Position numbers and translations under genes: made by a program. DNA of 58,581 bases from a virus. Shown here piece after piece: positions 1-58,581 of the stretch. The stretch is from positions 1 through 58,581 of the IMG/VR virus record IMGVR_UViG_3300046170_000288. One strand, 5' to 3'. Below the pieces are notes generated by a model that saw only the letters and a program-made list of their open reading frames with translations, had not been told where the DNA came from and ran no database searches. Within the stretch, counting starts at the first letter, position 1; the number at the start of each line of letters is the position of its first letter.

Positions 1-1730
1 CCAGATAGTAATTCTTCTAAAGTAGAATTAGGAATACCCCTTTTTTCAAAAATATCTTCTAATTTATTTGGGTTAACTCCAAGAGTCATAGCGTTTTGAA
101 TATGATTTAACATTTCTTTTCTAACTTTAAACAATTGTTTATTAGCTACAAAGTATCTTTCAATAACATCTTTGGGTGTTTTAGGTTCTCCTGATAACAC
201 ACCAAACTTACCACCGGTAAATAATTTAGTAGCATCTGATTGACCTTGTCTTAAATCATATAAATAAAAACCTAAAGCTTTTTCAGGGTTAACTTTTTCT
301 AATCTAAATCCAAAAATACCTGCAAGTTCATAAGGTACTTCATACATTGTAGGTCCTTTACCTGGTATTCCTTTTATAGCTTTAAAAGTTCTTTCGAAAG
401 GAGCTGTTGTAGGTTTTAGTGTTTTAGTTAAATGTTTCATAGCAATTTCAATTGCTTCTCCTGGAGGAGTATTTTCATCGTAAAGTTCTTGACCTTCTCT
501 TGTTCTACCATTTCTAACAAATATATCAGCTAAGGCTTCTGTATAAATAGATTCAGATATAAATGGAGAAGCAGTTTCACCAGCAGCTTTTGCAATACCT
601 TCCATAAAACCTTTTAATAAAACTTCTTCATCTTCAATACCTTGTTGAATATTAGTTAGCACAGATTGAAAAGGTCTAGTTAATGTATCATACACATTAT
701 TTTTTGACCAATCAGTGTAGTATAATTCACCTGTTTCAGGATCTCTTGTAAATATTAATTGCGAATTTTTAGACCAAGGTGCTACGAAATCTCTACCTGC
801 ATCTGCTTCTTCATTAGATACACCAAATATTGCTTGTGCTCCTTTAACTAATCCATAGGGAATTAAACTTGTTGCTGCAGTTATACCTACAAGCCTTTGG
901 AACCCTTCACTTTTCATAGGATTAGTACTAGTAATAGGATTAATTTTACCTGTAATAGGATCTCTTAAATCTCTCATGATTTGTTTAAATATTCCTCCAC
1001 CAGTTCTATATACTTCTGATGGCCATGACATAAAATTACCAAAAGGTGAAACACGTGCTGCTCTTACAAACTCACCAACCTTAGCATAATTTGGTATTGT
1101 GTCTTGTACTATTTGTGCAACTTCTTTTTCTAATTCTTCTGTAGATTTTTTAACTCCAGCCTTAGCATATTTTTCTCCACGTTTAACCATTTGTACTTCA
1201 TAATTTAAAATTTTCCAAAAATCATCTTCCGCAACATATAAATCTTGCATAAACTTAGCACTTTTTTTGACAGCTCTAGATGTTTTTTTACCTAAAGTAT
1301 TAATCATAGGTTTTAAAATACTATCTGTTGCAATATTACCTTCACCAAATCTAACGTCTTTCATTAGATTTCTAATATCACCAAGTCTTACGTTTGTATT
1401 TACAATACCAAGTTCTAAATATTTTCTGTATTTTTCTTGTGATATTGGTGTTCTAGGACCACCTACTTGAACTGTTCCAAATGCTTCTTTGGCTGCTTTT
1501 GCAAATACTCTTGGATCTGAAAACACTACACCATTACCTAATGAAAATGCACCAGAACTTAAAAAGTTTCTTATATGTGTAGGTATAGATAAAATTGTTT
1601 TAGCATATTGTGCACCTGCCTTAGGTGTTAAAACTAAATTACGCCATGCCCAAGAAAATGTTTTACCTAATGCACCTCCAGATTCACCTCTCATAAAATC
1701 TTGCATCTTAGACACATTTGTAAAACCTTC
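1..1730 (-). CDS. C-terminal part of giant virion protein (runs off left edge)
   Basis: Reading leftward from 1730 the frame stays open for about 576 codons to the window edge. It continues the protein encoded at 1729-3720 after a one-base shift: skipping one base of the TGA at 1731-1729 gives ...REIAEGFTNVSKMQDF.... A conserved-looking block, FVRAARVSPFGNFMSWPSE, lies in the middle, followed by mixed helical sequence. No enzyme motif was recognised. The position at the end of the late block suggests a large internal virion or DNA-ejection protein. The continuation is probably at 58228-58581. If the break is real, an internal ATG at 1706 could start a separate product. Confidence 0.7.
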
Positions 1731-3720
1731 AGGCTATTTCTCTTGTTGTGTATGTTCCTGATAATCTATTAACCAATACTCCTTCTTTAAAATAATCTTT
1801 TACATAATCATCCATTTTTACAATATCTGCTTCAGGACCAAAAGCTCTTTTAGCAGATAATGGACTGTCATGAAAAAATCCTCTTTGACCAAATGCAGTA
1901 TCTGTTTTTACATTTGCTTTTGCAATATCATCTGCATCTAGTATTTCATCAAACAATTGATTTTTTCTTGCAATAACAGATAGCTTATTCATTCCTTCAA
2001 ATATAGAATGTCTTGCATCTTCTATTTCACCAAATAATTCTCTAAATATTTTAGATCCTTTTCCAATAACTTGAATTTCTTTTTTACCACCAGGTAAATC
2101 TTTAGCTAATGTTTGTGAAAATGTTTTTAAACCATAAGCATCATCAGCAGCTTTAGATAAATTTTGATATGCAAAGGTAGGTAAAGTATCTTTTGAAGGA
2201 TCCATTTTTCTAACTTGCTTTATAATATCATTAACCATACCTTCTGCTTCTAAATCAGTAATTGGGTTTTTATTTTTTCTAGCGTATCTTTTAAATAATT
2301 CTTTTGTAGCTTTAATTGAATCTTGAGTAGGTTTATATTTAGAAAAAAATCCAGCTTCTGCATCTTCAAATATTTCAAATGTATTACCTATATAATTTTT
2401 AACTCTGTTACCCATTATTTTTCTTAAATCTTTTGTAACACCTACAGGTAAATCTACTTTTCCTCCCGGTCCAGCTGCAGTTATTTCTAATAAATCATTA
2501 AATTCTTTTCTAGTTTTAGTTAATATATCTACTATTTTATTGCCTGTTATAACCCCTTCTTCAGGTCCCATTCTTTTAGTTATTGTTTTTAAAACTTGTT
2601 TTTGTAAATTTTTATCTAAAGGTTTTGTTAAGTCTCCTTCAAAAAGTAAATCATCTAACCCTTTTAAAAATTGTTTTCTTTCTTCTACACTAGATGCATT
2701 AAAAAACTTTCTAAATTCAGGGAACACTTTATCAATTTCAGTATCTAATCTTGATACCATTTCTTCTGAAAAATTAGTATCTCTCATTTGTCGAGCATTC
2801 TGCATTTGTTTTGCTGTTGCAATTTCAGCGGGTTTAGTTCCTCTAAATCTAAATGCTGATGCTAATTTATCTAATGCTCTTTCTATTTGTGAATTACTAT
2901 AAGCTAATTCTTTTCCTCTAGTAGCTAAAGCTTTTATACTAGAACCCGCACCATATATAAAAGGTGCAAGCAACGCAGATTCTGTTCCAAATTTTAATCT
3001 ATTTAATAGTTTTCTTCCTGCATCTTCCGATGGATCATCAACTACATCTCTATCTAATTCTGTAGGACCTCCTTCAAACAAATCACCGAAAGTTCCTATC
3101 TTTTCATTATCAACAACTAGTGTTTCACCAGCAGCTCCTCCTACTGCAATTACACCATATCTTTTTGCACCAGTTAATTTGTTTAAACTTTCTGCTTTAT
3201 CGACTCCTTTTTTTAAATTTTTATTTTTAGGATTTACTAATTTATTTGCTTTTTTTGCATTAACTAATTTTTTAGCTATTGTTTCTACACCTTTTACAGC
3301 ACCCTTAGCTCCTAATGTTCCAAAACTTGCTATTTGTGTAAAGGCTTCTGATAACTTACCTACAGCTCTTTGTTCTGCTAATTCTTCAAAAGGATTTAAT
3401 TTGTCAAAAAATTTTTCTACTTCAACAGCATAACTAATATCTTTTTCTGAAAGGTCAGGTATTCCTAATAACTCTCCTCCACCTAGATCAAATAGTTCAG
3501 CTGTTACTGACGCAAATCCTTCTGGTATTTTTATAGCTCCTGATAATATCCCTGCAGTAATTGCAGTTAAACCCGATATTTCATTATCTTCTTCAGCTTC
3601 TGGTTTTTTACTTTCTTGATTATATAAAGATTCATCAACATCTATTTTATTAGATTGTTTCTTTTTTTCCTCTTCCGTCAGAGGTTTAAATCTCGGATCG
3701 TCTAGGCTTAAAGTAGCCAT
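1729..3720 (-). CDS. Large virion/ejection protein, N-terminal part
   Basis: A 663-residue frame starting MATLSLDDPRF and ending at TGA (1731-1729). The N-terminus is charged and disordered-looking (K/E/D-rich, residues 1-45), followed by a Gly/Ala-rich, weakly hydrophobic segment around residues 47-75 and long helical stretches. It abuts the gene at 3724. With the continuation at 1-1730 and probably 58228-58581 the intact protein would be roughly 1,350 residues. Size and place at the end of the structural operon suggest an internal virion protein, but no domain is clear, so the function is inferred from context only. Confidence 0.7.
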   Translation of the reverse strand: MATLSLDDPRFKPLTEEEKKKQSNKIDVDESLYNQESKKPEAEEDNEISGLTAITAGILSGAIKIPEGFASVTAELFDLGGGELLGIPDLSEKDISYAVEVEKFFDKLNPFEELAEQRAVGKLSEAFTQIASFGTLGAKGAVKGVETIAKKLVNAKKANKLVNPKNKNLKKGVDKAESLNKLTGAKRYGVIAVGGAAGETLVVDNEKIGTFGDLFEGGPTELDRDVVDDPSEDAGRKLLNRLKFGTESALLAPFIYGAGSSIKALATRGKELAYSNSQIERALDKLASAFRFRGTKPAEIATAKQMQNARQMRDTNFSEEMVSRLDTEIDKVFPEFRKFFNASSVEERKQFLKGLDDLLFEGDLTKPLDKNLQKQVLKTITKRMGPEEGVITGNKIVDILTKTRKEFNDLLEITAAGPGGKVDLPVGVTKDLRKIMGNRVKNYIGNTFEIFEDAEAGFFSKYKPTQDSIKATKELFKRYARKNKNPITDLEAEGMVNDIIKQVRKMDPSKDTLPTFAYQNLSKAADDAYGLKTFSQTLAKDLPGGKKEIQVIGKGSKIFRELFGEIEDARHSIFEGMNKLSVIARKNQLFDEILDADDIAKANVKTDTAFGQRGFFHDSPLSAKRAFGPEADIVKMDDYVKDYFKEGVLVNRLSGTYTTREIA

Positions 3721-3723
3721 AGA

Positions 3724-4659
3724 TTATTCCTCTATTTCATACGTTAATGGATTTAGTCTGTAAGTTCCACCTGCATTATCAAATACTAAAAATTCTGAAG
3801 TGACTGGATCATAGATAATATCTCCAGGTTTATATTGATCTACAGGAAGTTCTAATATTTTACCTTTGTTGTCAAAAGTGTATGGTTTAAATCCTTTATA
3901 TTTTGCAACTATTTTTGGATCGGCTTCTCTTCTAAACTTAGTTACATTAAATGCAGTTTGATCAGGTGCCATTTTTACTGCAGGATTTTTACTATTTTGA
4001 TATGTTTCTGTTAAACCTGAAACAACATTTTCAAAAGCAGGTGTTACTTGTTCTGTTCTAAATTCAGATGCTCCAGGATTATCTCTTTTAAACTCAAGTT
4101 CTTTTATTTTATTTTCACCTTTTTTAATTTCAACTGCAATTTTATTTTGTCTATCAGCATCACCTTGAGCAGCATCATATTCTCTTTTTAATTGAGCAAG
4201 ATTATTTTTAGCTTCTATCTCTTGATTTAATAAATCTTGTTTAAATTTTTGTTCTTTTCCTATTAAAAGATCTTCTCTTGCAATAGCTTCTTTAGCTTTT
4301 TCATCTTCTATATCATAGCCTAATTTAGCAAGCTCCATGTCTCTTGCGCTTGTTCTTTGACCTTCTATGTCAGAAAATAATTGATTTAAGTTTTCACCAC
4401 CAAATGCTAAACCTAAATTACCTAAAGTACTTCCACCTCTGTTTTCAGAAAAACCTTGTAATGAACCTTGAATTAAATACTTACCAAGTGGATCAATAGT
4501 TGGTTGTGCATACTTATCGTATATTTCTTTGTATCTATCTCCAGCAGACGGGCTTTCTGTTCCAATAGAATAATTTTTTCTATCTTCAATACCAGACATA
4601 ATACCATTCATATTGGTAGATCCACCTCTGAACATTGGTCTTCTAAATACTTTACTCAT
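3724..4659 (-). CDS. Putative virion protein with coiled coil
   Basis: 311 residues starting MSKVFRRPMFRGGS, a short Arg/Gly-rich head that I associate with virion proteins of uncultured marine phages. Residues about 105-195 are Glu/Lys/Gln-rich with heptad character, so a long coiled coil is likely. The C-terminus is beta-like and ends YEIEE. It overlaps the upstream gene (4652-5479) by 8 bases, so translation is probably coupled. The function is unknown; a part in the internal head or tail complex is inferred from position. Confidence 0.65.
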   Translation of the reverse strand: MSKVFRRPMFRGGSTNMNGIMSGIEDRKNYSIGTESPSAGDRYKEIYDKYAQPTIDPLGKYLIQGSLQGFSENRGGSTLGNLGLAFGGENLNQLFSDIEGQRTSARDMELAKLGYDIEDEKAKEAIAREDLLIGKEQKFKQDLLNQEIEAKNNLAQLKREYDAAQGDADRQNKIAVEIKKGENKIKELEFKRDNPGASEFRTEQVTPAFENVVSGLTETYQNSKNPAVKMAPDQTAFNVTKFRREADPKIVAKYKGFKPYTFDNKGKILELPVDQYKPGDIIYDPVTSEFLVFDNAGGTYRLNPLTYEIEE

Positions 4660-5479
4660 TATGCTGTCTTTGTACTGGGTTTAGTGTTCTGTAAATTCCT
4701 GCTAATCCTGATCCCGCACTAATTAAAGATTGTAATCCACTTGGATTAGGAGTTTGTTCTGTAATTGATTTACCAGGATAACCTGCAATTAATTGTGTTA
4801 CCCCTGTACCATATTGCTGTGCAGCAGTTAATGGTTGATTTAAATTTTGTATATTTAGTTGTTGGTTAGCAGTTAATTCATTTTGTCTTTGTGCTTGTAA
4901 TGCTCCACCTAATGTAGTTAGACCTGCAACTTGTTGACCTTGTAATGCAGGAACTTGTTGAGCTAAATTCATTTGATTAGAAAATTGATTTTGAGCTAAC
5001 TGGTTAGCTTGTGTAAATCCTTGGCCTAATAATTGTGCTTGTAGTGCTGCTCTGTTTCTATCAGAGTTTGACATATATTCTGCTTGTGCAACACCTTCTC
5101 TTGATCCACCAAAAGCACCAGAAGCAATAGCATTTTGTGAAATAGTACCTAAACCTTTTTGTGCTTGAAGATCATATTCTCCTAAAGTTGCATTAATAAC
5201 ATCTTGTTGATAAGGAGACATAAACTGTTGATAGCCTGTAGGCCCAGTAGCTGCTCCTGCAGCTTGAATGTATGGTTCATATGCACCAATACCCGCTTGT
5301 AATTGTTTAACAGCTTCTTGTTGTAGTGGATCTAATCCAGCTACATTTTGAGCACCATATACTTTGGAAAGATCAGCACCTTTATAATCACCGACTGCAG
5401 AAGAAAGATCTTCTAAAAAAGTTTTACCCGCTGCTTCTATAAATTCCGGTGGCCTGACTCTAGTTTCACTAACTGCCAT
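4652..5479 (-). CDS. Gln/Ala-rich putative ejection protein
   Basis: 275 residues with strong Gln/Ala/Asn/Gly bias and predicted mostly helical, similar in character to internal virion proteins that are ejected with DNA in podoviruses. The middle (about residues 130-230) is a low-complexity helix with repeated LAQNQ/LQAQ patterns. No catalytic motif is seen. Start and stop overlap both neighbours by one to eight bases (5479 and 4652), so it sits in a tight translational chain with the genes at 3724 and 5479. Confidence 0.6.
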   Translation of the reverse strand: MAVSETRVRPPEFIEAAGKTFLEDLSSAVGDYKGADLSKVYGAQNVAGLDPLQQEAVKQLQAGIGAYEPYIQAAGAATGPTGYQQFMSPYQQDVINATLGEYDLQAQKGLGTISQNAIASGAFGGSREGVAQAEYMSNSDRNRAALQAQLLGQGFTQANQLAQNQFSNQMNLAQQVPALQGQQVAGLTTLGGALQAQRQNELTANQQLNIQNLNQPLTAAQQYGTGVTQLIAGYPGKSITEQTPNPSGLQSLISAGSGLAGIYRTLNPVQRQHNE

Positions 5480-6699
5480 TATACTGTTCCTCCGTTTTCT
5501 AATTTTTTCATAGTGTCATACATAATCTGAGCACCTTTATTTACACTACCACCACCTGCTGCTCTTACAGCATCAGCAGTAAATACGAATTCGTTGTTTG
5601 ATAACATTGCAGGAATGTCATCTGCCTTTTCTTTTACACCAACTGGAGGAATAAATCCACCTGTTTCTCTTAAATCTAGCTCTTTTACACCCTTAGGATT
5701 GATATTAATATCTAGTCCTTCAATCCCTGAAGCCTGTTCCACTAACTCATCAGATCCATAAGCACGGTTTATTCTACCACCATAAGCCATTTTAGGTTTT
5801 TCAAGTGATTCAGGTGCATCTATATACTTCATCATTTCTTCTCTAATCATTGTTAATACTTCACTCTCTTTCATACCATAGTTTTCAGCTATCTCTGTTA
5901 CTTTTTTAGGTAAATATTGTGTTCTAAAAAATTGATAACCTTTCATTGTACCATCTTCAGGTTCTCCGATTCCAGATCGACCTGGGCCAAGCATAATTTT
6001 TGCTACTTCTGATACTTCTTTTTGAGGAGCATCGTTAGGTATTGGATTAGAAGTTGTTGTATCTATTTGTAATCCTCTTGGAAGATCTTCCATATTATTA
6101 CCTGTGTATGTTGGATCAGGTGTTCCATCATCATAACCCATTCTACCACCACCAGCTTTCATGTTTCTATTTAAAAAATTTTCTTTTTTAGTATCATAAG
6201 CTGCCATTGCATTTGGATCATTTGTATCTACACTTGGTAAATTTAAATTATCATAATATTGTTCTAAGTATTGTCTTAAAGCTTCTGGGTCACCTTTTAA
6301 AGCTTGTATCTGTTGAGGTTCCATATCACCAAATAATTTTCCTGCTGTTGCTCCAGCTACAAGTTTACCTACATTACTTCCTAAAAAATTTTTAGCTCCA
6401 GATAATAAAGATCCAAATTGGCTTTGAGCAAAATCTCCTCCTACTTTTCTAAGTAAAGGATTAAAACTACCCTTACCAAAAAAAGAACCAAGTCCACTTC
6501 CACCACCTAAACCATATAAAGATCCAGCAGTTAATGCTAACTTACCAATATCAGATTTAAGAAAACTTCCTATTCCTTTAGTAATACCCTTAAAAGCTTT
6601 TTTAAGGCCACCTAAAAATGCTTTTTCTCTAGGTGCAACTTGCATAATTCCACCTCCCATTCTTAACTGTCTTGGCATTTGTGATCTTGATATTGTCAT
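5479..6699 (-). CDS. Gly-rich virion protein with membrane-active N-terminus
   Basis: 406 residues. Residues about 28-125 are Gly/Leu/Phe/Lys-rich with weakly amphipathic segments, as in proteins that insert into membranes during DNA entry. Two short Gly-Arg motifs occur (GGGRMGYDDG near 182 and AYGGRINRAYG near 307). The C-terminus carries a block typical of marine phage virion proteins, DDIPAMLSNNEFVFTADAVR, followed by a Gly-rich turn and a short helix. It is one gene of the terminal structural cluster. Function is inferred only. Confidence 0.65.
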   Translation of the reverse strand: MTISRSQMPRQLRMGGGIMQVAPREKAFLGGLKKAFKGITKGIGSFLKSDIGKLALTAGSLYGLGGGSGLGSFFGKGSFNPLLRKVGGDFAQSQFGSLLSGAKNFLGSNVGKLVAGATAGKLFGDMEPQQIQALKGDPEALRQYLEQYYDNLNLPSVDTNDPNAMAAYDTKKENFLNRNMKAGGGRMGYDDGTPDPTYTGNNMEDLPRGLQIDTTTSNPIPNDAPQKEVSEVAKIMLGPGRSGIGEPEDGTMKGYQFFRTQYLPKKVTEIAENYGMKESEVLTMIREEMMKYIDAPESLEKPKMAYGGRINRAYGSDELVEQASGIEGLDININPKGVKELDLRETGGFIPPVGVKEKADDIPAMLSNNEFVFTADAVRAAGGGSVNKGAQIMYDTMKKLENGGTV

Positions 6700-6727
6700 A
6701 ATTTATTATATCCAATAATCCCTTGTT

Positions 6728-6973
6728 TTACAACTTAGAATCACCGCCTATCGGCAATGCTTCTACGGTTACTTTAACGTCTCTTTTAATATCATCAGCT
6801 ACAGTATCTGTACCTGGATCTTGTACATCATTCATAGCTTCTGCGTCTGAATTATATTCTTGACCTGTTTTAATGTTTGTTAGCGTAACCTCTGTTTTTG
6901 GTGTTATAATCTTAACCGGTTTACCATTTATTACTTCTACTCTATATGATGCTTCTGTTTCTACAAATGACAT
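6728..6973 (-). CDS. Small conserved virion-operon protein
   Basis: 81 residues, acidic, with beta-strand-like alternation in the first half (YRVEVINGKPVKIITPKTEV) and an acidic linker after it. It starts one base after the stop of the gene at 6975-7304. No domain recognised; probably a minor structural or assembly protein. Confidence 0.6.
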   Translation of the reverse strand: MSFVETEASYRVEVINGKPVKIITPKTEVTLTNIKTGQEYNSDAEAMNDVQDPGTDTVADDIKRDVKVTVEALPIGGDSKL

Positions 6974-6974
6974 A

Positions 6975-7304
6975 TTAATCCCTATTTATTTCTAATATTG
7001 ATGCTACTACATGCAATCTATTTGCATCTGCAGCGGTTACTTTAAATACTTCGTTTTCTTCTAATATAACAGGTTGAGTTAGCAATTGTTCTGTTGCATG
7101 ACCTGCTACAGCCTTTACGTCAAACAATACAAATACATTACTAGATGCATCTGTTATAGTTGCTGTAATCGTACTACCATTATTACTATCATCACAAACT
7201 AAAATACTTTTTATAATAGCTCTTGAATCAGATGGTGCAGTATATAAAGTAGTAGCACTCGTAGTTGTTAAATCTAATTTTGCATTTTTATAAATATTAG
7301 CCAT
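6975..7304 (-). CDS. Beta-rich virion structural protein
   Basis: 109 residues beginning MANIYKNAKLDLTTTSATTL, followed by alternating strands and ending with LHVVASILEINRD. This pattern (Thr-rich first strand, YTAPSDSRAIIKSI, closing HVVASI) is one I recognise from small virion beta-sandwich proteins in marine tailed phages. It is probably a decoration or tail-associated protein; which one cannot be told here. Confidence 0.65.
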   Translation of the reverse strand: MANIYKNAKLDLTTTSATTLYTAPSDSRAIIKSILVCDDSNNGSTITATITDASSNVFVLFDVKAVAGHATEQLLTQPVILEENEVFKVTAADANRLHVVASILEINRD

Positions 7305-7462
7305 TAAACCACGCGAACCTTTCTTGATCTTGTTTTTGTTCGTTTAAAAAAGTAGAATTTAATTGCTCTACAATCTATAGCAATTGCTCTATTAATTTGT
7401 TTTTGGTTAGAGACATCATACTCTTCTTTAGGCTCAGGTAATCTAACTACTACTTTTGCCAT
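7297..7462 (-). CDS. Small conserved phage protein, broken by one extra base
   Basis: Starts ATG at 7462 (MAKVVVRLPEPKEEYDVSNQ). After about 30 codons the frame must shift by one base (near 7371) to give EQLNSTFLNEQKQDQERFAW, ending at TAA 7299-7297, which overlaps the next start. The span of 166 bases is 3n+1, as expected for one inserted base. Short proteins of this pattern occur in many marine phages in fibre or neck operons. Without repair the frame gives a basic tail (KFYFFKRTKTRSRK) that looks wrong. Confidence 0.55.
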
Positions 7463-9063
7463 GTTTTATTTTCTTGATATCCTAAAATAGGAGGCATTAC
7501 AGTTAATATAGATCCTATAATCATTGACATTGGATAAATACAAAAATCAGCAAACGTTGAACCTATAGTTCTTTTACCATAAATTTTATGATTATAAAAA
7601 TCTCTTACTCTATCAGATGACCATTTATATTTAGCAACAAGATTATCAGCCATAACTCTTCCCCAAACATCATATCCTCTTTGCCAAATTTTAGATTGTC
7701 TTCTATGCCAAACTCTAAGTTTTTTAACTTCTAGTAATGTCATGTCACCACGTTCATTAGCTGCTGTACAACAATGAGTTCCACCACTATTATTGTTTCC
7801 ATTATCATTACCACTACCTGTATCTACTCCAGCTTCATCATAAGTTGATCCTCCATCAAAAATATTTCCAGACGGAGAAGCTTTACTATTATCACCAGCC
7901 ATAAAATTATCATCACTATATGGATCTGGATTTCCAAAATTCTGTTCTACAAAATCATAAGAACCATCTTGACCTCCACCCTGATTATAAGTTAAACCTG
8001 AAGTGCTTGTACTACCCTCATTATTATTATCTGCATATACAGTTGAATCTATAGTATTAATTCCTGCTGGATCAACTGATCCAGTAGTTCCTGTTCCATC
8101 TCCTGAACCTGTTATAGTAGTTGGATAGTTATCTAAATATGTAGGAGCTGTTGCTGTGTAAATACTTGTAGGTTTTTTCATAGGATCTAATATATCATCT
8201 AATATATTATCTTCTTCATCTTCTGAATACGTTGATGTTTTTATTTCTTCATCATAAGTAGGAATTTGATCATTAATAAATCCATCATCTATATCTTTTT
8301 GTTTAAGTTTATCGTTGAAAACAGTTGTTGCTTTAGCTGATCCACCAAAAAATTTAGCTTCTGCTTCATCAAGAGCATCTAATCTTTCTTGTAGATTACC
8401 TTTATAACCAGGTTTGCTCATAGTTTCTTTTATTTTATTTCTTCTTTTTTCAAAAGTTTGTCTAGTTATTTGGTTAGCATTGTAACCAGACATTACATTT
8501 GCTGCTGTATCATAATCACCACCATCAGATACAATTTGTCCAATATCATTTAATTGAAAACCTTGACCTAATAATTCATTTTCTAAAATAGCTCTTTGAT
8601 TTACAGGCATCTTATCACCTAAATATTCTAAACCTTTTCCGATAAAACTATTTTTTAAATAATTTGCAGCTGCACCAGGTATACCTGTTAGTTGTTTACC
8701 TTCATAATAATCTGGATACATATCCATTAATTTTGCTACTTCAGTACTTGTGTTAGGAATATTTGTACCTGTAAGAGAACCTCCTGGAGTTCCAATTAAA
8801 TTTCTTTCAGCAGCTTGTCTGTAACTATATGGACTATAATTATCTTCGGTTCTTGTTCTATTAGGATCAGAATTGTAAACACTAAATCCATCTCCACCAC
8901 CACCTTGTACAGGTAATATTCTTTTTACTGGTGCATTAGGATCTTGCGGTGGAATAGTTATAGGTGGAGGGTTAGTTCCAGGTTGATTAGTTCTATCGTA
9001 TTTAAAAGTCTTAGGTAAAGACTGATTTAAATACTGCATTGCTAAATCATATAAACTTGCCAT
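7450..9063 (-). CDS. Putative virion protein with His/Cys C-terminal block
   Basis: Start chosen at 9063 (MASLYDLAMQYLNQ), because the ATG overlaps the stop of the upstream gene; the frame is open 17 codons further but that part overlaps the neighbour. About 537 residues. The middle is Gly/Ser/Asn/Asp-rich and low in complexity (about residues 300-430). The last 110 residues are compact: HCCTAANERGD, then VWHRRQSKIWQRGYDVWG, then hydrophobic segments with PMSMIIGSILTVM. That C-terminal block is typical of marine phage structural operons. Probably a minor virion protein; function unknown. Confidence 0.65.
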   Translation of the reverse strand: MASLYDLAMQYLNQSLPKTFKYDRTNQPGTNPPPITIPPQDPNAPVKRILPVQGGGGDGFSVYNSDPNRTRTEDNYSPYSYRQAAERNLIGTPGGSLTGTNIPNTSTEVAKLMDMYPDYYEGKQLTGIPGAAANYLKNSFIGKGLEYLGDKMPVNQRAILENELLGQGFQLNDIGQIVSDGGDYDTAANVMSGYNANQITRQTFEKRRNKIKETMSKPGYKGNLQERLDALDEAEAKFFGGSAKATTVFNDKLKQKDIDDGFINDQIPTYDEEIKTSTYSEDEEDNILDDILDPMKKPTSIYTATAPTYLDNYPTTITGSGDGTGTTGSVDPAGINTIDSTVYADNNNEGSTSTSGLTYNQGGGQDGSYDFVEQNFGNPDPYSDDNFMAGDNSKASPSGNIFDGGSTYDEAGVDTGSGNDNGNNNSGGTHCCTAANERGDMTLLEVKKLRVWHRRQSKIWQRGYDVWGRVMADNLVAKYKWSSDRVRDFYNHKIYGKRTIGSTFADFCIYPMSMIIGSILTVMPPILGYQENKTWQK

Positions 9064-11286
9064 TATCTTCTTCCATCCGGTTGTATGTCTATTCGTAAGG
9101 TGCCAAAACGCCAAGATTCACTAACATCTGTATTTTCTATCTTGATGTTAACAAACCTGCCTCTGGCTCTAGTATCCTTTTTATCAGTACTTGCAGTAAT
9201 TGTAAAGGGGCTTAAAGAGGTATTAGTATCTGATTGTTGAGGATAACGCTTAACAGCAAGAGTTACTTTTGCATTACCTTGTAAATCTTTAAAATCAGGT
9301 ACAAATCTTCTCATAGCTAAAAATATTTCTCCAGATATACCAGGACCACTTGATCTACCCTGTGCATCTTTTTGTTTTGATTGTATATCAAAATCATATG
9401 ATTTTACAAATGAAGTAATGGTTGTAGTAGAACCATCTTGATTAATTTGATCTGTACCTACTTCATGTTCAAACAATTGAGTTTGACCTAAACCATCTTG
9501 ACCTACAACTGCAGGAAAAGTTCCAGATGATGTTGAATTAAATTTAGTTGCAATAGGTTTTTGATACACATTGGCATCAATCCAAGAAGTTCTAGCTTCG
9601 GTTCCAATATACCAAACACCACCTTTCATAGGTTCTCCATAATTAAATACAACATACTGATCATTATACTCAGAACTAGTTGATGGATAATACCAAACAA
9701 CTTCTGTAAATAGGTTATTAATACCTGCTGCAACTTGTTGACCTTTAGTTGTATCTGCTTGATCATATACATAATCTTCAACACTACATGGTAGTGATTT
9801 AACTGTACCATCAAACATAAAGAAGCCATTGTTAGACATCCAAAACGCAGCCCCATCTATTTCAACAGCTGCATTCTTACCAATCAATCCACAGTTAGTA
9901 CCAACTTGCTCGAACCCAAATGTAAAAGGTGCACCAATAAATTTCATTGTGTATAATGCATTATCTGTCCAAACAAGAATTGTTTCTTTTGCTTTTAATG
10001 AACCCATAATTTTTGTTCCATCTTGTAGTCTTTGAGAACCTGCTGAATTAATAGATGTTGGTGTATATTCATTTATATTTTCTTGATCAGAAAATCTTAT
10101 AAACATATCATCTTGTGTAGTAGTATCACCGATAGTTGTTTCTGTTCCTAGATGAATTAAGTGACGTGTTGTAGGTGAAACTAACGTAACCCTGGTTGCA
10201 GTTGGATTAGCAGATGTTGAAAAACCAGATGTGCTTGTTGATGCTCTAACTGTTAAAGGTGATGCTGCTCCTGCATTCCATGTAAATGTTTTACCGTTAG
10301 CAATAGTTGCAACTAACACTTGACCAAAGTTACTTAAACTCCAGAGGCCTGGTTCCAGAGTCACGTTAGAAGCTTTTACAGCATTTCCAAAACCGGTAAA
10401 GTTTGATGCATCTGTAACGGTTGCACCTGTTGAGTGAGCTTGACCATTCGAAGTACCTGTAGTTGCAGTTCCAAAAGCTCCTCTAGTAATACCTGTTAAA
10501 GTGTTTGTACCTTTTCCAGTATATGTAATTAATTCATTACCAACTGCTATAGTTCCTGTAGCAGGAAACCCAGAATTTGATGTAACGTTAATGACAGTTC
10601 CTGATCCACCGGTACCATTAGTGTCTGCAAGTAAAGCACCATTTAAAGTTGTTGTAAATGGACTTTGAACAGTACCACCATATTGTCCAATACCAAAACC
10701 ATAACCATAAGATTGTGCAGCAGGACCAACTTGTTCATATGGAATTACACTACATGAACCACCGCCAGCAGCTCCTGTTGTAGTTTCTGTTCCAGTAACA
10801 ATTGCAACTAGAGATGATGTAACTCTAGTTACTTGAAATAATTTATCTTCGAATGCAGCATCAGTTAATCCTATACCACTTGGTACAGTCACACTATCTA
10901 ATAAAATAATATCACCAGCTTGTAAATTATGATTAGATGAAAATGTTAGTGAAACTTCTTTTGTTGCATCTACAGCAGACATAACAACACTTGCAATTGT
11001 AGATTTTATAGGTGTAATATCGTAAAGTTGTCCTTCAAAATATATAAGTAAAAATTTATCTGTTCCTATTGCAACTGTATCTATTACCTTCTAAATCAAC
11101 AAATGCAAACTCACGTCTTGCAACTCCAACAATAGTGTCTGAAATTAGTGAAGACCAACCACCAACTTTTTCAGGTAGGTTATATCTAAATCTAACATTA
11201 TCACAATCAACCCATCTGTTTTCTGCACCAGATTCGGTATCTTGCTTATCTATTCCCGGTAATACTTTAAAATCAATTAGAGCCAT
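9063..11286 (-). CDS. Large beta-rich hub/stabilisation protein, P22 gp10-like (one extra base)
   Basis: Starts MALIDFKVLPGIDKQDTESG at 11286. The frame is interrupted near 11076, where removing one base changes NRYSCNRNR-stop into NRYVAIGTDKFLLIYF and joins the 639-residue downstream part. The span of 2,224 bases is 3n+1. The repaired protein (about 740 residues) is rich in short beta strands and includes FWMSNNGFFMFDGTVKSLPC, a pattern fitting tail-hub/packaged-DNA-stabilisation proteins of the P22 gp10 type. The assignment rests on layout (downstream of gp4-like and portal genes) and the N-terminal wording, so it is moderate only. Confidence 0.6.
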
Positions 11287-11297
11287 TATTCTGCTCC

Positions 11298-12027
11298 TTA
11301 TGCCGTGTTAGTTTTGTAAGCCCAGCCTCTTGTTGACATCCACATACACTAATGTAAAAGCTTGACCGTTAGTGGTTAGTGTTAGGTTTGATGTACCTGT
11401 ATTTATTGGTTGACCATTTCTATTAACAATCAAGTTGTTAGAGTTAAACGTTCCTCTTGCATCTATAAATGTAATTTCATCTCCTGTAGCAGGTGATGTA
11501 GGAAGTGTAATTGTAATTGGGTTAGCTGTTGTATTTGCAAAAATTTGTTCACCAGCAGATGCTGTGTAAGCAGTTACAGTAGAAGAGTTTACTGTTATGT
11601 AACCTTTAGTTTTCATACCAAGATTAACATTAGTTCCATCTGAATAAACTAATACAGTTGCACCTGAAGGAATCAATACTCCTGATCCAGATACAGTTTT
11701 AACTGTCAAAGTTTTTATACTTCCAGAACTTTCTCTAGTAGTTGCATCTTGAAACACCATCACTCTTTCAGCAGAGTCTGGAATAGTGACTGTTCTGTTT
11801 GCTGTTAAAGTTCCTGTTAATTTAATATATATGTTTTTACCATTTGATGTTGCACCATTATCTAATGCTAATGCTACGTCTCCACCACCTACAGCTAATG
11901 ATAAATAACCTGTAGATAATTGTTCTAAAATTTGTAAGTTTGTATTAGTAATTGTACCCCAAAGACCTGCTTTTTCACCGGTAGTAATTAATTCTAATTT
12001 TGAGTTTGTTGAATAACTTGATGCCAT
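11298..12027 (-). CDS. Tail fibre/virion surface protein (extra base near C-terminus)
   Basis: Starts MASSYSTNSKLELITTGEKA at 12027, a head typical of marine phage fibre proteins that begin with a short helix and a GLWGTITN motif. The body is Thr/Ser/Gly-rich beta sequence with IYIKLTGTLTANRTVTIPD. Near 11330 one extra base shifts the frame; repaired, the end reads YVDVNRGWAYKTNTA and stops at 11300-11298 just before the next start. The span of 730 bases is 3n+1. Likely receptor-binding or fibre-associated. Confidence 0.65.
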
Positions 12028-12034
12028 AATTCTC

Positions 12035-12479
12035 CTAATAAGGGTCTATATTAACCCATGTTTGTGTTGCTCCTGGATCTATAGGTTGCCATGTAATGAT
12101 ACCTGGATCATTGACAGTAAGAGTCATAGGCACACCTGTAGGACTTACATTCGCAGCTGCAGTGATTGTAACACTTCCTGTAGACAAGGTCAATTGGTTT
12201 CCTGTGACACTTGTATTAGCTGCCGCTGATACTGTAACTGTACCAACACCTAAAGTTAATGGTGTAGGAGTAGGTGTAACATTTGCTGCTGCAGCGATAG
12301 TTAAAGATCCAAAACCTAAAGTTAAAGGGACTACCAGTTGGTGTTACAAAAGCTCCTGCTAGTGCAGAAGAACTACCTATACTTAATGTTAAAGGACTTC
12401 CTGTTACATTAATTGTAACGTTAGGGTTAAAGAACGATGTCGATATTGGAGCACCGGATATGGAAGTCAGTCCGAGCAT
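12035..12479 (-). CDS. Repeat-containing virion protein (one extra base)
   Basis: Starts MLGLTSISGAPISTSFFNPN at 12479. About four tandem beta repeats of the form TGxxLTLxxGxxTITAAAN cover most of the chain. The closing block contains WQPIDPGATQTWVNIDP and the stop is at 12037-12035. A one-base insertion near 12327 (CCT read as CCCT) breaks the second repeat; with it removed all repeats line up. The span of 445 bases is 3n+1. This repeat plus the WxxID end is familiar from virion proteins of marine phages. Confidence 0.65.
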
Positions 12480-12482
12480 GGT

Positions 12483-12779
12483 CTATGCTCCTGTCAGTGC
12501 TTTTATCTCAGCGTCGGTTAATCCTAAATCTTTAAGTTTTTGTTTGCCAGATGCTTTATTATTTTCGCGCGTTGCATCAGCGTCTTTAATTTCTTGTATT
12601 TTTGCATTAACATCAGCTTCGCTTGGCATAGTAGCACCATCTTTAACAATTTTAACGTATTGATATTGCATACGTTGATCGTTAGGAATTTTATTTCCAT
12701 CATTATCATGCGTTTTCCAAGCATACCAATTACCACCATTGAAAGTTTGTAAGGCTGCTTGTAAATAATCTTTAATCAT
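12483..12779 (-). CDS. Fibre-associated small protein, copy 1
   Basis: 98 residues starting MIKDYLQAALQTFNGGNWYA and ending KLKDLGLTDAEIKALTGA. It is a clear paralogue of the protein at 13359-13656 (same FNGGNWY, same QxxKIVKDGATMP, same C-terminal helix). It looks like a small chaperone or assembly factor for fibres: a compact N-terminal domain, then a helix with NAKIQEIKDA. Each copy follows a C1q-like fibre gene, so the two pairs look like a tandem duplication. Confidence 0.65.
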   Translation of the reverse strand: MIKDYLQAALQTFNGGNWYAWKTHDNDGNKIPNDQRMQYQYVKIVKDGATMPSEADVNAKIQEIKDADATRENNKASGKQKLKDLGLTDAEIKALTGA

Positions 12780-13357
12780 TATGCACTATCTCCTAATCTT
12801 TTAAAAACAAAGTAAGTGTAATTAACATTTGTGTTTCCTTGATAATCTCCACCCCCAGCACCTGATGCTTTAGCCTGAACTCTATAAGTTGAAGCATCTG
12901 ATACATTTAATAATGAAGTTGCACCGACTGCAATTGATTTACCACTTGCACTACCAGAATCCCAATTACCATTAAGATAACTAAAAGCTCCACCACTATT
13001 GGTTGAATACTCTATATAAAAACCATTATAATTATAACTACCATCTACACTTATATTTGTCCAAAATTCTATTTCCCATATTCCTGTAGCAGGAAAAGTA
13101 AAAACTCCAGAACTTTCTGTCATTCCTGTTCCTTGTTTTATATTTTGACTATTATTATCTTGTCTTTCCCAACTTCCATTAAGAACACCACCACTAGCAT
13201 TGTCAACACTTGCTGTCATTCTCCAACTATCAAAATCTGTTACTCCATTAGCAAATCCAGATGTTATAGCTGTACCACCATTAGCCACGGGCAATGTTCC
13301 TGTAACATTGTTTGCTAAATTTAATGATTGATTTGGTCCTAGTCTAGTTATCGCCAT
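12779..13357 (-). CDS. C1q-like tail fibre protein
   Basis: 192 residues. N-terminal anchor-like part (LANNVTGTLPVANGGT) of the kind that trimerises or attaches to fibres, then a C1q/TNF-like beta domain recognisable by GVFTFPATGIWEIEFWTNIS and the closing YTYFVFKRLGDSA. It overlaps the next gene by one base. Role inferred: short fibre head that touches the host surface. Confidence 0.65.
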   Translation of the reverse strand: MAITRLGPNQSLNLANNVTGTLPVANGGTAITSGFANGVTDFDSWRMTASVDNASGGVLNGSWERQDNNSQNIKQGTGMTESSGVFTFPATGIWEIEFWTNISVDGSYNYNGFYIEYSTNSGGAFSYLNGNWDSGSASGKSIAVGATSLLNVSDASTYRVQAKASGAGGGDYQGNTNVNYTYFVFKRLGDSA

Positions 13358-13358
13358 A

Positions 13359-13656
13359 TTATGCTCCTATCAACGCTTTAATTTCTGCGTCGTCCAATCC
13401 TAAATCTTTTAGCTTCTGTTTACCAGATGCTTTTTTGTCTATTGCTGCTTGTTCAGCATCTTTTAATTCTTGTATCTTTGCATTTACTTCTGCTTCAGTT
13501 GGCATAGTTAGCACCATCTTTAATAATTTTAATGTGTTGGTATTGCATTCTTTCAGAGTTAGGAATTTCATTTCCATTGTCATCATGAGTTTTCCAACCA
13601 TACCAATTACCACCATTAAATGTGTGTAATGCGTCTTGAAAATAATCTCTATCCAT
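13359..13656 (-). CDS. Fibre-associated small protein, copy 2 (one extra base)
   Basis: Starts MDRDYFQDALHTFNGGNWYG at 13656. An extra base near 13508 changes GGTGCTACT into GGTGCTAACT. Compared with copy 1 at 12483-12779, whose DNA reads GGTGCTACTATG at the same place, this is a clean one-base insertion. Repaired, it continues GATMPTEAEVNAKIQELKDA and ends IKALIGA. The span of 298 bases is 3n+1. It is the best internal control for the insertion pattern because a paralogue lies 900 bases away. Confidence 0.65.
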
Positions 13657-13657
13657 T

Positions 13658-14287
13658 TTATGTATCTCCTAATCTTATAAAAGTTGCACCAGTTCTTGTT
13701 TTAGCAGTTTCTCCTTCAGCTTGAACACCATTGTTTGCAGCAACAATTGCAAATCTAATTTTATGAGTTGAAGTATTGGTTACATCAAACATAAAATTTA
13801 AAGTACAATTAGTATATTGATTAGCTTGTGAACTATTAAATCCAATTGCAGCTTCACTATAATTAGAATTATCTGTAGTTGATGTTATTACACCACCTAT
13901 ATAACTATTAGCTTGGTTTCCACCAAAACTATTTAAAACAAATTCAATTAGCCAAATTCCAGTTGATGGAAAAGTAAATATACCAGAAGATTGTGTCATT
14001 ACATTTCCTATTCTTCCATATCCATCAGTATCTACTTCTTCCCAATTATTAGTTATATGATCTCCACTATCCATTGAAGTTTGACTTGCTGATATTCTCC
14101 ATTGTTGAGCATTTGTAATTCCATCAATACCAAAACCTGTTGCAGTTCCAGAATTTGCAATCGTTGCACCAGATGGAATACTGATTGTATCACCAGATGC
14201 ACCGATAGTAATAGTATCAGCACTCTCGTTGATAATGTTATTGCCTGATGTATCTTGTATCGTGTCTACTTTTAAAATTGCTGTCAT
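13658..14287 (-). CDS. C1q-like tail fibre protein
   Basis: 209 residues. The head (MTAILKVDTIQDTSGNNII) and a GASGDTISIPSGATIANSG linker are shared with the genes at 14287 and 14870. A C1q-like domain follows, with SSGIFTFPSTGIWLIEFVLN and the end TGATFIRLGDT. Paralogue of 12779-13357. Probably one of several alternative or co-assembled fibre tips. Confidence 0.65.
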   Translation of the reverse strand: MTAILKVDTIQDTSGNNIINESADTITIGASGDTISIPSGATIANSGTATGFGIDGITNAQQWRISASQTSMDSGDHITNNWEEVDTDGYGRIGNVMTQSSGIFTFPSTGIWLIEFVLNSFGGNQANSYIGGVITSTTDNSNYSEAAIGFNSSQANQYTNCTLNFMFDVTNTSTHKIRFAIVAANNGVQAEGETAKTRTGATFIRLGDT

Positions 14288-14862
14288 TATACTCCTATTA
14301 ATCTATATGCACTAAAATTAGTTTTTGCGTCTACAGTTCCAACAACATAAATATTACCACTTGCTGTTTCTCCATATACATAAATCTCTATATAATCTGC
14401 TACAGCTAAATCTAAAATACTTACAACTGTATTTCTTATACGATAACCATTATTGTTTTGATGTGAGTGACTTCCTTCAACAATTTTTGAACCATTTTTA
14501 TAAATATATGTTTCAAAATTATTCATGTTAGAAGTTCCAGCAATAGATTGACCTTCTGCTTGTGCAGTTACTACATATTTTCCAGCACCTCCACTAGGCA
14601 CAGTAAATTTATTTGTAGAAGTATCATACACACTATCACTATCAAAAAATTCTGTATTAAAAGTAGCTTTAGTTGCAGAACTTGGAGATATAGTATTTAA
14701 CCCATTTGAATAAACAAAAAAAGCTGGAGTATTTTTCATGGTACTATTTAAAGTAATAGATCCATTAGCCATATCAACCGTCTCCCCAGACTGACCAAGA
14801 GTAATCGTCCCTGATCCAGAGCTCGTTGTTATTGTTCCTACTTTTAAAGTTCCGTCTGCCAT
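14287..14862 (-). CDS. C1q-like tail fibre protein
   Basis: 191 residues with the short attachment head (ADGTLKVGTITTSSGSGTIT) and a C1q-like domain: TFNTEFFDSDSVYDTSTNKF, then FTVPSGGAGKYVVTAQ, closing YRLIGV. Same family as 14870-15445 (FDSD...KFTVPSG..GKY). The stop overlaps the neighbour by one base. Confidence 0.65.
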   Translation of the reverse strand: MADGTLKVGTITTSSGSGTITLGQSGETVDMANGSITLNSTMKNTPAFFVYSNGLNTISPSSATKATFNTEFFDSDSVYDTSTNKFTVPSGGAGKYVVTAQAEGQSIAGTSNMNNFETYIYKNGSKIVEGSHSHQNNNGYRIRNTVVSILDLAVADYIEIYVYGETASGNIYVVGTVDAKTNFSAYRLIGV

Positions 14863-14869
14863 GATTTTC

Positions 14870-15445
14870 CTATTCTATAATTTTGTATCCTTGAAAAACA
14901 TTGTTAACAGCATTTGCTTGATAAGTACCACCAGCAGTATTATATATATAAACATATGCTTCTAAATAATCTGATACAGATAAATTTAAAACTCCACTTA
15001 CAATAAATCCAACTGGACTTCCAGCGTCAAGTAAATTACTATTAAAAGCAAGTCTTGTTTGCATACTAGATAATGCAGAGCCATTTTTATATACATAACC
15101 CCTCATCACTCTTATGTCATTTGAACCTTCCATAAATGCTTGAAAAGTAATAGCATATTTTCCTGCCTTACCTGATGGAACTGTAAATTTATTTGATGCA
15201 AAAGCACTATCACTATCAAAAACTTCTGTATCAAATGTAAGTTTTGTAAGAGTTCCGTTTGATAAAGATTGATTACTAGTATTTGAAACTTTAAAATTTG
15301 GAGTGTTAGTTCCACCAAAACCTGTAGCTGTTCCAGAGTTTGCGATTGTAACTCCTGATGGAATTGCTATCGTATCTCCACTTGTACCTAGCGTTAGCGT
15401 AGTACCTGTAGATGGATCAACTTGATTTGTTTCTAATTTACTCAT
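14870..15445 (-). CDS. C1q-like tail fibre protein
   Basis: 191 residues. Head MSKLETNQVDPSTGTTLTLG, then the shared linker SGDTIAIPSGVTIANSGTAT, then GGTNTPNFKV and a C1q-like domain with FDSDSAFASNKFTVPSGKAG and the end GYKIIE. Closely parallels 14287-14862 and the broken gene at 17562-18480, which also has GGTNTPNFHA and FKIIE. Confidence 0.65.
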   Translation of the reverse strand: MSKLETNQVDPSTGTTLTLGTSGDTIAIPSGVTIANSGTATGFGGTNTPNFKVSNTSNQSLSNGTLTKLTFDTEVFDSDSAFASNKFTVPSGKAGKYAITFQAFMEGSNDIRVMRGYVYKNGSALSSMQTRLAFNSNLLDAGSPVGFIVSGVLNLSVSDYLEAYVYIYNTAGGTYQANAVNNVFQGYKIIE

Positions 15446-15900
15446 TATAAAATTACAAATGTACTCCCTGATGGTATTGTAATTGTGCCTGAAACTGTAA
15501 CGGGTCCAACCAAGGCTCCGTTTGTAGATCCAGCCATTGATATACTACTCCATGTTTGTGAATTTTTCACGAAAAAAGTTGTAGCTAAAGAACCTGCAGT
15601 CACCGTCGCGTCTGTCGGTGTTCCAATATCAAAAGTATTACCAAGAACAGTACCGAAAAAAGTATCTGACGACGCTGGGTTTGAACTGAAAGTTATTTGA
15701 GAACCAGAGATTGTGTATGCAGCTGGATCCTGAATAACACCTGAAATAGATATAATACAGCTTTGCTCGTTTCCTGGAAGCACAGCGGTCCCACCAACCG
15801 TTAAGTTAAACGGTCCTGCAGTTGATCCAGTGAATGACCCTGCTATGTCATCCAAAATTTGATACGCTCCTGTTTGGGGAGCTTTTCCAACGTAAGCCAT
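15445..15900 (-). CDS. Fibre-module virion protein
   Basis: 151 residues starting MAYVGKAPQTGAYQILDDIA, similar in its first strands to the head of 17562-18480 (MAYLGNAP...). The sequence GNEQSCIISISGVIQDPAAY followed by YTISGSQITFSSNPASSDTF is a fibre-shaft beta unit known from many marine phages. The C-terminus is short and hydrophobic (GSTFVIL). Probably a fibre connector. Confidence 0.6.
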   Translation of the reverse strand: MAYVGKAPQTGAYQILDDIAGSFTGSTAGPFNLTVGGTAVLPGNEQSCIISISGVIQDPAAYTISGSQITFSSNPASSDTFFGTVLGNTFDIGTPTDATVTAGSLATTFFVKNSQTWSSISMAGSTNGALVGPVTVSGTITIPSGSTFVIL

Positions 15901-15913
15901 ATGTTTTTATCCT

Positions 15914-16264
15914 TTACTCTGTAGGGATCGGGTTTGCAGTCTTAACAGCTTCTACATGGTCTTTCCATGTAGTAGTACCGTCAACATTGTCGTGGTACTG
16001 CATGTCTAACTGTGAACCTAGATCACCGTAGGCGTTTTTTCTTGTAGCTCTTACCGCAGCTTGTCTTTCAGACAAGTCAGCAGCAGAATCTACAGCGTTC
16101 AGTTGCTCATCAGTTGGTTGCGCTACACCTGAAACATTCCATTCCTTGATGTAAGGGCCCGAACCGTTTGAGTCATCCTGAAGCAAAACGTCAGTTATAA
16201 AGTCAATATCTGCTACGCCGTTATTAGCGCAATATTGTTTGACCTTGCTTGATAGTGATGCCAT
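15914..16264 (-). CDS. Small fibre-module protein
   Basis: 116 residues starting MASLSSKVKQYCANNGVADI, with an acidic helical middle and a C-terminal WKDHVEAVKTANPIPTE. It has the look of tail assembly or fibre-companion proteins that sit between fibre genes. No catalytic motif. A Shine-Dalgarno-like AGGAGAAC precedes the start. Confidence 0.55.
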   Translation of the reverse strand: MASLSSKVKQYCANNGVADIDFITDVLLQDDSNGSGPYIKEWNVSGVAQPTDEQLNAVDSAADLSERQAAVRATRKNAYGDLGSQLDMQYHDNVDGTTTWKDHVEAVKTANPIPTE

Positions 16265-16295
16265 AGTTTGTTCTCCTTATTTTATTGTTTATACA

Positions 16296-16475
16296 TTATT
16301 CCGGTGGATTATCAATAACTGTTCCACCATCTGCTATCCATTCTTGAATTGCTTGGTAATCTGTGTTTGCTTCGTCTAGTGGTACAAAAACTACTTTATT
16401 ATCTGTATAAGTTACTTTGTAATTTTCAAAATTATTTGAAAATATACTATATCTTTTTTCTACTGTATTAATCAT
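16296..16475 (-). CDS. Small fibre-companion protein (59 residues)
   Basis: ATG at 16475, TAA at 16298-16296. The protein begins MINTVEKRYSIFSNNFENYK and ends YQAIQEWIADGGTVIDNPPE. The block VxFVPLDEANTDYQAIQEW is one I associate with XkdW-like/fibre-companion proteins in marine phages. It lies between two fibre-module genes. Confidence 0.6.
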   Translation of the reverse strand: MINTVEKRYSIFSNNFENYKVTYTDNKVVFVPLDEANTDYQAIQEWIADGGTVIDNPPE

Positions 16476-16477
16476 AA

Positions 16478-17550
16478 TTATAACTCCGCATCAAATGAAA
16501 ATGGTGTATCTATTCCATTAAACCAAGTTTCATAAGAATTTCCTCCATCAACTCTTAATCCACAACCAGTTTTTGTTATATCAACTATTGCAAATGTAAC
16601 AGAAGTACTACCACCCTGATCATTGCCATGAGCATAAACTGTTGAAGAACCATAATCTTACAGTTGGATTTGCTCTCATTTCTTGTAATATAAAATCCAT
16701 ATAATTATGCTATTATATTCACTTGTAACAAAATTAATTGAGTTATGCTAATTCATATAATATCTTTGACATCTTGTAAATTCACATCAACAGGCAAGAA
16801 CTCAAAATCAGATGCAGTTGTTCCAGCTTCTAATTGTACTCCTGTAATATACCAATTCGTTTGATGTGCTATCTGCAAGATTGACTTGACCTACTGCTCT
16901 GTTTGCTGTTGTATTAGATCCAAGAAGTTTGTAAAGTACCAGATGTATAATTACTTCCAGCACCTAACCAAAAATATAATTTAAACTATCTGCATTATCA
17001 TTATCAAATGCACCAGTAGTATCTCCAGCAAAAGTAATAGTTTTCTTTTCCCAAGTATCAGCAGATGAAATTGTATAAGATTTGAAATTTGTCTTATTAT
17101 CATATCATATAATTCAACAATGTAAGTTCCAGTTTTTGTTGATTTAATCCAAAAAGATAAAGTTGTGCTTTCTGCACTTGAAGTACCTTTTTTTAAATAT
17201 TGTAACTGTTGACCTTCCATTTTATAATTTATTTGAAGAACATCATTAGAACCAGGAGAACCATCAGCAGTTGTGCAATCCATTTTTAAAGATTTAGCAA
17301 AACCTTGACCTGTTGGAACATCTGTGTCTTGTGATTGTGTCCAAGTTCCAAGAGTTGTAATACCTAAATTAAATCTATCGACTGTATAATACCCACTAGT
17401 AGTAATAGAAGCAGTTGAAGTTCCTCTTTGAGCAATGCTCATATCTCCATTGATGATGATGTTTCTAAACGGATTAGCATTAAAAGATAGCTTTGCGTCT
17501 GTTACCGAGCTGTCCGTTAATGCTGCTGTTGTTACTTTATCTATTGCCAT
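16478..17550 (-). pseudogene. Tail fibre/carbohydrate-binding-like protein, multiply frameshifted
   Basis: The first ~150 codons from 17550 are clean (MAIDKVTTAALTDSSVTDAK, NGDMSIAQRGTS, GTSSAESTTLSFWIKSTKTG). After that at least five single-base shifts of both signs are needed to follow the expected chain: ISSADTWEKKTITFAGDTTG, then GAGSNYTSGTLQTSW, RAVGQVNLADSTSNEWYITG, DFEFLPVDV, LQEMRANPTV, and finally SYETWFNGIDTPFSFDAEL ending at 16480-16478. The intact family binds or displays beta-sandwich domains on fibres. Either the sequence quality is poor here or the gene is decaying. Confidence 0.6.
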
Positions 17551-17561
17551 AATTTATATTC

Positions 17562-18480
17562 CTATTCTATAATTTTAAATCCTGAAAATCACTAAAAGTT
17601 GTACCACCTAGTAAAGTTCTTGATGATCCACTGTCTTGATAAGCTGAAACTTACTAACATCTGAAGCTGATAAATTTAAATTAGCATTTATTATAAAACA
17701 TGTGTCAGTACTTTATGTTGCATTTGCATACCAGCATAATCACTACCATTTACAACAAAATAACCAACTATTCTGCAAGTAAAACTACCTGAAAGTAAAT
17801 ATTTAAATGTACATATTATATTTGCCACCTTGACCTGATGGAACTGTAAAAGAGTAATCAGAAGTATTAAAAGCACCTGCAGTATCCCATCTTTCAGAAT
17901 TCATTGGTACTGTAAATGTAGTAGTATTAGCTAGACTTACATTACTACCAACATAAGCATGAAAGTTAGGAGTATTAGTTCCACCAACACCAGATACAAA
18001 GTTTGCTCTAGTCATTTTTTTCAATGCACCAGATGCTGATGTGTCTGATAATAAAATTAAATCATCTGTAGCGATAGAAGTTTCTGCTGTTTGTCCTGTA
18101 ATTACAGTTGGATCAAGTTGTTCATCACTAATTGCATCGTCAGCGATTTTAGCATTTGTAATTGCATCGGCAGCTAATTGTGCAGTGCCCACGGATCCTG
18201 CAGGAGCATTTACTGTTCCTACTGCTCTACCTAAAAATACACAATACATTTCGTCTGTACCATTAACCAACGCCGCTGACAGTGTTAAGGTCGTGCCCGA
18301 TGCAGTATAAGCTTTACCTGATCCTGGCTCTTGGACAATGTTGTTTACAACAAGTCTGATATCATTTTCGTTAGTTACGGAATGTGATAGCGTGTACGCA
18401 GTTTGAGAATTGACAATAGTAAATACTTGTCTTTCAAAGCTTATATATTTTTCCGCTGGTGCGTTTCCTAAATAGGCCAT
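17562..18480 (-). pseudogene. C1q-like tail fibre protein, C-terminus frameshifted
   Basis: Clean for about 220 codons from 18480: MAYLGNAPAEKYISFERQVF, a shaft unit, then AGSVGTAQLAADAITNAKIA and the start of a C1q-like domain (GGTNTPNFHAYVGSN, YSFTVPSGQGGKYN). From about 17830 leftward, several one-base shifts of both signs are needed to read LLSGSFTCRIVGYFVVNGSD, INANLNLSASDV, GSSRTLLGGTTFSDF and GFKIIE, ending at TAG 17564-17562. Function would be fibre tip. Confidence 0.6.
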
Positions 18481-18488
18481 GATTATTC

Positions 18489-18821
18489 CTAAGTACTTAT
18501 ATCATCTACTGCGCCTACTACTGTATCTAAAGATGACGCCGTATCTGATTTGACATACAGTTGATCTCCAGAAGCAAGAACAATTTTACTTCCTCCGTCT
18601 ATCAGTTCAAGTGATCCGCCACTTACAATCGGTGCATTTTTAATTAAATGGTAATTAGTACCACCTCTTTCGATATAAGCTTCTACTGTTATTGTTGTTG
18701 TTAAAATATTTGCCATTCTTACGCTAATTAAACAGTCAATACTGTTAGTAGCGCCACCTAAAGCATCTACTGCTGAAGTTCCTGTTGCAGATGTTATATA
18801 GTTTTTAAAATTTTGTGCCAT
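18489..18821 (-). CDS. Small beta-rich virion protein
   Basis: 110 residues starting MAQNFKNYITSATGTSAVDA. It carries MANILTTTITVEAYIERGGT and GGSKIVLASGDQLYVKSDTA, a small beta-sandwich pattern shared by decoration and fibre-base proteins in marine phages (compare 6975-7304). It lies between fibre genes, so a fibre or baseplate role is inferred. Confidence 0.6.
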   Translation of the reverse strand: MAQNFKNYITSATGTSAVDALGGATNSIDCLISVRMANILTTTITVEAYIERGGTNYHLIKNAPIVSGGSLELIDGGSKIVLASGDQLYVKSDTASSLDTVVGAVDDIST

Positions 18822-18833
18822 AATTTCCTTATA

Positions 18834-19830
18834 CTAGAGTGCGATCGACATTGCAATCACAAATCCGTTAGTTGCTCCTCCTGATCCACTAGATGCTGCA
18901 GTAACTCTACCTTTTGCATCTACGGTGATTGATGAATTTGTATAGCTAGCTGCTGATACCCCAGAGTTAGCTAGTGTTAATGCTCCGCCAGATGCAATTG
19001 TTGCATCACCTGACATTGCAGATTCTTGATAACTTGTACCATCTCCTACAAGTATTTTACCTGATGTTACATCAGGCATTATTAATTGAGATCCTACAGT
19101 TAAATTTCCATTTACATAATTAGATATAGTATTTGCAAAGTTACCCATTAATGAGTGACTTGAACATTGATAATATAAAATATTTGGTGTGTTAGCATCT
19201 ACTGCTATTTGTGTATACGCACCAGATGATCCAGGCTGTACCATTAGTAGTTACTCCTGTAGTATAAGCCGTAGATTTATCTGCTTCTAAATAAAATCTT
19301 AAAGGGTGACCACTGTTTGTAGAATCTGATTGATCAAATCTATAGTAATATTTGTATGATGAATCTGCACCTGAAAATGTAATTGCAGGTGATTCTAATC
19401 CATCAAAGAAATATGCACTTGAAGATCCTTGACCTGAATATGGATGTGCTGTTGTTTTAGTACCAACTTTAACTGTAATTATTTTTGGCGCTGATGAAGA
19501 ACCATACTCTTCTGGTTTAGGTAAACTAATCTTTGCACCAGGCACTGTACAGAATACTTCTGTTGCACCTGCAAAGTTTACAAGAGCATCACTATTAGAA
19601 CTGGAGATAACATTAGTTCTAGCAAGTGTACTTGCTCCGCCATTTAAAGTTCCAAAACCAACTTCAAAGTTATTTGTTCCTGTTTCAAAGATACAGTAAT
19701 AAGTAGTGTTGCCTCCACCGATACCAGCAGAAAAAGATTCAAAACCTGAAACTGCTCCACCTAGTGTAAACGTTCCTGTTCCAGTAGTTGCACTGGATTC
19801 TTTTACCCTATCATTTAATTTAAACGCCAT
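18834..19830 (-). CDS. Tail fibre protein (one extra base)
   Basis: The N-terminal part (MAFKLNDRVKESSATTGTGT, 19830) and the C-terminal part join at about 19234 when one base is removed: GCCTGG becomes GCTGG and the chain reads VTTNGTAGSSGAYTQIAVDA, then NTPNILYYQCSSHSLMGN, a motif common in marine phage fibre proteins. The tail has SGKILVGDGTSYQESAMSGD and SSITVDAKGRVTAASSGSGG, both familiar fibre-end blocks. The span of 997 bases is 3n+1. Confidence 0.65.
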
Positions 19831-19838
19831 TTAAAATC

Positions 19839-20264
19839 CTACGATGTTAAACTGATAATTGCATTACTAGCAGTAGAAGGATCAGGAAACGAAATAGTGA
19901 AGTCACCATTCGTTGCTGTCTTACTTCCCTGAAAATCTAAAACTACACACAACTTATCACCTTGGTCGTCATTATATATCGCTGCAAAAGCTGCAGTGAA
20001 AGTTGCGCTTGACCACGTTACATCTGCAAAGTCTACAGATGTAGTAGCAGTTGTAGCTACAACAGCTTGACTACCTAAAGTTTTTCTAACATAGTTTGAA
20101 CTACCTGCTGAAGAAACTTCATTAGTAGTTAAAGCAACTGTGCTAGATGTTGTGTAAGGATTAGATGTGTACAATGCTATTTTAAAAGCGTCTCCGCCAT
20201 TCGCAAAATTATGCGTTCCTGACATCAATTCACCTTTAAAAGAAAACGGTACTACGTTTGCCAT
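19839..20264 (-). CDS. Virion structural protein
   Basis: 141 residues: MANVVPFSFKGELMSGTHNF, then FKIALYTSNPYTTSSTVALT and VDFADVTWSSATFTAAFAAI. The pattern (small-molecule-like beta barrel with ALYTS and VDFADVTWSSAT) is conserved in marine phage structural operons between neck and fibre genes. Likely a neck or fibre-attachment protein; exact role unknown. Confidence 0.6.
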   Translation of the reverse strand: MANVVPFSFKGELMSGTHNFANGGDAFKIALYTSNPYTTSSTVALTTNEVSSAGSSNYVRKTLGSQAVVATTATTSVDFADVTWSSATFTAAFAAIYNDDQGDKLCVVLDFQGSKTATNGDFTISFPDPSTASNAIISLTS

Positions 20265-20275
20265 ATTTTATCTCC

Positions 20276-20974
20276 TTAGTATTTTGATGGTGATTCAGAT
20301 TTTAAAGGAGTACGAATAGTACCATCTTGCCATTCGTCTCTACGTCTACGACCTTGTTGTTCGATCGCATACGATTGTAAAGCTCTTTTAAAAGATGCCT
20401 CGTAGTATTGTAACATATCTGCAGGACCTTTCAAGTATCCATATGCTTCTACCAGACAAGCGTATAAAAGTAAATCTTGATATTTATTACTTGTATAAGT
20501 TCCATTAGTAGCTGCTGGAGCTGCTGTAGGTTGTGTAGTATTAGTAATACTAATTGGTTGTTTAGTATAAGCTAAAGTAATTTCAAAAGTAGCATTTGGT
20601 GTAGGTGCTACTACCCAATATTCTGCGTCCCAATTACCATAATATTTTGGAATTCCAGAAGCAGTTCCTGGAGTATTATAATATTCAGCCATAAAACTAG
20701 TGTCTCTTTTATCTAAAAATACTTGATTTCCAGAACTATCTTTTAATTGAACATATCTAATAAATCTTAAATCAGATGGAATTGTTACATATCTATTTCC
20801 AGAAACTAAGTTAGATGTAGCATAAAATCTATTGTCATCAGAATCTGCATCTCTGTAAATTTTATTTTCTGCATTTTTAATTACAGTTGTTAGAATAGTA
20901 TTAGATAAAACAGAGTCATCTACTTCTGTATAATTTCTAATATCATCTTGTAAATTTGCTAATGTATATGCCAT
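20276..20974 (-). CDS. Head-tail adaptor-like protein
   Basis: 232 residues: MAYTLANLQDDIRNYTEVDD, an N-terminal helical pair (VIKNAENKIYRDA), a strand region with VTIPSDLRFIRYVQLKDSSG, and a C-terminal helix LLLYACLVEAYGYLKGPADM followed by an Arg-rich tail. The arrangement of two terminal helix bundles around a beta barrel matches podovirus adaptor (gp11-type) proteins. It sits beside the gp4-like gene, which supports a neck function. Confidence 0.65.
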   Translation of the reverse strand: MAYTLANLQDDIRNYTEVDDSVLSNTILTTVIKNAENKIYRDADSDDNRFYATSNLVSGNRYVTIPSDLRFIRYVQLKDSSGNQVFLDKRDTSFMAEYYNTPGTASGIPKYYGNWDAEYWVVAPTPNATFEITLAYTKQPISITNTTQPTAAPAATNGTYTSNKYQDLLLYACLVEAYGYLKGPADMLQYYEASFKRALQSYAIEQQGRRRRDEWQDGTIRTPLKSESPSKY

Positions 20975-21471
20975 TATGGTGTTAGAGTAACTGGTCCTGC
21001 AGTTACAAACATTCCTCCTGATTTTTCCGTTACAGTTGCATTACTTCCACAATCAAAGCTATAACTATTTGTATCAATAACTGTTATACTAAATCCTGAA
21101 CTATTTTCAAATAAAGAATAAACCAGGCCTCCGGGGCTTCCATTTACATTTCTAAATACAACAGTATCACTTGTTGATCTACCATGTGCAGGTTCTGTTA
21201 CAGTTACTGTAGAAGATCCTGAAGTTAAACTTAAAGGATTTCCAGGTAATAAATTTTCTGTAGCAGGTTCAGTTCTATCTGGTCTTGCATTTGATAATCC
21301 TTGAGGATCACCTGTAAATCTTGTTGGTTGAATCTGTGGTTGTTTAGCTTCAAATTCTGAATTATGTACAAAACTTCCATCCCATTCAGTTACCATTTCA
21401 TTATAAGGAAATGCCATACCTGATCTATCGGATATTGCTTGTGCATATTTTCCTCTAGATAATTTTGCCAT
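20974..21471 (-). CDS. Neck-region virion protein
   Basis: 165 residues: MAKLSRGKYAQAISDRSGMA, FPYNEMVTEWDGSFVHNSEF, EAKQPQIQP, then a Thr/Ser beta domain with VTEPAHGRSTSDTVVFRNVN. It shares one-base stop/start overlaps with both neighbours. Proteins with this YNEMVxEWDG block sit with neck genes in marine podovirus-like contigs. Function unknown. Confidence 0.6.
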   Translation of the reverse strand: MAKLSRGKYAQAISDRSGMAFPYNEMVTEWDGSFVHNSEFEAKQPQIQPTRFTGDPQGLSNARPDRTEPATENLLPGNPLSLTSGSSTVTVTEPAHGRSTSDTVVFRNVNGSPGGLVYSLFENSSGFSITVIDTNSYSFDCGSNATVTEKSGGMFVTAGPVTLTP

Positions 21472-22200
21472 TATACGCTCGGGTAATAAGTTTTAGGTGT
21501 AATAAATGAACTTGATGAAGAACCGTCTTCTTGTAAAGCTCTTTGTAATTCATCTTCATATAACATTTTTAATGATTGAATTTTTTCTGGTGAATATTTA
21601 ACTGCTAAATAATATGCAAGTCCAGCTACCATACAAGGTACAAATCTATAAGGTACATCTGCATCATTAGTATAGTCTCCGGCATCTTGTATTCTTTTTA
21701 CATAATAGTAATTAAAAAACTTACCAGCTTGATCAGTTCCTGGAGTTAAATATAAAGTAACAGTTATTTTATCAATAAATCTTTGAACAAAATATTGAGT
21801 AGGTTGACCTGTAGAAGTTTTATTAGATAATGCTTGATAAGTTGATCTATTTATTTTTGTAAGAGGTGTATCTACATTAGAAGAATTTCTAAAACTTGCT
21901 TCTAAAATATCATCAACACCATAAACTGCTGTTGCACTAGATGTACCATCAGCTGTTGATCTAAACATTGTATATGTCTGCTTGATCATGAACTAATGTA
22001 ATTGAGTTGTTTGCAACTTCCCAATAATGCAAACCTCTATTAGACCATTCTTGAAACATTATATTTAAAGAACGTCTTGCGCCTTTTAATTGATATCCTG
22101 AAACACCTTGTATTCCAATTCTTTCATAAGCTTCTTCTACAATATCTGCAATAGAAAAACCTTTTTCAAAAACTGTAGTTCCAGAGGTTGTGTTAGCCAT
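21471..22200 (-). CDS. Tail accessory factor, P22 gp4-like (one extra base)
   Basis: Starts MANTTSGTTVFEKGFSIADI at 22200 and continues IVEEAYERIGIQGVSGYQLK, GARRSLNIMFQEWSNRGLHY: this helical block is the signature of the P22 gp4 tail accessory family. An extra base near 21974 breaks it; repaired, VHDQADYTMFRSTADGTSS joins to the downstream frame, ending KTYYPSV. The span of 730 bases is 3n+1. In P22, gp4 binds under the portal and extends the neck; the same role is inferred. Confidence 0.7.
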
Positions 22201-22208
22201 TTAGCCTC

Positions 22209-22499
22209 CTAGCCAGTATATCCGATAGTAACAGATCCTGTTCCAGTTACGTCTGCATAGATAGTATTTTGAAATCTAATACCATTTCCAGGCATATACA
22301 TATCTAATCCTTCGCTTCCAAAAGTAGATTCAAATACAATAGCTCCAGATGCAGTTGCTGCATCATAAAGTTTTATATTTGTAACTCCTGTAGCTTGAAT
22401 GTATGTAACTCTAGCAGGACCAATATTAGTAGATCCTCCTGAAGCAGTTTTTACCTGTCCGTCAGCTGTAAGTGTTGTAAATTTTTGGTCTGATGACAT
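22209..22499 (-). CDS. Small head/neck virion protein
   Basis: Start set at 22499 (MSSDQKFTTLTADGQVKTAS), because a strong ribosome site (TAGGAGAAAACA) lies just before it; the open frame extends 14 codons further upstream without such a site. 96 residues, beta-rich, with FESTFGSEGLDMYMPGNGIR and IYADVTGTGSVTIGYTG. Resembles small head decoration or stabilising proteins. Confidence 0.6.
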   Translation of the reverse strand: MSSDQKFTTLTADGQVKTASGGSTNIGPARVTYIQATGVTNIKLYDAATASGAIVFESTFGSEGLDMYMPGNGIRFQNTIYADVTGTGSVTIGYTG

Positions 22500-22554
22500 A
22501 TTGTTTTCTCCTATTAAATTTATGTGGACCCGAAGGTCCACACTAAATTAATTA

Positions 22555-22959
22555 TTATGCTATTGTTGCACCTTGAACTGAAGTTGCAATCCAACCAATA
22601 GTACTATTCCAAACTAAAGTAGCCGATTCAGCTACTGCATCGAACGTAATATTAGTTCCATTTGCAAAAGTAGTTGGAGTTAAAGTTCCATCTCCACCGT
22701 CAACAATCATATTAACGATTTTAATTTGACCTGAAGTTGTACCATCAGCTAAAGTTAATGCATTAGCTCCAGTAGTAGTTAACTCAGTTACTAAGTTAGT
22801 TAAATCAACTGCACCAGCACCAGATAAAGATTGAACTCCACCTGTAATAGATGCTCCGTAAGTGGCACTAACTGTAACAGCACCTGTAGTTGCGTTTTTT
22901 GTTATTTGTTCAAAACCGTTTTCCGATCGTACCGGTCCTGAAAATGTAGTATTTGCCAT
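22555..22959 (-). CDS. Head fibre/decoration-like protein
   Basis: 134 residues: MANTTFSGPVRSENGFEQIT, then a Thr/Ala/Gly-rich beta body ending WNSTIGWIATSVQGATIA. The FSGPVRSENGF head is common in marine phage virion proteins located next to capsid genes. It is the first gene after an apparent promoter and leader hairpin (22981-23073), so it may be made in high amount. Confidence 0.65.
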   Translation of the reverse strand: MANTTFSGPVRSENGFEQITKNATTGAVTVSATYGASITGGVQSLSGAGAVDLTNLVTELTTTGANALTLADGTTSGQIKIVNMIVDGGDGTLTPTTFANGTNITFDAVAESATLVWNSTIGWIATSVQGATIA

Positions 22960-22980
22960 ATTATTATCCTCCTAGTTTCC

Positions 22981-23021
22981 GAACATAGTCTCTAGGCCGT
23001 CGACTATACGCGTCTATGTTC
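22981..23021 (-). promoter_or_regulatory. Leader stem-loop with two alternative pairings
   Basis: GAACATAG (22981-22988) and CTATGTTC (23014-23021) form a perfect 8-bp inverted repeat. Inside it ATAGTC and GACTAT also pair, sharing bases with the outer arm, so two exclusive folds are possible. It lies in the 5' leader between the promoter at 23045-23073 and the start at 22959. Could regulate translation or stabilise the message. Confidence 0.45.
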
Positions 23022-23044
23022 TAATTATATTGTATAGTGAGTTT

Positions 23045-23073
23045 TTTATATACTAGTTTTGAGTAGAGTGCAA
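23045..23073 (-). promoter_or_regulatory. Promoter TTGCAC-N17-TATAAA for head/neck genes
   Basis: On the minus strand TTGCAC (23073-23068), a 17-base spacer and TATAAA (23050-23045). Transcription would begin near 23038 and enter the hairpin leader and the gene at 22959. It matches the bacterial housekeeping-sigma consensus in both boxes and spacing. It is one of only two good promoters seen inside or before the late block. Confidence 0.5.
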
Positions 23074-23121
23074 GAAATCCTACAGTGCGGAGTGGAATTT
23101 TTCCAACGATGTAGCTTTTGA

Positions 23122-23331
23122 TTAAGTAGCTACTGAAACTTCAGGAGCAGAACCTTCAATACTGTTCTTTAAGTGAGCAATTCTAGCTTCTTCAAGCTTG
23201 ATGTCTGTGATGATCTGTTTGACTTTGTCGTCAATTCTAACCATCTCAAGAGTGTATCTATCGTTAGACAGATGCTCCTGTTCCCACTTCAACTCCAAGG
23301 ACCTTTTTTGTTTGTATAGGTCTTGTATCAT
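23122..23331 (-). CDS. Small coiled-coil protein
   Basis: 69 residues starting MIQDLYKQKRSLELKWEQEH, helical throughout with heptad-like spacing, ending EGSAPEVSVAT. An AGGAGG ribosome site lies 7 bases before the ATG inside the end of the upstream gene, which it overlaps by 68 bases. Placed just after the capsid gene. Function unknown. Confidence 0.55.
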   Translation of the reverse strand: MIQDLYKQKRSLELKWEQEHLSNDRYTLEMVRIDDKVKQIITDIKLEEARIAHLKNSIEGSAPEVSVAT

Positions 23332-23524
23332 CTATAACCTCCTCATAGGTTATTCTGTATTTATCGGAAGCAAATACTTTAGCTCCGATATGTTCCCATT
23401 TTATAACATTTTCTCCTAGTTTGTCAACTATGGCTTGTTCAAGGGAAATAGCATTATCTTCTGATAACACTTCAAATTTTGCATAATGATCGTAGGCATT
23501 TATTGTAACTGTAAATTTTTTCAT
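23264..23524 (-). CDS. Small protein downstream of capsid gene
   Basis: Start set at 23524 (MKKFTVTINAYDHYAKFEVL), preceded by GAAAGGAA; the frame is open 16 codons further up without a better site. A compact alpha/beta chain with IVDKLGENVIKWEHIGAKVF. The last 23 codons (after YEEVIDD) overlap the next gene in another frame and look unlike the rest, so the true C-terminus may be earlier, perhaps hidden by an indel. Confidence 0.5.
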   Translation of the reverse strand: MKKFTVTINAYDHYAKFEVLSEDNAISLEQAIVDKLGENVIKWEHIGAKVFASDKYRITYEEVIDDTRPIQTKKVLGVEVGTGASV

Positions 23525-23584
23525 GAAATTCCTTTCTACTTTCATAATGAGGCGGAACTGTGTCCGCCTCAAAATTTCTAATTA

Positions 23585-24487
23585 TTATGCACCTGGTGAT
23601 GCAAAAATACCTCTATAGTCAGATACACCAAATGAGTATCTTTCTCTAGCTTTGTATCTTACGTTACCAGTGTCAAAGTCACCTTCCATTGCAGTTTTGA
23701 TAGCTGCTCTGTCAAAGTACTTCATACCGTTAGGCACGTCAGTGATAATGTAGAATGCATCTGGATCAGTTAAGAAATTGTTCACTCTATAACCTTGAGG
23801 AACCATTCCCATAGAAACGATTGCATTGATGTCATTATCAGCAGTACCAACTCTACCTTGAGATTTCATTAATCTCTCAGCAGTGAACTGAAGTTCAGAA
23901 GGGATAATCATTTTAACACCTCTTGCAGCAATTTTTAGACCTCTTTCGTCTGTCATTGCAGCAATGTCAATTAATGATTGCTCTAGTGAAGTTTCGTTCA
24001 AGTCAGAAGCCGTTGCTAATGTGTTTGATACAGTTCCACTTACAGTTGGGTGGTTAGTTGCAAATAATGCAGAACCATCACCTGAAGTGAATGTACCGAA
24101 ACCATTAATTAAAGGGCTTACCGCTTTAACTTGTTTAGTGTTCGCCATAGATCTAGCTAACGCTTTTGTATATCTACTAGCAAGTCTGTCATACAAGTTA
24201 TCCTCAATAGCTTCTTCAGTAATTGCAAAAGCAAGAGCCACAGTTTCATGTGTGTATCTTGCAGTGAAAGTTTCTTGAGCATTGTCAAAAACAACTCCAC
24301 TTCCTTCTGCTTTAGTCTGAGCTTGAGCAAAACCTGATAACATAACTTCTTCTTCAAACGCTCTGTCTGAAGACTCAGTAGTGTATATTTCAGCATGCTG
24401 ATTCTCGTAACGTTTATATTCCAGTCCGAATAGTGCATTCAAACCTGGTTCTAGTTCTTTAACTAGTTGTCCTCTTGATATCGCCAT
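23585..24487 (-). CDS. Major capsid protein
   Basis: 300 residues: MAISRGQLVKELEPGLNALF, then FEEEVMLSGFAQAQTKAEGS, an E-loop-like strand region with YTHETVALAFAITEEAIEDN, and the core FATNHPTVSG, LIDIAAMTDERGLKIAARGV, KMIIPSELQFTAERLMKS. The C-terminal VPNGMKYFDRAAIKTAMEGD, then RYSFGVSDYRGIFASPGA is typical of capsid proteins with the Mu-type major head pattern. It sits after the scaffold and decoration genes in the expected order, which supports the call strongly. Confidence 0.85.
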   Translation of the reverse strand: MAISRGQLVKELEPGLNALFGLEYKRYENQHAEIYTTESSDRAFEEEVMLSGFAQAQTKAEGSGVVFDNAQETFTARYTHETVALAFAITEEAIEDNLYDRLASRYTKALARSMANTKQVKAVSPLINGFGTFTSGDGSALFATNHPTVSGTVSNTLATASDLNETSLEQSLIDIAAMTDERGLKIAARGVKMIIPSELQFTAERLMKSQGRVGTADNDINAIVSMGMVPQGYRVNNFLTDPDAFYIITDVPNGMKYFDRAAIKTAMEGDFDTGNVRYKARERYSFGVSDYRGIFASPGA

Positions 24488-24499
24488 GTTCTATACTCC

Positions 24500-25066
24500 T
24501 TACGTACCAGTTGTTACTTTAAGTTCATGTTCTGCAATCACAACAACCCAATTAACGTTAGCAGATGCTACCGTATTGTTTGATGGATCTTTAGATGCTC
24601 CCATGATCTTTAATTGTTGAGCAGTAGTGTTTAGAGTAGAATCATCTAGCTCTACACCTGAAATGTAGTCAGGTGAAGATCCTGCTGCGTAAGCAAGGTC
24701 TGCAGTTTTACCTACATCAGTTACTGCTGAAGCACCAGCATTGTTTGATTGAATCTCGAACCTTTCATAAGGGTCGTCAGAAACATAACCAACAATATCT
24801 GTTGCTGTGTTACTAGCTTCCAAGTGGTTAGCCCACGTTGGTTTGCTTGTTGATGCGTCAGTATAAAAAACACCATTTAGTGATCCTCTAAGATTGCCAC
24901 CTGCGCCAGCTACTAATAAGTAACCGCCTGAAGTTTTCACTGGATCCCATTGATAGATCGCAGCTGAACTTGCAGCAATGCTGTATTCAGATAAACCTTG
25001 GTTGTCTCTATTCTGACCAACTTTTCCTATTGCTTTCAAACCGAAAGCGGCGTCTTGATTTGCCAT
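24500..25066 (-). CDS. Capsid-associated (decoration/stabilising) protein
   Basis: 188 residues: MANQDAAFGLKAIGKVGQNR, then SEYSIAASSAAIYQWDPVKT and GVFYTDASTSKPTWANHLEA. The pattern, a beta barrel with AIYxGDPVK and GVFY, is found immediately upstream of capsid genes in many phages. Probably a head protein that binds the capsid surface or lattice. Confidence 0.7.
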   Translation of the reverse strand: MANQDAAFGLKAIGKVGQNRDNQGLSEYSIAASSAAIYQWDPVKTSGGYLLVAGAGGNLRGSLNGVFYTDASTSKPTWANHLEASNTATDIVGYVSDDPYERFEIQSNNAGASAVTDVGKTADLAYAAGSSPDYISGVELDDSTLNTTAQQLKIMGASKDPSNNTVASANVNWVVVIAEHELKVTTGT

Positions 25067-25132
25067 AGTTGTGTCCTCCTATTAGACATTAGTTTAGTTT
25101 ATCCTTGGATAGCTCTAGTAATCGTTAAAAAA

Positions 25133-25597
25133 TTAACTTTTCTTTGAACCACCGAAGGTTACACGAGTCTGTCGATCAATATTGATCGGCATACTTGGAT
25201 GCTGTTCCTTCATAAGATCGTTGTCTACTGCTTCAACGTTGTCCTGACCTTGTTTAACATAATAGTCAGTTCGTTGTTCTGCAATCTCTTCCGGTACCCT
25301 AGCCAGCACTAGGCCTCCTACTCCGATTACCCCTTTGTATTTTCCATCATCCACAATTGGAAATTCAGAATCTGGATATTCATCAGCTCTTACAAGCTCG
25401 TATCCGGATCTAAGTCTTCCTGCAACGTTTTTAGTGTCTTGGAATCCCATAGATTCTACTCTGATCCATCTGTGTTTAAAACCTGTTGGTGCAGGGGGTG
25501 CATCTAAAGATGAAGGTGGAGTCCAAACTTTTTTCTTTTGAGTTTTTTCTCTTGTTTGACTCGCACGGGATGCTCTTTTGTCATTATTATTTTCCAT
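25133..25597 (-). CDS. Conserved head-operon protein
   Basis: 154 residues: basic N-terminus (NNDKRASRASQTREKTQKKK), then PTGFKHRWIRVESMGFQDTK and VAGRLRSGYELVRADEYPDS, IGVGGLVLARVPEEIAEQR. Proteins with HRWxR...N...R..GY..V.. sit between scaffold and capsid genes in many marine phages. Likely a head assembly factor; function not established. Confidence 0.65.
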   Translation of the reverse strand: MENNNDKRASRASQTREKTQKKKVWTPPSSLDAPPAPTGFKHRWIRVESMGFQDTKNVAGRLRSGYELVRADEYPDSEFPIVDDGKYKGVIGVGGLVLARVPEEIAEQRTDYYVKQGQDNVEAVDNDLMKEQHPSMPINIDRQTRVTFGGSKKS

Positions 25598-25601
25598 ATG
25601 C

Positions 25602-26609
25602 TTATGCCTCCTTCGTGATTTTTAATTGTTTCGCATATTCTTCTAGTGGCACACCTAATTTTTTAGCGATTGCTACCTGTGATGATGTGAGTCTCACAGT
25701 CTTGCGACCAGTGTTTGTACTTCGCTTCGCACTAGCTACTGTTTGTACGGGTTTGGTCGTTTCCCCTTTATCTGATGTATTTGTATCAAATTTGTGGGGG
25801 AATTCAAGTCTTATTCTTTTATCTATTTCAGAATAGTACTCATCAGACTGAGGATCATAACCTTCTTCCTCTGTAAGCTTCTTATGTAGATCAAAAGCGG
25901 TATAAGTCATAGCATTATCTTGACCAAACCAAGCATTTCTAGATGCCCATGTTTCAGCCTTAGGATCTGGTGTTCCCTGTGCCGCTTGCTGTCTATTTAA
26001 GTTTATATTAGAACTTTTAACTTCTTTAGCTCTATTAGCTTTATACTGTTCTTGAGCAACTATAGTTTCTTTAAGTTTAGCATTTTTATAACTTAACTCA
26101 GAGATTGCAGTTTGAGCTTCAACTTCAGCATTTATATCTCCAGCTTCTCTTGCTGCTGCAAGTTTTGCTTTTGCTGCTTGAAGACCATTAACAACACTTT
26201 CTTCAGCGTTTTTAAAAAACTCTGGTTCAAACTTTGATATTTTTGCTTCAGCTGCTTCTTTTGCTTTTATTTGAGATTGAGCATAACTTAAAGCTTCATC
26301 TTTTTGTCTCTCAGCTTCTCTCCATTTGTGAGTAAGTTTAGCTATTCTTCTTTGTACTCCATCAGAATACTTTTCTAATTCTTGTTCTTTATCATCTTTT
26401 TCAGAATCTTCTTTCTTATCTTCTAATTTAATTTCTCTTTCATTTTCAAAAGTTTTATCTTCACCTTCTTTTTCTTCTACAACAGGTCTTACTGTTGGTT
26501 CTTCTTTTACTTCTGGTTGTTCAATTTCTGTTGAATTATTTTCTTCAGGAATATCAACATCCATTTCTGGACCAGATGTATCTATATCTACTTTATTATC
26601 TATTGGCAT
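25602..26609 (-). CDS. Scaffolding protein
   Basis: 335 residues. The N-terminal ~100 residues are highly acidic (EEKEGEDKTFENEREIKLED). Residues about 95-205 form a long Lys/Glu/Ala coiled coil (RQKDEALSYAQSQIKAKEAA). The C-terminal end contains TSSQVAIAKKLGVPLEEYAK, a small helix-turn-helix-like block typical of scaffold ends that contact capsid. Location just upstream of the decoration and capsid genes fits scaffolding of the procapsid. Confidence 0.75.
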   Translation of the reverse strand: MPIDNKVDIDTSGPEMDVDIPEENNSTEIEQPEVKEEPTVRPVVEEKEGEDKTFENEREIKLEDKKEDSEKDDKEQELEKYSDGVQRRIAKLTHKWREAERQKDEALSYAQSQIKAKEAAEAKISKFEPEFFKNAEESVVNGLQAAKAKLAAAREAGDINAEVEAQTAISELSYKNAKLKETIVAQEQYKANRAKEVKSSNINLNRQQAAQGTPDPKAETWASRNAWFGQDNAMTYTAFDLHKKLTEEEGYDPQSDEYYSEIDKRIRLEFPHKFDTNTSDKGETTKPVQTVASAKRSTNTGRKTVRLTSSQVAIAKKLGVPLEEYAKQLKITKEA

Positions 26610-26628
26610 AGTTTATCTCCTTCTATGA

Positions 26629-27087
26629 TTAATATTGATGAAGTATATCTTCAGGGTTATCAATGGTTGCTAAAACTTCATCATCATTTAGCATTCTTAT
26701 TTCCCCACCATCTATTTGGATTCTTGATCCTGCATATCTTGCAAAGATAACCCAATCACCTTTTTTACACCAAGGTCCTTCTGGAAATTTTTCTTTATCA
26801 TAACAGTGTGGACCCATTTCAAGAACTAAACCACAAGTAGATCCTACTTGTTGTTTTTCTAAAGTTTCTTGTCCAAGATATAATCCACCTTTAGTTTTCT
26901 CCTTCATTTTAAAAGGAAGAACAACTAATCTCCATCCAGTTGGTCTAGGTAATTTATTTGATTCTTTTGTTTTAAGACGTTCGTAACCGTCTATTTCTTT
27001 TTGATTGTCTTCTTCGTATTTATTTAATAGTGCCGATTTAACTTTCGGTTCTTCCGAAGTCGATGACGTTTTCTCTTTCAGTATCAT
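26629..27087 (-). CDS. GroES-like co-chaperonin (phage-encoded)
   Basis: 152 residues. After a charged 45-residue head comes a GroES-like barrel: PTGWRLVVLPFKMKEKTKGG, LYLGQETLEKQQVGSTCGLV, LEMGPHC, GPWCKKGDWVIFARYAGSRI, and EIRMLNDDEVLATI. These match the GroES beginning, the flexible loop region, GxVxxxGP, GDxVxF and the final strand (host GroES is ~95 residues; the extra head is an addition). It would cap host GroEL to fold virion proteins, as T4 gp31 does. The scaffold and capsid genes follow directly, consistent with a capsid-folding role. Confidence 0.75.
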   Translation of the reverse strand: MILKEKTSSTSEEPKVKSALLNKYEEDNQKEIDGYERLKTKESNKLPRPTGWRLVVLPFKMKEKTKGGLYLGQETLEKQQVGSTCGLVLEMGPHCYDKEKFPEGPWCKKGDWVIFARYAGSRIQIDGGEIRMLNDDEVLATIDNPEDILHQY

Positions 27088-27283
27088 TTTTTTGCTCCTT
27101 TGGTTCTAGCAGGTTAGAGATTTCCTGAGATATTTTTAAATAGGCATGTGCCTGTCCCATCATATACTTGTATTTTTCCATATTGTCAATAGCACCACCT
27201 ATCATGGCATCTGCTATATCTTGATAAGACTCTTTAAGATGTTTTTGTACTTTATGAATTACTACTGTTTCTTCGTTTAACAT
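27038..27283 (-). CDS. Small helical protein
   Basis: 81 residues: MLNEETVVIHKVQKHLKESY, QDIADAMIGGAIDNMEKYKY, then QEISNLLEPKEQKND. Helical, resembling small conserved proteins found beside co-chaperonin and scaffold genes in marine phages. It overlaps the start of the co-chaperonin gene by 50 bases. Ribosome site AAAGGAGAAAG precedes the start. Confidence 0.6.
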   Translation of the reverse strand: MLNEETVVIHKVQKHLKESYQDIADAMIGGAIDNMEKYKYMMGQAHAYLKISQEISNLLEPKEQKNDTERENVIDFGRTES

Positions 27284-27419
27284 TTTTCTTTCTCCTTTTG
27301 TTTAGTAAATTTACTCTTGAATGCCAACACCATTCGGTCATTCTTATAGCACCTGTTTCAACAAATGCAACGGCATCATCTAAAAAACCAAAAAATCTAT
27401 ATACAAATCTATCTAGCAT
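27252..27419 (-). CDS. Small protein MLDRFVYRFFGFLDD
   Basis: 55 residues from ATG 27419: MLDRFVYRFFGFLDDAVAFV, ETGAIRMTEWCWHSRVNLLN, then a basic end. The first 42 residues look conserved (aromatic, amphipathic); the last 13 overlap the next start in another frame and may be artefactual. The ATG overlaps the stop of 27413-27712, so the two are coupled. Confidence 0.5.
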   Translation of the reverse strand: MLDRFVYRFFGFLDDAVAFVETGAIRMTEWCWHSRVNLLNKRRKKNVKRRNSSNS

Positions 27420-27712
27420 TTCCAACGTCTTCTAGCTTGTCTAATTCTAGAATTAGGATCGTTTCTAGTTTTAGCAGAAGATCGTTTAAGTTGTCCAAGT
27501 GATCTCGCACAATATGACTTTCTTCGTTTTGCAGCTGCTGAACCTTTCTTGACTTTACCGGTTCACGGCTGTTTTTAATTTTGATCCAGGATTCGCTGCT
27601 CTATAAGCAGCTACCCCTTTAGCAGTCATTCCAGGCACCTGATTTAGTTTGTCTATAATTTGCTCCCTGGTCCTGTAGTAGTTTTTCTAATAGGGTTTTC
27701 TTTTTTTCTCAT
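27413..27712 (-). CDS. Small basic conserved protein (three extra bases)
   Basis: Starts MRKKENPIRKTTTGPG at 27712. Three one-base insertions (near 27664, 27634 and 27562) must be skipped to read ANYRQTKSGAGMTAKGVAAY, RAANPGSKLKTAVTGKVKKG, SAAAKRRKSYCARSLGQLKR and the end IRQARRRWKC. The pattern GMTxKGVxAYRxxNPGSKLxTAV...RRKSxCAR is one I recognise from a small protein shared by phages and some large eukaryotic DNA viruses. Strongly basic, so DNA binding or condensation is possible. Confidence 0.55.
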
Positions 27713-27867
27713 TAGATTTTTTGCATCTCTGGGTTTTTTGATAACATATTAGTTTCTGCTCTAGGTCTAGCATTAGAGTCTTTACTTCTTTTTCTAAGTT
27801 GAGCAATAGCAGATTCTTTTAATTGCTTTTGTCTTCTTAATTCTTTTAAATCTTTTTCTAAATTCAT
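27712..27867 (-). CDS. Small basic helical protein
   Basis: 51 residues: MNLEKDLKELRRQKQLKESA, then IAQLRKRSKDSNARPRAETN and MLSKNPEMQKI. A charged helix followed by a basic tail. The stop overlaps the next start (TAATG). An alternative reading with a one-base shift near the end gives NPRDAKNLMRKK and would fuse it to the following gene; I cannot decide between these. Confidence 0.5.
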   Translation of the reverse strand: MNLEKDLKELRRQKQLKESAIAQLRKRSKDSNARPRAETNMLSKNPEMQKI

Positions 27868-28121
27868 TATACAAATGTTTTTACGTTTTTTGGTTTGCCA
27901 CCAGGATTACCTGCAGCTCGTTTTCGTTTGACAGCACTCGCCTTTTGCGACTTTGTCATTCGTGTGGCTTTTGCAAGTGGGACGCATTTTGGATATTTCC
28001 TTTTGCTCCCTTTCTTCCTTCCACATGGTTGATACTTCCCGTCCTTCTTCGGTGCTCCAATGTCTACCCATTTTTCTGATACCCATTTTCTTAATCCACC
28101 TTCCGAATAATAAGAACGCAT
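27867..28121 (-). CDS. DUF5872-like small basic protein
   Basis: 84 residues: SEGGLRKWVSEKWVDIGAPK, then KYQPCGRKKGSKRKYPKCVP and MTKSQKASAVKRKRAAGNPG, ending PKNVKTFV. The GGLxKWxxEKWVDI...PCGR...YPKCVP...MT...A..RKR pattern fits DUF5872-type proteins found in phages and large DNA viruses. Two or three Cys and many Lys/Arg suggest nucleic-acid contact. Part of a chain of six tiny basic genes. Confidence 0.65.
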   Translation of the reverse strand: MRSYYSEGGLRKWVSEKWVDIGAPKKDGKYQPCGRKKGSKRKYPKCVPLAKATRMTKSQKASAVKRKRAAGNPGGKPKNVKTFV

Positions 28122-28270
28122 TATTTTCTTTTTTTAGTTTTTTTCTTTTTACCACCTGGTTTTATTTTACCAGAACATACAGCTGAACCGTACATATTTG
28201 CGTACGCCGAAGGGTATACTTTGAATTTTCTCTTGGCAGCTGCTTTGCCTTTTGCACAAAGCTTTGCCAT
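28121..28270 (-). CDS. Tiny basic protein (49 residues)
   Basis: ATG at 28270, stop overlapping the next ATG: MAKLCAKGKAAAKRKFKVYP, SAYANMYGSAVCSGKIKPGG, then Lys-rich. The RKFKVYPSAYANMYGSAVCSG block is one I have seen repeatedly next to DUF5872-like genes. Two Cys. Function unknown; DNA or RNA binding is a guess from charge. Confidence 0.6.
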   Translation of the reverse strand: MAKLCAKGKAAAKRKFKVYPSAYANMYGSAVCSGKIKPGGKKKKTKKRK

Positions 28271-28422
28271 TATGCTTTCCTTACTAGTTTAGCCATAGGT
28301 GATTTTTCACCTGGCTTCTTTTTCTTTTTACCTTTAGCCATTAAAATTTTTTTCTTTAATGCTTCTGGTAAAGTTTTTTGTGCTTTAGTTAAAGTTGTTC
28401 CTTTGTTAAATTTTTTTCTCAT
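28270..28422 (-). CDS. Tiny basic protein (50 residues)
   Basis: ATG at 28422, stop TAA 28272-28270: MRKKFNKGTTLTKAQKTLPE, ALKKKILMAKGKKKKKPGEK, SPMAKLVRKA. Extremely Lys-rich with a KAQKTLPEALKKKIL helix. It overlaps the following start by one base. No domain; candidate DNA-condensing or virion core peptide. Confidence 0.55.
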   Translation of the reverse strand: MRKKFNKGTTLTKAQKTLPEALKKKILMAKGKKKKKPGEKSPMAKLVRKA

Positions 28423-28424
28423 AA

Positions 28425-28754
28425 TTAATCCTCTAGTTTTCTTGCTGGTTTTACTTCTGGTTTAAATTTAAAAACTGGTTTTTCAAATTTTCTCAAATTC
28501 TTTTTTTTATACAATTGAGATCTATCTGTATTTTCCATTCTTTTAGAAGAAAATTCTTTTTCTTCTTTTTTAAGATCTTTCTTCGTACCCATCATTGTAG
28601 GTGTTTTAGGATTTGGATTTCTAGAATCTTTATCTTTTTTATTTTTAATTACTTTTTTAGCAATGTTTGCAGCTGCACCACCTGGTGTAAGATTAGTTAC
28701 ACCTTTGATTATTGTTTCTAAATAACTTGTTCCATTATTATAAAATCTTCTCAT
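28425..28754 (-). CDS. Basic small protein with short hydrophobic head
   Basis: 109 residues: MRRFYNNGTSYLETIIKGVT, then NLTPGGAAANIAKKVIKNKK and a long Lys/Arg/Glu tail with two FKPEVKPARK-like ends. The start overlaps the stop of 28754-29140. Unknown function; continues the basic-protein cluster. Confidence 0.55.
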   Translation of the reverse strand: MRRFYNNGTSYLETIIKGVTNLTPGGAAANIAKKVIKNKKDKDSRNPNPKTPTMMGTKKDLKKEEKEFSSKRMENTDRSQLYKKKNLRKFEKPVFKFKPEVKPARKLED

Positions 28755-29140
28755 TATTTTTTTCCTCCGTTTCTAAAAATTTGTGTACCCTTTATACCAT
28801 ATATCGACGCCACGACAAGGATCCAAAGATTTGTGAACCATGACGGGAGCTGCGAGAACATGTCAAAGAACAATTTTACTTTGTCCATCGCTGTTGGATC
28901 ATCTGATATGACCGCCCAAGCGAGCACCAACACGGGCAAACTGAGAATTATGAGAACCGCCTCGTCTTTCCAGTCCGATTGTCTAGCCTCAAGTAGTTTT
29001 CCTTGATAAGCTTCTTGACCTTCAGCCATTTTTGTAGCGTGCATGAGTTGAGCTTCACTCATTGCCATTTTAGTCTTTTGTTTATTAGCGTAAATCTTAC
29101 TTCCAGCAGATACGGCTAATTTAATTGCCGATAACCACAT
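28754..29140 (-). CDS. Holin-like membrane protein (GTA 3TM type)
   Basis: 128 residues. An N-terminal amphipathic part (AIKLAVSAGSKIYANKQKTK) and a helical linker are followed by DWKDEAVLIILSLPVLVLAW and WFTNLWILVVASIYGIKGTQ, two clear membrane segments. The W(K/T)DE-then-membrane layout matches the three-TM holin family named for gene-transfer-agent release. Such proteins open the inner membrane before lysis. It is far from the endolysin gene (47.3 kb), which is unusual. Confidence 0.6.
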   Translation of the reverse strand: MWLSAIKLAVSAGSKIYANKQKTKMAMSEAQLMHATKMAEGQEAYQGKLLEARQSDWKDEAVLIILSLPVLVLAWAVISDDPTAMDKVKLFFDMFSQLPSWFTNLWILVVASIYGIKGTQIFRNGGKK

Positions 29141-29141
29141 G

Positions 29142-29336
29142 TTAGATCCACTTTGCTTTTCTAGACTTCTCTTTTAACATTCTTTTAGTTCCTCTTACTT
29201 CAACTTCTTCACCTGTAGCGATATAGTTGAAAGAACCATCAGCTGTTGTCTTTGATCTTGGGTCAATTTCTAGATTCATCTTGTCTTCAGATGGAATATC
29301 TACAATTTTACCGCAAATGTCATTGTATTTTTTCAT
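29142..29336 (-). CDS. Small conserved protein
   Basis: 64 residues: MKKYNDICGKIVDIPSEDKM, NLEIDPRSKTTADGSFNYIA, then EVEVRGTKRMLKEKSRKAKW. The DPRSKTTADGSF...GxxVxVRGTKRM block is conserved in small genes next to portal genes of marine phages. Mixed beta with a basic end. Function unknown. Confidence 0.6.
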   Translation of the reverse strand: MKKYNDICGKIVDIPSEDKMNLEIDPRSKTTADGSFNYIATGEEVEVRGTKRMLKEKSRKAKWI

Positions 29337-29383
29337 ATTGTCTCCTTATTTAAATATTTTAACTTGTTTTTTTGTTTTTGTCA

Positions 29384-31888
29384 CTAACCTTTACGCATAA
29401 TTGCAACGTTTGGCATCATTGAATCAGAATTAGGTAGTGTTTTTCCTAAAATTGTCTTTTCAATTGATGTATCAGCTCTTAATTTTGCTAATTCTTCGTT
29501 TTGTTGAAGCTTTTCAGTTTGATTAACTTGATTCATCATTGTTTTCATCTTATCAAGGTCCATTCTCTCGTTAGCTTCCTTCTCTTTTCTAGCATTTTCT
29601 TGTGCTCTAAGGTCTAATTCTCTTGCTCTTAGTTTTGCAATAGGGTCATTGTCAAATTGTGAAGTAATTTTTTGTTCTTCCTTCATAAATTCTTCCATCA
29701 TGTCTGCAACTAGTTGAGCTTTTCTTGCTTCAATCTTTTGTGTTTCCTGCATAACCTGCATTTGTATTTGTTGAGCCATAGCTGGGTTCTGTTGAGCCTG
29801 CATTTGCATCTGTTGTAGCTGTTGCATCTCATCTCTGAACTCTAATTCAACTTGTTCTTGCGCCATTAGACTAATATGTTCAAAAATATTTTTCTCTAAA
29901 CTTGCCATTACCATTGGATTGTTTCTGGCCATGTTAGTTGCCATAAAATTTAAGTGTGCAGTGATGTGTGATCTATGATCTTGACCAGGGAAAGCTTGAA
30001 ACTGTGCTCCACCTAATGCATCAATGTGTTCTAATGCAGGATCTTTAGGCATAGGTTGCATTGGTTTATTTAATACTTGATCAATATCTTTTACACCTAA
30101 TGCTTCATACATATTTCTATATGCATTATATAAATTGTGCATTTGTGGATTTGATTGTGCCAGTTGGAGTTCCGTCTGCGCGAGGGAAATACGCTGTGTT
30201 TGAGAAAAAATATTGGGGTCAGCAACTGGCAATATATCTACCCTATCATCAAAGTCTTGTTGTTTAATCATTCTTTGACCCCCAACTACATCATACGGAT
30301 ATTCTTGAGGTAGATATAACTTGAATACTCTAGCCATAATTCTAAATTCATTTTTTAAAGCTGAGTAAATTCTTTTGTGAATCGCAGACATTGTTCTACT
30401 TCCTCTTTCAAGTAGAGCAACTGTTGTTCCAACCGCGGCTTGTTGATTGCCATCACCAACTTGTAGATCTGCAATTGATGCAAATCTTTGACCAGCGTTT
30501 ACTACAACACCCATCAAACTTAATAAAGTCTGTGATGGTTCTTTAAATGGTAACATCATAAACGAATCTCTTAAATTTCCACCAGGTGCATCTACATCTC
30601 TAAACTCACCAGGTTGAATTGATTGTGCATCATCTCTAATTCTAATACCACGTTGCTTGAATCCAGCAGGTAGGTTAGATAAAGTTCCTGCATCTAATAG
30701 TTGTCTAAGTGCACTTGTTGCAGTACGAGATAATCCACCAATCATATGAATTAAACCAAAACCATAAAAACCTAGTCCTGGTAAAAATTTAAAATGTACA
30801 AAGTATTGTATTTTAGATTTTTTAGGATCACCTACTTCATAGTTTCTTTTAATAGATAGAATCTCACGTGATCCTTCTTCTAAAGTTACAATGTAAGGTA
30901 TTTTAATTCCTGAGGGCTCACCAGTCTCTGGATCAGAATCTTCAAAACCATCTAGGTCTAAATCCACATGACATTCTAATAATGTATAAACATCTTCTTC
31001 TTTTGATTTAGTTGTACCTTCCAACTCTCTTTCTTTTTTCTCAACATCAGATTCACCTGCAGTTGGTTTTCCTAAATCAACGTCTCTGTAAAAACCAGCG
31101 ACTTGTTGTTTTCTTAAATCATTTTCTGAAACTTTTATTCGATGAATAATTGCTTCCGCATCATCTAATGAGGTAGCTGTGTACGGAACAATTAAATCAT
31201 CTGCTGGAACAAACTTTGATACTGCTCTTTGTTCCATGTCATCATAGTAAACTTTTTTAAAAGCAGAACCTGCAAGAGGAAGATTAAATAACATTTGATC
31301 AAACTCGGGTTCATACTCTTTCATTTTTTCCATGATTTCATAATTCATAAAATCTTTAACACGTTGTGCTTGTTGTGTTTTCTCCGGAGTTGATAAACCC
31401 ATCACTTGAGTTCTAACCGGACCATTTGCAGGTAATAATTCTTTATAAGCTAATGCTTGAAACTGAGTAACAGCTTCTGCTAGTACTGGGTGAGTTGCAC
31501 CTGAAGCTCCTTGAAACGGTTCTGTTCTTTGACTGTATTTAAAACCTAAAAGATCTAAACCTTGGATATAAGCTTTTTCCCATTCTTTTCTTGATGAAGT
31601 ATAATCCATATACTTACCATTTAAATCTGAAGCTAAAGTTGCTAATACATCATCGGGTAAAAATTCTGCAAGGTTTGCGTAATGCTCGTCACCACCTTCA
31701 ATAGATGCTGCGGCCGGATCAAGATCAATATCAACAGACCCATCTTCATTTTCTTGAATGTCAATTGGTCCAGGATCTTGTGCCTGGTCTTCTGCTTGTT
31801 CTACTAATTGTTCTTGAACTTCATCTTCACTAGGAAGTTCGAATTCTTTTCTGACTTCGTTGGGAAGTGCTTTGTCTATATCCGCCAT
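29384..31888 (-). CDS. Portal protein
   Basis: 834 residues, long as in P22 gp1-type portals. The acidic head (residues 1-70) is followed by the clip/wing core: YTSSRKEWEKAYIQGLDLLG, EPFQGASGATHPVLAEAVTQ, FQALAYKELLPANGPVRTQV, FNLPLAGSAFKKVYYDDMEQ, then HFKFLPGLGFYGFGLIHMIG with RTATSALRQLLDAGTLSNLP. Residues ~650-760 are a Gln/Met-rich helix (the barrel-like C-terminus seen in long portals). The portal forms the 12-mer DNA gate where terminase and neck proteins dock. Confidence 0.85.
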   Translation of the reverse strand: MADIDKALPNEVRKEFELPSEDEVQEQLVEQAEDQAQDPGPIDIQENEDGSVDIDLDPAAASIEGGDEHYANLAEFLPDDVLATLASDLNGKYMDYTSSRKEWEKAYIQGLDLLGFKYSQRTEPFQGASGATHPVLAEAVTQFQALAYKELLPANGPVRTQVMGLSTPEKTQQAQRVKDFMNYEIMEKMKEYEPEFDQMLFNLPLAGSAFKKVYYDDMEQRAVSKFVPADDLIVPYTATSLDDAEAIIHRIKVSENDLRKQQVAGFYRDVDLGKPTAGESDVEKKERELEGTTKSKEEDVYTLLECHVDLDLDGFEDSDPETGEPSGIKIPYIVTLEEGSREILSIKRNYEVGDPKKSKIQYFVHFKFLPGLGFYGFGLIHMIGGLSRTATSALRQLLDAGTLSNLPAGFKQRGIRIRDDAQSIQPGEFRDVDAPGGNLRDSFMMLPFKEPSQTLLSLMGVVVNAGQRFASIADLQVGDGNQQAAVGTTVALLERGSRTMSAIHKRIYSALKNEFRIMARVFKLYLPQEYPYDVVGGQRMIKQQDFDDRVDILPVADPNIFSQTQRISLAQTELQLAQSNPQMHNLYNAYRNMYEALGVKDIDQVLNKPMQPMPKDPALEHIDALGGAQFQAFPGQDHRSHITAHLNFMATNMARNNPMVMASLEKNIFEHISLMAQEQVELEFRDEMQQLQQMQMQAQQNPAMAQQIQMQVMQETQKIEARKAQLVADMMEEFMKEEQKITSQFDNDPIAKLRARELDLRAQENARKEKEANERMDLDKMKTMMNQVNQTEKLQQNEELAKLRADTSIEKTILGKTLPNSDSMMPNVAIMRKG

Positions 31889-31944
31889 TTATTTTTTCTC
31901 CAGATTGTTTGACTGTTTTAACAGTATTATAGTTAATATTCAAG

Positions 31945-31971
31945 CCCTGAGGCGTGGGTCCGGCTTCAGGG
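31945..31971. promoter_or_regulatory. Strong hairpin between 956-residue gene and portal gene
   Basis: CCCTGAGGC (31945-31953) pairs with GCTTCAGGG (31963-31971) apart from one G-T pair, loop of 9 bases. It lies in the 107-base gap between the stop at 31996 and the portal start at 31888. There is no long T run after it in the leftward direction, so it may be an RNA-processing or partial-termination element rather than a full terminator. Confidence 0.4.
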
Positions 31972-31995
31972 GGCAATAAGTGTTTCTTTGGGTAT

Positions 31996-34864
31996 TTATT
32001 CGTCATAAGTATATTTTCTCATATTCTCTAAATCATCGTCTTCAATGTATTCTTCAACATCTTTAAGTTTGCCTTCTGCATCAGGTTTTGCGCTTGCCTC
32101 AGTGTAAGTCACGCCTCCGGTCTCAGGGTCCTACTTCTATCTCTATTTGATTTTCTTTGTAAAGCATATCCCCATCCTGATCTACTTCTCTAATGATTGT
32201 TTTATTACCTTGCTCTGTAACAACATAATTATCTGCTTGATAAACATCTGCAAATTCATCTGCTCTATTACCTGTAAAATATTTTGTTCCTTTTTCTGCA
32301 GCTTTTAATTTAACTTTAGCGATAAGGTCAGTTAAAAAAGCAGGAACACCCTCAGCAGTTCTTTTAACTACTTCAGCTACTTTTGGTGCTTGAGTTCCAA
32401 TATCAATAAATCTTCCAAGAATAGGTATAGATGCAAGTCCACCCATTATTTTCATAAACTTTCTTTTTTCAGGATCTTCTGGTCCATCTGCAAATCCTAC
32501 ACGGCCACCTATTGCATATTTTTCTTTTAACGATTCTATACCTTCTTTAAAAGTTTTATCTCTTGCTAGTTCTTTAAAAGCGTCTTCGTAAGAAATATCT
32601 TTTTCTTTAGATAATTTATAAGCCTGTTCATTCATATCTATCATTGTAGGCATTACAAAAGAAGCATCTTCTCTTTCAAATGTTTTTGGCTCACCTGTTT
32701 CTCTATCAATAAGAAGATTAGGTTCTGAATCTGTAATAACGTTTTTTACAATACCTCCTCCTGTAATAGCTGCTCCAACTGGACTAGTTACACGAGCCAG
32801 TTTATTTAAAGCATTAAAACCAAGGCCAGCTTTTTTAAATAATTCGGGATACAATAATTCTGCTCCAACTAAAGGTTCTGTTACAGCGTCTGCAAAAGTT
32901 TTTCCTTCATCCATTCCTTCTTTTGTAGTCATTCCTGCAAATGTTAAGGCAGTAGGAGCTGATCCAACGGTTTTTAAAGTGCCTTTTAATATTTGAGGTA
33001 AATATTTTCCAAATAAAGTAGCACCCCCTGCAGCAGCCGCAGATCCACCTTCGGTAGTTCCTTCTTTTGGTTTTTCTTTTCTTTCAATGGGAACTACATC
33101 AGACATCATAGACGCTGATGCATATTGATTTTGAATATCAGAAAAATCATATTCTAACTCAGCTCTAAGATCAGGATTCTTTTGCATTAGCTTTTCCATG
33201 GTACTTAAAAAACCAGGTATGTTTCCTTTTCTCATTTGACCTAGTCCTCTTAAAGTAAGACCTGAGTTTTGTAATACACTTTTAAATTTTGGATTTTTTA
33301 AAACGTCAATCATTTTATTATAAGTATTATCAATTGCAGAAGTTAGATTAGGATCTGTTTGAACAATTTCTTTAAGTTTAGGATTATCTTTATATTGTGA
33401 TTTTAAAACTTTTAATCCCTCTGGAGTTGAAGTTAATTCTGTAAAGTATTGTTTAAATCTTGTTTCAGGATCACTAATAAAATTAAAATCTTGTGTAGGT
33501 GTCAAAACACCATTCTTTAATGAATAGGCTTTTTTATTTTTAAGTTCTGATGGATAACTTTCTTGAGTTAGTTTATTTAACTTATCTAAATTTTTTTGTG
33601 GATTTATACCTTGATTAATTTTATCTGTAAGATCTCTTCTTTTTTGAGAATATCCTCCCCATCCTAAATTTAAATTTCTTTTTTTAGTCATACCAACTAA
33701 ATTTTTTAATCCTCTTATAATATCTTCTGGATTATCTAGTTTTGCTATTTCAGTCATTCCTTCAACATGGTCTGCGTTAAAAACTAATGATGGTGGTAAT
33801 TGACTTAAATCAAATATCTTTTTTAATTGATCTGTTTGACTAGTCATAAATTTTTTAATTGATGTATGTCCATCCAGTGCTTCTTTTAACTGTTTCTCTG
33901 TTAAAAAATTTTCAATAGAAGACACATTCTTTTTATATAATTCACCGGTTGAACCCCTCTTTGCAATAAAAGCATCAACTTTATCTGGAAAATATTTTCT
34001 TAAAATGTTTGCTCTAGTCTTTCCTGTTCCAATAGAATCATCTCCTAGTAAAAATAAAGTATCATCTAAATTATCTAAAGTATCAGCGTATTTTTTTTTT
34101 AAAGCTTGTCTGTCAATAGGAGCACCATCACCATAAAATTTTTTATCTACATTATAATATTCTAGATAATCATTTAATCTTTTTTTAAGAGTTGGATTAG
34201 TTTCTATTTTTCCAGAGTAAAATAATTTTTTAAAAAAAGTATCAGTAGGTTTACTTGTTCCTGAGGAACCTTTTGTTCTAAGCAAATCACCTACCCCATA
34301 TTTTTCAAATGGTACTTTAGAATCTATATTTCCTATATTGGGATAACCCTCTAATATCGCTTTTCTACCTGAACCACTTTTAATTCCAGATTCTTCAAAT
34401 GCAGTTAACATATCTTTTTTAAAAGAATCATAATCTCTTAAATCATACTTATTTATATTTTGATCATAGAAATCATTGACAAAATTATTTATTTCTTGTG
34501 CTTTATCCGTAACTGCTTTGTTTCTTCCAGATAATTTAAGTTCTGACATTTTCTTTTGTCTAGTATCAAAAGATTTTTGAGCTTCTTCTAAAGTCTCAAA
34601 AGGTCCTTGTTTTATAGTTGGTGATTGACCTTTTCCTGGTCCTTCATATTCTGGATTACGAATTGCATAAGTATATTTACCTTTATTCTCTCCAGTTTTA
34701 ATTAAGTTTGGTCCAGCAAAACCTTCTCTTGATCCAAGGTCTTCTCCTTCTATTACACCACCACCTATTGCAAAGTCTTCTCTGGTTTCTGTTTTTGGAA
34801 CTGATGGTCTTGTTAACCAAGACATCATTTGATTGTAGTTTGCTATCTTATTTACTTCAGACAT
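31996..34864 (-). CDS. Very large virion-associated protein (one extra base)
   Basis: About 956 residues from 34864 (MSEVNKIANYNQMMSWLTRP). One inserted base near 32126 (CCT read as CCCT) ends the frame early; repaired it continues GPETGGVTYTEASAKPDAEG to NMRKYTYDE and TAA 31998-31996. The span of 2,869 bases is 3n+1. It contains a head motif GGGVIEGEDLGSREGF, a block FNADHVEGMTEIAKLDNPED (possibly HNH-like, not certain), a hydrophobic segment around residue 640, and the motif AIGGRVGFADGPEDPEKRKF shared with other virion genes here. Function unknown; internal virion role inferred. Confidence 0.65.
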
Positions 34865-36222
34865 TAAAGTCCCATCAAGTAGTTTAGGCCGCCTCGATTA
34901 TTATTTTTTCTTCTAGTTACTTTATCAAACTCACCTTGGAATTCTAAAGTATCTCCTTTTGTCTCTAATAATTTATCATAAGCTTCAGGATCTTGTCTTC
35001 TATTTTTAATCATCATAAGCACTCTACCTTGAGTATCTTTATCTAATTCCATAATTTGATCAGCCATGTCTTCATCTATCTCAGGAAAGTTTTCTAATAG
35101 TTTTTCTTTACTTAATTTAAAACCTTCTGGTACAGGTGGTACGTCTAAAATTTCTCTTGATTCTATTTTAATTGCATCTGGTTTGTTTCTAGCTTCAAAT
35201 TCAGAAATTAATTGTTGTGTAGTTTTTTCTGGTTGATCAACTTTGTCTGCAGTTGTAATTGCATCTTCACCAAATTTATTCATAATTTTACCAATAGCAC
35301 CTTTTAAAGATTCTACTCCAGATACTAATTTACCAACCTTTGGTATTTTTTTAACAAGTGATTTTTTCTTAGGATCATCTGGTCCATCAGCAAAACCCAT
35401 ACGACCACCATAAGCTTTTAAGTCTCTTGGTTTACCTACTTCAAAATATGTATTTTCGTAAAAGTCTACAGTGTCATCAATATTAATACCTTTATCTTTT
35501 GCATTACCTTTTATTTTTGCCATGGTAGTTGAAAAGTCATCTGCTTCTGTGTCTCTATACATAATATTTAATACAGTATCATCATCAAGACCTTGCTCTA
35601 ATAAATCATCATACATATGAGATTTGATTGAAGCACCTACATCATTACGTTGATAAACTCCTTGTTTAATATCATCGACAATATCTGCTACAAACATTTT
35701 TTGTTTATCTGTTTTAGCACCTAATTTTTTAATAATGCCTTCAGCTCTAAATAATTTTTTATCATTTAATGCTTTAGTATATGCTTCTATACTTTCTTCA
35801 CCCATGATATTTCTTAATTTATCACCTTGACCTTCAATTGTTACATCACCAAAATCATCAAACACATCTGTTCTAATTATACCAGATTTAAGATCAGGCC
35901 CTGTTGCCTGACTCGGTGATTCTTCGACTCTTTTACCTCTTTTATCTACACCCGGTTTAAATGATACATCTAATACTTCACCAGTTTTATTTCCTGGAGC
36001 CTGACTCATAATGCCTTGCTCTTTATAGTCATCTAAAATAGAAATGTTATCACCTTGAGCTTGAATTTTGTTTTTAGCTTCTTCTCTAATCATTTGATTT
36101 TCAACAGCATTAGGTTCTCTGTTTTTAATAGATCTAAAACCTTTTAGTAAAGCACCATAAGCTTCATCTATTGATTTATAAATTTTACCTATTTTTGGAA
36201 TTTTTTTGATGAACTCATCCAT
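34864..36222 (-). CDS. Virion-associated protein with internal repeat
   Basis: 452 residues. The head IKKIPKIGKIYKSIDEAYGA recurs in altered form around residue 285 (VKKIPKVGKLVSGVESLKGA), right after the motif AYGGRMGFADGPDDPKKKSL. The rest is charged and helical. It starts one base before the terminase stop and ends at the start of the 956-residue gene, so all three are coupled. Probably a virion or assembly protein; no catalytic motif seen. Confidence 0.6.
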   Translation of the reverse strand: MDEFIKKIPKIGKIYKSIDEAYGALLKGFRSIKNREPNAVENQMIREEAKNKIQAQGDNISILDDYKEQGIMSQAPGNKTGEVLDVSFKPGVDKRGKRVEESPSQATGPDLKSGIIRTDVFDDFGDVTIEGQGDKLRNIMGEESIEAYTKALNDKKLFRAEGIIKKLGAKTDKQKMFVADIVDDIKQGVYQRNDVGASIKSHMYDDLLEQGLDDDTVLNIMYRDTEADDFSTTMAKIKGNAKDKGINIDDTVDFYENTYFEVGKPRDLKAYGGRMGFADGPDDPKKKSLVKKIPKVGKLVSGVESLKGAIGKIMNKFGEDAITTADKVDQPEKTTQQLISEFEARNKPDAIKIESREILDVPPVPEGFKLSKEKLLENFPEIDEDMADQIMELDKDTQGRVLMMIKNRRQDPEAYDKLLETKGDTLEFQGEFDKVTRRKNNNRGGLNYLMGL

Positions 36223-37695
36223 TAATAATATGTCCTTTGTTGTTGAGGTAGTTCTTCGTCCTCATAGTCTTCAGGATGCTCAATCAAACCACCCTGTCTA
36301 AATCTCATAACAGCTTGGGTCATGGAGTCCACTAAATCGTCATGATCTCCATATGGAAAGGCTGCACATTCTTCAATAACTTCTTGTGCAAAGTCCATAT
36401 CTTTGGGCGCCCATATTCTCCCTGACTCAAACAGCGGAGAGACACTGTTAACCCTCGTATGTTTATCGTTACCTTTAGAGGGTGTGAAGTTTATAACAGG
36501 TATCCCCATTTTCCGCAACTCATAAGTTAGTGGTAATCCAGATGCTTTAGACTCAATGATTACTGTCTCAGGCTTCCAATATCCATATTGATCCATGGCG
36601 ACCCTACGTAACTCAGGAAACTCAAAACGATCCTTAATTGCATCTAATAATATCAAACATTGTCCACTATCCTCACTTGGTGTAAACACACCCCAAGTAG
36701 TAATAGCAGAATAGTCGGCAGTTTGTTTTTTCATAAACGCTGTATCATAAGATTGAATAACATGTTCTAGCGGTGGTAAATCTTTTTCCCAATCTTGCCA
36801 CCATTCTCTTTTAATCATGGCACCTTCTTCACCGGTTGGGTTCTGCATGTATTGTGCATTCCATTTTGAAAGAGGGATAGATGCTTTGACCGCTTCTAAA
36901 TCCTTCAAGTTCCAGTATTCAGGCCACAGGGGTTTTTTGTTTGGTAGGATTGCAGGGAACTCAATTACTTCCCATTGATCTGCTTTAGGTTCTTTTTGTG
37001 CTTTAATCAAACGACCTGCTAAATCTTTTTCATTCCATCTAGTCATTACAATTACAATTGTTCCACCAGGTTGAAGACGTTGTCTTGGACCAGATGTATA
37101 CCACTCATAAGTTCTATCTAACGCTTGAGCGTTCATTGCATCTTGTTCAGTATGTGGGTCATCAATAATCAAGAGATCGGCACCCCTTCCAGTAATTGCA
37201 GAACCAACACCAGCAGCATAGTATTCACCACCTTGTTGGGTTTCCCATTTACCAGCAGCTTGAGAATCTTCTTTGAGTCTTGTTTGAAATACTTCTTTGT
37301 ATTCAGGAGAATCCATAAGTTGTTTTGCTTTACGACCAAACCTTACAGATAATTCAGTTGTGTTAGTTGATTGAATAATTTTTAGTTTAGGATTACGACC
37401 TACCATCCAAGCAGGTAACTAGATAAGATGCAAACTCAGACTTTGTATGTCTAGGTGCCATATTAATAATTACACGTTTAACTTTACCTTTTGCTATATC
37501 ATTAAATTTTTTAGCAACTTGTTTGTGATGTGATCCTTCAATAAAATCTGGCCAGACGTGTTTAACAAAAGCCATAAAGTCATCTTTAATATCAGCTTGT
37601 TTTTTCTTATCTTTCCATTTAGCCATATACAAAGCTAATTGTCTTTTTACATCAGGTGGTAATTTCTCAAACTTTTTTAACTTATCTATATCCAT
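36222..37695 (-). CDS. terL: Terminase large subunit (one extra base)
   Basis: Starts MDIDKLKKFEKLPPDVKRQL at 37695. An extra base near 37419 breaks the chain just after the Walker A-like APRHTKSE (about residue 80); without it the chain reads SYLLPAWMVGRNPKLKIIQS and continues for 394 residues. Walker B is ADLLIIDDPH. The nuclease half shows YDTAFMKKQTADYSA, VIIESKASGLPL and GDHDDLVDS with the expected acidic residues. Packages DNA into the prohead by ATP-driven translocation and cuts it. Both broken halves carry essential motifs, so this is surely an intact gene in nature. The small subunit is 5 kb away on the other strand. Confidence 0.85.
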
Positions 37696-37823
37696 AACTC
37701 ATTCGAAAAAATTTTCTAAAAAATTTTTACAGCTTTAATTTAAAAAGTCCAAAAGTATTTTAAGCCTTTAAGTGTATAAAACTCGCAATAAATGCATAAC
37801 TCTGGGACCCCTTTATATACATA

Positions 37824-37852
37824 TCTATATATTAATAATAAAAAAAGTTCAA
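37824..37852 (-). promoter_or_regulatory. Candidate late promoter TTGAAC-N17-TATAGA
   Basis: On the minus strand TTGAAC (37852-37847), 17 bases, TATAGA (37829-37824), 130 bases before the terminase start, inside a 225-base gene-free stretch. It is well placed to transcribe the whole late block. Moderate match to the sigma-70 consensus. Confidence 0.4.
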
Positions 37853-37860
37853 ATTTTGGA

Positions 37861-37906
37861 AGAGGCTTGGTACCTCTATGGGCCACCGGCCGTTAGCGCC
37901 GGTGGC
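37861..37906. terminator. Paired hairpins upstream of the late block
   Basis: Two stems sit side by side: AGAGG/CCTCT (37861-37877) and a perfect 9-bp GCCACCGGC/GCCGGTGGC with a 7-base loop (37882-37906). They follow the stop of the gene at 37921-38154 and precede the late promoter. Likely a terminator that insulates late from early leftward transcription, though no T tract is seen. Confidence 0.45.
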
Positions 37907-37920
37907 AAGAAAGGTTGGTT

Positions 37921-38154
37921 CTAGTCTAGTAGAACCATATATGCCTCCGCATTATTTTTGCGAAACCAATTTATATCCGCTCGGACTTTGTCCCATAACT
38001 TTGATGCACCGTCGAAACCTTTTTCTTTGTCTTCTAGTGTTGCGGCTAACTCGTTGATGAATAGTCTATCATGTTTGATAGCCTCTTCTTTTGTAAGCAT
38101 GATAGATTCTCCAGTAAATCTATTCATTCTTTTTTCTGTTCGTTCTAGTTCCAT
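37921..38154 (-). CDS. Small helical hypothetical protein
   Basis: 77 residues: MELERTEKRMNRFTGESIML, then HDRLFINELAATLEDKEKGF and a C-terminal helix with WDKVRADINWFRKNNAEAYM. Charged helices only; no domain recognised. The start overlaps the stop of the upstream gene by about 10 bases. Last gene of the early leftward chain before the hairpins. Confidence 0.55.
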   Translation of the reverse strand: MELERTEKRMNRFTGESIMLTKEEAIKHDRLFINELAATLEDKEKGFDGASKLWDKVRADINWFRKNNAEAYMVLLD

Positions 38155-38357
38155 GCTGCCTCCACAACGCCACCGTTAGTAGCTTTGTTAAGTGCCTCAA
38201 GATACTCAGTCTCAGTTAACTTTAATACTTCTAAACAAAACATATGTTTAGTCCCCTGGTCTGCGCCTGGCTTTAACAAGTACTCTGGAACCTGGTCCAA
38301 TAGTTCTTGTCGCTTTGCGCCACCTGGTAAGTATTCTGCTTTAATTGTTTTTGTCAT
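38145..38357 (-). CDS. Small hypothetical protein
   Basis: 70 residues: MTKTIKAEYLPGGAKRQELL, DQVPEYLLKPGADQGTKHMF, then LTETEYLEALNKATNGG. A promoter with a palindromic core lies directly upstream (38387-38415). Function unknown. Confidence 0.55.
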   Translation of the reverse strand: MTKTIKAEYLPGGAKRQELLDQVPEYLLKPGADQGTKHMFCLEVLKLTETEYLEALNKATNGGVVEAAWN

Positions 38358-38386
38358 ATTATACCTTTCTATTTGTTAATAGGATT

Positions 38387-38415
38387 ATCCTAGTCTATTA
38401 ACTGTCCATTGTCAA
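38387..38415 (-). promoter_or_regulatory. Promoter TTGACA-N17-TAGGAT with palindrome
   Basis: Minus strand TTGACA (38415-38410), 17 bases, TAGGAT (38392-38387). GTTAATAG (38375-38382) and CTATTAAC (38395-38402) flank the -10 region as a perfect 8-bp inverted repeat, a possible operator. It overlaps the last codons of the gene at 38390 and drives 38357 leftward. Confidence 0.5.
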
Positions 38416-38740
38416 CCCTTTGAATAGAATATTCTGGTCCCCACCTTGACTCATCATTCTTGACCTTGGCGTAACCTTGGCTCTCTCGTCTGTGTCTGAT
38501 AAACTCAATCGGTCGACCATGCTCAATGTTTTCCATATTATCACTTAACCAATCAAACTTACATGATTGACTACAGAAATAAACATCAGAACCATTTGGA
38601 GTCCAACCCCATTGATTAGGTGTTCTATCTCTTGTAGCATATGCATATCGTCCACGAATTACTCCACGCGATTTTAAAAATCTATCTGTTGTAACTTGTT
38701 CATGACATCTTGGTCCTTGGCAAAAATGTTTATTACTCAT
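38390..38740 (-). CDS. Zinc-finger-like small protein
   Basis: Start set at 38740 (MSNKHFCQGPRCHEQVTTDR), where ATGA overlaps the stop of the 23-residue gene before it; an open frame continues 16 codons upstream. 116 residues with FCQGPRCHEQ and VYFCSQSCKFDWL: two CxxxxC/CxxxC pairs that could bind zinc. Ends with IEFIRHRRESQGY and VDNGQLID. DNA or protein binding is inferred. Confidence 0.55.
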   Translation of the reverse strand: MSNKHFCQGPRCHEQVTTDRFLKSRGVIRGRYAYATRDRTPNQWGWTPNGSDVYFCSQSCKFDWLSDNMENIEHGRPIEFIRHRRESQGYAKVKNDESRWGPEYSIQRVDNGQLID

Positions 38741-38808
38741 GCTACTACCACCATTCCCATTATCAAACCAAAAAATGTGACAATACAATAAAATTCAAAA
38801 CTAGTCAT
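38737..38808 (-). CDS. 23-residue membrane peptide
   Basis: ATG 38808 to TGA 38739-38737: MTSFEFYCIVTFFGLIMGMV, then VVA. Almost entirely one membrane segment. An AAAAGGAG ribosome site precedes the ATG at normal distance, and the stop overlaps the next start (ATGA), which argues it is translated. Function unknown. Confidence 0.4.
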   Translation of the reverse strand: MTSFEFYCIVTFFGLIMGMVVVA

Positions 38809-38977
38809 TCCAACTCCTTTTCATTCTTCTCATCTCAGAATATAATTCGCCCATATGCAATTTATCACAAGTCTTAACCCACTCGATTAATTCCTCACGC
38901 ATGGACTTTTGTTCTTCGTAGGCTTTCGCCTTGTTCTTGTCTATTGTTTCAAAATGTTCTTCGTTTTGTTGTGCCAT
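38801..38977 (-). CDS. Small charged helical protein
   Basis: Start set at 38977 (MAQQNEEHFETIDKNKAKAY); the frame is open six codons more. 58 residues, single long charged helix with REELIEWVKTCDKLHMGELY, ending MKRSWND. Function unknown. Confidence 0.5.
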   Translation of the reverse strand: MAQQNEEHFETIDKNKAKAYEEQKSMREELIEWVKTCDKLHMGELYSEMRRMKRSWND

Positions 38978-39168
38978 TAGTACCTCACTTTCCAACTGTC
39001 TTTCGCAGTTCTATATGCTTGTTTATCTAAATCAAAATAAGTGATTAATGCAGTACCAACTTTGCTAGTCCAATATCTGCACTTGTCATCAAACTTACCA
39101 AATCTAGTTATGTGTTTTTTATCTTTGTTAGAATAATATGTTATTCTAAATGTTTTATCTTTTATCAT
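38977..39168 (-). CDS. Small basic protein
   Basis: 63 residues: MIKDKTFRITYYSNKDKKHI, TRFGKFDDKCRYWTSKVGTA, LITYFDLDKQAYRTAKDSWK. Alternating aromatic/basic beta pattern. It starts just downstream of a very good promoter (39192-39220). Function unknown. Confidence 0.55.
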   Translation of the reverse strand: MIKDKTFRITYYSNKDKKHITRFGKFDDKCRYWTSKVGTALITYFDLDKQAYRTAKDSWKVRY

Positions 39169-39191
39169 ATATACCTTTCTGTTATGGGACT

Positions 39192-39220
39192 ATCTTATAG
39201 GATAGTCCCAAGATTGTCAA
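39192..39220 (-). promoter_or_regulatory. Promoter TTGACA-N17-TAAGAT with palindrome
   Basis: Minus strand TTGACA (39220-39215), 17 bases, TAAGAT (39197-39192). GGGACTATC (39186-39194) and GATAGTCCC (39201-39209) make a perfect 9-bp inverted repeat across the -10 box, a typical operator position. Drives the 39168 gene and those after it. Confidence 0.55.
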
Positions 39221-39222
39221 AC

Positions 39223-40194
39223 TTAATTTAGACTTTCTTCGTATTTTTTTCTAGCCAATATCTTCGCCTCTCTTGATTGATTTTTATTCTTCATACCTTT
39301 AATCATACTAGCCAAGTTGCTTGGATTGTAGATAGTCAAACCTGTTGAGTTAGTTCTAATTAACTCTGCCTCATCAACTTGAATACCTAGTTCAGTTGCA
39401 AGTTCAATACCCTCACTCAAATAACGATATGCTTTCAATCCAATCTTTAATTGATCGCATTGTTTTTGAATTGTATCAATCCATGTTTGGTGTTTAGATA
39501 CAACATTACCTTTTGCAATTCGCCAATCATTAAAAGTTTCATACTCGTCTTTAGTACATGCGATTGCTCTTGATCTGCAATAAGATGTTCCAATGACATC
39601 AAGATAGTATTGGTCATTAAAAGTTTTAGTCATGCCTGTATTATTATCACTACTAGAATAACTATTACCACTATATCCAAGTGCTTTCATACAAGCCTCA
39701 ACATGTTTAGTCTTATGTGGGTTGTCCTTGTTCTCGGATTGTTGAGCATAGATATCTGGGTTGCAATCCATAGCTTTTAAATCTTCTCTAAAATATGCAA
39801 CTGCAAACTCTTTACCCTCGTCATCCACTATACTCACTACCATTTAGATTACCAAATAAACCAAAATCAAAATGTGATTTAGTTTCTTTTGCGTCGCCCT
39901 CATCATCTAAATCCTCATTGTGTGCAAAGTAAAAACATTTATCTTTTGCAACAACATCACAAGGGTTGACCATATTTCTTTTTGAAAGTGTCTTAAACAG
40001 AAACATCTTCTGGTGGATATGATCTTTCAACAACATCAACTTGCAAGTCTATGTGCTTGTTCATATTGTCTATCAACATCTTCTCTTGCTTGAAGAAATG
40101 CTTCTCGTTCTTGAGTGTCCTCGTTCTCAAAGACATTTTTTATTTTATTAAAGAGTTTGTTTCGCAACTCTGTATTCATTCTTATTTTTGTCAT
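39223..40194 (-). pseudogene. Hypothetical early protein, several frameshifts
   Basis: The reading starts MTKIRMNTELRNKLFNKIKN at 40194, and the last 200 residues from about 39830 are clean (GKEFAVAYFREDLKAMDCNP, ending ARKKYEESLN). Between them at least four single-base shifts are needed to read YPPEDVSV, CDVVAKDKCFYFAHNEDLDD, HFDFGLFGNLNGSEYSDDEG. The family is unknown to me. Either poor sequence or a decaying gene; it lies beside the divergent promoter. Confidence 0.5.
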
Positions 40195-40228
40195 TTTGAC
40201 CTTTCTGTTAATTAATTTTTATTTTTTT

Positions 40229-40257
40229 GTTTTACTACTTGACAATAGGATTGTCAA
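40229..40257 (-). promoter_or_regulatory. Leftward promoter TTGACA-N17-TAAAAC
   Basis: Minus strand TTGACA (40257-40252), 17 bases, TAAAAC (40234-40229), upstream of the 40194 start. Its -35 box is one arm of the 19-base palindrome TTGACAA-N5-TTGTCAA (40239-40257), whose other arm is the -35 of the rightward promoter. Confidence 0.45.
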
Positions 40258-40267
40258 GGATTATATA
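40239..40267 (+). promoter_or_regulatory. Rightward promoter TTGACA-N17-TATATA
   Basis: TTGACA (40239-40244), 17 bases, TATATA (40262-40267): the best consensus promoter on the plus strand. The transcript would start near 40274 and run through 600 bases without a clear gene before the first good start at 40883. The -35 sits in a palindrome shared with the leftward promoter. Confidence 0.55.
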
Positions 40268-40341
40268 TTAATTATGTTTTTTATTTGTTTATGTTCAGAT
40301 AAAAAATTAGATTTGGGGTGTATCATAACCATCACCCCAAG

Positions 40342-40800
40342 TTGACACTCTAAACAAGTGGGATGATTAGCACTCTGGAAGAGAGCCATTGAGTGCTACT
40401 GATCCCTGATCCAATGGTAGTAGCATCTAGACCATGCTTGACTGGAGATTGGATCTGGGATCAGTCATTATTGACTGTGGAGATAAACACTATAACACGG
40501 TGTGCGCTAGGATTCCCGTATGTCATGCAATGGGGCGTCATACCACCCGCGTAGCATAGTGACTGATCATTATTTGCTGGACCATTGCTATGCTTGTCTA
40601 GTCGACTTGCAAGCATTACTGGTACAGCCCACTGAAAGGTGATGGTCCTGCTAATAATAGTATCAGTAAGAGTACACCAGCGTCCAAATCTTGCCTCTGG
40701 CATTTCCCTGTACGTTAGCGATGATGGGCAACCTAGCAATGTGTGTAACACCATGGTGCGCCGAGTTCCCTGATCAGGATGGCGCGCTGGTATATGATTG
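40342..40800. other. Structured, GC-richer stretch without a convincing gene
   Basis: This gap holds many inverted repeats: TAGCACTC/GAGTGCTA (40368-40398); an 18-base arm ACTGATCCC..ATCCAAT with its match (40398-40415 and 40448-40465, one mismatch); CAGTCA/TGACTG (40462-40477), which competes with the previous stem; AGCATAG/CTATGCT and ATGCTTG/CAAGCAT (around 40553-40616); and CCTGATCAGG near 40770. Base composition is clearly richer in G and C than the surroundings. A frame exists at 40461-40754 (minus) but looks accidental. Could be a structured RNA, origin or recombination site. Confidence 0.4.
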
Positions 40801-40807
40801 AAGGATC

Positions 40808-40835
40808 AAGCGGCAAGCTCCAAGCAGCAAGCGCT
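40808..40835 (+). repeat. AAGCNNC heptamer repeat, cluster 1 (4 units)
   Basis: Four end-to-end 7-base units AAGCGGC, AAGCTCC, AAGCAGC, AAGCGCT. The last base runs into the -35 box of the promoter at 40835-40863. Confidence 0.7.
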
Positions 40836-40863
40836 TGACAGCTGGGTCAGGATAGTATAGGAT
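40835..40863 (+). promoter_or_regulatory. Promoter TTGACA-N17-TAGGAT
   Basis: TTGACA (40835-40840), 17 bases, TAGGAT (40858-40863), directly before the small gene at 40883. Same -10 hexamer as the promoter at 38387. Confidence 0.5.
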
Positions 40864-40882
40864 ACAATTGAAAGGAATAATT

Positions 40883-41014
40883 ATGAAAATAAAAATATAT
40901 GAAGCTGGTGAACAGCTAAACAGAGTTGCTAACGCCCTGGAAGAAATTATCCGGATGGTGAAGGAAGATCAAGAGAGATCTAGAAAGTACATGGAAGAGA
41001 GGAAGGATGACTGA
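40883..41014 (+). CDS. Small helical protein (43 residues)
   Basis: MKIKIYEAGEQLNRVANALE, EIIRMVKEDQERSRKYMEER, KDD. One amphipathic helix. AAAGGAATAATT precedes the ATG. Overlaps the next gene by 8 bases. First gene of the rightward island. Confidence 0.5.
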   Translation: MKIKIYEAGEQLNRVANALEEIIRMVKEDQERSRKYMEERKDD

Positions 41015-41159
41015 TAAAGAAAAAAAACTTGCAGCTCACCTGGCAGCTATGTGCTGTCAGGCTGACGAAGACTGTCCAGCCGAATACAGGACTGAGCATT
41101 TTAGATCCACGATGGATGATGCCTATGACTACCTGAAAGAGATTGGATACTTGAAATGA
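41007..41159 (+). CDS. Small helical protein (50 residues)
   Basis: MTDKEKKLAAHLAAMCCQAD, EDCPAEYRTEHFRSTMDDAY, DYLKEIGYLK. Helical with three Cys. ATG 41007 overlaps the stop of the previous gene; its own stop overlaps the next ATG (ATGA). Coupled translation expected. Function unknown. Confidence 0.5.
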   Translation: MTDKEKKLAAHLAAMCCQADEDCPAEYRTEHFRSTMDDAYDYLKEIGYLK

Positions 41160-41359
41160 GAATTAAAAATAATGATTTGTTGCCGTGGTTCACTGATGAC
41201 CACGGCACGCTGCCGCAAGGTTACCTGGACCATTGCCAAGAATTTTTTAATAGCCTGAAGCGCCAAGCCTCAAGCGGCAAGCTTCAAGCGTCAAGCCTCA
41301 AAAAACAATTGCATAAACCAGGGACCCGTGTTAAAAATAGATTCAACAGAAAGATATAA
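41156..41359 (+). CDS. Small protein containing AAGCNNC-encoded repeat
   Basis: 67 residues: MRIKNNDLLPWFTDDHGTLP, QGYLDHCQEFFNSLKRQASS, GKLQASSLKKQLHKPGTRVK. The QASSGKLQASS part is the translation of the heptamer cluster at 41258-41299. The N-terminal 35 residues look like real protein; the rest is repeat-driven and basic. Function unknown. Confidence 0.5.
   Translation: MRIKNNDLLPWFTDDHGTLPQGYLDHCQEFFNSLKRQASSGKLQASSLKKQLHKPGTRVKNRFNRKI
41258..41299 (+). repeat. AAGCNNC heptamer repeat, cluster 2 (6 units)
   Basis: Six units in a row: AAGCGCC, AAGCCTC, AAGCGGC, AAGCTTC, AAGCGTC, AAGCCTC. Lies inside the 3' part of the 41156 gene. Confidence 0.7.
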
Positions 41360-41361
41360 TT

Positions 41362-41965
41362 ATGAAAATAAAAGAAGCATTAAAAATAACAGACTCATTT
41401 ACAAGAACAAGCAAGATGCCTGGCCTGAGCTACAGCCTGCCAGCATGGGCATGTCAAACTGGTTCGAAGCTTAGACTAGTTAAAACTTCACCGTGTTACG
41501 GCTGTTACGCCTTGAAGGGTAACTATACCAGGTATCCAGCAATCAAAGCAGCTCAGTATAGAAGACTGGACGCAATCAATCACCCGCTATGGGTCGAGGC
41601 TATGTCTACAAAAATACGTGGCCAAAAATGGTTTAGATGGCATGACGCCGGCGATGTACAGAGCAGCGAGCATATGCAAAAAATTATAGAAGTGTGTAAG
41701 CTCACACCAAACACCAAACACTGGCTGCCAACGCAAGAGCGGCAATACCTGCCAGCACCTGAAGAGGTTCCGGAAAATTTAATTATAAGATTATCAAGAT
41801 CAAAAGTCGATGGACCAGCAGGGCAATGCCTGGACCCATGACTCAGGCGTCACGACTCAAGAAGGTGAGCGGACTTGTCCAGCCCCGGATCAGGGCGGCG
41901 CTTGTAAAGATTGTCGAGCATGCTGGAATAAAGATATTAAATCTGTTATATACGGTAAACATTAA
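41362..41965 (+). CDS. Cys-rich conserved phage protein (one extra base)
   Basis: Starts MKIKEALKITDSFTRTSKMP. Chain: GLSYSLPAWACQTGSKLRLV, KTSPCYGCYALKGNYTRYPA, FRWHDAGDVQSSEHMQKIIE, then LIIRLSRSKVDGPAG. An extra base near 41822 stops the frame; repaired it goes on NAWTHDSGVTTQEGERTCPA, GGACKDCRACWNKDIKSVIY, ending at TAA 41963-41965. The span of 604 bases is 3n+1. At least eight Cys with a SPCYGC start and a CKDCRAC end suggest metal or Fe-S binding; it resembles radical-SAM-like phage proteins, but this is not proven. Confidence 0.6.
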
Positions 41966-42132
41966 TGCACGTATTCAAACATCCTAAATATTACGAAGAG
42001 ATGCGCCAGCGCGCGAAAAAATTTCAGAGAGAAGAGAAGCTCAAGCTGCAAGCGTCAAGCACCAAGCCACAAGCTTCAAGCGACAAGCCTCAAGCACCAA
42101 GCGATTCAAAGATCTCGGAGCAGGATTCATAA
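41965..42132 (+). CDS. Small protein ending in heptamer-encoded tail
   Basis: 55 residues: MHVFKHPKYYEEMRQRAKKF, QREEKLKLQASSTKPQASSD, KPQAPSDSKISEQDS. The ATG overlaps the previous stop (TAATG). The first 24 residues are a basic helix; the QASSTKPQASSDKPQAPSD tail is the translation of the repeat. It converges on and overlaps the nuclease gene at 42090. Confidence 0.45.
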   Translation: MHVFKHPKYYEEMRQRAKKFQREEKLKLQASSTKPQASSDKPQAPSDSKISEQDS

Positions 42133-42177
42133 CCCGAGCACCAAGCCTCAAGCTTCAAGCCACAAGCAGCAAGCTCT
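42037..42177 (+). repeat. AAGCNNC heptamer repeat, clusters 3 and 4
   Basis: About nine units from 42043 to 42105 (AAGCTGC, AAGCGTC, AAGCACC, AAGCCAC, AAGCTTC, AAGCGAC, AAGCCTC and so on), preceded by a six-base AAGCTC, then five more from 42143 to 42177. They overlap the 3' ends of both converging genes, at 41965-42132 and 42090-42458. Confidence 0.7.
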
Positions 42178-42458
42178 CTTATATCTTTTCCCTCATAAAG
42201 TTTTGGAAGCATGGAACAGGCATCAAGAACTAAGATAAAAGTATTGCGTGGATGTTTCACGTGGAACGCAATTTGGTGTGGAGAAAATGTGATCTTGTTT
42301 GTTTTTGTATATTTCAGTTCAACAGTGAAAAAGACGCCGTTATTATTATAACCCAATAGATCGGGAGTACCAGGAACGCTAAGATTTTCAATCCTAATCC
42401 AGGATATTTGAGTAATATTTTTCTTAACATTTCCATAAAATTTAGTCTCCGGTTTCAC
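42090..42458 (-). CDS. VRR-NUC/PD-(D/E)XK nuclease
   Basis: 122 residues: MKPETKFYGNVKKNITQISW, then SVPGTPDLLGYNNNGVFFTV, ELKYTKTNKITFSPHQIAFH. The GTPDLLGY...VELKY pair gives the D and ExK of a PD-(D/E)XK site, and SPHQxAFH follows as in VRR-NUC-type phage nucleases, often Holliday-junction or flap cutting. The last ~30 residues (ELAACGLKLEAWCSGYESC) are encoded by the reverse of the heptamer repeats and may be added. Confidence 0.65.
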   Translation of the reverse strand: MKPETKFYGNVKKNITQISWIRIENLSVPGTPDLLGYNNNGVFFTVELKYTKTNKITFSPHQIAFHVKHPRNTFILVLDACSMLPKLYEGKDIRELAACGLKLEAWCSGYESCSEIFESLGA

Positions 42459-42482
42459 TGATTTTTTAGGTTAACAGGTGCG

Positions 42483-42707
42483 TTATACTTTTTTGATAAC
42501 GTCGCCCATTCTCCACGTTTCTGGCTTGATAGTCATAACAAGTCGGTGAGTTTCTCTGGCTCCCAATAGTTTATTTTCCATCAGTTGTAAAGAAGTAATA
42601 TCAAAATGTTGTCCATCAGGAAGACGAACTTGAACTCTAGCCTCTTGGGCTACCGGTGACTTTAACATTTTATCTAGTGTCTGTCTTAATGCTTTTCCAC
42701 TCAACAT
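42483..42707 (-). CDS. Small hypothetical protein
   Basis: 74 residues: MLSGKALRQTLDKMLKSPVA, QEARVQVRLPDGQHFDITSL, QLMENKLLGARETHRLVMTI. A helix then a small beta domain (VQVRLPDGQHFDITSLQLMEN), as in small phage proteins that follow replication genes. Function unknown. A promoter faces it at 42716-42743. Confidence 0.55.
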   Translation of the reverse strand: MLSGKALRQTLDKMLKSPVAQEARVQVRLPDGQHFDITSLQLMENKLLGARETHRLVMTIKPETWRMGDVIKKV

Positions 42708-42710
42708 AAG

Positions 42711-42743
42711 TTGCTTTTATATCATTGTTGTGTTAAAAAGCAA
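42711..42743. promoter_or_regulatory. Overlapping divergent promoters in one palindrome
   Basis: Plus strand: TTGCTT (42711-42716), N17, TAAAAA (42734-42739) toward 42748. Minus strand: TTGCTT (42743-42738), N16, TATAAA (42721-42716) toward 42707. TTGCTTTT and AAAAGCAA form the outer inverted repeat, so the -35 boxes are the palindrome arms and the two promoters occupy the same 33 bases. Confidence 0.45.
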
Positions 42744-42747
42744 TACT

Positions 42748-42933
42748 ATGAAAAAAGAAAAATGGGATGGTAGATCAAGACCTTCTGATGATTTGTATAG
42801 ACAAGAATGGAATAGAATATTTAATCCAGTAGCAAAAGAAGTAAGAACTCCACAATATAAATCACAAACAGTAAAACCCAAAAAGGGAAAAGGAAGTTTT
42901 AAGAGAGGACAATGGGATTACCAAAGAAATTAA
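42748..42933 (+). CDS. Small basic protein upstream of terminase small subunit
   Basis: Start chosen at ATG 42748 (MKKEKWDGRSRPSDDLYRQE); a GTG at 42730 is possible but less likely because it lies inside the promoter region. 61 residues, basic: NPVAKEVRTPQYKSQTVKPK and a Lys/Arg end. It overlaps the terminase gene by 22 bases, so the two are translated together. Confidence 0.55.
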   Translation: MKKEKWDGRSRPSDDLYRQEWNRIFNPVAKEVRTPQYKSQTVKPKKGKGSFKRGQWDYQRN

Positions 42934-43424
42934 CTGAACAACAAATTAAATTTGCCAATCTACTAATATCTGAACAAGGTAGAATGACAGCCACAGCTTG
43001 TGCTATTGAAGCAGGTTATGCAAAAGACTCAGCTAGACAGGCTGCAAGTAAATTACAGAATCCAAAATTATTTCCATTGGTGGTCCAGTATATTGGTGAG
43101 TTAAGAGAAGAGTGGCAAAAGCAATACGAAGTCACATTCGGCAATCACATATCAGAATTAGGTAAACTTAGAGATGAGGCTAGAGATAAGAAAGCTTGGT
43201 CAGCTGCAGTCAACGCTGAAGTAGCTAGAGGTAAAGCTGCAGGTTTATATATTGAACAGAAGATTATCCGTACTGGTAAATTAGAAGACTTATCGACAGA
43301 AGAATTAGAATCACGGATGAAACAAATAATTGACGACTATTCTCCGATTCTAGAGGGAGTTGAATTCGAAGAATTAAAAGAAAAAGTGAAAGAATCACCA
43401 AAGAAGCAAAAAGAATCAAACTAA
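42912..43424 (+). CDS. terS: Terminase small subunit
   Basis: 170 residues: MGLPKKLTEQQIKFANLLIS, EQGRMTATACAIEAGYAKDS, ARQAASKLQNPKLFPLVVQY. This is the Terminase_2-type DNA-binding helix-turn-helix (LTEQQxxFxxxxx...A..AGY.....R..ASKLL). A helical oligomerisation region follows (WSAAVNAEVARGKAAGLYIE, KIIRTGKLEDLSTEELES). It recognises the packaging site and regulates the large subunit. Unusually it is on the opposite strand from terL and ~5 kb away. Ribosome site GAGAGGA precedes the start. Confidence 0.8.
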   Translation: MGLPKKLTEQQIKFANLLISEQGRMTATACAIEAGYAKDSARQAASKLQNPKLFPLVVQYIGELREEWQKQYEVTFGNHISELGKLRDEARDKKAWSAAVNAEVARGKAAGLYIEQKIIRTGKLEDLSTEELESRMKQIIDDYSPILEGVEFEELKEKVKESPKKQKESN

Positions 43425-43738
43425 TTTATTTTTTTTATAGACTCAATCACAGAAGTTGGAATCATAGTTGTATTTCCAATACTATCAAACGTAGGCTTAT
43501 CTTTAGATTTAATATAATCAGTAAATATTCTAGTTATTCCATTTTTTTGGCTAACAAGATATCCTTTAGAAACACACACCGGTAATTTTTCTTTGTTCAA
43601 ATCTTTTGTGGTGCTCCAGCCGGCATCACCTTCGATATCAAGCCATTCTATTTCTACAAATGGATAAGCTGATATGTCATTACCTAATGACTTTAGATTC
43701 AATGGAATAATTTTTTTATTTTTTCGTTTACGTCTCAT
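43421..43738 (-). CDS. Hypothetical early protein
   Basis: 105 residues: basic head RRKRKNKKIIPLNLKSLGND, then AYPFVEIEWLDIEGDAGWST, TKDLNKEKLPVCVSKGYLVS, and an end with MIPTSVIESIKKIN. The EIEWxDIExDxGW pattern with a beta core is like small phage proteins that contact DNA or RNA; nothing specific is recognised. The stop overlaps the end of terS by 4 bases (converging). Confidence 0.55.
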   Translation of the reverse strand: MRRKRKNKKIIPLNLKSLGNDISAYPFVEIEWLDIEGDAGWSTTKDLNKEKLPVCVSKGYLVSQKNGITRIFTDYIKSKDKPTFDSIGNTTMIPTSVIESIKKIN

Positions 43739-43827
43739 ATTAATTTCTCCCTAAGAGCAAAAAATGAAATTATGTTATAACACATTTTACATAAAAAGTT
43801 TACCTTATTGGGATTTTGAACCATCTT

Positions 43828-43980
43828 GGTAGTAGCAGGTAGTAGCCAGGTAGTAGACGTTTTACTACCAAAATTGCTTAAATAAGCTATGTATACCAAC
43901 AAAAACTTGTTCAGGTAGTAAGGTAGTAGACATTTCTCATCTTTTTTCAAAAAAATTTTTTTCAAAAAAAGTTTAAAACC
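43828..43980. other. Iteron-like GGTAGTAG array beside A/T tracts: candidate origin
   Basis: Direct copies of GGTAGTAG at 43828, 43838, 43849, 43922 and a shortened GGTAGTA at 43914, plus an inverted TACTACC at 43863-43869. The first three are 10 and 11 bases apart, one DNA turn. Next to them is a run of alternating T and A blocks (43941-43980), easily melted. Iterons plus an AT-rich unwinding stretch are the classic look of a replication origin. It sits in a 279-base gap without a convincing gene. Confidence 0.4.
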
Positions 43981-44017
43981 TATTAGGGGCAATCCCTGAT
44001 GCCTGATTCCTGCCACA

Positions 44018-44721
44018 TTATTCATGATTTTTGGCTAATTTACTACGTTTTTCGTAATATAGGTCAACACGCTTTAACCATTCCCACATAAACTTTTGAA
44101 ACTGGGTTCCGGATACAGTGAATTTCTGAAAGTAATTATCTTTAGTACACATTAGAATAGTTCCAGACTGTATCTTGGTACCATAGACCTGGTTATGAGC
44201 TGTAGCATATGCTGCAAGTTGTAAAAAATAGTCATCAATCCATTCTCTTCTTTTAGGCTTGTTAGATTGTTTAAAGTCCATTATACTTTCGCGTCCTTCA
44301 TACACACCAGCGAGATCACTAGCACCGGCGTACAGGCCTGGATAATGTAAACATATTTCCGTACCCCATATTTCCTCCATATAGCCCTTTAGACCCTCAT
44401 CTATTATAGTTTGTGCCATCTTATCAGCTTGTTGGCCTAAATCAGTCAAATCCATGTGTCTTTCGTCCAGCAAATAGCATTCAATTAGCTTATGCATGAT
44501 TGATCCACGGTTGGCTGCTTCATTCTTAATATTTTCAGCAGACTGGGCTCCGACTCTTTGTTTCCATTTATCTAAGCTTGCCTTTTTTTCGTCACTTTGT
44601 GTAGGCCTGCAGACACGGTCGTAACAGATGGTAATTTTTCATCACTAATCAAATAATGACGCTCACCTTCTATAGCCTCTCTTATAGTCTGAGGATACTT
44701 AAACTTTTTATTCCAAATCAA
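44018..44721 (-). CDS. RecB-like PD-(D/E)XK exonuclease (two extra bases)
   Basis: A TTG start at 44721 is supported by AAGGAGA nine bases before it and overlap with the previous stop. First part LIWNKKFKYPQTIREAIEGE, then LPSVTTV; two single-base insertions near 44613 and 44604 must be skipped to continue TQSDEKKASLDKWKQRVGAQ, NEAANRGSIMHKLIECYLLD. The core is HYPGLYAGASDLAGVYEGRE then SIMDFKQSNKPKRREWIDDY and LQLAAYATAHNQVYG. GxxD, then DFK and QLAAY match Cas4/RecB-type nucleases; here it probably resects DNA ends for recombination. The span of 704 bases fits two insertions. Confidence 0.65.
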
Positions 44722-44882
44722 TTGACTGTCTCCTTTTCTTTTAGACCATGATATATTTCATACCAGGCCTTACAATGTTCGTTCATACATTCATACATAC
44801 TAACAATTAAATACTGTTCATCATCCTCTGTATCAAAGTCGTTGTTCCATCTTAGATCATCACCACAATGAAAACACTTCAT
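44718..44882 (-). CDS. Zinc-ribbon mini-protein
   Basis: 54 residues from ATG 44882: MKCFHCGDDLRWNNDFDTED, DEQYLIVSMYECMNEHCKAW, then YEIYHGLKEKETVN. A CxxC plus CxxxxC pair makes a zinc ribbon; the SMYECMNEHCKAWY end resembles small transcription-related phage ribbons. ATGA overlap with the homing endonuclease stop upstream. Confidence 0.6.
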   Translation of the reverse strand: MKCFHCGDDLRWNNDFDTEDDEQYLIVSMYECMNEHCKAWYEIYHGLKEKETVN

Positions 44883-45712
44883 TTTTTTAACCACCTTTGT
44901 CTAAGGTCTTCATTTTTTTTAAAATTTATTTTACCAAAAGTCCATTTCATGTTTGCACAAAATTCACCATAATTTATAAGTCTATTCATTTTTTCAATCT
45001 TTCTTTTAACTTTAATTATGGGTTGATATATTTTAGAAAACAAATGTGTTTTAGCCATTTGACAACAAATCAAATCCCAACAAGGCGCTTCATTGTAAGG
45101 TCTATCTTTCCACATGGTTTTAGGAACTATTTTAAATGTATGTTTATTGTTGCCCCTGTTAAAAATACGATTCATTAACCTTTTAACGTATCGTAAAACT
45201 TTTAAGTTGGTGCTAGTAAAACTTATTCTAGATGAAAAATTATAATTTTTAGATTTTTTATTATATCTAGGAGAAAAAGTAATACATCCTTCAGCATCGA
45301 AGTATCCAGCCAACCAAGCTAATTGATTATTACTAACATTTAAAATAGCATATCTGTAATCGGGTTTTTTTATAATTTCTATATCCTGTTCTTTCATAAC
45401 CTTTTTTATAACATCTCTTTTTTCTATTAGAGAAGGATAAATTTTTTGTATAAAATGTTTATAATTTTTACCACAAACTGACACCACATATTTTTGTTTA
45501 TGTTTCTTTTTTCCTTTTTTACATTTACCAATTTTAACATCATATAAGTTAGCTAATTCTTTTATTATATTTTTGTCAATTAAACTTAGTTGATAGTAAG
45601 GATATTTACCTTTGTTAATTTTAAAAGAACCATCGCCATCAGCCATGCCTGCATGATAAGCCCAAAAACTTTCACTAACTTGATCATCTATTAAATCATA
45701 TTTGTTATTCAT
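44879..45712 (-). CDS. LAGLIDADG homing endonuclease
   Basis: 277 residues with two LAGLIDADG-type motifs: WAYHAGMADGDGSFKINKG (~residue 18) and LAWLAGYFDAEGCITFSPRY (~residue 131). Between and after them are the usual alpha-beta-beta blocks: YQLSLIDKNIIKELANLYDV and ISFTSTNLKVLRYVKRLMNR. It is a single-chain, two-repeat enzyme that makes a site-specific double-strand cut and spreads by gene conversion. It stands free between two small genes with a 4-base ATGA overlap, not inside an intron, so it may protect or spread this region. Confidence 0.8.
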   Translation of the reverse strand: MNNKYDLIDDQVSESFWAYHAGMADGDGSFKINKGKYPYYQLSLIDKNIIKELANLYDVKIGKCKKGKKKHKQKYVVSVCGKNYKHFIQKIYPSLIEKRDVIKKVMKEQDIEIIKKPDYRYAILNVSNNQLAWLAGYFDAEGCITFSPRYNKKSKNYNFSSRISFTSTNLKVLRYVKRLMNRIFNRGNNKHTFKIVPKTMWKDRPYNEAPCWDLICCQMAKTHLFSKIYQPIIKVKRKIEKMNRLINYGEFCANMKWTFGKINFKKNEDLRQRWLKK

Positions 45713-45910
45713 AATTTAAAAGCCTGTAGTGCATTTTGTTTTTCTTCAGCTTCAACTATTTTAGGCGAGTTGTTTATCAATCTCTTCTAAATGTTGTGGG
45801 TGCTCACCAATACCTACAGAATTCTCTAGGTATATTTGTATAGTTGCATCAGCTTCAGCTATATCAGCCTCGTATTTCTTCTCGAGTGCTTCCAACATTG
45901 CTCTTCTCAT
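45709..45910 (-). CDS. Small conserved helical protein (one extra base)
   Basis: From ATG 45910: MRRAMLEALEKKYEADIAEA, DATIQIYLENSVGIGEHPQH, LEEIDKQLA. An extra base near 45763 (GCC-T-AAA) gives an early stop; repaired it continues KIVEAEEKQNALQAFKL and TGA 45711-45709. The span of 202 bases is 3n+1. The MRRxMLE.LE..Y...I..A...I..YL.N..GIGEHPxxxE.ID pattern is conserved widely in T4-like and SAR11-type phages. Function unknown. Confidence 0.6.
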
Positions 45911-46157
45911 CTTTAACTCCTTCTTTTTCTTTTAGTTTACTTTCTAATACCTCAATCTCACCATTTAGTTTTTTAATAATTTGATTAAGTTCTTTAACAA
46001 GTTTAGTTTCAAGTATTAATCGTTCTGTACTCATTGTTATTTCCCCTTGTGAATTACAACTCGGACACTGCTGTATGATTTCCACTGGATTCTCGATTGA
46101 TTCCTTTACTTTGATATAACCGTTTCCATGGCATCTCTGGCATATTGTCTTTGTCAT
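45864..46157 (-). CDS. DnaJ-type zinc-ribbon protein
   Basis: Start set at 46157 (MTKTICQRCHGNGYIKVKES); the frame is open six codons more. Two CxxC motifs, CQRCHGNG and CPSCNSQGE, match a DnaJ-like zinc-ribbon (CxxCxGxG). A coiled coil follows (LKELNQIIKKLNGEIEVLES as a heptad). About the last 16 codons overlap the next gene, so its true end may be earlier. Role unknown, perhaps RNA or protein binding. Confidence 0.6.
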   Translation of the reverse strand: MTKTICQRCHGNGYIKVKESIENPVEIIQQCPSCNSQGEITMSTERLILETKLVKELNQIIKKLNGEIEVLESKLKEKEGVKDEKSNVGSTREEIRG

Positions 46158-46437
46158 AGTTTTTCTCCATATCATCTAAAGTTTTAATTACTTTCTTTCT
46201 AACCAAATTGTGATCTAGCTCTGCATATTCACATACTTTAGCAAAATCACTATTAGGTAAAGTTACATAATCTAATTCATGAAATCTTCGTTTAGCATAA
46301 AACTCACTAAATTTAATTATATTAGACTTCACTTTAATTGCGTCAGATATTGCAACTATTAATACATTTCTCCATAAATTTCTAACAGGATCAAATGTAT
46401 CAAACTCTTTAAGCGTCCTTGTTCCGTAGTCTGCCAT
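46054..46437 (-). CDS. Early protein of unknown function
   Basis: 127 residues: MADYGTRTLKEFDTFDPVRN, LWRNVLIVAISDAIKVKSNI, then FYAKRRFHELDYVTLPNSDF and CEYAELDHNLVRKKVIKTLD. The first ~105 residues look real; the last ~30 overlap the DnaJ-ribbon gene by 100 bases and are probably an indel-caused read-through (the expected end is near KNYDK). Function unknown. Positions DH and C near the C-terminus do not form a known motif. Confidence 0.5.
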   Translation of the reverse strand: MADYGTRTLKEFDTFDPVRNLWRNVLIVAISDAIKVKSNIIKFSEFYAKRRFHELDYVTLPNSDFAKVCEYAELDHNLVRKKVIKTLDDMEKNYDKDNMPEMPWKRLYQSKGINRESSGNHTAVSEL

Positions 46438-46588
46438 TTAATTTTCTCACTTTCTCATTGATTAATATGTCTAAAGCTTTTGCTCTAGATACTTCTACTT
46501 CAGGTACTACTACGCGCCTGATCTTATCTAATTTGTCACAACTCGCATGTGAGAGTGCAACCGATTTATATTTACTTACGTCAGTCAT
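46409..46588 (-). CDS. Ribbon-helix-helix regulator
   Basis: 59 residues from ATG 46588: MTDVSKYKSVALSHASCDKL, DKIRRVVVPEVEVSRAKALD, ILINEKVRKLNGRLRNKDA. The KYKSVALSHASCDKL strand-helix followed by VSRAKALDILINEKV is the CopG/Arc-type RHH fold: a beta strand then two helices. Such dimers bind short operators. A GAAAGGATATAATA ribosome site precedes it, and a promoter-like stretch is upstream. Could repress the palindromic promoters in this region. Confidence 0.55.
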   Translation of the reverse strand: MTDVSKYKSVALSHASCDKLDKIRRVVVPEVEVSRAKALDILINEKVRKLNGRLRNKDA

Positions 46589-46628
46589 TATTATATCCTT
46601 TCATTATTTATAAAATAATAATATAGGA

Positions 46629-46656
46629 TTCTTATATCTTTTTACAAGTAAGTCAA
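46629..46656 (-). promoter_or_regulatory. Possible promoter TTGACT-N16-TAAGAA
   Basis: Minus strand TTGACT (46656-46651), 16 bases, TAAGAA (46634-46629), before the RHH gene at 46588. Weaker than the others; it overlaps the start of the rightward gene at 46656. Confidence 0.3.
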
Positions 46657-46904
46657 TGAAGTTTTTTTTAACAATATACATATGTTCAGTGGTCAATCAG
46701 AACTGCGCTGAAGTGCCGGTTAAAGACCATGACTATGATAGATTTTATAAAACACACTATGAGTGTGTACAAAAAGGATTGGGTGAGTCTTACTCTGTAT
46801 TATTTGATGGTGAACATTTTACTGCAGATGTAGTAAACACAGCTGAATTATATCCTAAATTTATGTGTGAGAAGACAGACAATCAAGAGAAGCCTGAGGC
46901 CTGA
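46656..46904 (+). CDS. Secreted-looking small protein
   Basis: 82 residues: MKFFLTIYICSVVNQNCAEV has a short hydrophobic N-terminus like a signal peptide with Cys. The rest is YDRFYKTHYECVQKGLGESY, SVLFDGEHFTADVVNTAELY, PKFMCEKTD. Three or four Cys. It is one of the few rightward genes in the early region and resembles a small conserved phage protein of unknown function. Confidence 0.55.
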   Translation: MKFFLTIYICSVVNQNCAEVPVKDHDYDRFYKTHYECVQKGLGESYSVLFDGEHFTADVVNTAELYPKFMCEKTDNQEKPEA

Positions 46905-46909
46905 ACCCT

Positions 46910-47047
46910 TTAGCCTTTACCCTGGCCCTTGTAACGTCGAGTACGCTTCTGTCTTTTTTCGTTCTTGTTTAAAGATTTCTTATGTTGACGTGGCCCTCTT
47001 TTTTTAGGTTTATCCCTTACAACGAAGTCTTTAAATTTTCTAGCCAT
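46910..47047 (-). CDS. Tiny basic protein (45 residues)
   Basis: MARKFKDFVVRDKPKKRGPR, QHKKSLNKNEKRQKRTRRYK, GQGKG. Arg/Lys-rich throughout. ATG 47047 overlaps the stop of the zinc-ribbon gene upstream. Converges with the rightward gene at 46656. Possibly nucleic-acid binding. Confidence 0.5.
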   Translation of the reverse strand: MARKFKDFVVRDKPKKRGPRQHKKSLNKNEKRQKRTRRYKGQGKG

Positions 47048-47274
47048 TATTTAATGTAATTTTCTTTAATCCATTTTTTATCAGAGTCATCTAATTTTAA
47101 ATATCTAATTCTACCATTGATATGTTGTTTAGTGTCATGACCACAATTAGTACATCTGTAAAATTCAGAAACGATAGCTACTAAGATAGCTTCTTCCTGA
47201 CACTCTTCACAATGTCCATGTACTGTATCTATTTTTTGAAATAACTTTATTGATTTCTTATCTATTATACTCAT
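47047..47274 (-). CDS. Zinc-ribbon protein
   Basis: 75 residues: KSIKLFQKIDTVHGHCEECQ, then EEAILVAIVSEFYRCTNCGH and DTKQHINGRIRYLKLDDSD. CxxC and CxxC make one zinc ribbon, as in small proteins beside T4-like and SAR11-phage replication genes. The start overlaps the stop of the endolysin gene by 4 bases. Confidence 0.6.
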   Translation of the reverse strand: MSIIDKKSIKLFQKIDTVHGHCEECQEEAILVAIVSEFYRCTNCGHDTKQHINGRIRYLKLDDSDKKWIKENYIK

Positions 47275-47748
47275 ACTAGATCTTTCGCCTTTCCTATTAC
47301 TGGTTTATATTTAGTCTTACCTTCTGATTTATACGCCCACAAAAATTGTTTTCTAGGTTTGTCTGTAGTGTAACTACAGTGTATCCATCCCGAGTTAGGT
47401 TCGCCTGGCGTGTAGAACTCGAGTATCAATTGATCAAATTCTAGGTTTGCATAAATCCAGTCAGCTAATTCAGCATTGTCAGTTCCCATACATTCGAAGT
47501 CTGCCGCCTCAGCTTTTGCATGTTGGCTGTTGATCGAGCTACCTATTTTTAGGCACAGCTGCTCGCTACGGAACCCTGACGTTACCTTTACTCTGCCGAA
47601 GTGGATCACGTACCGGCTGTAAAATATTTTCACAAAGTGCTTTTAGTTTTTCTATCTGACCTGAGTTTGGATTGTTATTGATATCCAAACGCACAGCTGT
47701 ATCAGATTTGATAAGCTCCTGAAGAGAAAAATTTCTTGATAATTCCAT
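47271..47748 (-). CDS. M15-family endolysin (one extra base)
   Basis: Start ATG 47748 (MELSRNFSLQELIKSDTAVR), overlapping the stop of the upstream gene. LDINNNPNSGQIEKLKALCE, then a one-base insertion near 47603 (GATCAC read as GATCCAC) splits it; repaired: QPVRDHFGRVKVTSGFRSEQ, IGSSINSQHAKAEAADFECM. The SQHxxAEAADFE motif with a later GWIHCSY gives the zinc His/Asp/His of D-Ala-D-Ala-type peptidase M15. It cuts peptide links in the cell wall at lysis. The span of 478 bases is 3n+1. Confidence 0.75.
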
Positions 47749-47885
47749 TATTGACAGCTTAAACACTCATCGCTGTCATTGTCAAGATCAGCTAAAGCTT
47801 CTTCCTTACAGTCTTGGCTACAGAATAAATCTAATTCTTCTTTAGCTTCAAACTCTTTGTTACATTTATTACAATTTTTTTTCAT
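47748..47885 (-). CDS. Cys-rich mini-protein before endolysin
   Basis: 45 residues: MKKNCNKCNKEFEAKEELDL, FCSQDCKEEALADLDNDSDE, CLSCQ. Three CxxC/CxxxC pairs, so probably two zinc sites. Its stop overlaps the endolysin start (TAATG). Unknown role. Confidence 0.5.
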   Translation of the reverse strand: MKKNCNKCNKEFEAKEELDLFCSQDCKEEALADLDNDSDECLSCQ

Positions 47886-48118
47886 TATTTTAATATAAGT
47901 TTTTTAATTGATTTTGAACCATCGACGTTCGACTCGAGCTCGGCCATCGATTTTATACATTGATAAACTATATTATCTTTTGTATTTGATCTCATTGCAA
48001 CTCTTTTTCCTTTCAAGCACATTGACATTGAAGGTTTATTTGTCTCAGGATCAATTTGAATTCTATGTTCTTTGATCTCTCCATTAACAATCATAAGTAA
48101 AGCTACAATCAACTCCAT
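47885..48118 (-). CDS. Small protein with signal-like head
   Basis: 77 residues: MELIVALLMIVNGEIKEHRI, then MSMCLKGKRVAMRSNTKDNI and VYQCIKSMAEL. A 12-residue hydrophobic head followed by a soluble domain with two Cys. The protein lies in the lysis-linked cluster just after the spanin-like gene, so it could be an outer-membrane or periplasmic partner (spanin-type) but no lipobox is visible. Confidence 0.5.
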   Translation of the reverse strand: MELIVALLMIVNGEIKEHRIQIDPETNKPSMSMCLKGKRVAMRSNTKDNIVYQCIKSMAELESNVDGSKSIKKLILK

Positions 48119-48492
48119 TAATGACCTCCGTTTTGTCTTACCTTATCTTTTAACACTTCGATATCAGCTAGAGCTTTATCTAATTGTTCTCTTAAAAATT
48201 CTATATTAACTTTGTTAGTCATGTTCATCTCTTGAGTCTCTTCCATCTTCTCGACGGACTTATAAAGATCCTCGATTAAAAAATGTTGCTCCTGGTCCGT
48301 AGGCACTTGTTCAGATTTTTTTAACAAATCATTTTCAAACAACTCACGTGATGTCTCTAACGATACTAATCTCGCAGTCAGCTCCGTATAAGCGAACACG
48401 CCCATTGCGACGAGCACGATCAGTGAGGCTACGGTTTTCATCGGCATCTGCACTCGTGCTTCTTCTCCAATATTTAAAGGTTTATTGCTCAT
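48118..48492 (-). CDS. Spanin-like membrane coiled-coil protein
   Basis: 124 residues. One membrane segment (KTVASLIVLVAMGVFAYTEL, about residues 19-36) followed by a long coiled coil (TARLVSLETSRELFENDLLK ... EKMEETQ ... LREQLDKALADIEVLKDKVR). This inner-membrane-anchor-plus-periplasmic-coil layout fits an i-spanin (Rz-type) that joins the inner to the outer membrane at lysis, near the M15 endolysin. The family is not certain; it may simply be a membrane-tethered protein. Confidence 0.5.
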   Translation of the reverse strand: MSNKPLNIGEEARVQMPMKTVASLIVLVAMGVFAYTELTARLVSLETSRELFENDLLKKSEQVPTDQEQHFLIEDLYKSVEKMEETQEMNMTNKVNIEFLREQLDKALADIEVLKDKVRQNGGH

Positions 48493-48587
48493 CTAGGTAT
48501 ATATCCTGGTTGTAAAAATAAGGCTATTAATACAAAAGCTACAATTAAAGCACCTGTAAAATAATAATTCATCCTACAATACTCCAT
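48489..48587 (-). CDS. 32-residue membrane peptide
   Basis: MEYCRMNYYFTGALIVAFVL, IALFLQPGYIPR. A single membrane helix. The TGA overlaps the next ATG (ATGAGC), indicating coupling to the spanin-like gene. Small pinholin-like or regulatory role possible. Confidence 0.4.
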   Translation of the reverse strand: MEYCRMNYYFTGALIVAFVLIALFLQPGYIPR

Positions 48588-48592
48588 TACTT

Positions 48593-48712
48593 TCAACCTA
48601 TTAAAAAATAAATTATTCTTTTCCACCAACTCATTTTAACTTTAGGTGGTTCAATAACACACTGACACTTTTTCTTTTCAAAGTTACAATCTAAACATAT
48701 ATTTAAACTCAT
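48593..48712 (-). CDS. 39-residue Cys-rich peptide
   Basis: MSLNICLDCNFEKKKCQCVI, EPPKVKMSWWKRIIYFLIG. Four Cys in the first 18 residues, then a short hydrophobic tail (WWKRIIYFLIG) that could sit on the membrane. It begins 4 bases before the 48709 stop. Function unknown. Confidence 0.4.
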   Translation of the reverse strand: MSLNICLDCNFEKKKCQCVIEPPKVKMSWWKRIIYFLIG

Positions 48713-49350
48713 TTTTTATCCTCTGTTTTATAAAACATTTTATTACTATCTTCAGTCAACCAATCTTTGTTTTCTACATTCCATCTTGTAGTTTGAACCC
48801 TATAGTCTGGTACTTCTCTATCAGTTGTATAATTTGGAGCATCCCACAATATTCTATTGTTTGGTTGTGCTGCATAATTGCCATTGTCTAAAGCAAGTAT
48901 GTGAGCACACTTATGTTCTGCAGGAATTTCAGAATGCTCAGTATCTAGTATATTACTATCTGGATGTCCCCAGTCAACAGTAAATAAATATTCAAATGGA
49001 TAGTTTATTTTGTCTTTACCAAAGTATTTTCCTCGTTTACCCCTTAAAAAACTAAAGCAATGAACACTAGGATAATAACTAAAGCAATTCCATAATTGAA
49101 GATTGTCGATTGCGATATCTGGTACGTCTTCTCTGTCAAATTTTTCTTGAAAAAACGCTGATATAGGTAAACGCCAAAAGCATGCACCATTTGGTAGCAT
49201 AATGTTAAATAAGAGAGCCCTATCTGTAATAGAGACCACACTAAAGATGCAGCAGTCAACAGACTCTCCTTGATGTTTTTCCAGATCATATAAATACTCC
49301 TTACGTATTTTACAGTAGATAGGTGGTATGTCCGCATTTAAATAAGCCAT
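48709..49350 (-). CDS. Conserved hypothetical protein near DNA polymerase
   Basis: 213 residues: MAYLNADIPPIYCKIRKEYL, YDLEKHQGESVDCCIFSVVS, GACFWRLPISAFFQEKFDRE, then LQLWNCFSYYPSVHCFSFLR and a C-terminal LWDAPNYTTDREVPDYRVQT. This family (IRKEYLYDL...FxxxSxxxRALLFxxMxxxGACFxRLPI...WNCFSYYP) accompanies DNA polymerase A in many marine phages. Function unknown. Confidence 0.6.
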   Translation of the reverse strand: MAYLNADIPPIYCKIRKEYLYDLEKHQGESVDCCIFSVVSITDRALLFNIMLPNGACFWRLPISAFFQEKFDREDVPDIAIDNLQLWNCFSYYPSVHCFSFLRGKRGKYFGKDKINYPFEYLFTVDWGHPDSNILDTEHSEIPAEHKCAHILALDNGNYAAQPNNRILWDAPNYTTDREVPDYRVQTTRWNVENKDWLTEDSNKMFYKTEDKK

Positions 49351-49353
49351 AGT

Positions 49354-51291
49354 TTATTTTATCTCTCCCCAGTTAGGTCCAGATTCATAATCAACTTTAT
49401 TCGGAACTTCCAAGTCTACTGCTTGTTCCATTATTTCTTTTATTTTATCAGCTTGAGCTTCTGATTCAATAGAAAAATCTAATTCATCATGGATCTGTAT
49501 ATGTGAAAGATATCCATTTTTATATAAATTAACCATTGCTTTTTTTGTCATATCTGCAGCTGATCCTTGTATTAATTTATTTAATGCTTTGTATGTAAAA
49601 GCTCTACGTGTTGGATTCTTATGCCAATAATTTTTCTTTGACTTTCCATCTTTGTCTTTGATAACTTTACCTTCAAAGTCTATCAACACTGGTCCCATCT
49701 CTTGTAGTTCTTTCATACGTTCTTCATCTTCCGGTGGTATATATTTACCCCAATCACTACCATTTAATATAGGTTCATACTTTGGAAACCTACAACGTCT
49801 ACCAAGTAAAGTTTTTATTTGGCCTTTGTTTAAAGCTGCGTTCATAACTTTATTCATTAATTGTTTTACAAAAGGTGCTCTACCATGATACTTTTTAAAT
49901 AGTTCATCAGCTTTCTCTTTTGTTAAATCTAATTCATTCATCAACTTACCCTTACCCATACCATAGAATAAACCTAAGTTAATTGTCTTTGCTTGTGATC
50001 TAGGTATCTCTGCCATCTCTGCAACAATTTTGTGAAAGTCTGTTGAAGGATCATTTTCATATGAATCTGCAATATCATTTACAGAAGGTAATTCAAATTT
50101 TAGTGAGTAGTGTGCAACTAATCTTGGTTCCTGTTGCGAGTAGTCAAACGTACCCCACTTGCAACCTTCCTCAGGTATAAATAATGATCTTATCAATGGT
50201 CCTGTATCTGGATCTCTTGCTGGAATCTGTTGTAGGTTAGGATTAGAATAACTAAATCTACCGGTAACGGTACCACCATCATCAGATCTAATTTGATTAA
50301 TGTCTGCATGTATTCTACCTTTATGTTCATGTTTAATAATAGAATCAATAAATGTAGTTCTGACCTTGTTTATTTTTCTAGCTTCTGCTATCATACGTAC
50401 TACAGGATGTTTATGTGTAACAAGAAAGTTTTTAGTAAATGATGGCTCATCAGATTTCTCAGTTCTTGAATAAGGTAAATTTAATTTATCGAAAAGTGGA
50501 GCAATACTTCTTGCTGCCATTAACTGAACTTCTACTCCTGTTTCTATTTTTATTTGTTGTATTAGGTTTTGTTCTTTTACTGCCAGTGCTGTTTTCAATT
50601 GATTGGCTTTCTCGACATCTACCCTCACCCCTAGGAAGCGCATATCGACCAGACAAGGAAACAGATCTGTCTCAAGATTAAATACATTCTGTAAATCATC
50701 TTCAATAATTATCTTTTTAAATTTTTGCCAAAGTTCTAAAGTAAGTTCAGCATCTTGTTCTGCATAAGATCCAACTTCCATTGCAGGTAATCTCCACATG
50801 TCAGCTTTTGCATCTAGTCCTCTTTCTTTTGCAGCTTCTATTAGTCTTGCTTCATTCTTACCTTTGTTAAGATAAGCCCAGGACATAGTATTTAAGGTAT
50901 AAGAGAATCTATTCTCATCAATTAATGATGCTGCAATCATAGTATCTACGATTAAACCATTGATTTTTATACCTAAATTACGTATCCAACATACGTCGTA
51001 CATTGCGTTATGAAATATTTTTGTAGCAGGTGATTCGCATACATCAGTAAACCAATCTAAAACTTTTTTACGATCTAGGTTTGGACCAATCTCATGGGCA
51101 ATAGGAAAGTAACCTTTCCAACCATCTACAGCAACAGCTATACCTACAACTTCACCATTACCTATGATGGCTCCTGAACCCAGTTTCTTTAAGTCTGGAT
51201 CACGTGTCTCTAAGTCAATTGCAATTTCATTTGCTGATCTTAGATCCGGATACTCTGTAGGTGCTAACCATTCTGTTTGTGGTATGATCAT
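49354..51291 (-). CDS. polA: DNA polymerase I (family A) with 3'-5' exonuclease, Leu-762 type
   Basis: 645 residues. N-terminal proofreading domain: EIAIDLETRDPDLKKLG (ExoI, DxE), then IFHNAMYDVCWI (ExoII) and GSYAEQDAELTLELW (ExoIII, YxxxD). Polymerase domain: DINQIRSDDGGTVTGRFSYS, NPNLQQIPARDPDTGPLIRS, motif A GTFDYSQQEPRLVAHYS, motif B RSQAKTINLGLFYGMG, motif C HIQIHDELDFSI. The residue at E. coli position 762 (KTIN-L-GLFYG) is leucine, not Phe or Tyr. It copies the phage genome. The gene is complete with no break. Confidence 0.9.
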   Translation of the reverse strand: MIIPQTEWLAPTEYPDLRSANEIAIDLETRDPDLKKLGSGAIIGNGEVVGIAVAVDGWKGYFPIAHEIGPNLDRKKVLDWFTDVCESPATKIFHNAMYDVCWIRNLGIKINGLIVDTMIAASLIDENRFSYTLNTMSWAYLNKGKNEARLIEAAKERGLDAKADMWRLPAMEVGSYAEQDAELTLELWQKFKKIIIEDDLQNVFNLETDLFPCLVDMRFLGVRVDVEKANQLKTALAVKEQNLIQQIKIETGVEVQLMAARSIAPLFDKLNLPYSRTEKSDEPSFTKNFLVTHKHPVVRMIAEARKINKVRTTFIDSIIKHEHKGRIHADINQIRSDDGGTVTGRFSYSNPNLQQIPARDPDTGPLIRSLFIPEEGCKWGTFDYSQQEPRLVAHYSLKFELPSVNDIADSYENDPSTDFHKIVAEMAEIPRSQAKTINLGLFYGMGKGKLMNELDLTKEKADELFKKYHGRAPFVKQLMNKVMNAALNKGQIKTLLGRRCRFPKYEPILNGSDWGKYIPPEDEERMKELQEMGPVLIDFEGKVIKDKDGKSKKNYWHKNPTRRAFTYKALNKLIQGSAADMTKKAMVNLYKNGYLSHIQIHDELDFSIESEAQADKIKEIMEQAVDLEVPNKVDYESGPNWGEIK

Positions 51292-51533
51292 TTCTTTTTA
51301 AGATCTTTCATTGTTTTAATTTCTAATTCACAGTAATGAATTATTTTTTCTAAGTCTTGTATTCCCGCCTTGTTCTTGTAGCGACAAACATACTTTATAA
51401 CATTTCCCTGAAAAAAGGAAAGGTCATTCTTTGAGATAAACTCATAAGGTTGAATGTGAAAGTCTTTGTAGTGACTCCCACCTATCTGCTTATCTTGTGG
51501 AAATGAATCTTTAAATATATCTTTGTGTGTCAT
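51288..51533 (-). CDS. DUF3310 protein
   Basis: 81 residues: QIGGSHYKDFHIQPYEFISK, NDLSFFQGNVIKYVCRYKNK, then AGIQDLEKIIHYCELEIKTM. The GGSHYxxxxIQPxEFI...QGNxIKYxxRYKxKxGxxDLxKxxHYxxxEI pattern defines DUF3310, associated with nucleotide-related functions in phages. GGAGG precedes the start. It overlaps the polymerase start by 4 bases. Confidence 0.7.
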   Translation of the reverse strand: MTHKDIFKDSFPQDKQIGGSHYKDFHIQPYEFISKNDLSFFQGNVIKYVCRYKNKAGIQDLEKIIHYCELEIKTMKDLKKK

Positions 51534-51610
51534 TTTAATACCTCCATTATGTTGATGACAAAAAATGTTAATGTGATTGTTATAAATATATCTGATGTAA
51601 TTATTCTCAT
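51530..51610 (-). CDS. 26-residue membrane peptide
   Basis: ATG 51610 overlaps the helicase stop (ATGA), and its own stop overlaps the DUF3310 start. MRIITSDIFITITLTFFVIN, IMEVLK. One membrane helix. Small enough that translation is uncertain, but the double overlap is suggestive. Confidence 0.35.
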   Translation of the reverse strand: MRIITSDIFITITLTFFVINIMEVLK

Positions 51611-53041
51611 AGTTGATATCCTGTTCTTTGTATTTTTGCTTTTAGTTTGTATAGGTTATTTCTTGCTCTTGTGGTTCCTACGTACCAGACTCTATGTTCT
51701 TCATCATTTTTTCTCTTGACTACGTTTAATAGATTTAAGAATTTTCTTTCCCATATCTAAACATAAAATTACGTTATCTTCTTCTCCACCTTTTGCTGCG
51801 TGTATTGTGGATAGCCATATTCTAGCATCCGTATTTAAATTTTCTCCATTGTCCAACATATTTTTTATATACAATTTTTCTTTTTCATCAGCTTCAACAA
51901 ATGCATCAAACCAATCTTTGTTTCGATTCCATTCAACATCACCTGTGTATTCTTTTATATCTTTTATAATTCTATCTTCTAATTCCTGATGCCTGGTCCA
52001 AGACTCGTATTGCATTGCAGCTCGATACATAGTTACTGCAAAACTTTTACCTTTATTAGTTTCATAGAATAAATCTTTACGTTTCAATTCTTCAGCTATC
52101 TTTACTTGTCTAGATATAGTTCTACTTAAAATTAACCACTTACCTTTAGTCAAATCTACTTGACTCAGGTTACCTATGGTAAATGATTCTCCCTCATAAT
52201 CTCGGGGTAAATAGTGTTTTTCCTTCCTTATACCCATAATCTTCTCAATCGGCTTCTGAGACTCCTCCTGGACGGTTCTAGACACACGTTTAGAGTACTT
52301 TAGGACCCTTTCTTTAGCCGGTTCTTTGATAAATCTCTCTACATCTGCACCAGCCCATACGAATATAGCCTGGTCATCATCACCTGCTAAATAGATATCT
52401 TGTGATTTTTCTTTTAACACATCAAATAGTTTCCATTGTAATGGTGATAGATCCTGAGCTTCATCAATAAATACTGCTTTGAATGTAGGAAAGTTTTCTT
52501 TGTCTTTAGATTTAATTGTAAGATCTACCAGATCATTAAAGTCATATAGATTCTTAGCATCTTTATATTTAATTAAATTATCACTTATATATTTTAAAGT
52601 TGACCATACTATTTCTTTTGTATCATGTTCCCATAGTTCGTATTCTTCTCTAACAGTAATACATTTATTTACTGCTTTATGTATCAATTGAAAATAAGGA
52701 TTGTCACAAGTTAAATAACTTATTTCTTCTTTGTTATATTTGTCTGCGTATTTTACTTTTACATTTATTTCTTTACCAAACTTTTCATAATGGTATGGCT
52801 GCATGATATCTTCTTTCTTCATATCTAAAAAATTAAAACAAAAAGAATGTAGTGTTTGAAAGTATGGAAGATTCTTTTCATTAGCAGGCATTCTTTCTTT
52901 TGCAACACCTGCAGCTTTTTTACTAAATGCGAAGTAACCTATTTTGTGAAGTGGGGTTCCTAGTCTTGCGTATGCTTTTGATCTACTTATAAGTTTAAAT
53001 GTCTTACCGGTTCCTGGTGGACCATAGTATTTATAAATCAT
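51607..53041 (-). CDS. SF1 (UvrD/Rep-type) DNA helicase (one extra base)
   Basis: Starts at 53041, overlapping the primase stop. Walker A is MIYKYYGPPGTGKTFKL. DEAQ box VFIDEAQDLSPLQWK, then LAGDDDQAIFVWAGADVERF (motif III) and LSTIHAAKGGEEDNVILCLD (motif V). The frame ends at an apparent extra A near 51710; repaired it reads EHRVWYVGTTRARNNLYKLK, the motif VI (VGxTRAR) required for activity. The span of 1,435 bases is 3n+1. It unwinds DNA at the replication fork or in repair. Confidence 0.8.
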
Positions 53042-54657
53042 ACTATATCTTCTTCACTTTCAAACTGATGTTGTTCATTAACTTCTTCTTCACTTTCAAA
53101 ATACTTTAATGGTATTCGTAAAGTCTTTAGTGGTGGATACTGTTTGTTATCAGAATCTTTTCCAGGAAATTTTTTACTGTGATCAAACTTAGCTTGTTCT
53201 TCTGGTTTCTTACTAGGAAATAATGCTTTAATCATTAGTGATGTTTTAGCTGATGATTCTTTCCATTCATATGTTTTTAAATCATCATAGAATGCACTAT
53301 ATAAAAAGTATGCATACTCATCATCTAACAATGGTCTACCACTTTTGAAAGAATTATATTTTTTAGCTTGTGGATCGTTTATGTATCTATGTATATGTGC
53401 TTTTAATATATCAGATGGATTAGTTCCTTCTGCAGGTTCTAATACTTCTATCTTAGATTTCTCAAATAAATTTTTTAGTATTTCATAAAAGTCATTACCT
53501 TTTATTGTTGGTGGTACTATGTGTACTTGTTCCATTAATAATGCTCTCAATTCTTTTTGGCTTTCTATTCTATGCACATTCTTTGCATGCACTTGTTTTG
53601 TTTGTCCTTCTTCATTCTCAACAGTAAAATACCATTCAGGTGTAGGTTTTATATTTAGTTTTTGTAATGCTGATAATGCTGGCCATACCGGTTTATTATC
53701 TGATATAATCCCGAACTTTCTTTTAACACATACAGACTTTACACACACCGGTGCTAGTAATGGATCATTACAAGTATGACCTTTAGTATCTTTACTCCAA
53801 CTTTTAATCTTTTGATTCACATGTATATCTGTCCAGTTATTATCAAACTCAAAATATTTTCTTGCAGCTTCTATTACTTTGTCTTGCCATTTGTCTGGAT
53901 ACTTTTTCTTAGCAAACACCATATAGTTATATAAGAATCTATCTCTACCATCTTTCATTAGTTGTTTTGTTAGTATACCTAAACATGGTGGACCATCTAC
54001 AAACTCTTCTCCACCACCAGATAGTTCATCTTCTACAATTCTTTTTTGTATATCTTTTAGTTGATCTTCTGTTTGTGCATTTGCTGCAACAACTTTTAAG
54101 AACATATCAATTTGCATTTCTTCACCGCTTGGTAGTAATGCTTTTCTAGAAATACTATTGTAAGGTAAGTTTATAAAGTTACCATTAGTCTTTTCACCAT
54201 CAGCATTTTCACCTAGTGAAGTTTGTTTTGGAAATATTTCTGTATTGATTGGTAGTTTAAATAAAAATAAAACCTGTTCTAAAAAGTCTCTTATCGCTTT
54301 TGCTTTTACATACTCAGTGGTGAACACATATAAATGTAGTCCACCACTCTTCGATAGGACAGGTATTATCGGAAGCTTTTTTTCTTGTATGATGTCTAAA
54401 TAAAATTTTCTATCTATTGGATATTTATCAACATCAATTGCACCAAATCTAGCTTTACCTTCATCAGTACATGGTTGTATACCAATAGACTTAACACCAG
54501 ATAAGTGATCTAAATAATCTTGTTCAACAACAGGTATTGAAGACCATTCGTGTGGATACCTTTTCTTACCTGTTTCTCCATCTACAAAACCTTCAGTAGT
54601 CTTGCAGACTCCGTAGTTTCTTTTCAATCCTGAAAAGTATTTTATATATTCCTGCAT
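53038..54657 (-). CDS. Primase-like (AEP/TOTE-type) protein
   Basis: 539 residues. The N-terminal 190 residues show an archaeal-eukaryotic-primase-like site: IQPCTDEGKARFGAIDVDKY (DxD), SKSGGLHLYVFTTEYVKAK (SGGxH) and LPINTEIFPKQTSL (basic strand). Then INLPY and a long helical C-terminal part with Cys pairs (GHTCNDPLLAPVCVKSVCVK). These motifs match the primase-polymerase family found in TOTE conflict systems and many phages. Makes primers for the DNA polymerase. The exact subfamily is not provable here. Confidence 0.65.
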   Translation of the reverse strand: MQEYIKYFSGLKRNYGVCKTTEGFVDGETGKKRYPHEWSSIPVVEQDYLDHLSGVKSIGIQPCTDEGKARFGAIDVDKYPIDRKFYLDIIQEKKLPIIPVLSKSGGLHLYVFTTEYVKAKAIRDFLEQVLFLFKLPINTEIFPKQTSLGENADGEKTNGNFINLPYNSISRKALLPSGEEMQIDMFLKVVAANAQTEDQLKDIQKRIVEDELSGGGEEFVDGPPCLGILTKQLMKDGRDRFLYNYMVFAKKKYPDKWQDKVIEAARKYFEFDNNWTDIHVNQKIKSWSKDTKGHTCNDPLLAPVCVKSVCVKRKFGIISDNKPVWPALSALQKLNIKPTPEWYFTVENEEGQTKQVHAKNVHRIESQKELRALLMEQVHIVPPTIKGNDFYEILKNLFEKSKIEVLEPAEGTNPSDILKAHIHRYINDPQAKKYNSFKSGRPLLDDEYAYFLYSAFYDDLKTYEWKESSAKTSLMIKALFPSKKPEEQAKFDHSKKFPGKDSDNKQYPPLKTLRIPLKYFESEEEVNEQHQFESEEDIV

Positions 54658-54685
54658 TTATTCCTGTCCTTTTAATAATTTCTAA

Positions 54686-54713
54686 AGGCGCCTCCAGTCT
54701 CCCTTCAGCGCCT
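54686..54713. promoter_or_regulatory. Short hairpin between ssDNA-binding and primase genes
   Basis: AGGCGC (54686-54691) and GCGCCT (54708-54713) make a 6-bp GC stem with a 16-base loop in the 80-base gap. A weak T run follows leftward. It may reduce primase expression relative to the ssDNA-binding gene. Confidence 0.3.
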
Positions 54714-54737
54714 CTGTAGCTACATTCCCAAAGGGAA

Positions 54738-55520
54738 TTAGATAATGTCTTTAGTATTTTTGTTTTCAACTTTATCATACTTTGGTTTAGCAGAACCTTT
54801 AGAAACTTCTTTCTGTAGATTCTGTGCCATAGTATAAGCTTCAGCATCCATACCTTTGGATACATCTAACATTTTTACTAATGATGGCTTGTACACATGC
54901 CAGCTTTTATCACCCCAGTTTTTTCCAACTGTTTTTAAGTTGAACACTGCAGTGTATGCTGCCGGTTGAAATGTACCTTGTGAATCTGTCATTCTCAAGT
55001 TAGCAATCAAGTTGTTTAACTCTCTACCTGGAGTTAAATTAGATGATCTCATGGCAATAACAGCTTTTCTAAACTCATTGCCAACTATAGCGACTACATA
55101 AAAATACATAGTTTTCTCTACATAGTTTCCATTAGTCAATCTATATCTACCATTCTTTTCTTCAGTAGCATCTGCAGGTATCTCTAAATGAGTTCCTACT
55201 GGAGCAGCTGCGCTGTCTCCTCTTTCTTGCCACTCAGGAAACCTAGTTTGAGTATGAGCAACAACTATATCTAGTCCCTTCTCACCATCAATTAAATTTC
55301 CAAAACTACCAGAATAGATCATTCCAGGTTTTGCACCTTCAACGTACTTTGCGTTTCTTGAGTTACATTCAGGTGATAACTGATGAAGAATTTTTAAAAT
55401 CGGTGTTGATACATCATCCGATCTTAACTCCTCAGTTCCTTTACCTGAATCAGCTCTTAGGTTAATTGTAGATAATGCACCTGCATTATCTTTCTTTACG
55501 ATTGTACTTTCTGTACTCAT
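54738..55520 (-). CDS. Putative ssDNA-binding/replication accessory protein
   Basis: 260 residues: STESTIVKKDNAGALSTINL, SDDVSTPILKILHQLSPECN, then GMIYSGSFGNLIDGEKGLDI, VVAHTQTRFPEWQERGDSA. Middle strands VEKTMYFYVVAIVGNEFRKA and SSNLTPGRELNNLIANLRM, ending with a basic tail. The arrangement (FNL..G...IV....P.W..) resembles phage ssDNA-binding proteins that load with the primase and helicase. It lies just upstream of the primase gene. The family is inferred, not shown. Confidence 0.55.
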   Translation of the reverse strand: MSTESTIVKKDNAGALSTINLRADSGKGTEELRSDDVSTPILKILHQLSPECNSRNAKYVEGAKPGMIYSGSFGNLIDGEKGLDIVVAHTQTRFPEWQERGDSAAAPVGTHLEIPADATEEKNGRYRLTNGNYVEKTMYFYVVAIVGNEFRKAVIAMRSSNLTPGRELNNLIANLRMTDSQGTFQPAAYTAVFNLKTVGKNWGDKSWHVYKPSLVKMLDVSKGMDAEAYTMAQNLQKEVSKGSAKPKYDKVENKNTKDII

Positions 55521-55546
55521 ATATAACTCCTATTAGTTAATCGTTA

Positions 55547-56093
55547 TTATTTATTTTTTAATTTAGTCTGACTTCCGTCAAACGTACTAAATAGATCTGA
55601 AGGGAATCTCATTACCTTTTTCTTTGTAATCCTTCATCACTACTGTGAGTGAAGCGTGGTGAACTTTCTCGTCTTGAGTTGGTTCATAGCCACGCTCCCT
55701 CGCAAGGCCAGCATACTCGACAGCCTTGTTATCTTCGCCTTGACCAAATGTTACTGTAATATTATTTTTTACAATATCACCTAAGCCATTGTCTCGAAGC
55801 CATTGTATCGCCTCAGCTTTTTTGTCAGCTCTCATTGAGGCACTGTAAATCTTTTTAATTGTAAGTTCAGAACCATCTTGTAGTTTTAAACTTTTTAAAT
55901 TCATATCTTCCATTAACTTTGGAATAATAACACAACTAAAATGTTTTTCATCTTCTTTTAAATCTTTCACTCTATCTTCTAGATTTTTTATTTCAGATTG
56001 TAAAGATTTTAATTTCTCTACTTCTTCTGATAATTTTTTAGGATCAATAATATCAGTTTGATCCGGTGCATCTTCTCTTAAATTTATATCCAT
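55547..56093 (-). CDS. Coiled-coil early protein (one extra base)
   Basis: From 56093: MDINLREDAPDQTDIIDPKK, a coiled coil (LSEEVEKLKSLQSEIKNLED), then FSCVIIPKLMEDMNLKSLKL, ELTIKKIYSASMRADKKAEA, WLRDNGLGDIVKNNITVTFG. An inserted base near 55602 shortens the end; repaired it reads EIPSDLFSTFDGSQTKLKNK and TAA 55549-55547. The span of 547 bases is 3n+1. Widespread near phage recombination/replication genes, role unknown. Confidence 0.6.
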
Positions 56094-56114
56094 AATATTG
56101 CCTTTCGTAAAAGG

Positions 56115-56143
56115 TATATAGGATTATTATATTGAAATGTCAA
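56115..56143 (-). promoter_or_regulatory. Promoter TTGACA-N17-TATATA
   Basis: Minus strand TTGACA (56143-56138), 17 bases, TATATA (56120-56115), just before the 56093 start. Near-perfect consensus. Probably drives the leftward replication genes 56093 to 49354. Confidence 0.6.
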
Positions 56144-56145
56144 TA

Positions 56146-56484
56146 CTAGTTTTGAAAAATATTTATCTCTAGTGGATAATATGTTTTTTCCTGTCTGTCC
56201 CATTTTAACAACTTATATTTGCCGTTAGTCATATCAGAAACAACAGAACATGTCACTCCGATAATTGCAGGATCACCAGATAATAATAAGTAATCGTCGG
56301 TTGTAAAATTTTTTAATTTATCTTTTATTTGAAAAATTAATGGACCAGGAGAAAAAATCATTTGAGCTTTTGCAGGAAGCATAACCGTAATATCGCCATA
56401 CTTTTGTGCACCCATAACATTATATTTTGGTTGACCACTTTCTCTGTCGACAGGTATGTCTTGTACTAAATAAACTTTGCTCAT
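56146..56484 (-). CDS. Small beta-rich early protein
   Basis: 112 residues: MSKVYLVQDIPVDRESGQPK, YNVMGAQKYGDITVMLPAKA, QMIFSPGPLIFQIKDKLKNF, TTDDYLLLSGDPAIIGVTCS, then DRQEKTYYPLEINIF. Beta-barrel-like; the IxGVxCSVxSDxTNGKYKLLKWDRQEKxYYPLxINI pattern is common next to phage replication promoters. Function unknown. Divergent from the helicase at 56535. Confidence 0.55.
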   Translation of the reverse strand: MSKVYLVQDIPVDRESGQPKYNVMGAQKYGDITVMLPAKAQMIFSPGPLIFQIKDKLKNFTTDDYLLLSGDPAIIGVTCSVVSDMTNGKYKLLKWDRQEKTYYPLEINIFQN

Positions 56485-56512
56485 TGACTTTTATTCTTTT
56501 GTATACTATATA
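56484..56512 (+). promoter_or_regulatory. Promoter TTGACT-N17-TATATA
   Basis: TTGACT (56484-56489), 17 bases, TATATA (56507-56512), 23 bases before the SNF2 gene. A good sigma-70-like match. It begins at the start codon of the leftward 56484 gene, so the two are transcribed divergently. Confidence 0.55.
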
Positions 56513-56534
56513 ACAAATTAGAAAGAAAAAGCAA

Positions 56535-57971
56535 ATGAACTACAAATTTAAAACTAAGCCGTATGGCCATCAATTAGATGCATTAAACGCATCTTGGGAT
56601 AAAGAAAATTTTGCGTATTTTATGGAAATGGGTACAGGTAAATCTAAAGTATTGTTAGACAATGCAGCTGTGTTGTATGATAAAGGTTTAATAAATGGTC
56701 TGTTATTAATTGCTCCTAAAGGTGTGTATAAAAATTGGTATGATTCAGAAATACCTACACACCTACCAGACCATATAGAAAAAAATATAGTACTTTGGAA
56801 AACATCAGATAAATCAAAAAAACAACAGTTACTTTTAAATACTTTGTTTAAATCAGGTACACATCTAAACATTTTGATTATGAATGTAGAGTCTTTTTCA
56901 TCAGGTAATGGTGCAGAATTTGCATATAAATTCTTATCTGCACATCCTAAATCAATGGTTGCTATTGATGAATCTACTACTATTAAGACACCTACTTCTA
57001 ATAGAACTAAAAACATATTGAAACTAAGTGATCATTGTAAATATAGAAGAATACTTACAGGTTCTCCTGTAACAAAGTCTCCTTTAGATTTATATAGTCA
57101 ATGTCAATTCCTTGATCCCTGGCTACTAGATCATCAATCTTTCTATACTTTTCGTGCCAGATATTCTATATGTAAAAAAATTCAAGTCAATGGTCGTCAA
57201 GTAGAAATAGTTGTGGGTTATAGAAATCTTGGTGAGTTATCAGATAAGATAAAACCTTTTTCTAAAAGAATATTAAAAGATGATTGTTTAGATTTACCTG
57301 AAAAAAGTTATGTCAAGCATTATGTTGAGCTTACAAAAGAGCAAAAGAAAGTATATGAGCAAATGAAAAAAGAAGCAATAGCTTTTTTAGATGGCAAGAT
57401 GCAATCTTCAGCTACAGTTATGACACAATTAATGAGACTACATCAAATTACTTGTGGACATTTCACTGCGGATGATGGTACCATAAAAGATTTACCTTGT
57501 AGTAGGCTTGGTGAATTAATGAGCATACTTGAAAACGTAGAAGGTAAAACTATTATATGGTCCCACTACACACATGATGTAAGAAGAATAATTAAAGAAA
57601 TAAAAAGAGTATATGGTGATGACTCTGTTGTAGATTATTATGGTGCAACTGACACTGATGCAAGATCAGCTAATATTAAAAAATTTCAAAACGATGATAA
57701 GTGTAGATTCTTTGTAGGAACAACTCATACCGGCGGTTATGGTATTACTTTAACTGCCGGAAGCAATATGATTTATTTTTCAAATGGTTATGACCTAGAG
57801 AAGCGTCAACAATCAGAAGCACGTATTGATCGTATAGGTCAAACAAGAAAAATGACTTACATTGATATAATGACTCAAGATACTATTGATGAAAGAATTG
57901 TAAAAGCTTTGCGTAACAAAGTTAATATTGCAAATAAAATAATGGATGAAGATTTTAGAGAATGGATATAG
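56535..57971 (+). CDS. SNF2-family DNA helicase/translocase
   Basis: 478 residues. Motifs: YGHQLDALNASW (Q-like), FMEMGTGKSKVLLDNAA (I), LLIAPKGVYKNW (Ia), SMVAIDESTTIKTPTSNRT (DEST version of DEAH, motif II), RRILTGSPVTKSPLDLYSQC (III), FFVGTTHTGGYGITLTAGSN (V), QSEARIDRIGQTRKMTYIDI (VI). Matches the SNF2/SF2 order seen in phage helicases linked to replication and repair. It has its own rightward promoter and converges on the end of the late block. Complete and unbroken. Confidence 0.8.
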   Translation: MNYKFKTKPYGHQLDALNASWDKENFAYFMEMGTGKSKVLLDNAAVLYDKGLINGLLLIAPKGVYKNWYDSEIPTHLPDHIEKNIVLWKTSDKSKKQQLLLNTLFKSGTHLNILIMNVESFSSGNGAEFAYKFLSAHPKSMVAIDESTTIKTPTSNRTKNILKLSDHCKYRRILTGSPVTKSPLDLYSQCQFLDPWLLDHQSFYTFRARYSICKKIQVNGRQVEIVVGYRNLGELSDKIKPFSKRILKDDCLDLPEKSYVKHYVELTKEQKKVYEQMKKEAIAFLDGKMQSSATVMTQLMRLHQITCGHFTADDGTIKDLPCSRLGELMSILENVEGKTIIWSHYTHDVRRIIKEIKRVYGDDSVVDYYGATDTDARSANIKKFQNDDKCRFFVGTTHTGGYGITLTAGSNMIYFSNGYDLEKRQQSEARIDRIGQTRKMTYIDIMTQDTIDERIVKALRNKVNIANKIMDEDFREWI

Positions 57972-57972
57972 C

Positions 57973-57994
57973 GATTATAGTCCCCACTATAATC
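57973..57994. terminator. Bidirectional terminator-like hairpin
   Basis: GATTATAGT-CCCC-ACTATAATC is a perfect 9-bp stem with a 4-base loop, overlapping the helicase end and facing the leftward 58228-58031 gene. It lies where rightward and leftward transcripts meet. No long T run follows either way. Confidence 0.5.
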
Positions 57995-58030
57995 AATCCC
58001 GGCAGCTGAGTGCCTAACCTCCCAAAATAA

Positions 58031-58228
58031 CTACAGTTTTTCGAATAGTATTACTATAATAGTAAACATACCTGCTACTAAAGCAGTCATTGCATAACGC
58101 ATATGATTTTTAATTTCTTTAATATCGTTTTCTATTCCTGAAATTTTTTGATGAGTTTGTTTTTGCATAATACGGCAAAGTTTTTCGTGAGATTCTATTC
58201 TCTCCAGTGCTAAATCTTTTTTAGGCAT
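58031..58228 (-). CDS. XhlA-like coiled-coil membrane protein
   Basis: 65 residues: MPKKDLALERIESHEKLCRI, MQKQTHQKISGIENDIKEIK, then NHMRYAMTALVAGMFTIIVI. A charged helix followed by a single C-terminal membrane segment, the layout of XhlA/hemolysin-like phage proteins that act with holins. The start overlaps the previous stop (TAATG). Terminal gene of the late block. Confidence 0.6.
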   Translation of the reverse strand: MPKKDLALERIESHEKLCRIMQKQTHQKISGIENDIKEIKNHMRYAMTALVAGMFTIIVILFEKL

Positions 58229-58581
58229 TATGCCAGTCCTCTTGATCTTAGTTTAATTTGTTTCTCTTCTTCGGATAATAATGCATTTTCAGTTGGCGTC
58301 AATCCCTGATTCATGGCGCCTGCTGCTGGTATAGCCGCAGTCTGAACCACTTGTTGATTAGGCATTGGTGTAAGTGGTAATGCTGATTGGCCTTCAGGCT
58401 CTGTATCAGGTAAAAAGTTTTCAAGATCTAATTGAAAATCACCATATAAATTTTGTATTTCTAGTAGATTTTTTATAGCTTCAAGCGTTCCTTCGGCACC
58501 TAAAAATGGATTAGGTTGTCCAGTTTCTCTAGCAATATCTTCAAATCTTTCTTGAATTTTTTCTGATGGAAAAAAAGGATC
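58228..58581 (-). CDS. C-terminal end of giant virion protein (runs off right edge)
   Basis: Open leftward from the edge for 117 codons: DPFFPSEKIQERFEDIARET, GQPNPFLGAEGTLEAIKNLL, QPLTP-like Gln/Pro-rich stretch, ending EEEKQIKLRSRGLA, stop 58230-58228. It very likely belongs to the gene running off the left edge: that gene ends ELLSG with two bases left over, so 1+3n bases are missing at the join. The Gln/Asn-rich end is typical of internal virion proteins. Confidence 0.6.
   Translation of the reverse strand, partial: DPFFPSEKIQERFEDIARETGQPNPFLGAEGTLEAIKNLLEIQNLYGDFQLDLENFLPDTEPEGQSALPLTPMPNQQVVQTAAIPAAGAMNQGLTPTENALLSEEEKQIKLRSRGLA

Follow-up and report, generated by a model that had tools for sequence, protein, structure and literature searches.

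Several bacterial replicons carry short direct repeats with a 7-base period. In the Inc18 plasmid pSM19035, the operator-parS sites of the omega/ParB system are built from 5'-WATCACW-3' heptads, contiguous and non-palindromic, which form several blocks per replicon, overlap or abut promoters, and keep a fixed core with freer edges (PMC9499535). Marine Beggiatoaceae and Cyanobacteria carry identical TAACTGA heptamers genome-wide, mostly just 5' of start codons, and these gene-boundary repeats have been proposed as regulator-binding sites (PMC4679880). The GGGNATC heptamers of Xanthomonas and Nostoc have one variable base and are mostly intergenic, G-rich quadruplex formers scattered over the bacterial genomes (PMC4692102). 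In text searches of the open-licence literature, neither CAAGC repeats nor any repeats in pelagiphages turned up as described, and repeats of this kind go unmentioned in the pelagiphage genome paper.

Here we describe arrays of a degenerate heptad, CAAGCNN, in a viral sequence, IMG/VR record IMGVR_UViG_3300046170_000288 (58,581 nt, hereafter the window). A sequence-only reading had reported about 25 AAGCNNC units in four blocks, all in one orientation and in phase within each block, and this description held up closely. Its block positions are right to within 1–2 bases (Table 1), all units lie on the plus strand with register kept inside each block, and we counted 21 perfect AAGCNNC units plus 4–5 imperfect end units. 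AAGC and the last C are fixed, as it said; CAAGC followed by NN is the better frame for the unit. Its placements were also correct: a TTGACA promoter directly follows block 1, the C-terminal end of an ORF contains block 2, and a rightward ORF and a leftward nuclease-like ORF have their ends within the stretch covered by blocks 3 and 4.

The arrays are not a product of base composition. The window contains 19 CAAGC-NN-CAAGC steps, against a mean of 0.055 per shuffle in 200 dinucleotide-preserving shuffles. Runs of three units number 13, all on the plus strand, and no shuffle produced one; such runs are thus far from equally common in shuffled sequence. Nor do relatives lack them entirely, as arrays are present in close relatives. 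Within the window the arrays are confined to one island, whose G+C content is 0.45 vs 0.34 for the whole record and whose skew is opposite, almost all genes outside the island being on the other strand.

Table 1. Features of the array island and its neighbour, in window coordinates.
Feature	Position	Strand	Details
Promoter P0	40239–40267	+	TTGACA, 17 nt, TATATA; start of non-coding region; identical sequence in HTVC027P
Non-coding region, probably structured RNA	40275–40800	+	Ends at A1; presumed extent; covarying long stem 40397–40469; Rfam RF02976 at 40672–40792
Array 1 (A1)	40807–40834	+	CAAGCGG CAAGCTC CAAGCAG CAAGCGC, then immediately the -35 box of P1; same layout in HTVC027P
Promoter P1	40835–40863	+	TTGACA, 17 nt, TAGGAT
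Three overlapping small ORFs	40883–41014, 41007–41159, 41156–41359 (span 40883–41359)	+	Last ORF traverses A2 and ends beside gp88
Array 2 (A2)	41258–41299	+	Six perfect AAGCNNC units within the 3' end of ORF 41156–41359
gp88-family gene (PF17338)	41362–41965	+	Frameshifted: frame 1 41362–41841, continues in another frame within 41810–41965
Small ORF MHVFKHPKYY...	41965–42132	+	C-terminal half encoded by A3
Array 3 (A3)	42037–42105	+	Eight perfect units plus imperfect end units
Converging nuclease-like gene	42090–42458	-	PHROG DNA helicase / Holliday junction resolvase / endonuclease families
Array 4 (A4)	42142–42176	+	CAAGCCT CAAGCTT CAAGCCA CAAGCAG CAAGCTC; reversed, it forms the C-terminus of the converging gene
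Terminase small subunit (TerS) gene	42912–43424	+	Island neighbour

The window is an HTVC027P-like pelagiphage. Its closest cultured phage, Pelagibacter phage HTVC027P, shares 72% DNA identity over 86% of the island and has arrays at matching positions, with none elsewhere in the first 50 kb scanned of its 57.6 kb. HTVC027P is of the HTVC023P type, infects SAR11 strain HTCC1062 and is described as lytic (PMC12753301). No CAAGC arrays occur in the regions examined of HTVC023P, 023Pt_psg01 and the gammaproteobacterial phage DSL-LC04, so the arrays mark only part of the lineage. Different short repeats occur in two of these phages: 023Pt_psg01 has AAGC/GAGC runs with a 4-base period where relatives have A3/A4 (L240:3695-3776), and DSL-LC04 has a degenerate 7-bp TGGGCCG-like repeat shortly 5' of the terminase large-subunit gene (L323:13248-13303).

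A scan of metagenomic viral contigs for five-unit runs gave at least 120 stretches. Among the matches listed, one or more genes of the locus found in this lineage are present in 119 of 120; the exception, L044, is a satellite of uniform units. So that the repeat pattern itself played no part in the choice, we also gathered 80 loci by the gp88 protein alone. Upstream arrays were present in 48 of the 50 with enough sequence and downstream arrays in 71 of 74, and none of the 80 loci had a reversed array or an array inside gp88. Locus order is constant: non-coding region, A1, P1, small ORFs, A2, P2 (in most), gp88, the small MHVFKHPKYY ORF, A3/A4, the converging nuclease-like gene, two small genes and TerS. 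Among the matches listed for the 120 array loci, the MHVFKHPKYY ORF has homologues in 51, the nuclease-like gene is found in 107 and TerS in 104. In HTVC027P the converging nuclease-like gene is present at L239 about 6560-6850 on the minus strand and is unannotated; the record instead annotates an ORF, gp32, across the arrays.

The gp88 product matches PF17338 at 101.9 bits (Pfam gathering threshold 24.4), and the gene is intact in all 76 full-length relatives checked. In the window record it is broken at about 41810–41841, by either an assembly error or a real mutation. Its predicted fold is a confident model (pLDDT 91.7) whose best match among solved structures, the radical-SAM enzyme viperin, is weak (E 0.05), and we therefore claim no function for gp88. 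In L119:7176-7556, L072:3158-3505, L049:632-958 and L027:461-808, a different protein family (C-E-Q-L-R-R-M ... VAGGGPxIWV) sits between the arrays, which makes the island an exchangeable gene slot. The arrays stay where other genes stand in for gp88 (these four loci and L094).

Upstream of A1 lies what is probably a structured RNA. Stem modules of the form CTGATCCCTG...CTGGGATCAG occur there in the window, L003, L008, L010, L040 and others, at 1–3 per locus and 94 in 69 loci. Their inner bases vary yet pair, with all nine inner pairs formed in 56 of 94 and many compensatory changes; the window copy folds with a z of -4.5. The modules resemble interchangeable stem cassettes belonging to a pelagiphage RNA not yet described. 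Just 5' of A1, the window matches RF02976 (Flavobacterium-1 RNA) at 103.6 bits against a gathering threshold of 58.9, and the family occupies the same place in L105:2251-2372, L077:3473-3594 and L239:5190-5310. Since these are SAR11 phages, the family's name probably misstates its carrier.

Within the arrays, selection acts on the nucleotide motif of the core. In 1,435 units flanked by perfect units, drawn from 132 non-redundant loci, information content at core positions 1–5 is 1.75, 1.83, 1.83, 1.94 and 1.78 bits; the spacer has 0.01 bits at its first position and 0.04 at its second. The two middle bases do vary, as observed earlier, and each is almost unconstrained, but their combinations are not random (TT and AA over-used, TA under-used; chi-square 217, 9 d.f.). 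Substitutes for A at core positions 2 and 3 are nearly all G (37 of 37 and 31 of 33), a tolerance that appears recognition-like from the sequences. In about 50 independent pairs of relatives with gp88 identity of at least 80%, change per site was 0.092 in the core, 0.36 in the spacers, 0.24 at gp88 third codon positions and 0.30 in other flanking DNA.

A protein-coding cause can be rejected. Core conservation in A1, which has roughly two thirds of its units outside any predicted ORF, equals that in the coding array A2, and coding units spread about equally over all three reading frames; selection therefore acts on the nucleotide motif rather than on a protein repeat. The 7-residue protein repeat described from the sequence does exist, as a by-product of arrays that occur in all three frames and in non-coding DNA.

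Spacer diversity likewise argues against the arrays being an ordinary slippage satellite, or a protein-level repeat (QASSxKx) without nucleotide function, which we consider a very remote prospect. Heptamer satellites are common in bacteria (PMC4692102), and some influence of codon phase is visible: spacers three units apart, which are 21 bp apart and in the same codon phase, are identical more often than expected (107 vs 57), a codon effect on the spacers only. Adjacent spacers, however, are identical in 86 of 1,798 steps vs 134 expected under within-array permutation, less alike than chance and hence contrary to recent slippage. Fresh tandem growth would give the reverse, and the idea of a mobile repeat growing at gene ends accordingly does not fit. 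Long viral arrays have four different spacers among the first four in 149 of 213 cases, whereas bacterial CAAGCNN runs do so in 0 of 125 and are uniform in 101 of 125. The satellite reading also predicts equal mutation rates in core and spacer, contradicted by the rates above. On these three lines of evidence we reject a slippage satellite. Mixed spacers do occur in a minority of bacterial CAAGCNN runs (L160, L182, L184, L188 and L209, in gammaproteobacterial and MAG contigs).

What, then, does the core serve? We scored promoters as consensus matches of at least 10/12 within 20 nt of an array end. Such a promoter follows 71% of A1 blocks and 63% of A2 blocks; the figure for A3/A4 is 0.7%, and for positions drawn at random in gp88 it is 0%. 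The commonest gap between the last CAAGC and TTGACA is 0 bp, both at A1 (28 cases) and at A2 (43 cases). Few arrays (4–6%) have a promoter pointing leftward from their left end, and A3/A4 essentially lack an adjacent promoter in either direction. P2 is missing in about 30% of loci, the window included, and A2 is kept there. In about ten of these P2-less loci, again including the window, the upstream ORF extends past the intact array into a tail, KPGxRVKNRFNRK[IV], beside the gp88 start.

The genes behind these promoters are expressed at an unusual time. RNA sequencing of HTVC027P placed gp33 and gp34 in a cluster of their own that peaks at 6–9 h, apart from early, middle and late genes (PMC12753301). 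The authors give no function for gp33 or for any early gene (PMC12753301). gp33 is the gp88 homologue, the gene behind P2, and gp34 is the small ORF behind P1/A1; the arrays may be the cause of this timing.

We favour, tentatively and at somewhat less than even probability, the reading that the arrays are a cis-acting, multi-site DNA array for a cooperative, sequence-specific protein that would control the gp88 operon. By analogy, a fixed pentamer with a free dinucleotide spacer at 7-bp pitch is what cooperatively bound protein units would be expected to leave. Such units would occupy the 5-bp CAAGC cores every 7 bp along the DNA. At A1 and A2, whose last units meet the -35 box or stop a few bases short of it, the bound protein would touch RNA polymerase, and this contact would determine the timing of gp88 operon expression. 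The A3/A4 blocks, which close the operon, would nucleate the same complex and possibly loop to A1/A2 or block converging transcription. Protein binding, DNA as the target, the cause of the timing and whatever A3/A4 do are all inferred.

The interpretation offered by the sequence-only reading is partly supported overall. Of its options, a protein-binding array has the most support, given the conserved 5-base core, the free 2-base spacers, selection at the nucleotide level and the promoter-abutting positions. In favour of a DNA operator, A2 usually moves with the promoter and gp88 where upstream genes were exchanged. Against it stand the strict same-strand orientation, which a DNA operator does not require, the promoterless A3/A4, the survival of A2 after P2 loss, and the existence of a gp88-bearing relative without arrays, 023Pt_psg01. 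In a Pfam search of 30 small HTVC027P proteins, which small ribbon-helix-helix proteins may escape, we found no ribbon-helix-helix regulator and no other clear repressor.

The main rival reading, which we regard as unlikely though worth weighing, is that the arrays act in RNA. The arrays would then be unstructured, single-stranded sites for an RNA-binding protein or ring that affect termination, stability or read-through, each closing the 3' end of a transcription unit (the non-coding RNA at A1, the small ORFs at A2 and the gp88 operon at A3/A4). All array positions are at 3' ends of units, orientation is sense-only, and A2 outlives P2. Predicted folding of the array RNA is no stronger than that of shuffled sequence (z -1.2 to +0.5), and structured RNA elements lie upstream of the arrays. 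This reading leaves unexplained why A1 and A2 end on a -35 box, and we know of no RNA-binding candidate. A known precedent for such binding is TRAP, which recognizes tandem spaced triplets in RNA. The phage arrays resemble TRAP arrays in having a fixed core and short free spacers in tandem, and differ from their triplet core and 5-nt pitch; no TRAP homologue is known here.

Two specific RNA mechanisms were set aside. A Rho utilization site is disfavoured on two counts. No base is used less often than C at the second spacer position, so YC dimers gain no preference; and conservation peaks at the G of core position 4 (G4), a base that Rho can do without. If the arrays paired with a complementary RNA, the A-to-G substitutions would fit as wobble, but C-to-T is not favoured at core positions 1 or 5; a conserved GCUUG was not seen on inspection of the upstream RNA region. 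In its most far-reaching form, which we hold to be improbable, the RNA reading would make the island an undescribed regulatory code of abundant SAR11 phages: degenerate 5+2 heptad arrays acting in RNA, always in the sense direction, closing every transcription unit of a single island that adjoins a multi-module non-coding RNA, and bound by a new ring- or filament-forming protein that times the gp88 operon.

Another reading is that the arrays are joints for swapping gene cassettes between phages. We think this quite unlikely, although exchange itself is clear. Across 119 loci, gp88 identity gives a rho of -0.01 with that of the adjacent nuclease gene, about 260 bp away, and 0.06 with TerS; nuclease and TerS identities, about 500 bp apart, give 0.55. 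The decoupling of gp88 holds in the pattern-selected and gp88-selected subsets separately, and other genes lie between the arrays in some loci. The recombination signal proposed earlier draws what support it has from pairs with similar nuclease and dissimilar gp88 genes, in which the similarity edge falls within the A3/A4 block in 10 of 11, a block that occupies much of the short interval available to edges. In gp88-similar pairs, by contrast, no edge falls in A3/A4 (0 of 13), and at A2 only 3 of 35 edges lie in the array, most being to its left, which rejects the array as a general recombination joint. Free spacers would also lower homology, and if the arrays served purely as homology joints, conservation of the core alone would go unexplained. 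The exchange data thus indicate that the cassette is exchanged, that A2 mostly goes with gp88 and its promoter, and that the arrays are not a general breakpoint.

A further possibility, to which we assign a small probability, is that the arrays serve packaging (as a pac site) or the initiation of replication, with TerS as one conceivable binder. The locus lies between the TerS and TerL genes in HTVC027P and, as counted above, usually beside TerS, the only recognizable DNA-binding-type protein found nearby. The primase, helicase and PolA genes of HTVC027P are about 8–15 kb from the arrays. A pac site, however, has no need of several scattered blocks (three or four here), let alone of a promoter joined to two of them, and TerS is present without such an array in the examined regions of HTVC023P, 023Pt_psg01 and DSL-LC04.

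Returning to the DNA operator, its interest lies partly in its bearers: HTVC023P-type pelagiphages are widespread phages of SAR11, the ocean's most abundant bacteria. A strongly selected, easily synthesized putative binding site at two oddly timed promoters is also direct bait for a regulator.

Among described systems, the pSM19035 heptads share with the phage arrays contiguous non-palindromic 7-bp direct repeats in several blocks, promoter abutment (here at A1 and A2), and a fixed core. They differ in sequence (CAAGCNN rather than WATCACW), in having two fully free bases, in their strict orientation, and in that A3/A4 are not on a promoter. Like the TAACTGA heptamers they are 7-base direct repeats at gene boundaries; unlike them, they have a degenerate 5+2 unit, occupy one locus, and lie 5' of promoters and at 3' ends. 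They share with GGGNATC the mixture of fixed and variable bases, but CAAGCNN cannot form G-quadruplexes. The CAAGCNN runs of Pseudomonas, Halomonas, Alcanivorax and other bacteria have the same core and period as those of the phages and are mostly uniform satellites on either strand. The phage heptad, with five fixed and two free bases and with adjacent spacers less alike than chance, is a clear case in which selection on the core, rather than slippage, accounts for the array.
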